Shown here in pieces: positions 1 through 27,799 of a DNA stretch of 27,799 nucleotides. The notes beneath the pieces are model-generated. The model searched no databases and was not told the DNA's origin. It saw nothing but the letters and a program-made list of their open reading frames with translations. Each line of letters opens with the position of its first letter. Position 1 is the first letter of the stretch. A program made the position numbers and the translations under genes. Origin of the DNA: a virus; IMG/VR virus record IMGVR_UViG_3300025293_000027, positions 1 through 27,799 of that record. One strand, given 5' to 3'.

Positions 1-225
1 CACCCGGCCCATCGCTGACTGGAGTTGCATCACCCGATCAGCATTCAGGCCGAGTTCGTCGAGCCGCGATTGCACGGGGTCGGCGACTACCTCAGAGGCG
101 GCTGCATCGTCTTGCTCAGAGGAAGGGGCGTCTACCTCGGTAACCTCATCGGCTACCGGCGCATCCGCTACTTGCTCCGGGGAAAACTCCGCAGTGGCCT
201 CTGCGTTTTCATTCTCTGGCGGCAT
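1..225 (-). CDS. acidic N-terminal fragment, possible scaffold-type structural protein
   Basis: Partial gene that runs off the left end; 75 codons are visible, starting at an ATG whose complement lies at 223-225. A GGAG element sits about seven bases upstream of it. The visible part is strongly acidic and low in complexity (many Glu, Asp, Ala and Val, almost no basic residues until about residue 54). It then becomes more helix-like. It is the furthest downstream gene seen of the leftward late operon, after portal and giant virion-type genes. An acidic, probably disordered N-terminus at this place in a phage head operon fits a scaffolding protein or a capsid accessory protein. That is inference from position and composition only; no domain is recognised. 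Confidence 0.6.
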   Translation of the reverse strand, partial: MPPENENAEATAEFSPEQVADAPVADEVTEVDAPSSEQDDAAASEVVADPVQSRLDELGLNADRVMQLQSAMGRV

Positions 226-280
226 AGTCTTTCTCCACCATTCCTTTCAAACTATACGGAATCCTTATTGATCACGCCAC

Positions 281-2980
281 TTAGTACCGGGCACGGCGTG
301 CCCGTGGTGCGCGACGTGTCTGACCAAACCGTTGCCGAATGCCAGACTCCACCTCCCCAAGCGATGTGTTGTATTCCGACGCGAGTTGGGAACCAAACGC
401 GGCACGCTCATTCGGCGTCAGGGAACCCATCAATCCCGGCGTCGGCATCCGGAACCCAAACTCCAGCGGGGCGGGTCGCTGCCCAGCAAGGACATCGCGC
501 GGCCCCGGCGGGAGGAACGCCCGCTTGCGTTCGACAATGCCCGCTTGGGTAAACATCGGCGGCACGGGGAAGTCGGGAATCGTGTAGTTGAACCCGGTCA
601 GCGCGTTATACCCCTGCGCCGTCGGGTGAGGGTATCCATGCTCCGCACGTGGTAGGCGCCCAAACTGTGCTAACCGTGCCGCGCGTGGCGACATCTGGTT
701 CATCGGGATGACCTTCAGTGGCGCGCCGGTGGGGTTGAGCACGAGTTCCGGGTTGGGCCGGCCGAACGAGGAATCTCCCGTAATCAGCGCCCGCGTTCCG
801 CGCGTCTGCCCCCCGTATTGCAGTTCAGGGAGTTCTGCATCAAACCCCGAAAGCCCCTGGTCGCGCAGTCTCCGAAGTGTATCTGCATCAAAGCGGTTTC
901 GAGCCCACGCTGCTGCTTCAGGTGTGCCGTATTGAGAAGGATCAAAGGGGTCGTCAAACATTCTTTCCGGGTCAGATATTTCTAGATCTGCGCCAGCACC
1001 ATCTGGCTGAATCCAACCTGAACCCGGACCACCGGGCGTAATAACTCTGGGTGGAGGAGGGGATTCGTCAAACTCTGTTTCCGGGTCAGGTATTTCGTCG
1101 TCAATCGGCGGCTCGTCAATCGGCGGCTCGTCAATCGGCGGCTCGTCAATCGGCGGCGGACTCCACGGCGGTGGCATCTGTGGCAGCGGGGTGGAGACAG
1201 GCGGCGCCGCTCCCGGCGGGTAGATCCCAGCCGCTTGATCAGCGAGGAATGCCTGAATGTCGGCGAACTGCTGTGCCGATTGATTGAGCAGGTCCGCCTG
1301 GGTTGTCTGCGGCCACCACGGCGTCTCTCCCCGTGCCGTCGCCATGCCCCATCCCACATCGGCCGGGTTCCGCAGAAGCTCGGCCTGCTGCTGCGTCTGC
1401 TGCAACGCCAACTGACCGAACTGCGGGATCAACCCTGTGAGCTGCCCGAACTGCTCAGTACCCGCCCGGATGTTCGCCTGGCGCTGATCCTCAAGAAGTT
1501 GCCGTGCAAACCGGGACTCAAGCCCTGCCTGCGTAACGTCAAACTGGCGCACCGTTTCGGGGAATTCCTGCCCAAACTCCCACGCCCGTTGCCCCTCGGT
1601 CACCATGCTCGACCGCACCGACTCGGCCAGCTCTGCATTTCGTGCAGCCAGATTGCCGATATCCGCCGCCGACATCGTGTTGTGACGCGCCATCGAGTTG
1701 GCAAGTGAGCCCTTCTCGTACGCCGACATCTGAGTGAAGTTGCGGTCGGATTTCAACCAGGCGAGCGCGTCGACCGTGGGGACTTTGTAGGTGACCCCAT
1801 CGATCGTGATGTCTACGAGATCGGCCTGCGTCAGGGCGTAATCGAGCGCCGTCTCTGTCCCTACCTGAAAGTCTTGGTCGCCGAGCGCGATCGTGTGCAG
1901 GGTTGGGGCAGCCTTATAAATATCGATCTTGCCACCACTCTCCCCCAGAACGGCATCCCGAATACCTTGGGAACCCTCGCCGCGAGCCAACGCAGCGCCG
2001 ATCGCCGTTGTAAGCGATTCCAGTGTCACGTTTCCGTAATCAGTGAGAAGTTCTGGGTGGGCATTGAGGACCGCCTCGGTCGCTGCCGTGGCATCCTCCG
2101 TCTGCGAACCCGGAGGGAGGAACTCCGATACGTTGACCTTGTACACATCCCAGATCCGCTGGGAAACCTCTGCGGCATCACCACCCTGGTCGAAGGCGGC
2201 GTACACCAACGCCGACAATTCCGCCTGATTCGTCTTTTCCGACAGGCCTGGATTGCTAGCTAGGAGTCCCGCTGCATACGCCGATGCGGATGTTTGCTCC
2301 CGGCTCGGACCACTCGGACCCGCGGCGGCAGAAATGTCAACACCAGTCATGCTTTTGATCATCCGGGCAACTTCGGCGTGGTTCCCATCACGCCCAAAGA
2401 CGCCCCGGATCAGCGTTTCGAGGTCTACAACGCCTGCATCGCCGACCCACCCCGCCACCTCGCCCATCTCCGCCGCCTGCCCACCTGTGGGCAGAAGGCC
2501 GGGAATCTGCGGGAATCGGTTGATGATGCCGGCCGCATAGTTCGCTGCGTCTTGCGGCGACGTTCCAGGCTCACCCGCCGTACCCGTAAGGAGGTCAAGC
2601 CAGCCCTCCAGATTGGACGACGTAGTACCCGTCGCGACCGTTTGAGTAAGGAGGGCGGGGAAATTCGCTATAGCTTTGGTTTCAGGACGTGCTATATAGA
2701 GGGCCTGCCGAAGCTTGGTAATCTCGGCTTCGTCCCATACGGTCGTGGCCTTCCAGTCGAACAACTCTTTGCCGGTCACCGGATCAAAAATGGCTCCGGC
2801 ACCTGCGCCGCGTTGGACGTAATCGACTTGGTCGGGAACGGCTAGGGGGCTGTAATACCAGCCGTCTCCGTGACGGGCCTGGCATCTCGCGTCTTCATCT
2901 TGGATGCCGCCAACCTCGTCCGCGGGTGGCAAGAAGGTTTGCGGGTCTTTGGGTCGGTCACTTACGCAGGCTCCGGCCAT
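281..2980 (-). CDS. 899-aa Pro-rich phage structural-type protein
   Basis: Large leftward gene with an ATG start three bases after the stop of the 1641-aa gene and a GGAG element about six bases before the start. I do not recognise a family. The N-terminal two thirds looks helical and alternates Ala/Gln-rich and polar stretches. A middle segment (about residues 480-560) is rich in Gln and Arg. A Pro-rich hinge near residues 600-650 contains tandem PPIDE repeats and two related acidic phrases (EIPDPETEFDE and EISDPERMFDD). The C-terminus is basic and ends in an RRAPRARRARY tail that could bind nucleic acid. Size, operon position and composition fit a virion protein (head-associated or ejected). 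The sequence does not separate these options. Confidence 0.75.
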   Translation of the reverse strand: MAGACVSDRPKDPQTFLPPADEVGGIQDEDARCQARHGDGWYYSPLAVPDQVDYVQRGAGAGAIFDPVTGKELFDWKATTVWDEAEITKLRQALYIARPETKAIANFPALLTQTVATGTTSSNLEGWLDLLTGTAGEPGTSPQDAANYAAGIINRFPQIPGLLPTGGQAAEMGEVAGWVGDAGVVDLETLIRGVFGRDGNHAEVARMIKSMTGVDISAAAGPSGPSREQTSASAYAAGLLASNPGLSEKTNQAELSALVYAAFDQGGDAAEVSQRIWDVYKVNVSEFLPPGSQTEDATAATEAVLNAHPELLTDYGNVTLESLTTAIGAALARGEGSQGIRDAVLGESGGKIDIYKAAPTLHTIALGDQDFQVGTETALDYALTQADLVDITIDGVTYKVPTVDALAWLKSDRNFTQMSAYEKGSLANSMARHNTMSAADIGNLAARNAELAESVRSSMVTEGQRAWEFGQEFPETVRQFDVTQAGLESRFARQLLEDQRQANIRAGTEQFGQLTGLIPQFGQLALQQTQQQAELLRNPADVGWGMATARGETPWWPQTTQADLLNQSAQQFADIQAFLADQAAGIYPPGAAPPVSTPLPQMPPPWSPPPIDEPPIDEPPIDEPPIDDEIPDPETEFDESPPPPRVITPGGPGSGWIQPDGAGADLEISDPERMFDDPFDPSQYGTPEAAAWARNRFDADTLRRLRDQGLSGFDAELPELQYGGQTRGTRALITGDSSFGRPNPELVLNPTGAPLKVIPMNQMSPRAARLAQFGRLPRAEHGYPHPTAQGYNALTGFNYTIPDFPVPPMFTQAGIVERKRAFLPPGPRDVLAGQRPAPLEFGFRMPTPGLMGSLTPNERAAFGSQLASEYNTSLGEVESGIRQRFGQTRRAPRARRARY
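1101..1157 (-). repeat. 15-bp in-frame tandem repeat encoding PPIDE units
   Basis: Three full copies and one partial copy of the 15-bp unit TCAATCGGCGGCTCG lie head to tail (1101-1115, 1116-1130, 1131-1145, then 1146-1157). The unit is a multiple of three and sits inside the 899-aa gene, so it encodes repeated Pro-Pro-Ile-Asp-Glu. Copies are identical at DNA level, which points to recent expansion or slippage. Copy number probably varies between relatives and sets the length of a flexible acidic linker. Confidence 0.95.
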
Positions 2981-2983
2981 CAG

Positions 2984-5900
2984 TTACTCCGTTCCCAATG
3001 TCCTATAGATCTCTTCGAGTTCTGGGCCAGTGAGATCGAGCAGGCCATAATTGTATGCGCGCTGCGCCAAATCAGGATTTGCTTTGACCCAAGCACTCTC
3101 TTTAGCATTCTTCCTCCGAGAATACGCCGCCGCGTCGGGGGAACTCATCACCCGATTCCTCGCCTCTTCCAGTTGTGTATCCCGGCTGAACCCTGACCAC
3201 GCAGATTCTCCCTGCACATCCAGAAGTCGCTTTTGCGTTCTCCCCCAGACCCAATGTACGAATGTATTCCGCCACGGCACGGCGTCTGGAACATCCTCGT
3301 GGAAATCCTCATACAACTGCTTGATACGAAGTGCTTGCTCCTCAAGGCCGGGGTGGGCCAACAGCAAATTTTCCCACGGCTTATCCCGAGTTTTCCGATA
3401 GTAGTCCGTGTCGCCAAGCGCATCGGTCACCTCGCGGTAGTCGTACATCGCGTTGGCAACCACCTGGTTGTCCCACTGCACCCCCACGAACGTGCCTTGA
3501 CCGCGGCCTGTGATGTACTCCTCTGGGGTCGACCCTCGTTCACGAAGGCGTTCCATCGCCGCCGGGTCACCCTCAATAGCCGCCACGCCCTCCGCCACGA
3601 TGCGATCACGCTGGAGGTCGCGTGTGTAGTAATCAACGATCTCGGTAACCGGATCTTTAAGCACCTCTTGGCTATGCCACTCCAGCGCATATCGATCCTC
3701 AACGAAATAGTCCTCCGCACGTTCCTCGGACTGCGCCAGGATGTCGGGGTTAGCAAAGATAGCTGCATAGAGCAGCGCCTTTTCCTGCATCAGGCCGCGC
3801 AAGAGTGTGGCTTGGCTCTCTAAAGACATGCTAAGGTCCAGGGTGGTCGCTACGATCCCACCGGGCATCGCAGCGACCTCATCCGTGGTGAACGCTGTGC
3901 CGTCTGGGCCTATGAACCCGGCTTTCAGAAGTTTGTCTGCTACCTCCTGCTCTGCCAGGGCCATCTTGTTATTGACAAGGTTGAAGGAAGCAGTCGTTTG
4001 TACATCGAGTGGTATCTCGTCGCCTACATCCCCAAATATCTCTTGAACGGCCTCAGATGCAAAGACCTCTTTCCTCTGGTCGACATTCAGCTCGACGAAG
4101 CGGAACGGTGTCCCGTCGTCCTTCACCAACTTATTCGCTTCTTCCTCCAGCACGTCACCCAGCGCCGTGTACACGCCCACCCCGACGCCGGCGACCACGA
4201 ACGGCGCCGTGGCTAGGCCGGTAAGCAGCCCCTCTTGCTTGATGACCTCCCACAATTCCTGCACGGTGATCGGCAAGAGATTGGACTGCGCCAACCTCGC
4301 CGCAGTTATCTGCTCCCCACTAAAGGTTTCCCCGGTAACAACATCAATAAGGAATGCCGCCTGTGGAGAGAGCTTCGCCCGCGCAAATCCGGCGACTGTT
4401 TTTTCTAGGGGGCGTTCCATTATTTCGCCGGTGCCGGTCCGGATGCTTTCCCCTGTGACGAGGGCGTGGATCGTTCTCATCAGCCCCGCCTGGCCCGCTG
4501 ACATATCCAGCCGAAGATTGCCCAGCTTCATCACCCCGAAATTTGCATGGCCGGGATCGAGTTGCACCTCAAACCCAGACAGTTTTGCCAGGCCGAGCCC
4601 CGTGCCCCACGCCACGTAGTAGGTCACAAGATCCTTCGCTACTTCCTTCCGGAGCTGCCTGCTTGCAGCCGACCTGCCAGGAACCAAGAGCCCCGCCGGG
4701 GAAAACGTAGGATGGAGCGGCGCGAACAACATCTGAAGTCGTGATGCGAGGAATCGCGGAGAGAACATTGTGTCGGAAGCGAAATTCATCAGGCCCGGAG
4801 GTATTTCGCCAAAGATCGGCAAGCGCGTCTCCCCGCGACCGGTAATCACGTTCACCCAGCGCGCGAGATTCTTATAGTCATTCGCGGTCACATCTGGAAG
4901 ACCCCGGAAAATCTCTGCTACGTGATCGAAGTATTTCGTTCGCAGCCAGTTGCCCGTATAGACATACGCCCGGTTAGATGCCCGAATGAACCGCAGGCCC
5001 TTAATGAAGGGGAATTCATCAGCTAACTCGCTCCGGAATTCTTCCGGGGTATGTGTCCTTGATGTGGACATCCCTGGATTATCCAGCAGGTCAAGCTGCC
5101 CGCGAGCCGCTATTGCAGCCTCATCCATCCACTCAGGTGCTATGCGCAACTCCGCATCAAGCTGTCGTGCCACATCATCGCTTCGCATGACTGGCAGCAA
5201 CGAAGAGAGGTGCTCCCGATAGAAGTTTCGCGAGATCAGCGGGAGCCCCTGGCGCATCAACATGCTGATATCCGTGGATGCCATGATGGCGCGAGGGAAG
5301 TTCACCGCGTCCATAAGGGTAAGCCACAGTTCCCGCCCAAGGCTTGTGAACTTCGCAACAAGCACGTTTACTGTTTCATCCCCAAGCGCCTTCCGTAGAT
5401 CTTCGAGGCGTCGCTTCCCCGGCACCCGGCCACGCAACACCAGATCATTCAGGGCCTCCATCGCGTGGAATGAATCCCAGAACTCGCCACTCTGAATATG
5501 CGCGACAAGATCTTCGTAATCCCCCTCATCCATCACCTTGATGAGAGCCCCATCCGGCAGCTCAAGCATTTCTTCAGGAATGTCCCGACCTTTGAATGCC
5601 GCTCTTACCTCTTTCGCCCCTGCGGCGGTGCCCAGTTCTTGAAACGGTTCCGCAAGTGCCCGTTTCTCACCGACGCTCCTTGACCTCGCTAAATTGGCCA
5701 GAGCGCGTAGCTCCTCGGGTTCAACCGTATCCAGCATCGTCTGGAATCTAGCGACCGCGAGAGGCATTGTGGTCGCGCGCGCAGCCACAATCACCTCGGC
5801 AACCTCCGGGGTGATCGGCTTCAGCGTTTCGACCATCTCGGGAGTGAGCCGGTTAGAAATCCTGAAGTCACTAACAGTTTTTGGTACAACGCTACGGATT

Positions 5901-7909
5901 ATCGGAACCTTTTCGATCGCGAATTGCCCCGCGTACGCAAGCCGCCCCAAGAGAGGGCTGTCAGCCAACTCCACGTCCCTCGCGTAGGGAGCCGTCTTGC
6001 GCGCCGCGGCCGTAAGTGCGGCCTCCACCGCATCGTCGATCGCCGTTTTCGCTGTTACCGCCGCACTGCCAAGGCCAAGGTCAACAGAGATGCTCCCTGG
6101 GTGAAGGCCCACGCCTTGCAGGCCCTGCACGGCACTTTCTGCCTGTGCGCGGGCAGCAGCAGCAGCTTCAGCCACGCGCTCCGCCGGCGAGAGACGGGGT
6201 GGGTCCACGCGAGAAATCGCAAGAGGGTCGCGAATCGGGGTCGCCGTCGCCAAATCGCTCGCGTACCCCCCAGGCCCACCCGGCCACGGCTGGTCTGCTG
6301 CTGCCTCCGCAAGCGCCCGCTGTTGCGCAGGGCTAAAGGCGAAAGGACCGGGCGCGTCCGCTGCCCAGGAGCGCGTCGGTACCTCACCGAGTAATTGTGG
6401 CGGCCGGAGAGTGGAAGCGGGGTCTAGGCGCTGGAGTGCCGCGGGGATGCCTTCGGCGGCAGCGGCGTACGCGAATCGCGCCGCCACGACGGGTGTTACT
6501 CCGAGTCGTACCAGGGCTCGCATGAACGATTTGGGATTCAAAACCACCAACGCCGTACCGGCGGCCACCCCAAGACCTGCCGGGAGGCTGCCCGTTTTCT
6601 CACCCGCTGTGATACCGGCAGTCCCAATCAATGTCTCCGCGATGATTGCCACAACGCGCCGTAGAACAGGTTTCCCCACAAGTTTGCTGCCAAGCACGAT
6701 CCCTGGAGCGGCGCCTCCTGTGAGCCATGTAATAGGAGCCAGAACAACATCGAGGGTGGTATCAACAAGTTCATCCCCGGTATTCACATCCACTACAGGC
6801 TGCGTCACCGCCCGAACCGTCTCGACCGCAGACTCTTTGGCAAATTGCCAAATTTCGCTCGTCACTGCCCCCAGTACATCGAAAACCCCAGTCGCCGGGT
6901 CGAAGTACTCCTTGAAGTAATTGTCTGCGATGTTGAAGGACGCCGCCTCCTGCATGTCAATCCGCAGGGCTGGGTCGTTCTGGAGGATGGTCCCTACACG
7001 GTATTGTGTCGCTGGATCTGCCGCCTGTAGGCCGATGATGAACTGTTTCATCGCGTCGGGTTGCGGGGGAACGCTAACGCGCTCGAACCCCACATTCGTC
7101 TGAACCGTCCGCTCGCTGCCTAGTGTCGCCTCAATGGCTCCCCGGAGCTGACTCTCAATAGCACTCCACTCACCCAGCTCTCGCTGCGGCGCGTCTAAGG
7201 ACAGCCCTTGTTGTAGATTGAATGGCGCTGCGACCCGCAGTCGCTCTTGGCGTTCCAGTTCCGCAGCGTTCCGTCGCCGTTGCACCGCCTGCCCCTCAGC
7301 GGCCCCCATAAACCCCACGCCGGGTTGTGCCGCGAATGCCGTTCGCTTCCGGTCCTGTGCCCGTTCCGCGTACCGCTCAAAATCTTGGAGTAGCCTCTGA
7401 CGAGGGTATTGTGACCGCACCTGCGACCAAAATCCGGCCTGGCGTTCCAATTCCGGTTGGAGCGCCTGCCGACGCACTTCTTCTTGGGCTTGGTCGCGTT
7501 GCTGCTTCTGCCTTTGTGCATCTTCAAACCCAATAATCCCCACCCCCGGCTGCGCCCCCATCGCCGCTCGTTGCCAACCGCGCGCCTGTTCGTCTCGTCG
7601 GTTCTGCAACTGTCGGCGTTGCTGCTGCTGGTATGCCTCGATGGTCCCGCCAAAACGCACCCCAGGCGATACCGACATCGCCAACTGTCCCGCCTCTCGA
7701 TCTCGCTCAGCCAGTCTCCGCAACTGCGTCCGCTGATCGCGTTGACGTGTAGCAAAACCCTCGCGCTGGATCGTTTCCCAATCTCCTGAACGCCGAAGAT
7801 TTTCACGTCTGATCGCTAAAATCTCCGCCAGCGTCTGGTTTAATTGATTTGGCGCGTCAGCCCCGAGACTGAAGCCCGACGGCCCGGTATAGAGATTTGG
7901 CGTCACCAT
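2984..7909 (-). CDS. 1641-aa giant virion-type protein (large polyvalent-protein-like)
   Basis: The longest gene in the window. It starts at an ATG with a GAGAGG element about eight bases upstream, just after the stop of the 137-aa gene. The N-terminal 240 residues are Gln/Arg-rich and coiled-coil-like, with three imperfect repeats built round a PGV core (near residues 82, 121 and 196). Hydrophobic stretches near residues 390-460 and 1280-1310 could be membrane segments. The central part, with an SPRFLASRLQ phrase followed by NFGVMKLGNLRLD, resembles large polyvalent proteins of phages that carry an LPD38-type associated domain; this name is from memory and unverified. Such proteins are usually packaged and ejected, or act as huge structural proteins. 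Ejection and membrane-channel roles are inference. Confidence 0.75.
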   Translation of the reverse strand: MVTPNLYTGPSGFSLGADAPNQLNQTLAEILAIRRENLRRSGDWETIQREGFATRQRDQRTQLRRLAERDREAGQLAMSVSPGVRFGGTIEAYQQQQRRQLQNRRDEQARGWQRAAMGAQPGVGIIGFEDAQRQKQQRDQAQEEVRRQALQPELERQAGFWSQVRSQYPRQRLLQDFERYAERAQDRKRTAFAAQPGVGFMGAAEGQAVQRRRNAAELERQERLRVAAPFNLQQGLSLDAPQRELGEWSAIESQLRGAIEATLGSERTVQTNVGFERVSVPPQPDAMKQFIIGLQAADPATQYRVGTILQNDPALRIDMQEAASFNIADNYFKEYFDPATGVFDVLGAVTSEIWQFAKESAVETVRAVTQPVVDVNTGDELVDTTLDVVLAPITWLTGGAAPGIVLGSKLVGKPVLRRVVAIIAETLIGTAGITAGEKTGSLPAGLGVAAGTALVVLNPKSFMRALVRLGVTPVVAARFAYAAAAEGIPAALQRLDPASTLRPPQLLGEVPTRSWAADAPGPFAFSPAQQRALAEAAADQPWPGGPGGYASDLATATPIRDPLAISRVDPPRLSPAERVAEAAAAARAQAESAVQGLQGVGLHPGSISVDLGLGSAAVTAKTAIDDAVEAALTAAARKTAPYARDVELADSPLLGRLAYAGQFAIEKVPIIRSVVPKTVSDFRISNRLTPEMVETLKPITPEVAEVIVAARATTMPLAVARFQTMLDTVEPEELRALANLARSRSVGEKRALAEPFQELGTAAGAKEVRAAFKGRDIPEEMLELPDGALIKVMDEGDYEDLVAHIQSGEFWDSFHAMEALNDLVLRGRVPGKRRLEDLRKALGDETVNVLVAKFTSLGRELWLTLMDAVNFPRAIMASTDISMLMRQGLPLISRNFYREHLSSLLPVMRSDDVARQLDAELRIAPEWMDEAAIAARGQLDLLDNPGMSTSRTHTPEEFRSELADEFPFIKGLRFIRASNRAYVYTGNWLRTKYFDHVAEIFRGLPDVTANDYKNLARWVNVITGRGETRLPIFGEIPPGLMNFASDTMFSPRFLASRLQMLFAPLHPTFSPAGLLVPGRSAASRQLRKEVAKDLVTYYVAWGTGLGLAKLSGFEVQLDPGHANFGVMKLGNLRLDMSAGQAGLMRTIHALVTGESIRTGTGEIMERPLEKTVAGFARAKLSPQAAFLIDVVTGETFSGEQITAARLAQSNLLPITVQELWEVIKQEGLLTGLATAPFVVAGVGVGVYTALGDVLEEEANKLVKDDGTPFRFVELNVDQRKEVFASEAVQEIFGDVGDEIPLDVQTTASFNLVNNKMALAEQEVADKLLKAGFIGPDGTAFTTDEVAAMPGGIVATTLDLSMSLESQATLLRGLMQEKALLYAAIFANPDILAQSEERAEDYFVEDRYALEWHSQEVLKDPVTEIVDYYTRDLQRDRIVAEGVAAIEGDPAAMERLRERGSTPEEYITGRGQGTFVGVQWDNQVVANAMYDYREVTDALGDTDYYRKTRDKPWENLLLAHPGLEEQALRIKQLYEDFHEDVPDAVPWRNTFVHWVWGRTQKRLLDVQGESAWSGFSRDTQLEEARNRVMSSPDAAAYSRRKNAKESAWVKANPDLAQRAYNYGLLDLTGPELEEIYRTLGTE

Positions 7910-7913
7910 CGGA

Positions 7914-8327
7914 TTAGCCTCTCAGCGCCGTCGGCGGTGGTGGCCCCAGTGGCCGCGGGCTGCCTGCTTGCGGACCCCCAGGGCGCGGGCCAGCCGGCCG
8001 AGCACCCTCTGGTCGAGGGGCAGCCGTTCGGGGACGGCCCGGTGCGCCACCCGGTCGTGGACCCCCCGGCGCTCCACCGGGTTGCCCTTGCGGTTGCTGC
8101 AATTCCGTAATCAAGCGTTGGGCGACTTGCTGCATCTGATTCGCCATCACCGAATCATGCTGCCCGCTGTCCAGCCCGGCTTGGATATCGGCGAGGAGCT
8201 TGGCACGCTGTTGGCCCGGCGTCGTGCGCCGGTCGTACGCATCGGCGATCCGTCCCAAGACCCGCGCTTGCCGTGCCGCCGCCCGCGCCGCCACCCCGAT
8301 CTGCCGTTCGCTCAGCTCGCCACTCAC
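7914..8327 (-). CDS. 137-aa protein with Pro/Gly/Arg-rich disordered tail
   Basis: The start is GTG, overlapping the portal gene's TGA as GTGA, so translation is probably coupled. Residues 1-75 look alpha-helical (Ala, Arg and Gln rich). From about residue 78 the chain is almost entirely Pro, Gly, Arg and Ala in short repeated turns such as GPRPGG. It follows the portal and precedes the giant protein, so a head-assembly or portal-associated role is possible. No family is recognised. The disordered tail also makes the opposite strand look open, which explains long false frames there. Confidence 0.75.
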   Translation of the reverse strand: MSGELSERQIGVAARAAARQARVLGRIADAYDRRTTPGQQRAKLLADIQAGLDSGQHDSVMANQMQQVAQRLITELQQPQGQPGGAPGGPRPGGAPGRPRTAAPRPEGARPAGPRPGGPQAGSPRPLGPPPPTALRG

Positions 8328-10144
8328 CGGAACGCCGCCGCACGCTGATCTTGGAGCGCGTTCATACGGCCCTCGGTGACGGCCGCGGCGGCGGGATTCC
8401 CCAAGCCGTCCACGCTCGTGAGCATGGCCGCGTCCCCCTCCGTGGACGGCGGTGGTGTCGGCACGCCGCCCCCTCCCTGCATCTCGCGCATCGCATTCGC
8501 AGCGAGCATCTGCCCGACTTCGCCCATGCCGGTCAGCGCCATCATCAAGCGCGCCATTTGCATCTGCGGCGCGTTGGTCGTGTTCTCCACCGCGCGTTCA
8601 TCCATCTCCTCCTGCGGGTTCGGAATCCCGGCCTGGATCATTGCCGTCTTGGCACTGATCGGGAGGGAGCGGAAGAGGTCGGACCAGAGCCGCGCATCCC
8701 GCGCTTGAATCGCCCGCTCGTCGCTCGTGGACAGTTCCACGAACGTGTGGTGGTAGCCCTTGATCTCGCTCGGCTTGATCGTCACTTCCGAGACGTCGGT
8801 GGACGTCGCGGCGTAGACCGTGACCGGCACCTCGAAGACGTGTTCAATGTCCTGCAAGATCGTCTGGTTGGTGCGCATCACGATCCGGCGCATGGCATTG
8901 ACCGGCCCCGACAGTTTCGTCGCCGCGTTGCGCATGTTGTTGTCGGCCTCGGTCGCCGTATCCACCCCGCGTTGCGCCATCCCGCCGAGGGCACCGAACT
9001 TCGTGCTGCGGTCGAGGTCGTCAATCATGCGGCCGACGAATTGGAGCACCGTGAGCGGCGCCTCGCCGGCGGCGGCGTAATTGATCGTCTGGCCCTCTTT
9101 GAGATCCTTCTGCTTGCCGGGGCCGAACTCGAGCGGGTCTTCGTCTTCGTTGTCCATCCCCGTCGTCAGGATCAGCGGCCAGACGTGCATCCGCAGCCAG
9201 GACTCCATCGCGGTCAACTGCCGGTCCTTCGCCGTGATCATGGTGCGCAGCGGACGGAGCAAGCCGACGTAGCGGTCCTCCGGCCGCGGCTCCATGTTCG
9301 CCGTGGTGTTCCAGCCCCAGTCGGGGTCGGCGATGAAGTACGGCACGTAGCCCGACCAGTTGCCGTCGGGGTCGATCCAGGAGTAGGGGTTGTCCTGATC
9401 CAATTTCAGCTCGTGCTCGATCCAGATGCAGTGCTTGCCCGGATCGTCGCGACCGGGACGCGAGTAGTACTCGATCAGTTGCACTTCACTGGTCGGGTCT
9501 TTTGCGGCCAGGTCGGCATCGTCGGGGAACATGCGGGCACACGATTGTGCCAGCACCGTCTTCTCTTCAAAGACGTAGGCGGGATTCCAGGGCGTCTCCA
9601 GATCCTCGTAGACTGTGAGCGGTGGCACGAGCTGGTAGTTCCAGATGAAGTGCTCACGCCCCACCCGTTCGACCGCGCGCCGCCACTGGTCGCGGTCACG
9701 TCGGTCGGCATCGGCCGGCGGGGGATCGGGCAGCAACTCCCAGTTGATCGTCTTCTTGAGGATGAGCCGCCCTTTGATGATGTGTTTGCGCCCCTTCCCG
9801 AAGGGGTCGCCCTGGTCCTCTTCCACGCGCCGCCACCAGAGGTCGAGGAAAATGCGGAAGCGTTCCGCCAGTTCCTCCGCGGCCTCCTTGGAGTCCTTCA
9901 TCGGGCGCGCCGGGACCGAGATAAGCGGCGTGGTGAGAATGTGGTTGGCGGCGTTCTCCACGGCGTCGTAGGCGGTGGAGGTGATAATCGCCTCTAGCCC
10001 CTCATCGTCCCAATCGTCGGGCAGGAACGTGTCGCCGTAGTCCCCGGTCACGTACCGCTCGTCCTTCTCCATCTCCGTCCGCAAATCGCTATAGAGCGCC
10101 TTCGTGCTCTCGAACAACTGCAACAGGTCATCGAGTTCAGGCAC
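8324..10144 (-). CDS. portal protein
   Basis: 606 aa from a GTG start at 10144, chosen because a GGGAGGG ribosome-binding sequence lies about ten bases upstream. The open frame extends further, but only into the end of the terminase gene. It overlaps the terminase stop by eight bases. The length, the acidic-aromatic N-terminal region, the middle segment with repeated Trp and Tyr, and the C-terminal helical Met/Gln-rich tail fit the dodecameric portal that forms the DNA entry vertex. The phrase FGALGGMAQRGVDTATEADN and the following helix resemble the stem/wing region of podovirus-like portals. The strongest support is position directly after the terminase large subunit. Identification is by context and overall look, not by a unique motif. 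Confidence 0.8.
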   Translation of the reverse strand: MPELDDLLQLFESTKALYSDLRTEMEKDERYVTGDYGDTFLPDDWDDEGLEAIITSTAYDAVENAANHILTTPLISVPARPMKDSKEAAEELAERFRIFLDLWWRRVEEDQGDPFGKGRKHIIKGRLILKKTINWELLPDPPPADADRRDRDQWRRAVERVGREHFIWNYQLVPPLTVYEDLETPWNPAYVFEEKTVLAQSCARMFPDDADLAAKDPTSEVQLIEYYSRPGRDDPGKHCIWIEHELKLDQDNPYSWIDPDGNWSGYVPYFIADPDWGWNTTANMEPRPEDRYVGLLRPLRTMITAKDRQLTAMESWLRMHVWPLILTTGMDNEDEDPLEFGPGKQKDLKEGQTINYAAAGEAPLTVLQFVGRMIDDLDRSTKFGALGGMAQRGVDTATEADNNMRNAATKLSGPVNAMRRIVMRTNQTILQDIEHVFEVPVTVYAATSTDVSEVTIKPSEIKGYHHTFVELSTSDERAIQARDARLWSDLFRSLPISAKTAMIQAGIPNPQEEMDERAVENTTNAPQMQMARLMMALTGMGEVGQMLAANAMREMQGGGGVPTPPPSTEGDAAMLTSVDGLGNPAAAAVTEGRMNALQDQRAAAFR

Positions 10145-11510
10145 GGACCATCTTCCCTCCCCGCAAGACGCGCCGACGGCGGCGGCGGTTCTTGCCGGTA
10201 AATGTCGCATAACTCTTCGTCGGCGTATTCGTCGTCACCCGTTGGATGCCGAGGTAGATCGCTAACGCAGCAGCTTGCACGCAGTCATCGTAGTACCCCG
10301 CGGGGTGGTCGTACCGCACCCCACCCCCCGGTAGGATGGATGCCTCCACCATTTTCAGTTCCTTACGCAACTGATCGTCCTCGGCGGCGAAATGCACACG
10401 GTGGTGTTGCATCTCCGCGTTGAGTGAGCCCAACAGGCGCGCTTTGGATTCGTTCGTGTATTTGAACTCCACGACATGGCAGCCCATACGCCGCAAGTGG
10501 CCGGCCGGTCCTGCGCCGACGCCGGTCACATCCATGTGCAAGACGCGGCAGTGGTAGTCGCGGTAGATCCGGGCGACGTGTTCTTCCACGTCCGGGTAGT
10601 CCAACTTGTTGACGCGGTAACGGTAGACCAACATCTGGTCCGTCACGTCAAAGATGTAGGCGACGGTGAAGTCGTGTTCCTTGGCAAGGTCGAGGCCCAT
10701 GTAATAGCGGTGCCCCGGCTGGTAGTCACGGAACTCCCCATCGAAGCACTCATCCACGTTGCGGAAGACGGTCCCCTCGATATCGATCCACGCCGCCATG
10801 ATCTGCTGTTGAAATTCGTCCTCAGTCAGCTCCTTGCGCATTGCCTCGATCTGCGCCGTGCTGATCGTCGGGTTGGCCTGGGAGGGGACGCAGGCGGAGT
10901 AGTAATCAATCTCCTCGGCGTCGCGGTTCTCGGCTTGCTGTCCGAGGGCGTAATAGGAGCGGAAGCGCCCCTTGCCCTTCGGGATGCCGAACGCGATCAG
11001 GCGCCCCTGGGAGTCCAGCAGCGAGGGGATGAGCCGGTTCCAGGCCTCCTCGATGATGTCCTGTGCCTCGTCGGCCAGCACCGCGGTGACCCGATCGCCC
11101 TGCACGCTGATGGCGTTATCGGCCGACTTGGCCTGCGCACGAGCACCCGTCTTCAGATCGACAAACATGCGCTTCTTGTTGCGGTCGCGCACCAGCTCGT
11201 CCAGTTCCGGGATGAAGGTGGACTCCCAGAACGGCTCCCAGATCTTCATGGCCAATTCCTGGGTCGGCGCCAGCACGTAGACGAGCGGGTTCTGTTCCTT
11301 GCCGTGGACGGTTTTCGGCGGTTGGAGCAATTCGTCCCACGTCGCGGTGACGCCGGCGGTGGACTTGCCCGAGCGACGCCCACAGGGCAGGATGACCCGC
11401 TTCTCCTGCCGCGCGTGGACATGTTTCAACTGCCAGTTGAACGGTTGGTACGGCTCGCCGCGGTTGAGCACGTCCCAGGCGAAGCTCCGAAGGACGGCCT
11501 GCTTCGTCAC
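10137..11510 (-). CDS. terL: terminase large subunit
   Basis: 457 aa; the ATPase-nuclease motor that cuts and packages phage DNA. Start GTG at 11510 overlaps the upstream stop (GTGA) and has a GAGG element about eight bases before it. Longer in-frame extensions would run through the upstream gene. The ATPase domain shows Walker A CGRRSGKS (residues 43-50), Walker B VLADEAQD (144-151) and a probable motif III near GIPKGKG (175-181). The RNase-H-like nuclease domain shows acidic residues in YMGLDLAKEHD (D274), HMDVTGVG (D327) and YYDDC (D408/D409). The C-terminus is a short basic tail (RRRRRR), possibly DNA-contacting. All expected catalytic residues appear present. Confidence 0.96.
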   Translation of the reverse strand: MTKQAVLRSFAWDVLNRGEPYQPFNWQLKHVHARQEKRVILPCGRRSGKSTAGVTATWDELLQPPKTVHGKEQNPLVYVLAPTQELAMKIWEPFWESTFIPELDELVRDRNKKRMFVDLKTGARAQAKSADNAISVQGDRVTAVLADEAQDIIEEAWNRLIPSLLDSQGRLIAFGIPKGKGRFRSYYALGQQAENRDAEEIDYYSACVPSQANPTISTAQIEAMRKELTEDEFQQQIMAAWIDIEGTVFRNVDECFDGEFRDYQPGHRYYMGLDLAKEHDFTVAYIFDVTDQMLVYRYRVNKLDYPDVEEHVARIYRDYHCRVLHMDVTGVGAGPAGHLRRMGCHVVEFKYTNESKARLLGSLNAEMQHHRVHFAAEDDQLRKELKMVEASILPGGGVRYDHPAGYYDDCVQAAALAIYLGIQRVTTNTPTKSYATFTGKNRRRRRRVLRGGKMVRA

Positions 11511-12079
11511 TCGTAGTCCTCGTCCACGATGTCGTATTCCACGGTCTGGTAGAGGGCGGAGCTGCCATCGTCCCGACGCGCGAAGAGCGCCTTCAAACTG
11601 CGGGTGCTGGGGTTTGCCCGGTTTTCTGACGGTTTGCCATACCCGTGGATCAGGGCCAGTTCGACGATCTTGGCATTGGGTTTGCGGCCGACGAGTTGCT
11701 TGACCTTGGTGCCGTCGTCGTTCGTCTGCCATTCATAGATGGGATCGCCCTTCATCCCTTCATCGATCGCTTCCAGGATCTGGGGCAGCCGCGATTGCAT
11801 CGCCTTGCGCATCATGGCCTGGTCGTACTGCTGGCCGTTAGGCAGCACGATGGGATACTGGGGGTCGGGGTCGGGCAGCTTCGCCGGAAGGCGACTCTCA
11901 GGGACACCGTTTGCCATCGCTACCTCCCGGACCGCGTTATTGAGGGCGTACCAGCCGTTCTGGCGTGCGTGGGCATAGCGGCGTGCCGACCGCGGTCCGC
12001 GAAACCGACGCGTCGTCCCACGGGGATGGGCCGCATGCCAGCGTCCGATCGCGGATTCCGTCGCTCCAACGCGCGGCAT
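11507..12079 (-). CDS. possible terminase small subunit
   Basis: 190 aa, immediately upstream of terL. The start ATG directly follows the stop of the 77-aa gene (TGA then ATG). No good ribosome-binding sequence is seen, so translation is probably coupled; an internal start is possible. The N-terminal 45 residues are very basic. The middle is helical, and the segment KIVELALIHGYGKP (around residue 137) looks like the helical oligomerisation segment of some phage small terminases. The C-terminus is acidic (DIVDEDYE). The small-subunit role, recognising the packaging site, is inferred from position and size. I do not see a definite helix-turn-helix. Confidence 0.55.
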   Translation of the reverse strand: MPRVGATESAIGRWHAAHPRGTTRRFRGPRSARRYAHARQNGWYALNNAVREVAMANGVPESRLPAKLPDPDPQYPIVLPNGQQYDQAMMRKAMQSRLPQILEAIDEGMKGDPIYEWQTNDDGTKVKQLVGRKPNAKIVELALIHGYGKPSENRANPSTRSLKALFARRDDGSSALYQTVEYDIVDEDYE

Positions 12080-12313
12080 TCACTGCAACCGTGGCGGCAT
12101 CCGTCGCGCCATGCGACCCGCGCCCGGCAGGATGGCATTGGCCGGCGGTCCGGGGGCCACCGGGCGGGCAGCCAAGGGGTTCAGGGGGTTGGCGGTTTGC
12201 TGGGGCGCCACGGGGAGTTTGGTCGCGTCCAGTTGGGCACGCAGACGGGCGTTCTCTTGTCGCAACGCCACCAGCTCCTGCGTCTGGGCGTTGGCCTTGG
12301 TTTGCTTCGCCAT
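12080..12313 (-). CDS. small coiled-coil protein
   Basis: 77 aa with a strong AAGGAG element about seven bases before the ATG. Residues 8-30 form an amphipathic heptad-like helix with regular Leu (ELVALRQENARLRAQL), so dimerisation is likely. The rest is Pro/Ala-rich and ends in a short basic tail. It directly precedes the putative small terminase, and could be a packaging accessory or DNA-binding protein. Function is unknown. Confidence 0.75.
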   Translation of the reverse strand: MAKQTKANAQTQELVALRQENARLRAQLDATKLPVAPQQTANPLNPLAARPVAPGPPANAILPGAGRMARRMPPRLQ

Positions 12314-12402
12314 CGCACACTCCTTGCACCGATCGAGATGGTGGACCGATCCTACTCGGAAATCGAACCAATTTCTATCGAAACGCCGAAATGATCACCC
12401 GC

Positions 12403-12416
12403 GTACACCGATGTAC
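12403..12416. promoter_or_regulatory. GTACA-N4-TGTAC inverted repeat
   Basis: In the 154-bp gap between the 36-aa and 77-aa genes there is a perfect 5-bp inverted repeat (GTACA, 4-base centre CCGA, TGTAC). The surroundings are noticeably more A+T-rich than the genes. It lies about 90 bases upstream of the 77-aa gene on its strand and could be an operator or part of a late-operon promoter. No confident -35/-10 pair is seen. The rest of the gap holds nothing I can assign. Confidence 0.3.
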
Positions 12417-12467
12417 ACCATCCACACCTATTCCCAGGCTGGATAGTACGAGAGATACGCAGGGCTG

Positions 12468-12578
12468 TTACCGCTTCCGTGCTGCGTTTTTCTTTTCCAC
12501 CTTCTTGGCCTTGGCCTTCGCGGCCGCGCGCCGACCCTTCTTCGTGTACGGATATTTCTTGCCACGCACCATCGGCAT
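12468..12578 (-). CDS. 36-aa highly basic protein of a phage-typical type
   Basis: Too short for standard gene calling but well supported. The ATG has an AAGGAG element about eight bases upstream and overlaps the previous stop as TAATG. The protein begins MPMVRGKKYPYTKKG and ends in an Ala/Lys-rich helix (about half Lys, Arg and Ala). Tiny proteins with an MPMV-GKK-PYT-KG opening recur near the terminase and head genes of many tailed phages. Their role is not established. Nucleic-acid binding is likely from the charge. Confidence 0.8.
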   Translation of the reverse strand: MPMVRGKKYPYTKKGRRAAAKAKAKKVEKKNAARKR

Positions 12579-12715
12579 TACTTCGACTCCTTCTCTTTTT
12601 TCCACTGGGCCAGGACATCCGCCCACGTGCTCGCGTCCAACATGCGATCCGCTTGGTCCGGCACTCCCCGTTCTTTCGTCTTCGCGCCGCGCCTGTCCGT
12701 TCGCCTGCCGGCCAT
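12578..12715 (-). CDS. 45-aa charged protein
   Basis: 45 aa. The ATG overlaps the stop of the HNH gene as TAATG, with a GAAGGGATCG stretch upstream that supplies a ribosome-binding sequence. The start is basic (MAGRRTDRRGAKTKERG); an amphipathic helix with two Trp follows (WADVLAQWKK). It is the middle gene of three tightly coupled small genes. Function unknown. Confidence 0.7.
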   Translation of the reverse strand: MAGRRTDRRGAKTKERGVPDQADRMLDASTWADVLAQWKKEKESK

Positions 12716-12936
12716 TACTTCGATCCCTTCTTGCGATTCGTCTTGCGAGACACCACCCGGAGATTCTTCCGCGCGTTCGTCCCGCCCTTGCTCAACGGCC
12801 TGCGGTGATCCACCTCGTTCGGATTCCCCTTTTTCAACCCCGCCGCCCGCCGCGCCTTGTTGCGCGCATTCCGCCGCGCCCGCTGCGCCGCCGTCCCATG
12901 ATACGTCCGGTATTCCTTCTTGTAGTCGCGTGCCAT
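12715..12936 (-). CDS. minimal HNH-motif protein (phage mini-HNH)
   Basis: 73 aa from the ATG at 12936, chosen because a GGGGAG element lies just upstream. A longer frame begins at 12975 but lacks such a site. The N-terminal half is a basic helix. The C-terminal half carries EVDHRRPLSKGGTNARKNL (residues 41-59) followed by NRKKG, matching the beta-beta-alpha HNH core: His of DH, a structural Asn in KNL and the final Asn. There are no flanking zinc-binding Cys. Proteins of this compact form are frequent in podovirus-like phages, where HNH proteins near terminase genes can assist DNA packaging. Whether this one cuts DNA is unknown. It is the first gene of the leftward operon. Confidence 0.85.
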   Translation of the reverse strand: MARDYKKEYRTYHGTAAQRARRNARNKARRAAGLKKGNPNEVDHRRPLSKGGTNARKNLRVVSRKTNRKKGSK

Positions 12937-13006
12937 CCAATCTCCCCTCAGAGAAATCGCACACCCAGTTCCCAAATCCTACCCTAGACCACAGGGGATT
13001 GCCGGC

Positions 13007-13027
13007 AGGGGGGGGGTATGCCCCCCT
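13007..13027. repeat. G-run/C-run hairpin
   Basis: Nine consecutive G (13008-13016), a TATG spacer and six C (13021-13026) can pair into a 6-7 bp all-GC stem with a four-base loop. It lies about 70 bases upstream of the HNH gene in the leader of the leftward operon. No U-run follows on either strand, so it is not a normal terminator. G-runs are also error-prone in sequencing, so the count of nine may be inexact. Confidence 0.6.
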
Positions 13028-13179
13028 CAGAATGCCGTGCAACCGTGCAACCCCTCCCCTCTGGGCACCCACTTTCCCGGCCCCATGATGGTCCATGCGC
13101 GGGTGGCCCCATAGGGGTATACGAAGCGCGCAGGCCGCCGACCCCCGGACCGGGCATAACGACAGGCCCCAGAAACTGC

Positions 13180-13193
13180 TAAGGCGCCTACGC
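13180..13193 (+). repeat. TAAGGYGCYTAYGC repeat, copy 1
   Basis: Reads TAAGGCGCCTACGC. It has a palindromic core (AGGCGCCT) and is repeated with one change 43 bases downstream, and with three pyrimidine transitions at 16705-16718. An inverted repeat GATCA (13204-13208)/TGATC (13215-13219) lies between copies 1 and 2. The spacing and palindromic core fit a binding site for a dimeric regulator. Confidence 0.6.
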
Positions 13194-13222
13194 ACCTACA
13201 TACGATCACATGCCTGATCAGT

Positions 13223-13236
13223 TAAGGCGCCTATGC
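13223..13236 (+). repeat. TAAGGYGCYTAYGC repeat, copy 2
   Basis: Reads TAAGGCGCCTATGC, identical to copy 1 except C to T at position 12. It lies nine bases before the tandem LexA-like boxes. Confidence 0.6.
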
Positions 13237-13244
13237 GCTTGCGC

Positions 13245-13270
13245 GGAACGCATGTTCGGAACGCATGTTC
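13245..13270. promoter_or_regulatory. two tandem LexA/SOS-like boxes
   Basis: A perfect 13-bp tandem duplication, GGAACGCATGTTC twice. Each copy holds GAAC-GCAT-GTTC, which fits the Gram-positive SOS-box form GAAC-RNRY-GTTY bound by LexA. Two adjacent boxes in the divergent control region would allow host LexA (or a phage repressor of the same specificity) to link phage transcription to DNA damage. No lexA-like or repressor gene is in the window, so the binding protein would come from the host or from outside this window. Confidence 0.55.
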
Positions 13271-13332
13271 TGGAAAACAAATATTCTGCCGGCGCCGGCC
13301 AGGTCGCAAATTTCAGCGCCGCGAGCCGGCGA

Positions 13333-13431
13333 CCTATCACCCGCCCCTATCACGTCCGAGCCCAACGCCTATCACGGCGAAACCCTGCAGCGCAGCCTGC
13401 CCCTATCACGGCGGAGAGTCGCGCCTATCAT
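13333..13431 (+). repeat. array of five CCTATCAY direct repeats
   Basis: CCTATCAC occurs at 13333, 13346, 13368 and 13402, and CCTATCAT at 13424, with start-to-start distances of 13, 22, 34 and 22 bases. Further copies sit at 14668 and 16819, also outside genes. Same-strand spaced 8-mers in a non-coding control region look like iterons or multiple operator half-sites. The spacing is irregular but often near two helical turns. Confidence 0.55.
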
Positions 13432-13626
13432 TTTTTTGCCCCGCCCCTGGCGCCGAGGTTTACGCGCGAGCGGCGCGAGACACGATCGCTGGCAGCTCAG
13501 GGTAAGCAGTGAGCAGCACAGAGCTCGAGCAGTACGAACAGAGAGCAGAGAGCAAGGAAGCGAAGCGCCGAGCGGCTCGGCTGGAACCGCCCGCCCCCCG
13601 CCCATTTACGGTAGCGTCACCACGTG

Positions 13627-13655
13627 TGGACAGCGCCGCTCTACGCGCCTACACT
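13627..13655 (+). promoter_or_regulatory. rightward sigma-70-type promoter
   Basis: -35 TGGACA (13627-13632), a 17-base spacer and -10 TACACT (13650-13655). This matches the consensus well at both boxes and in spacing, and shares the TACACT box with the promoter at 19699-19727. Transcription would begin near 13662 and give a leader of about 50 bases before the first rightward gene at 13713. Confidence 0.65.
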
Positions 13656-13712
13656 GCGCATGACGGACTTAGGGAAGGCTCCCGAGCCGTAATCAGTAGG
13701 AGTAGATACGAC

Positions 13713-13940
13713 ATGACCAACGCGAACGTAATCAGTCACGACCGCTACTGGATCGAGGAGGAGATTACCAACGAATTGAACGTAGAGCTGGAAGCAGCCC
13801 GGCGCGCCTACAGCGCGACGATGGGCGGCGCCAACGAAACCAAGCGGGCACACGATCGATACGTGAAAGCGATCCGCAACGCGGAAGCGTTCGCCGATAT
13901 CCGCCACAACGGCGCCGATATTCGCCGAGCCGGCGCCTAG
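13713..13940 (+). CDS. 75-aa helical protein of unknown function
   Basis: Starts at an ATG with an AGGAG element about ten bases upstream and a good promoter ending at 13655. The open frame reaches back to 13509, but the promoter position argues for the shorter form. The chain is mostly helical and charged (HDRYWIEEEITNELNVELE), ends in Ala-Gly and has no Cys. It is the first gene of the compositionally unusual island and is followed by a hairpin. No family recognised. Confidence 0.7.
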   Translation: MTNANVISHDRYWIEEEITNELNVELEAARRAYSATMGGANETKRAHDRYVKAIRNAEAFADIRHNGADIRRAGA

Positions 13941-13963
13941 TCCCACCGCACCGCAACAACGAG

Positions 13964-13985
13964 CGCGCCCGCCCTGGGCGCGTTT
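13964..13985 (+). terminator. GC hairpin followed by three T
   Basis: CGCGCCC (13964-13970) pairs with GGGCGCG (13976-13982) across a GCCCT loop, and TTT follows. It lies 23 bases after the stop of the 75-aa gene. The stem is strong but the U-run is short, so it may act as a weak terminator or attenuator rather than a full stop. Confidence 0.45.
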
Positions 13986-14012
13986 CCATTCTCAAAGGAA
14001 TACCGATCCCCA

Positions 14013-14318
14013 ATGCCCACACAATCAATCTCCAACAAGCGCACAAATCAACGAGTAGTGGAGCGCCTTATCGATCGCGCGCCGGCGAGCCTACCCGGCG
14101 CGCTCGGGCGCGCCCTCACCCTGCAGTATGTCCGCCAGCAGCTCGAGCAAGGCATGCTCGATCAAGCCAAGGTATTTGACAGTGAGCCCGCCGGCAGCCG
14201 AGCCCAGGCCCGCGCCGGCGGCGCCTATTTGGATCTGGCGGCACAGGCCCTACTCGTTGGCGAGCTGATGACTACCGAACAACGCGAGCGGCGCGCGAGC
14301 GAGCAATCCAATGCCTGA
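14013..14318 (+). CDS. 101-aa protein of unknown function
   Basis: ATG start; AAAGGA lies upstream but about 14 bases away, farther than ideal. The N-terminal third is basic. The middle and end are Ala/Gln/Glu/Leu-rich and probably all helical (for example GGAYLDLAAQALLVGELMTTEQ). It overlaps the next gene by eight bases. The low-complexity helical composition could reflect the unusual base composition of this region. No family recognised. Confidence 0.6.
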   Translation: MPTQSISNKRTNQRVVERLIDRAPASLPGALGRALTLQYVRQQLEQGMLDQAKVFDSEPAGSRAQARAGGAYLDLAAQALLVGELMTTEQRERRASEQSNA

Positions 14319-14658
14319 ACCCGACTATCTCGCCGATACCCAACCAGACCACGATCTGAAAGCCTTTGCTGCGATTCTCGCGCTTGAAGCGCAACTACGG
14401 GATACCGATCAACGCGCCGGCGCCGCGACGCTCGACATAGAGCAGCGAAACGTCTACGGGCGCGAGCTGCTCTATGTCGTGGGCGCGCATGCTGTCGCGA
14501 TCCAGGATCTGACGCAATCAAAGAGCGTAAGCCGGCGCGCGCTTAGTTGTCTCCTGACCCTCGGATTGTCGCTGCGATGCAGCCATTCAGGATGCAGCCG
14601 AGCGATTACGCGCGACACGATCGCGAGCGCCGGCGCGATCTGCGACCACGGCGCCTAA
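14311..14658 (+). CDS. 115-aa protein of unknown function
   Basis: Overlaps the preceding gene's end by eight bases, so translation is probably coupled; no clear ribosome-binding sequence is present. The first 70 residues look helical (LKAFAAILALEAQLRDTDQ). The last 35 contain three Cys and a hydrophobic stretch (ALSCLLTLGLSL) of uncertain meaning. It may be real in full, or real only in its first half. No family recognised. Confidence 0.5.
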   Translation: MPEPDYLADTQPDHDLKAFAAILALEAQLRDTDQRAGAATLDIEQRNVYGRELLYVVGAHAVAIQDLTQSKSVSRRALSCLLTLGLSLRCSHSGCSRAITRDTIASAGAICDHGA

Positions 14659-14701
14659 GCGCGCCGCCCTATCACCAAACCTCACAACGAAACCAAACCC
14701 A

Positions 14702-15508
14702 ATGCCCACCGCTACCGCACAACGACAAGACAAAATCCGCGCCACAATGGACAAGCTCGACCGCGGCTTAGCCGATCTGACAGACGGCGACGCCTATAAA
14801 GAATGGCTACGCGCGTCCAAACAATTCCACTCCTATAGTTTCAGCAATCAGATCCTAATCATGATCGCCGGCGGCTCGCGCGTCGCCGGTTTTGGCGCGT
14901 GGAAGCGCCTAGGGCGCCACGTTCGCAAGGGGGAACGCGGGATTACGATCATCGCGCCGCGGCGCGTGCCATATACCGACGATGCCGGCGAAAAACAGAT
15001 CCGGCTCGCCGGTTTCGGAACCGCGACCGTATTTGATATCTCACAAACGGACGGCGAGCCGCTGCCGCCCCATCCCGCGCAAAATCTCGCCGGGATGGCG
15101 CCGGCGAACGCCTACGATCGGCTCGCCACTGTCGCGGCCGGCGAGTCACTCACAATTACAATCGAACCCGCGATCGGCGGCGAGTCCGGCTATTACAAAC
15201 GCGCCGCGAAACAAATCAATCTCTCGGCCGGCGACTACTCGCCCGCGGATCGCGTAAGCACGCTAACGCACGAACTCGCGCATCATTTTACGGCGACCGA
15301 TTGTACGCGTCCCGACGGCGAGATTATCGCCGAGAGTGTGGCCTATATCGTCGCCGATGCGCTCGGTCTGGACAGCGGCCGCTATTCCTTCGGCTATGTC
15401 GCGACCTGGGCGAGCGGTGATCTTTCCAAAATGCGCACGCTCGGATCGTCAATTCAGAAAACCGCAAACACGTTGCTAACGGCGCTCGAGAATGGCGGCG
15501 CCGAATGA
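14702..15508 (+). CDS. ardC: ArdC-like antirestriction protein (ssDNA-binding plus metallopeptidase-like)
   Basis: 268 aa. Residues 1-120 match the ArdC N-terminal single-strand DNA-binding domain in pattern: an amphipathic start, then YSFSNQILIM (45-54), GFGAWKRLGRHVRKGERGI (63-81) and TVFDISQTDG (109-118). Residues 150-235 carry a zinc-metallopeptidase signature: HELAHH (190-195) and a downstream Glu in GEIIAESVAY (207 or 211). ArdC of plasmids protects incoming DNA from restriction and binds single-stranded DNA. Family members are common in phages and plasmids. There is no clear ribosome-binding site. The stop overlaps the next start (ATGA), so the two genes are a pair. The palindrome-rich composition of the gene itself is striking. 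Both zinc His and the catalytic Glu of HExxH are intact. Confidence 0.9.
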   Translation: MPTATAQRQDKIRATMDKLDRGLADLTDGDAYKEWLRASKQFHSYSFSNQILIMIAGGSRVAGFGAWKRLGRHVRKGERGITIIAPRRVPYTDDAGEKQIRLAGFGTATVFDISQTDGEPLPPHPAQNLAGMAPANAYDRLATVAAGESLTITIEPAIGGESGYYKRAAKQINLSAGDYSPADRVSTLTHELAHHFTATDCTRPDGEIIAESVAYIVADALGLDSGRYSFGYVATWASGDLSKMRTLGSSIQKTANTLLTALENGGAE

Positions 15509-16317
15509 AAGCGCCGGCGAATACCAATAGCCGCGTAATCGCGCGCTGGATTGACCAAGACGGCGCGCCGCTCACCGTCACCGTTACGGGCTTAGAGCGA
15601 CCGAGTAAGAACGCGAAAACCGGCGATATGCTGCAGGTCGCAATCATGCGCGCCGATAAACTCCCGAGCCTAGCGGCGCGAGACGGATCGGGAGACGATG
15701 CCGCGATCTGCGGCTCGTGCAAACTGCGGCCATATCTGGGAAATAAAATCCGCTGCTATGTGAAGCTCTGGAGAGGCTTTGACCAGATATTTCGTTCTGT
15801 GATCGCAACCGGCGCCGCGGTCACAGAATCGATCGGCGAGCTACTCGAGCCGCTGCAGCGTTGCAACGAGCCGGGCGCGAAACATAGCCGGCGCCGTTGT
15901 GCGCACAAAACCGGAAAGCCACTAGGCGTTCGCCTCGGGTCATATGGCGACCCGAGCTTTATCGATATCGGTCTGATACGCGAGCTATGCCCAACCGATC
16001 GCCGACAGATCCGAACGGGATATACCCACCGCTGGCGCGAGATACCGATCGCCTACGCCGATTACCTCATGGCGAGTATCGACCCTGAAACGGACCCTAA
16101 TCGCGCCGCGGCGCGCGAGGAAGCGAACGCGGCCGGCTGGAGTACGTATGCCGTACTCGAGCGCGGAGAGGCGCCGAGTGAGGGTAGCGTGATCTGTCCG
16201 AACTCTACCCATGGGATTGCGTGCGCGGATTGCGGCTTATGCGCCGGCGCGTTGTCATGGAGCGGATCTGGCAAGCGCCGGGCGCGCCCGATAAATATCG
16301 AGGTTGTCGCGATCTAA
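15505..16317 (+). CDS. Cys-rich phage/plasmid protein of unknown function
   Basis: 270 aa, coupled to the ArdC-like gene by an ATGA overlap. It has CGSC (residues 69-72), CYV (83-85), a VRLGSYGDPSFI phrase (residues 141-152), GYTHRWR (about 168), LMAS (about 184) and a C-terminal CP...CADCGLC cluster. This order of motifs occurs in a widespread uncharacterised family of phage and plasmid proteins (I believe DUF7227; the name is from memory). The paired Cys groups could hold zinc or an iron-sulfur cluster. The partnership with ArdC suggests a role in DNA protection or early takeover, but that is inference. Confidence 0.75.
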   Translation: MKAPANTNSRVIARWIDQDGAPLTVTVTGLERPSKNAKTGDMLQVAIMRADKLPSLAARDGSGDDAAICGSCKLRPYLGNKIRCYVKLWRGFDQIFRSVIATGAAVTESIGELLEPLQRCNEPGAKHSRRRCAHKTGKPLGVRLGSYGDPSFIDIGLIRELCPTDRRQIRTGYTHRWREIPIAYADYLMASIDPETDPNRAAAREEANAAGWSTYAVLERGEAPSEGSVICPNSTHGIACADCGLCAGALSWSGSGKRRARPINIEVVAI

Positions 16318-16336
16318 CCGCGGCGCCGCCAAAACG

Positions 16337-16363
16337 AAATGGACCCGATCGCGGGTCCATTTT
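16337..16363 (+). terminator. rho-independent terminator
   Basis: A perfect 11-bp stem (AAATGGACCCG, 16337-16347, with CGGGTCCATTT, 16352-16362) around the tetraloop ATCG, ending in four T. It lies 20 bases after the stop of the Cys-rich gene and closes the island operon. The stem is near symmetric with A and T at its ends, so it could also act on the other strand. Confidence 0.85.
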
Positions 16364-16700
16364 CAGTTAACGCGCCGGCGCCGCCCAAACAATCCCGCGA
16401 TCGATCGTAGGCGCGCCCCAGGGCGCCCCAGGATCGCCGTAGCGGCGCCTAACCGTACGCGCGCCGGCTCGCGAGCCTGTAGGGCGGAACGATCGCGCGC
16501 GAGCCGGCGCCCGACAATCTCGCGCGCGAGCTCACAACGAGCCGATCGCGCGCGGGACCCGACAGCGGATCGGATCGCGCGGGACCCGGCAGCGAACGAT
16601 CGCGCCCGCGAGAGAGCCGACAGAGCCGATCGATCGCGCGCGATCGGCCTGAGCGACGGCGCCGGCGCGCCCGCGCGCCCGTCAGAACGAAGCCAATCAA

Positions 16701-16730
16701 TTGATAAGGTGCTTATGCAGATGTTATGTA
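16701..16730 (+). promoter_or_regulatory. rightward promoter candidate
   Basis: -35 TTGATA (16701-16706), an 18-base spacer, -10 TATGTA (16725-16730), in the only A+T-rich patch of this region. The spacer contains most of the third TAAGGYGCYTAYGC repeat, so a protein bound there would block the promoter. No gene starts until 17121, giving a leader of about 380 bases. Confidence 0.45.
16705..16718 (+). repeat. TAAGGYGCYTAYGC repeat, copy 3
   Basis: Reads TAAGGTGCTTATGC, differing from copy 2 (13223-13236) only by two C to T changes. The changes keep a palindrome (TAAG-GTG-CTTA), as expected for a conserved regulator site. It lies between the promoter boxes at 16701-16730. Confidence 0.55.
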
Positions 16731-16745
16731 GAAAGGTATAAGCGA

Positions 16746-16792
16746 GTGATCATTTCTTTGTGAACTCCGTCACATCCACATTAATTGATCAC
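16746..16792. promoter_or_regulatory. nested inverted repeats, operator candidate
   Basis: The outer arms are GTGATCA (16746-16752) and TGATCAC (16786-16792). The inner arms are GTGA (16760-16763) and TCAC (16770-16773) around a six-base centre. It sits just downstream of the promoter candidate at 16701-16730. GATCA/TGATC also occurs as an inverted repeat at 13204-13219 next to the other TAAGG repeats. Confidence 0.45.
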
Positions 16793-16829
16793 CCACTCAG
16801 CCTTTGGCGCCGGCGCCCCCTATCACGAG

Positions 16830-17032
16830 CACGAGACGCGCGCAGGCCAAAATCCTGAACCGATCGAAATTCTGCGCGCCCTGGCGCTGCAGCCGCGGCG
16901 CCCCACGCTCGAGCCCGCGCCGGCCAACACGAGAAGTGCGCAGCCCCCCTGCGTCAGAACGCAGCACGAGAGACGCGCCGCGCCCCAGGGAAGCACGCCT
17001 GCCGCGCAGCCACCGACACGAGACGCGCGCAG
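16830..17032 (+). repeat. two copies of a 16-bp direct repeat
   Basis: CACGAGACGCGCGCAG occurs at 16830-16845 and 17017-17032, with a degraded third copy near 16,964. All are outside genes. They may be remnants of duplication or binding sites; nothing more can be said. Confidence 0.5.
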
Positions 17033-17062
17033 AGCAAACAGGCGGTATAAAAAATCGACCGG

Positions 17063-17091
17063 TTGACACGCCTGAACACCACACCTACCGT
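17063..17091 (+). promoter_or_regulatory. early-operon promoter
   Basis: A perfect -35 TTGACA (17063-17068), a 17-base spacer and -10 TACCGT (17086-17091), which keeps the conserved TA and final T. Transcription would begin near 17098, about 23 bases before the ATG at 17121. Confidence 0.55.
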
Positions 17092-17120
17092 TGACGAAAC
17101 GCCGCAACCGGCGTAAGCAC

Positions 17121-17354
17121 ATGAGCAGAGGAGCAGACTTGTCTCACTACTACATCCAGCGATTCACGATCGACATCGCCGTGCCGGGCTACGCCACGCC
17201 AGTCGATTGTTCGGCAGATATTGTGAAGGCCATCAAAGCCCTCCCTTTCGCCACCTTCGTCGATATGGAGATTGACGACCTGATCCACGTTGACGGCGAC
17301 GTGATCACGCTCTCCGAAAACGCCGGCACCCCGGCGAACGAGGAGGAGGCGTGA
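17121..17354 (+). CDS. 77-aa protein of unknown function
   Basis: The ATG at 17121 has no clear ribosome-binding sequence. A TTG at 17139 in the same frame has AGAGGAG five bases upstream and would give a 71-aa form beginning MSHYYIQRF, which may be the true start. The protein reads as alternating beta strands and one helix (ADIVKAIKALP), like a small ferredoxin-like fold, with an acidic end. Its TGA overlaps the next gene's start. First gene of the rightward early operon. No family recognised. Confidence 0.7.
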   Translation: MSRGADLSHYYIQRFTIDIAVPGYATPVDCSADIVKAIKALPFATFVDMEIDDLIHVDGDVITLSENAGTPANEEEA

Positions 17355-17986
17355 TGTCCACCATGAAGGACAAGCTCACGGCCAGCGTTGGGCGGTATGC
17401 CGCGGAACGCAGCATCACGCTCGCGGACCACGAAGAGACAGCGGTTTCAAAAGAGACGCACCACGTATGGCTTGACGCGATTGAATTCGTCTGCCGCAGC
17501 TCCCTGGTCACCGCCTACACCGTCGGCTTCCGCAGCACTGATTGGGATGACGGCCTGTGGGTGACGGACATCCCTTGGGGCGCCGAAGCCGCAGCAAAGC
17601 TCAGAATCAAAGCGGACTCACCCTTGCTTGATCCCGCCCACTCTTCGTTCAATCCCACGCGATCCTTCCTCGACAAAGAGGAGGCGGTGGCTTACGCACG
17701 ACACCTTGCGGAGGCGCATTCCATCCCGTGGCTGAACCGGCCGATGGACGAAAGCGCGCACGCGAATCACACAGGAGGAAGCATGATGACCTGGCATTGG
17801 CCGAGTGCTGCACAGTTGGCCGACATCATCAGAACAGCAGAAACATCCACCCTGGACGAAGTGCTGTCCGTCGTGACGAAATCCATCGCGGACGAGATGG
17901 ATAGCACGCGCAACCACATCGCTCGGCTTGAGAAGGAAGTAACCGACCTGCGCGATCAGATCGCCGAGCTGCGGGAGAAAGCGTGA
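17354..17986 (+). CDS. 210-aa two-part protein with C-terminal coiled coil
   Basis: Starts at the ATG at 17354, with GAGGAGGAGG a few bases before it. Residues 1-125 form a mixed domain with many aromatic residues (TDWDDGLWVTDIPWG). A His/Asn/Gly-rich linker follows near residues 135-143. The last 66 residues form a helix and coiled coil (HIARLEKEVTDLRDQIAELREKA). A second strong start lies inside the linker and is listed separately, so two products are likely. Function unknown. Confidence 0.8.
   Translation: MSTMKDKLTASVGRYAAERSITLADHEETAVSKETHHVWLDAIEFVCRSSLVTAYTVGFRSTDWDDGLWVTDIPWGAEAAAKLRIKADSPLLDPAHSSFNPTRSFLDKEEAVAYARHLAEAHSIPWLNRPMDESAHANHTGGSMMTWHWPSAAQLADIIRTAETSTLDEVLSVVTKSIADEMDSTRNHIARLEKEVTDLRDQIAELREKA
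17786..17986 (+). CDS. probable internal-start product: 66-aa coiled-coil protein
   Basis: Within the 210-aa gene and in the same frame, a consensus AGGAGG (17773-17778) precedes the double ATG at 17783/17786 with ideal spacing to the second. The product would be the C-terminal helical and coiled-coil part alone, able to dimerise with the same segment of the full-length protein. The preceding codons are a flexible linker, as expected if two genes fused or if two forms are needed. Evidence is the ribosome-binding sequence and domain boundary only. Confidence 0.5.
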   Translation: MTWHWPSAAQLADIIRTAETSTLDEVLSVVTKSIADEMDSTRNHIARLEKEVTDLRDQIAELREKA

Positions 17987-18261
17987 TGCCCGAAGTGACC
18001 GACAGCACGAACTACATCGAGCAAGCCATCTACTTGCTCCTGAAGCAGACCGAGCGCTACGCCTCCAACGGTGAGCCCTACGTCTCCGACATTGAGCGCG
18101 CTGCGATTGAAAAGGTCTGCGCCGGCCTCCGCGCGGACAGTTACTACATCGAGAACTCCGAGAACTACTTCGCGTACAAGGCAGAATTTGAAGAGCGCAT
18201 GGGCCTCACCGAAGAGGAGTACGAATCGGCCAGGATGAGCACGCCAAGGGGTGAGGCGTAA
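17986..18261 (+). CDS. 91-aa protein of unknown function
   Basis: ATG at 17986 (or the GTG three bases before), overlapping the previous stop, with GGGAGAAA close upstream. Acidic and helical, with many Tyr and Glu (YYIENSENYFAYKAEFEERMGLTEEEYESA). No Cys and no membrane segment. The stop overlaps the next start as TAATG. No family recognised. Confidence 0.7.
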   Translation: MPEVTDSTNYIEQAIYLLLKQTERYASNGEPYVSDIERAAIEKVCAGLRADSYYIENSENYFAYKAEFEERMGLTEEEYESARMSTPRGEA

Positions 18262-18605
18262 TGCCGAAGAAACGCACGAGGAAAAAGGGGTTTGAGATGC
18301 CCCCGGACACCAAACGCCTCCTCGAATCGATTGCCACTAGCGGCATAGCAGAGCAGCGGCGGCGTAACGAACAAACGGACGCTCTGTACAAGGCTGCCAT
18401 TGAAGAGCTTCTCACTCAGGAACCGCCACCCGCTAGCGGTGTTGACCAGATCATCAACCAAGGGCTGGTAGACGCCCTTGTTCAGCGATTTGCCGAAATC
18501 CTCGTCGACCGATTCGGGGTCTATGTGGCAAAGCAGCTCCAAATGGCTACGAGTGAGGAGCAGCGGAAAACGCTCTGGGAGGTGTTCGGTTCTAATGGAA
18601 AATGA
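18261..18605 (+). CDS. 114-aa protein, paralogue of the next gene
   Basis: The ATG overlaps the previous stop (TAATG), with GGGGTGAGG upstream. The N-terminus is basic (MPKKRTRKKG) and helices follow. The segment from NEQTDALYKAAI to VDALVQRFAEILVDRF (about residues 35-85) matches the next gene's segment QERKDELLYQTAL to VDILVRRFAEKRADRI in order and spacing. The two adjacent genes therefore arose by duplication. Overlaps the next gene by 11 bases. Function unknown. Confidence 0.7.
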   Translation: MPKKRTRKKGFEMPPDTKRLLESIATSGIAEQRRRNEQTDALYKAAIEELLTQEPPPASGVDQIINQGLVDALVQRFAEILVDRFGVYVAKQLQMATSEEQRKTLWEVFGSNGK

Positions 18606-19062
18606 AGCGCAAGCCATCGAAGCACTGATCGGCAAGCAGCAATTGACCGAAGCGGAACATGCCCTACTCCAGCAGCACCAAGAAAGAAAGGACGAACTCC
18701 TCTACCAAACTGCCCTCGCGCAATGGGGCTCGAAGCGAGGCTTCCATGGCATCAATCGCATGGTCGAAGAAGCGACAGTCGATATCCTCGTTCGCCGCTT
18801 CGCCGAGAAGCGCGCTGACCGAATTGCCAAAACCATGGACGGCAATATGCGAGCAGCCCAGGCCAAACAAAGGAAGCCCCCGCGTGACCGAAGGGCCACC
18901 GTGTCAGCCGCCATACGGACACACATCATCGAATTGGCAGAGCAGGGGATGTGGGCTTCTCACGTCAAACTCGAACTGGATGCGAAATACCCCAACTTGA
19001 TGCCGAGCTACAGCACGGTGCAGCGCCTAGTCCGTGAGGTACGCCCACATGCAAAACACTGA
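18595..19062 (+). CDS. 155-aa helical protein with C-terminal helix-turn-helix
   Basis: ATG with GGGAGG about 11 bases upstream. The N-terminal half is paralogous to the preceding gene. After a basic linker (KQRKPPRDRR) the C-terminal 50 residues (TVSAAIRTHIIELAEQGM ... STVQRLVREV) look like a resolvase/transposase-type helix-turn-helix with a recognition helix near YSTVQRLV. This suggests DNA binding, perhaps regulation of early genes. The preceding paralogue lacks this domain and could compete for partners. Moderately sure of the domain; the target is unknown. Confidence 0.7.
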   Translation: MENEAQAIEALIGKQQLTEAEHALLQQHQERKDELLYQTALAQWGSKRGFHGINRMVEEATVDILVRRFAEKRADRIAKTMDGNMRAAQAKQRKPPRDRRATVSAAIRTHIIELAEQGMWASHVKLELDAKYPNLMPSYSTVQRLVREVRPHAKH

Positions 19063-19588
19063 AGCCGATGAAGCCGCAGCCATTGAAGCACTGATACTCG
19101 AGGCTGGATGCGACGACCGCGAGCAAGCCATCCTGCGTCAGCGATACATCGGCGCCGAGCCGCGGTCGCTAGTCCAAGTGGCCGCACCCTTCGCTATCAC
19201 GAAACAACGCCTGCAGCAGATTGAAGCTGCGCTGATCTTGCGGCTGGCCCGCAGCGGCCTTGACCTTCCGGCCACCGTTGCCGCCACGGCGTTTGAGGGC
19301 CAACACCCCCTCGCCCAGGCGCACCACCGCCGGCGGGAAGCAGCGCGGCGCCGCTGCGTGGACTGCGGTGAACCCACGCGCGCGCAGTCGCTCTACTGCC
19401 AGGACCACCGCCAGCTCGTCCTGCCGTGCTCCGTCTGTGGGACGCCGTTCAAACGAAACCGCGCAACCCACCAGCGCCGGGCAAACGACGCCCGCTACGT
19501 GACCGGCGAGGTCTTCTGCTCGAAGCGGTGCTTCGGCAGCGCCCTGGGCCGCGGCGACCTTAGCGCAGCGGGAGGGAAAACCCCATGA
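19049..19588 (+). CDS. sigma-region-4-like HTH joined to zinc-finger domain
   Basis: 179 aa from the ATG at 19049, with GTGAGG about eight bases before it. Residues 20-70 (DREQAILRQRYIGAEPRS ... ITKQRLQQIEAALILRLAR) have the layout of sigma-70 region 4: a first helix ending QRYI, then a helix-turn-helix with the QRLQQIE recognition helix. Residues 100-165 carry two CxxC-type zinc sites (C103, C106, C117 and H120; C127, C130, C157 and C161). This looks like a DNA-binding regulator that could act at host promoters; it lacks regions 2 and 3, so it is not a full sigma factor. It overlaps both neighbouring genes. Confidence 0.7.
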   Translation: MQNTEADEAAAIEALILEAGCDDREQAILRQRYIGAEPRSLVQVAAPFAITKQRLQQIEAALILRLARSGLDLPATVAATAFEGQHPLAQAHHRRREAARRRCVDCGEPTRAQSLYCQDHRQLVLPCSVCGTPFKRNRATHQRRANDARYVTGEVFCSKRCFGSALGRGDLSAAGGKTP

Positions 19589-19668
19589 GCCTCGAGCATG
19601 CCGCCTTGATCCTTTTGACCGCCTGCGTGCTCGTGCTGCTCTGGCGTGAAATCGACTGTGACCTGTAA
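19585..19668 (+). CDS. 27-aa single-membrane-span peptide
   Basis: ATGA overlap with the zinc-finger gene and a strong GGGAGGG sequence just upstream. Residues 6-20 (AALILLTACVLVLLW) form one hydrophobic span, followed by a short acidic tail (REIDCDL). Tiny membrane peptides like this occur in many phage early operons. It is too short and too far from a lysis gene to call a holin. Confidence 0.6.
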   Translation: MSLEHAALILLTACVLVLLWREIDCDL

Positions 19669-19698
19669 CAGAGCGCCAGCACGAGAAGCACGCCGGCG

Positions 19699-19727
19699 TT
19701 GACCGCGCGCCCCCACTCCTCTACACT
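19699..19727 (+). promoter_or_regulatory. rightward promoter for the second early operon
   Basis: -35 TTGACC (19699-19704), exactly 17 bases, -10 TACACT (19722-19727). It follows the end of the first early operon and precedes the genes from 20015. The shared TACACT box with the promoter at 13627-13655 suggests the same host sigma factor reads both. Confidence 0.7.
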
Positions 19728-19736
19728 GCATGTGCG

Positions 19737-19904
19737 ATGACCACCCAAATCTTGAGCACCTCGCCGATCCCCGATTCCGACGGTCATCGCAATCACCGTC
19801 AGGTTGATTCCACCGAGGGCTGGCGGGCTCTGCGACGGGGGAGGGGCGGTCTTTACGGGCCGTTCGGGTCGTCCCTCCCCCTCACCACACGGGATTGGGG
19901 CTGA
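19737..19904 (+). CDS. possible leaderless 55-aa peptide
   Basis: A 55-codon frame starting at an ATG only nine bases after the -10 box at 19722-19727, so the transcript would begin within a few bases of the start codon. Leaderless genes of this form are common in actinobacteria and their phages. The product is Ser, Gly and Arg-rich with no domain (starts MTTQILSTSPIPDSDG). It may instead be an untranslated or regulatory leader of the 20015 gene. Confidence 0.35.
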   Translation: MTTQILSTSPIPDSDGHRNHRQVDSTEGWRALRRGRGGLYGPFGSSLPLTTRDWG

Positions 19905-20014
19905 ACGGCCCACCGCGGCATCCATGTCCGACCTCATCTGCTCCGATGATTTCGACGCGCGGTCGTTTAGCCCCACCCCACCAAGCCACCCCATTTCTAG
20001 ATTGCGAGTACCCC

Positions 20015-20692
20015 ATGTCCAAAATGTCAGAACGCCACCCGGCCTTCGCCCTGGAACCCGTCTGCGATGCCTGCCACTGCGCCCAAGCGGATCATGCCAG
20101 TGAGGAGCGGCGCATCGAGGATGCGATGGACGAGTTCCCGCCAGAAGAAGGGGCGGCGATCTCCATGTGCTCCGCCTGTGATTCGTGCTACGTCGAGCCG
20201 ACAGAATTTCGCGACCACGCCGGTATCGCCGCGTATCACCCCCAGATCGAGCAGGAGATGTTCCGCCTACGGCGCCGGGAGTCGGCCATACGCCGCATCA
20301 ACGGCCCCTGCCACATCGCCCAGCAGATTTTAGGCACCCTCCCGCAGGCCGGACGCCTCGTCCTCCACGGAGGCGACGACACTCACCCCGCCTTCGTCGC
20401 CATCCATATCCCGGTGACGACGGATGGACAGCGAACCTATGCCCAGGCACGCGCTGTTTACGCAGAGCTGGAGCGGCGCGGGTTCGAGCATGATCAAGGC
20501 CACGATTTCATTAACGATCTGGATCACTCTAGCCGCACACGGCATCGCCACCCGGTCACCGGTTACGAGCTGGAGGTAGTGCTCTACCAAGAATCACCCC
20601 CCGAAGCACACCCCCCGTTCACAGCCGATCAGGTCAACGAGATTCGCGCGGATTTCTTCCAGCAACTGAGCGGCACCGGAGCGTCGTCGTGA
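20015..20692 (+). CDS. 225-aa protein with N-terminal Cys cluster, function unknown
   Basis: ATG at 20015 chosen because upstream frame sequence lacks features; no strong ribosome-binding site. The N-terminus has CDACHC (17-22) and CSACDSC (52-58), likely one or two zinc sites. Residues 90-120 contain a helix and GRLVLHGGDD. The C-terminal part has mixed strand/helix (GYELEVVLYQE) and ends with a helix (FTADQVNEIRADFFQQL). No family recognised. The GTGA overlap with the next gene suggests coupled translation. Confidence 0.7.
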   Translation: MSKMSERHPAFALEPVCDACHCAQADHASEERRIEDAMDEFPPEEGAAISMCSACDSCYVEPTEFRDHAGIAAYHPQIEQEMFRLRRRESAIRRINGPCHIAQQILGTLPQAGRLVLHGGDDTHPAFVAIHIPVTTDGQRTYAQARAVYAELERRGFEHDQGHDFINDLDHSSRTRHRHPVTGYELEVVLYQESPPEAHPPFTADQVNEIRADFFQQLSGTGASS

Positions 20693-20883
20693 CTGGCGGC
20701 GACTACCCACCGGGGATGACCGCGCGGCACTTGGACAGCCACCTTGCTGAGCGCCCAGTCGAGTGGCCGTGTGAGCGGTGCGAGGCCGAAGCGCCTCCCC
20801 GCTCCCTGCTGTGCGACCGCTGCCGGTTGCAAGAACTCGCAGTCACAGACCGCACCCACACCGAAGGGCACACCCGTGACTGA
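20689..20883 (+). CDS. 64-aa zinc-knuckle protein
   Basis: GTG start overlapping the previous TGA as GTGA. It carries CERC (28-31) and CDRC (42-45), a four-Cys zinc-ribbon arrangement with an 10-residue loop. The rest is polar. Small zinc-ribbon proteins are common in phage early regions and often bind nucleic acids or host proteins. The stop overlaps the next gene by eight bases. Confidence 0.65.
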   Translation: MTGGDYPPGMTARHLDSHLAERPVEWPCERCEAEAPPRSLLCDRCRLQELAVTDRTHTEGHTRD

Positions 20884-21406
20884 CCTACCCATGTCCATGA
20901 CCGACGAGGAGCTGGCGGAAGCCGCCACGAACCACCGGGTCTACGACCAGGACAGCTACGAACTGGCCGCGAGCGCGCTGACCGATATCAAGTCGCAGAT
21001 CCGCCTGCGCACGGCGGAGCGGGACAACGAATTGAGCCCGCTCCTCGTCAAGCTCGAAGAGGCCAAGTCCCGGCACGCGATCTGGTTGCAGCCGCTTTTG
21101 GCGGCCGAAGCCGCCGTCAAGGAGAAGATGGCCGGGTACGCCGACATCGCCAAGGCGAACGGCGTCGCCGTCGAACGCGCGGCCGGCACCACCACGCGAA
21201 CCGTGTGGAGCGCCGAGGTCACCGACCTGCGGACGCTGATCGAGGCGGTCGCCAGTGAACTCACCGAGTCGCGCTATGTAGTCGCTGCACAAACAGTACT
21301 CAATCAAACAGCCCGGGCAGAGAAAGGAAAAATGTCTATCCCCGGCGTTAGAGCCGTCAGTGAAACCATCATCTCAGCCACCTCGCACAAACCAGAAAGT
21401 CGCTAA
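20876..21406 (+). CDS. 176-aa helical early protein, possible recombination partner
   Basis: Starts at GTG 20876 with GAAGGG about seven bases upstream; ATG codons at 20891 and 20897 are alternatives. The middle (residues about 35-95) is a long charged coiled coil (TAERDNELSPLLVKLEEAKSRHAIWLQPLLAAEAAVKEKM). The C-terminal domain contains TRTVWSAEVTDLRTLIEAV and ends KGKMSIPGVRAVSE. This ending is frequent in phage proteins encoded next to recombination or single-strand-binding genes. A role with the next gene in phage DNA handling is inferred, not shown. Confidence 0.65.
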   Translation: MTDLPMSMTDEELAEAATNHRVYDQDSYELAASALTDIKSQIRLRTAERDNELSPLLVKLEEAKSRHAIWLQPLLAAEAAVKEKMAGYADIAKANGVAVERAAGTTTRTVWSAEVTDLRTLIEAVASELTESRYVVAAQTVLNQTARAEKGKMSIPGVRAVSETIISATSHKPESR

Positions 21407-21409
21407 ACC

Positions 21410-22198
21410 ATGCCTGACACGACCGACAGCAGCCTGACCGTACGCAACGAGCGACCCTACGCGCTCATCACCACCACCGGACCCGACTCGCCACTCGCGG
21501 TCGTCGCGGTCAACCTCGGAGGCTCGCCACTCCGCATAGACAAGCTCACACGGGTCACAATTCCTGGAGGAGAGGGCCGACAGTGGGTGATCAAGGGGCT
21601 ACGGGGTGAGGAACGCATCGACGAGATCGTGGGAGTGATCGTACACTCGCAAACCAGCCGAACGTATTACGCCGAGGCGTATAGCGGTGGCGGATCACCC
21701 CCGGACTGCTCGTCGAACGATGGGATCACGGGATTGCCGGGAGTGGCAGGGGTCACAGCGTGCGCCCTCTGCCCCATGAATCAGTGGGAGACAGCTTCGT
21801 CTGGGAGGGGGAAGGCCTGTGCAGAATATCAGCAGCTTTATGTGCTTCAGCACCAAAAATCCCTCCCAATCGTCGTCCGTATTTCCCCCGGATCGCTCAG
21901 CGCCCTCGACGACTTCATGCAGCAACTGAGCAGCGAGATGCTCCGCCGTGACCGCGTTGAGATCGCGATTGGTCTGGAAGACGGCGGCGGCTACTCACGC
22001 GCGAGCTTCCGCCTGGTCCGAGAACTCGACGCGGACGAAGCCTCGAACATGCAGCACTATATCGAACGCTTCGGTGCCCTCGTGCGCGGGACCGCCGCAC
22101 CCCCGGACATCGTGGTCGATCAAGGCGTGGAGCCAGCGTACGCGGACGACGAGCCGCCCCCGCACACCATCGCACCTGACGACCTTCCCTTCGAGTAA
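21410..22198 (+). CDS. 262-aa conserved phage protein, possible ssDNA-binding type
   Basis: ATG three bases after the preceding stop. It contains PDCSSNDGITGLPG (about residues 98-111), CALCPMNQWE (residues 117-126), GKACAEYQQLYVL (about 133-145) and a strand-rich core, and ends in an acidic tail (DDLPFE). The CSS-DGI / C-x-x-C-P-N-W / GKAC pattern is recurrent in tailed phages near replication and recombination genes, and an acidic C-terminal tail is usual for single-strand-DNA-binding proteins. Binding to DNA is inferred from these two points. Four Cys could bind zinc. Confidence 0.6.
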   Translation: MPDTTDSSLTVRNERPYALITTTGPDSPLAVVAVNLGGSPLRIDKLTRVTIPGGEGRQWVIKGLRGEERIDEIVGVIVHSQTSRTYYAEAYSGGGSPPDCSSNDGITGLPGVAGVTACALCPMNQWETASSGRGKACAEYQQLYVLQHQKSLPIVVRISPGSLSALDDFMQQLSSEMLRRDRVEIAIGLEDGGGYSRASFRLVRELDADEASNMQHYIERFGALVRGTAAPPDIVVDQGVEPAYADDEPPPHTIAPDDLPFE

Positions 22199-22226
22199 CC
22201 CGCCCGTCGGCTGGAAAGACACAACC

Positions 22227-22685
22227 ATGTCCAACAACGACATGGCTCTCTACTTCTCGCTCAGTGCAACGGCGAAGGCGTACATCTGCGACAGGGTTGT
22301 GGCGCGGCTGAGCGCGGGCACATACCAATGCAAGGATGAGGACGACGCTTTGGCCCGAGTCAAGGCAGAAATCGGGCCTGAACTTAGATATGTAGCTAGG
22401 CGCCACAAAAATGACCCATTGCTACCGATGCCGGCGGGGTTCCACCTTCAGGCGTGCCGCTGTCGCGCTGTCGTGTACGCCAATGACATCTCGCTGGTGA
22501 TCCTCAACGCCATCACGCTGGCGCGCCATCAGTGCCCCACCGTACCCATGCGGGAACCCGCTGCGGCCGTCGAGGCACGGCGCCGACACCAGCAGCACGA
22601 GAGGCAGGCGGGCCGCAAAGCCCTCGCCGCGACACGGAAGCCGCGCCGCATTGGCATCGGAGGACACCATGACAACGGTGTCTAA
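22227..22685 (+). CDS. 152-aa protein of unknown function
   Basis: ATG at 22227 with GGAAAG about ten bases upstream. The first 75 residues are helical, the middle has CRCRAVVYAND (about residue 75-85), and the last 45 are strongly basic (RRRHQQHERQAGRKALAATRKPRRIG). It overlaps the helicase-like gene by 17 bases. The basic tail suggests nucleic-acid binding. No family recognised. Confidence 0.65.
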   Translation: MSNNDMALYFSLSATAKAYICDRVVARLSAGTYQCKDEDDALARVKAEIGPELRYVARRHKNDPLLPMPAGFHLQACRCRAVVYANDISLVILNAITLARHQCPTVPMREPAAAVEARRRHQQHERQAGRKALAATRKPRRIGIGGHHDNGV

Positions 22686-23994
22686 ACCCGTCACCGATCT
22701 GAGCGACACTCGGCATGTCTACACCTGGGAGGACATGCATCTCGCGATCACGCTGGAGCGGTTCGCCGAGGAGCGTGGGGGGCTCAAATGTGAAATCACG
22801 GTGTGCGACACCGAGAGCGGGCAGAAGCTGATCCCCACCGGCAACTTCAATCTGTCGTCTGCCATCGGGCGCAAGAACACCACCAACCGCCTGAAGGCCC
22901 GCACGCCAGACGAAAGCCTCGATTGGGATCTGTACCTTGACTACGTGACGGATATCAGCCAGTCCCGCTATAGGACGGGCGATAGCGTCATCGAACTGAT
23001 GTCCGTGCCGGTGGCCGAACGGCCACGGTTTCTGTTGCAGCCGTTCATCGAGAACGACGGGGTAACCCTGATCTACGGCGACGGCGGCTGCGGTAAGAGC
23101 CTCCTGGCGCTGGCGATGGCGATGTCCGTTGCCAGCGGCGTCCCGATCCTCGGCATGACCCCGACCCGCGTGGTGCCGGTCCTGTACCTCGACTGGGAGA
23201 GCGCCGCGAACGATCACGCGGAGCGCGCCCGTGCAATCCATGCCGGCACTGGCACCGATCTCGATCCGCCAATGTTCATTCACTACCAGCGGCAGGTGGC
23301 GAGCTTGGCAGAGGGGGCGCCCAATATCTCGCGAGTCCTTCAGGATCTGCACATTGGCCTCTGCGTCGTAGACTCAGTGGGTATGGCACGGGGTGGCGCT
23401 CCTGAAGCCGCCGATGTGACCATCGCGTTCTTCCGTGCCGCGCGGAGCCTGGGCGTCCCGGTCGTCGCCATCGATCACGTCTCACAGGAAGCCCGGAAGA
23501 CCAAGGATTTCTCGTCACCCTTCGGCTCTCGCTTCACACACAATTTGGCGCGCCGAAGCTGGTCCGTCGAGAAGCGTTCGGATGAATCCACGCCGAGCGA
23601 GCACACCGTCCTCATGGCCCTGCAGAAGCACAACAACACGGGCGCCAGCGCCGCGGAACGCATCGCCTATCACTTTGGTTTCCAGACCTCGACGAGCGCG
23701 GTTCGCGAACAGCACCTTGACGCCATCACCATCCGCGCTCAAGAATGGGACGACGCCGTGCAGGAGACGCACGCAATCGATCGGATGTCGAAACGGGACC
23801 AAGTACGCTACGCCCTGCGGGAGGCGAGCGACCCACTCTCGGTACTCGACATCCGTGACTGGCTCATCTCAGAAGGAGTAACCGTCGGCGAGCAGGTGAT
23901 CCGAAACAGCCTCGGCCGCAACCCCGATTTGTTTGTCTCCGACGGCGGAACCGGACGGACCAATCGATGGAAACTGCGGGAGGTGAGCCAATGA
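22669..23994 (+). CDS. RepA/RecA-like replication ATPase with C-terminal winged helix
   Basis: 441 aa from the ATG at 22669, preceded by GGAGG. Residues 105-320 form a RecA-fold ATPase of the AAA_25/RepA type: Walker A GDGGCGKS (137-144), DWE (175-177), Walker B LCVVDS (231-236) and a sensor-like GSRFTHNLARRSW (286-298). Residues about 373-436 look like a winged helix (RMSKRDQVRYAL ... VIRNSLGR). RepA-type ATPases are hexameric helicases in plasmid and phage replication. The N-terminal 100 residues are not recognised. This is the main candidate replication protein in the window; no DNA polymerase is seen here. Confidence 0.85.
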   Translation: MTTVSKPVTDLSDTRHVYTWEDMHLAITLERFAEERGGLKCEITVCDTESGQKLIPTGNFNLSSAIGRKNTTNRLKARTPDESLDWDLYLDYVTDISQSRYRTGDSVIELMSVPVAERPRFLLQPFIENDGVTLIYGDGGCGKSLLALAMAMSVASGVPILGMTPTRVVPVLYLDWESAANDHAERARAIHAGTGTDLDPPMFIHYQRQVASLAEGAPNISRVLQDLHIGLCVVDSVGMARGGAPEAADVTIAFFRAARSLGVPVVAIDHVSQEARKTKDFSSPFGSRFTHNLARRSWSVEKRSDESTPSEHTVLMALQKHNNTGASAAERIAYHFGFQTSTSAVREQHLDAITIRAQEWDDAVQETHAIDRMSKRDQVRYALREASDPLSVLDIRDWLISEGVTVGEQVIRNSLGRNPDLFVSDGGTGRTNRWKLREVSQ

Positions 23995-24002
23995 ACTCAT
24001 CC

Positions 24003-24039
24003 AAACCACGGTTTACAAACGATGGTTTGCCCGTAAACC
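24003..24039. repeat. alternating AAACC/GGTTT repeat cluster
   Basis: Five copies of AAAC(C) in alternating direction: AAACC (24003), GGTTT (24010), AAAC (24017), GGTTT (24024) and AAACC (24035). The arms GGTTTAC (24010-24016) and GTAAACC (24033-24039) form a larger inverted repeat with AAAC/GTTT nested inside. It lies right after the replication ATPase gene and could be an operator for the next gene or a cruciform-forming replication element. Confidence 0.5.
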
Positions 24040-24048
24040 TGCGAGGGA

Positions 24049-24069
24049 GAGACCCCCTTAAGGGGTCTC
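24049..24069. terminator. GAGACCCC hairpin without a U-run
   Basis: A perfect 8-bp stem, GAGACCCC (24049-24056) with GGGGTCTC (24062-24069), around CTTAA. No T-run follows, so termination is not sure; it may be a transcript-stabilising hairpin, or an operator with the adjacent AAACC cluster. About 35 bases later the next gene begins. Confidence 0.4.
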
Positions 24070-24103
24070 CCGAGAAGTTTGGGTTGATGGGTGTGGTGAA
24101 GAG

Positions 24104-24421
24104 ATGAGGGAAGCAGCACGAGAGGCGAGTGCGCTTGCCCTGGAGCGCCACACCGCCGCCGGCCGCGTCGCCACCCATGAGGAGCAGGTGCTGGCGGTGC
24201 TGCAGGCCAACACGTCCGGCCTGACGGCTGGCGAAATCTATGACCGGCTCGTCGCCCAGAACGTCCGCTTTCAAGACAACGTGGTCGAGGTGCGCCGTCG
24301 GCTCGACGGCCTGCACAAACAGAAACTTGTGGAACAGGGTGACGCCGCCGTCGCCCGTGGGGGCCGCGCCAAGGCGACCGTCTGGTACCCGTCGAATCCG
24401 CTCCAGCCGAAGCTCCTATGA
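24104..24421 (+). CDS. 105-aa winged-helix DNA-binding protein
   Basis: ATG with a weak GAAGAG sequence upstream. Residues 25-105 read as a winged helix: HEEQVLAVLQANTSGLTAGEIYDRLV (helices 1-2), VVEVRRRLDGLHKQKLVEQGD (recognition helix) and a wing ending ATVWYPSN. The AAACC repeat cluster just upstream is a natural target for self-regulation, which is inference. The first 24 residues are a charged Ala-rich helix. Likely a transcription regulator or replication accessory. Confidence 0.75.
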   Translation: MREAAREASALALERHTAAGRVATHEEQVLAVLQANTSGLTAGEIYDRLVAQNVRFQDNVVEVRRRLDGLHKQKLVEQGDAAVARGGRAKATVWYPSNPLQPKLL

Positions 24422-24443
24422 GTGAACACGAAAGGCCCCCAGC

Positions 24444-25238
24444 ATGACGGAATACACCGCCGAAAACCCGCTACGGGTGCTCTCGTTGGGTTGGGGGGTC
24501 CAGTCCTGGACGCTGGCAGCGATGAGTGCCCTTGGGGAATTACCACCACTCGACTACGCGGTCCACTGCGACACCACCCATGAAATGGCCGCAACGTACG
24601 AGCACGCTAAAAAGTGGACGCCGTGGTTGGAAGAGCGGGGCGTGAAGGTCGTAACGGTGTCGCCAAGTGGAGAACGGGCACTCGCGGTATCAATGAAACC
24701 CTCAAACTGGGTCACGATGATCCCGGCTTTCATCGGAGGGGATAGAGGGCAAGCACGCCGACAATGCACCGGGGCGTGGAAAATTGCTCCGTTTCGCCGA
24801 TTTGTTCGGAGCGTAATTGGACCCCCGCGCCCCGGCATCGTTGAATCATGGTTAGGGATCAGCATCGATGAATGGTCCCGAATGCGCACAAGCGACGTGG
24901 GTTACATCACGAATGTGTACCCCCTAGTTGATCAAAGAGTCAGCCGTGCTAATTGCGTGGGGTGGTTAGAAAGCCATGACCTCGACGTTCCCACCAAGAG
25001 TGCCTGCACCTTCTGCCCGTACCACTCGGGGCCATTTTGGAAAGCCCTCAAGAAGAACGGCGGCACTGATTGGGATGAAGCCATCCAGGTCGATGGCAAC
25101 ATCCGTAACGCCTGGTCAGAGCACGAGCTGTTCTTGCACCGCTCGGGCTTACCGCTAGGTGAAGCCATATCAATTCCAGAAGATGTCGGAGCAGAGCAGT
25201 TGGAACTCCCCTGCGATTCCGGCCATTGCTTCACGTAG
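24444..25238 (+). CDS. PAPS-reductase-like N-type ATP pyrophosphatase
   Basis: 264 aa; ATG at 24444. The N-terminus carries the PP-loop variant SLGWGVQS (14-21; the family usually has SLGGGVQS). Further motifs are CDTTHE (42-47), RQCTGAWKI (106-114), GISIDEWSRMR (138-148) and CTFCPYHS (188-195), matching the phage PAPS-reductase-like family. Such enzymes use ATP to activate a substrate, often for sulfur or nitrogen transfer. The phage family has no proven substrate. It is unlikely to be ordinary sulfate assimilation, because no partner genes are present. Codons are less GC-rich than the neighbours (TTA, GAA, AAA frequent), suggesting recent transfer. It lies four genes before the deazaguanine pair and could act with it; that is speculative. 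Confidence 0.8.
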   Translation: MTEYTAENPLRVLSLGWGVQSWTLAAMSALGELPPLDYAVHCDTTHEMAATYEHAKKWTPWLEERGVKVVTVSPSGERALAVSMKPSNWVTMIPAFIGGDRGQARRQCTGAWKIAPFRRFVRSVIGPPRPGIVESWLGISIDEWSRMRTSDVGYITNVYPLVDQRVSRANCVGWLESHDLDVPTKSACTFCPYHSGPFWKALKKNGGTDWDEAIQVDGNIRNAWSEHELFLHRSGLPLGEAISIPEDVGAEQLELPCDSGHCFT

Positions 25239-25240
25239 CC

Positions 25241-25597
25241 GTGGCCGCCGACTGCACCTGCGAAGGCTGGCCGCACTTTTATCTGTGCCCGCGCTACAAA
25301 CCCTCCAGCTTGCGTCGCGGGTCCGGCCTGCGGCGTGAATCGAAGAAGCAAGCCGCCCGGCGACGCAAGCTCGCCGCGCTGCGGAAGCAGATGGTCGAGG
25401 GCGGCGCCACCCAGTGCGTAGTGCAGTGGCCCGGCGTCTGCACGGGAGCCCACCAGGGTTTCCATCACCTACAGAAGAAATCGGCCGGCGGCGGCGATGA
25501 GGCCAGCAACCTTGTCCTCTGCTGCAACGCCTGTAATACAGCCATCGAGGACCATCCCGCAGAAGCACGCGAACGAGGATGGGTCATCCGTGCTTGA
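25241..25597 (+). CDS. HNH endonuclease
   Basis: 118 aa; GTG at 25241, two bases after the preceding stop, chosen over a TTG at 25226 that overlaps that gene. The HNH core is clear: CVVQWPGVCTG (59-69), FHHLQKK (74-80), SNLVLCCNACN (89-99) and PAEARERGW (106-114). The Cys pairs C59/C67 and C95/C98 probably bind zinc. The N-terminal half is a basic linker rich in Arg and Lys. Free-standing HNH proteins of this size are common in phages and may serve in DNA processing or as homing-type genes. Stop overlaps the next gene by eight bases. Confidence 0.85.
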   Translation: MAADCTCEGWPHFYLCPRYKPSSLRRGSGLRRESKKQAARRRKLAALRKQMVEGGATQCVVQWPGVCTGAHQGFHHLQKKSAGGGDEASNLVLCCNACNTAIEDHPAEARERGWVIRA

Positions 25598-25880
25598 GGG
25601 CGTGCTGCACCTAACCAGCGTCGAGGTGATCGTGGAGACGCGCCGGGCTGAAAATCGAATTCGCGAGGAGATGAGTCAGCTCAGGAGGGACTACCAGGAG
25701 TTGGATCTGCGCTCATCTGCGATCGAGCGACCCGGCGAGTACCCGCGGCTCATCTCGATCTGGGACAAGAACCGCCCGGTGACAATCACCGACCTGATCG
25801 CGGCCACCAACTTGCTCTATAAGGAGGGAGCCCCCGATCAGGAGCCCGAAAACGCCTCAAACGCTCCAGGATCGACGTGA
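25590..25880 (+). CDS. 96-aa helical protein of unknown function
   Basis: GTG at 25590, within the last codons of the HNH gene, with CGAGGATG upstream as a ribosome-binding sequence. Residues 10-45 are a charged helix (ETRRAENRIREEMSQLRRDYQEL). Residues 55-75 read YPRLISIWDKNRPVTITDL. The frame extends upstream, but only through the HNH gene. GTGA overlap with the next gene. No family recognised. Confidence 0.65.
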   Translation: MLEGVLHLTSVEVIVETRRAENRIREEMSQLRRDYQELDLRSSAIERPGEYPRLISIWDKNRPVTITDLIAATNLLYKEGAPDQEPENASNAPGST

Positions 25881-26374
25881 CGGCGTTTTTTCGACCCCCC
25901 CGGTACGCTGGCCTAGGGGTGGTGGTCGCGTTTGCCCTGTTTTGCGGTGCGGCCAGCACTAATACCGCCCGCGCGGACGCCCCCTTGTCCATGATCCGGC
26001 AAGTCGCCACGATCTACGCCGCGCCGACCCCGGCCGGTAACCCCTTCGACCACATTCTGACCGAGGTGGTGCGCCAGAACGGCTACGCGGGCCACTGGCG
26101 CTGGAACGACATGCAGCCCGATCAGCCAGTGCGGTGGGAAGGGGCCTCAGTCCAGACCGTGCTGCGCGCCGTGATGCGCTGTGAGTCTCGGTTCGACCCG
26201 TGGGCAATCGGCGACAAGGGCAAAAGCCGGGGGCTGTGGCAGATCCACCGCGGCTACAACCCGACGGTGACGGATGAGGAAGCCTTCGGCGTCCGGTCGT
26301 CGACCCGGTGGGCTGTGCAACGGATTCTGCGGGGCGAGGGATATAAGTGGTCGTGCTTTAGGAGAATGCAATAA
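25877..26374 (+). CDS. secreted lysozyme-like (SLT-type) transglycosylase
   Basis: 165 aa; GTG start in a GTGA overlap. Residues 11-34 form a signal peptide with a hydrophobic core and a probable AxA-type cleavage (ARA, DA near 33-35). The catalytic part has CESRFDP (102-108; Glu103 is the likely catalytic acid) and GLWQIH (119-124), then a helix and KWSCF (158-161), matching the lysozyme/soluble lytic transglycosylase fold. It would be exported and cut peptidoglycan. It lies among DNA-modification and replication genes, so a lysis role at the end of infection or a role in wall remodelling are both possible. Two Cys (102 and 160) could form a disulfide. Confidence 0.75.
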   Translation: MTAFFRPPRYAGLGVVVAFALFCGAASTNTARADAPLSMIRQVATIYAAPTPAGNPFDHILTEVVRQNGYAGHWRWNDMQPDQPVRWEGASVQTVLRAVMRCESRFDPWAIGDKGKSRGLWQIHRGYNPTVTDEEAFGVRSSTRWAVQRILRGEGYKWSCFRRMQ

Positions 26375-26391
26375 TCGTGAAAGGAAATTCT

Positions 26392-26922
26392 ATGAAATTG
26401 GAACTACGGCGAGTAAAGGGTGCAATCCTCTTCCTTGCCTTCATCGCCACGGTCTACGGCGCAAACTGGTCCCTGACCGAGTTTGGTTTCGTGTCGGTTG
26501 GCTTTGGGCTGCTTGCCCCTGCCGGGGTGTTCTTCGCCGGGTTGGCATTTACTTGCCGTGACCTACTGCATGAAACAGCCGGCCGGATGTGGGTGCTTAC
26601 CGCCATCCTGATCGGGGCACTGCTGTCGTGGTCACTTGAGGATGCAGGCCGGATCGCCTTGGCCTCTGGTGTCGCCTTTGGGATAAGCGAACTCGCAGAC
26701 TTGAGCATTTACGAACCCCTGCGTCGGCGCGGATGGCTTCGGGCTGTGCTTGCATCCAATGTGGTCGGATTCACCCTGGACTCCATTCTCTTTCTCTGGA
26801 TTGCCTTTGGGTCACTCGCTTACATCGAGGGGCAACTCCTCGGCAAGGGGTACATGACACTCGCCGCAATCGCTGCACTCTGGAGCATCCATGCTGTATC
26901 TGTCCGGGTGCGTGCGGCCTGA
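26392..26922 (+). CDS. yhhQ: VUT/YhhQ-family transporter for 7-deazaguanine precursors
   Basis: 176 aa from the ATG at 26392, with AAAGGA seven bases upstream. It has about five or six membrane spans and the family signatures: GFGLLAPAGVFFAGLAFTCRD (residues 37-57, shown here only in part by position), SGVAFGISELADLSIYEPLR (92-111) and ASNVVGFTLDSILF (121-134). YhhQ of Escherichia coli imports preQ0 and preQ1; other VUT proteins carry related compounds. Here it overlaps the DpdA-like gene by 32 bases, which implies that it supplies the base that the transglycosylase inserts. Homologues that are nearly free-standing occur in actinobacterial phages. The substrate is inferred from family and partner. 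Confidence 0.85.
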   Translation: MKLELRRVKGAILFLAFIATVYGANWSLTEFGFVSVGFGLLAPAGVFFAGLAFTCRDLLHETAGRMWVLTAILIGALLSWSLEDAGRIALASGVAFGISELADLSIYEPLRRRGWLRAVLASNVVGFTLDSILFLWIAFGSLAYIEGQLLGKGYMTLAAIAALWSIHAVSVRVRAA

Positions 26923-27529
26923 GTTCCGTCACCCAAATCTCGGGTTCATGCTGGGTCCGAATCAAGGGAACAAAATTCCCCCTGATCGATTGTGGGCTGC
27001 CGACAACGGTGCGTTTTCAACCGCGACCCCCTTTTCATGGGATCGGTTTGAGCATTGGCTAATGCAGAAGTTGGAAATCGCTGGCGAGCAATGTCTTTTT
27101 GTCGTCTGTCCAGATGTGCCCTTTGATGCCGGTGCGACGTTAGAACGATGGAAGAAATATCACTCCCGCATGACGCAGTTCAATCGTCCAGTGGCCTTCG
27201 TCACCCAAGATGGGATGACCATAGAAGACATTCCGTGGTCCGATTTTGAAACGCTGTTCATTGGCGGAGCGACGGAATGGGCGCCACCCACACGCATACG
27301 GTCAGGGCCGGGATCTGGGCCGTTCGTATCGGAAGCGCGCCGCCGAGGGAAGTGGGTTCACTTCGGACGTGTCAATTCCCTCCGCCGGCTGCGTGCCGTC
27401 GCATCAATGGGCGGAGACTCGGCTGACGGGACGTTCCTCAAATACGGCCCTGACAAAAACTGGCCGCGACTTCACCACTGGTTAGATTCCCTTGAAACCC
27501 AGCCCTCGCTACTACTCCCCCACCCATGA
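26891..27529 (+). CDS. dpdA: DpdA-like guanine transglycosylase (DNA 7-deazaguanine insertion)
   Basis: 212 aa; ATG at 26891 with GGAG five bases upstream, inside the transporter's end. It aligns motif for motif with tRNA-guanine transglycosylases: DNGAFS (38-43, like DSGGFQ), CPDVPFDA (73-80), QDG (106-108), FIGGATEW (123-130, like GGLAVGE) and HFGRVNSLRRL (157-167) followed by GGDSADGT (174-181, like GVDMFD). Asp38 and Asp179 are the expected catalytic acids. No tRNA-binding zinc domain is present and the chain is short, as in phage DpdA2-type enzymes that exchange guanine in DNA for a 7-deazaguanine base. Lower GC than neighbours suggests recent acquisition. The modified base cannot be named from sequence; preQ0 or preQ1 is most likely given the transporter. 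Confidence 0.88.
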   Translation: MLYLSGCVRPEFRHPNLGFMLGPNQGNKIPPDRLWAADNGAFSTATPFSWDRFEHWLMQKLEIAGEQCLFVVCPDVPFDAGATLERWKKYHSRMTQFNRPVAFVTQDGMTIEDIPWSDFETLFIGGATEWAPPTRIRSGPGSGPFVSEARRRGKWVHFGRVNSLRRLRAVASMGGDSADGTFLKYGPDKNWPRLHHWLDSLETQPSLLLPHP

Positions 27530-27542
27530 TTGAGGAGACTCT

Positions 27543-27799
27543 ATGAAAGACCCTGCAAACGTGCGCCGCGGCCGGCTGTCGAAGCAAAGAAGCAAAGCAT
27601 ACGAACGCGAGTGGGCCAAGGCGCTGGGCACGACACGCATCACCGACTCTCGTGGGACGCGTCAGCCGGACATCCGCGTCGGCCCTTGGGATGTCGAGGT
27701 CAAGTCACGCAAAGGCCACAAGAACCTCGTCGGCCTGATGGATGAAGCGGTCGCCAAGGCGAAGAAGGGTCAGACACCAGTCCTCGGGCTAGAGATCCG
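27543..27799 (+). CDS. PD-(D/E)XK nuclease-like protein, 3' truncated by the window end
   Basis: Starts at an ATG with GAGGAG about seven bases upstream and stays open to the last base (85 codons). It has a basic N-terminus, a Glu in the first helix (E21 or E23), and D43 and EVK (52-54) in QPDIRVGPWDVEVKS. This gives the D-X8-E-X-K spacing of the PD-(D/E)XK fold. The family includes Holliday-junction resolvases and restriction-like nucleases. A RusA/Hjc-like resolvase in phage replication is one option; a VRR-NUC type is another. The end of the gene is needed to decide. Confidence 0.7.
   Translation, partial: MKDPANVRRGRLSKQRSKAYEREWAKALGTTRITDSRGTRQPDIRVGPWDVEVKSRKGHKNLVGLMDEAVAKAKKGQTPVLGLEI

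Follow-up and report, generated by a model that had tools for sequence, protein, structure and literature searches.

Phages with 7-deazaguanines in their DNA, and the transglycosylase DpdA that goes with them, are already established. One branch, DpdA1 (phages 9g and CAjan; PHROG 887), is a DNA 7-deazaguanine transglycosylase of about 300 aa encoded beside FolE, QueD, QueE and QueC. Hutinet et al. 2019 described a further set of phages, their group 3, which carry DpdA and no preQ0 synthesis, some of them with the transporter YhhQ, and proposed precursor uptake for such DpdA-only phages (PMC6884629). In the same survey YhhQ was not correlated with any phage group, and Mycobacterium phage Orion, which has DpdA only and a host without the pathway, had unmodified DNA (PMC6884629). 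Escherichia coli YhhQ (COG1738) is required for preQ0 import, and its family is possibly mixed in substrate (PMC5372724).

The locus described here lies in the window, i.e., the entire 27,799-nt stretch that was analysed, which is the whole of IMG/VR record IMGVR_UViG_3300025293_000027. The presence of a phage terminase shows the window to be viral; this terminase has matches at 22-31% only, to phages of many hosts, and the window is probably a fragment of a viral genome. As originally predicted, a VUT/YhhQ-type gene and a transglycosylase-like gene overlap by 32 bases, with correct coordinates and both ORFs open on the same strand (Table 1). A GTG at 26377 is a possible alternative start for the importer. 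The overlap likely couples the translation of the two genes, and in relatives the importer and enzyme genes repeatedly overlap as well, by 29-38, 14-16 or 4 bases. A chance overlap of two ORFs was ruled out, as each ORF has numerous conserved relatives that are arranged in the same way.

Table 1. Coordinates of the importer/enzyme pair and of two catalytic-site codons in the window.
Feature	Position	Strand	Details
VUT/YhhQ-type importer gene	26392..26922	+	ATG to stop, 176 aa; open ORF
Small TGT-superfamily enzyme gene (DpdA-like, PHROG 15826)	26891..27529	+	ATG to stop, 212 aa; open ORF
Overlap of importer and enzyme genes	26891..26922	+	32 bases
D38 codon of the 212-aa enzyme	27002..27004	+	motif ADNGAF; Asp in 62/62; modelled at the end of beta 3
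D179 codon of the 212-aa enzyme, proposed nucleophile	27425..27427	+	motif DxxD; Asp in 62/62; in beta 8 of the model

Profiles for QueC, QueD, FolE and DpdA1 gave zero matches in the window, whose end at 27799 lies 270 bp past the enzyme gene. The claim that the two genes alone suffice is therefore not sustainable, since the window is a fragment and FolE, QueD, QueE and QueC could lie beyond its end. An ORF starting in the last stretch (27543-27797) is cut by the contig end; by eye it resembles a VRR-NUC-type phage nuclease, and it has no family match. Upstream of the pair, at 24444-25238, is a PP-loop gene (PAPS-reductase-like, PHROG 424), and the same kind of gene adjoins the pair in phage ReqiPine5 (locus L004, 5679-6596). 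This gene was considered for inclusion in the module as its third component and dropped, being present in just 6 of 61 clusters.

The importer matches Pfam Vut_1 with 50.8 bits (gathering cut-off 27.2) and PHROG 4899 with E 6e-39. Against TIGR00697, named 'queuosine precursor transporter', it scores 31.9 bits, below the equivalog cut-off of 50.95, and the corresponding E of 1e-7 supports, at the level of sequence, a place in the queuosine-precursor transporter superfamily; against the YhhQ equivalog it scores 28.3 bits where the cut-off is 252. All 59 proteins of the VUT alignment match both Vut_1 and TIGR00697, and their invariant residues include N25, R56, S92, D130 and K152. The call of a VUT/YhhQ-type transporter thus holds, by the Vut_1 match above cut-off and by superfamily. 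The structural model has six helices (pLDDT 95.7), and its best 15 structural rows are all ECF S-component or ECF-transporter chains (RibU, ThiT, BioY and others) with Z from 10.2 to 5.9. Values near 10 count as moderate for helical proteins, and the model suggests an ECF S-component-like fold. A sequence search from the importer for a solved VUT/YhhQ structure found none.

The 212-aa enzyme matches PHROG 15826 (E 7.8e-60); when matches with E values as high as 1 are allowed, just one other PHROG, a chance family, is added. PHROG 15826 is annotated 'unknown function', while several GenBank phage records label its members 'DpdA-like tRNA-guanine transglycosylase'. With the 212-aa protein, Pfam and NCBIfam returned zero families; tblastn retrieved relatives in 23 phage records, and a family-profile scan of viral contigs retrieved 406 stretches. 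The protein carries TGT-like motifs (ADNGAF 37-42, PD 74-75, QDG 106-108, GG 125-126, HFGRVN 157-162 and DSADG 176-180) that are conserved across 62 relatives, in all of which D38, F70, P74, D75, Q106, F123, G126, H157, G159, R160, N162, G174, D179 and G180 are invariant. Both residues originally named as catalytic, D38 and D179, are indeed Asp. Going by motif and strand order, we take D38 to be TGT D102, D75 to be D156, Q106 to be Q203 and D179 to be D280; by motif order, G125-G126 presumably equals TGT G229-G230. The only cysteines are at positions 7, 68 and 73, so the protein does not have the zinc motif CxCxxC...H of canonical TGT, and the family alignment has no conserved Cys cluster.

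Sequence comparison links the enzyme family distantly to DpdA1 (profile-profile match, hhalign E 1.2e-5). PHROG 887, the DpdA1 family profile, does not match the 212-aa protein itself, the family HMM scores -1.4 bits (no match) on DpdA2 of Vibrio phage nt-1, hhalign matched it to none of 13 TGTs, and solved TGT structures could not be linked directly to the enzyme by sequence. A fold search was therefore required. The AlphaFold2 model built on the family alignment is a (beta/alpha)8 barrel (pLDDT 92.1, pTM 0.89) whose strands 3 to 8 carry the invariant residues at their C-terminal ends, with D38, D75, Q106, G126 and D179 at those of beta 3, 4, 5, 6 and 8. Foldseek against the PDB placed tRNA-guanine transglycosylase at the top (E 6e-5), and VIA-align gave Z 14.9 over 198 aligned residues (rmsd 3.0 A) for the Z. 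mobilis TGT, its best 50 rows being 50/50 TGT at Z of about 14.7-14.9. Among the high-ranking matches in a structural search of a viral library, those with names were phage queuine tRNA-ribosyltransferases. Structure prediction thus yields a TGT-type barrel and keeps the protein inside the DpdA/TGT superfamily. The label of DpdA-like transglycosylase stands as far as the superfamily goes, by fold and motifs, but by profile the protein falls outside the characterised DpdA1 and DpdA2 subfamilies. Given the modelled TGT fold and the DpdA1 link on one side, and the lack of a zinc motif and of PHROG 887 and nt-1 DpdA2 matches on the other, the enzyme is placed in the TGT/DpdA superfamily as its own minimal branch, set apart from DpdA1 and DpdA2 in a comparison that covered PHROG 887 and nt-1 DpdA2. 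The DpdA3 and DpdA4 subfamilies were reportedly described by Cui et al. 2023.

The two genes recur together. Clustering of the enzyme loci at 90% identity left 61 non-redundant clusters, and in 44 of these a VUT gene is found near the enzyme gene (38 upstream, 6 downstream), mostly adjacent or overlapping. Gene content was counted on 30 whole contigs with the enzyme: Vut_1 is present in 20, QueC in 7, QueD in 4 and classical DpdA1 in 1. QueC occurs in 1/20 contigs with VUT versus 6/10 without it (Fisher p=0.002, a value that ignores shared ancestry). On the enzyme tree, no fewer than 3-4 changes are required to explain the QueC neighbourhood, and no fewer than 2-3 to explain VUT lying downstream; such independent changes indicate that the association of importer and enzyme was rebuilt several times. 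Importer and enzyme are a recurrent, evolutionarily rebuilt unit whose pairing is not accidental, and where the importer is missing, genes for preQ0 synthesis often replace it; both the repeated coupling and this alternative supply are direct observations. The loci L012, L026 and L053 have preQ0 genes with the small enzyme as the only inserter.

The coupling extends beyond this enzyme family. In four phages that have VUT and not the small enzyme, another TGT-type protein, weakly matched in one case, is encoded beside or near VUT: DpdA1-like matches were obtained for PEAT2 gp19 (E 3e-12), RHph_N3_2 EVB98_054 (3e-10) and Pam5_30 (2e-9), and a weaker one for X2_30 (2e-3). Within Fishburnevirus, Mycobacterium phage Ksquared has both genes intact (L001, 5424-6585; VUT is gp53 and the enzyme gp54), and in its relative Arib1 (L152, 3965-4297) the enzyme is absent and VUT is cut to 110 aa.

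Several loci show further arrangements. Locus L053 (1-5163) has three tandem small-enzyme genes, two QueC, QueD, a QueE-like ORF and a nucleoside-deoxyribosyltransferase-like ORF; the three inserters may reflect three sequence specificities or bases. In L082 (6001-7683), and likewise in L083 and L085, the genes for the enzyme, a short QueC and VUT follow one another closely. A profile search did not find QueD in the L082 contig, which would be consistent with CDG being imported and then converted to preQ0. In L056 (5926-7557) the enzyme has a C-terminal extension of about 300 aa with no assigned function, and similar long ORFs are present at the Catenulispora loci L102 and L103. Finally, in Escherichia phage phiG7 (L008, 4884-5476), which has a full 7-deazaguanine cluster, the small enzyme is divided between two ORFs that overlap; the interruption may mark a gene in decay or a frameshift from sequencing.

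Import and insertion as a genetic module is well supported by these observations. We consider it fairly likely that the overlapping genes form a salvage-type module for 7-deazaguanine base modification, combining import with insertion and with phage DNA as the most likely target. The VUT protein, as a solitary ECF-S-component-like carrier, would let the infected cell take up a free 7-deazaguanine (e.g., preQ0 or preQ1), and the minimal 212-aa TGT barrel without a zinc part would exchange guanine for it, most likely in phage DNA. D179 would attack C1', releasing guanine, and the imported base, held by D75, Q106 and G126, would be joined with D38 acting as general acid/base. Phage DNA would thereby withstand the nucleases of the host. 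We infer that the imported base is a 7-deazaguanine, that the target is DNA rather than tRNA, that virion DNA is modified and that the modification protects it from nucleases. The unmodified DNA of Orion, which has a DpdA homologue and no base supply, suggests that modification may depend on base available outside the cell.

The hosts bear on where the base comes from. Bacterial genome contigs searched with the single 212-aa protein gave zero matches; a search with the family alignment hit 27 bacterial loci, most of them in Actinobacteria, and we took these loci as prophages. Queuosine tgt is present in 2/21 host genomes (19/21 are without it) versus 33/60 of a phylum-wide sample, a comparison that does not control for kinship and thus shows that most hosts are without tgt, not that the phages choose such hosts. 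QueC above cut-off was found in 6/21. As tgt is absent from most hosts, the enzyme there would not be feeding an existing queuosine pathway, and the source of the base in most hosts would be the outside or the phage.

The main rival to a DNA target casts the enzyme as a tRNA-guanine transglycosylase of the phage, with imported preQ1 or queuine going into the anticodons of host or phage tRNA and thereby altering translation or shielding tRNA. The enzyme and TGT have a common fold and active-site order, motif comparison aligns the invariant Q106 and D179 with Q203 and D280 of TGT, positions occupied by His and Ser in DpdA1, and a phage could provide a tgt to the many hosts without their own. However, the enzyme is without the CxCxxC zinc motif and some 160 residues shorter than TGT, so that the known tRNA-binding parts are probably missing, and its profile is closer to the DNA-modifying DpdA1 than to TGT. 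We therefore regard a tRNA target as unlikely, if the most serious competitor.

Considerably less probable in our estimation is that the pair is an accessory of a full 7-deazaguanine pathway, the small enzyme being a second inserter or an editor removing or swapping the bases set by a classical DpdA, the importer merely topping up the base pool, and the remaining pathway lying past the contig end. That end does come 270 bp after the enzyme, and a classical DpdA accompanies the small enzyme in three phage genomes (Sonali, R29Z and phiG7); in Arthrobacter phage Sonali (L003, 5001-8878), gp81 is the small enzyme, gp87 the classical DpdA, and QueC/D/E are also present. The role of the small enzyme in these three phages could differ. 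In contrast, DpdA1 is missing from 29/30 contigs, QueC accompanies VUT in a single one of 20, and the three loci with preQ0 genes and the small enzyme as sole inserter also argue against an accessory role. Least plausible, to the point of being nearly dismissed, is that VUT takes up some unrelated purine or vitamin and that its closeness to the enzyme is the hitch-hiking of two useful small genes: COG1738 is heterogeneous, with other purines possible (PMC5372724), and the window importer is below the equivalog cut-offs. Against it, the two genes are coupled in either order, QueC replaces the importer, VUT is also paired with a second TGT subfamily, and decay is paired in Arib1.

Salvage of a 7-deazaguanine for DNA is directly testable in the cultured phages Ksquared, Aoka and ReqiPine5, with Arib1 and Ksquared as a natural pair for experiments. 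A broader version, that widespread phages, many on Actinobacteria not using queuosine, write environmental 7-deazaguanine into their genomes via a minimal TGT, is one that we put forward tentatively and hold to be somewhat doubtful. If true, the DNA protection of such phages would be set by the metabolite pool of the community, and their restriction resistance would depend on release by neighbouring microbes. An enzyme of about 200 aa would, in that case, be a useful tool for placing modified bases in DNA, and, if salvage is indeed its role, we know of no smaller TGT-type base exchanger. A PHROGs family of 'unknown function' can also now be named as a minimal enzyme subfamily.

Compared with known systems, the enzyme has its motif order in common with DpdA1 (DSGAF/DNGAF, D, GG, HGFGIT/HFGRVN and CDSS/GDSAD in DpdA1 and the 212-aa enzyme, respectively), but is shorter, and has an importer adjoining it instead of the preQ0 genes. 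With the TGT of Z. mobilis it has in common, besides the fold, the catalytic order D, D, Q, GG, D, in the face of no significant sequence profile match. The importer belongs, like E. coli YhhQ, to the Vut_1 superfamily with six helices, at 176 aa versus 221 aa. A close parallel to the window pair is gp18/gp19 of Pectobacterium phage PEAT2 (VUT family protein / queuine tRNA-ribosyltransferase), with an overlap of 31 bases, although gp19 belongs to a DpdA1-like branch and not to PHROG 15826. The group 3 phages of Hutinet et al. 2019 embody the same idea of precursor uptake (PMC6884629). Where that survey saw YhhQ uncorrelated with phage groups, the coupling found here is a clear transporter pattern, one enzyme subfamily being tightly coupled to an importer that alternates with QueC. 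The DpdA3/DpdA4 of Cui et al. 2023 may already cover the small-enzyme subfamily. As far as the literature consulted shows, what is new relative to Hutinet et al. 2019 is the tight coupling of this one minimal enzyme subfamily to an importer and its alternation with QueC, together with the converse finding that VUT also pairs with a different TGT branch.
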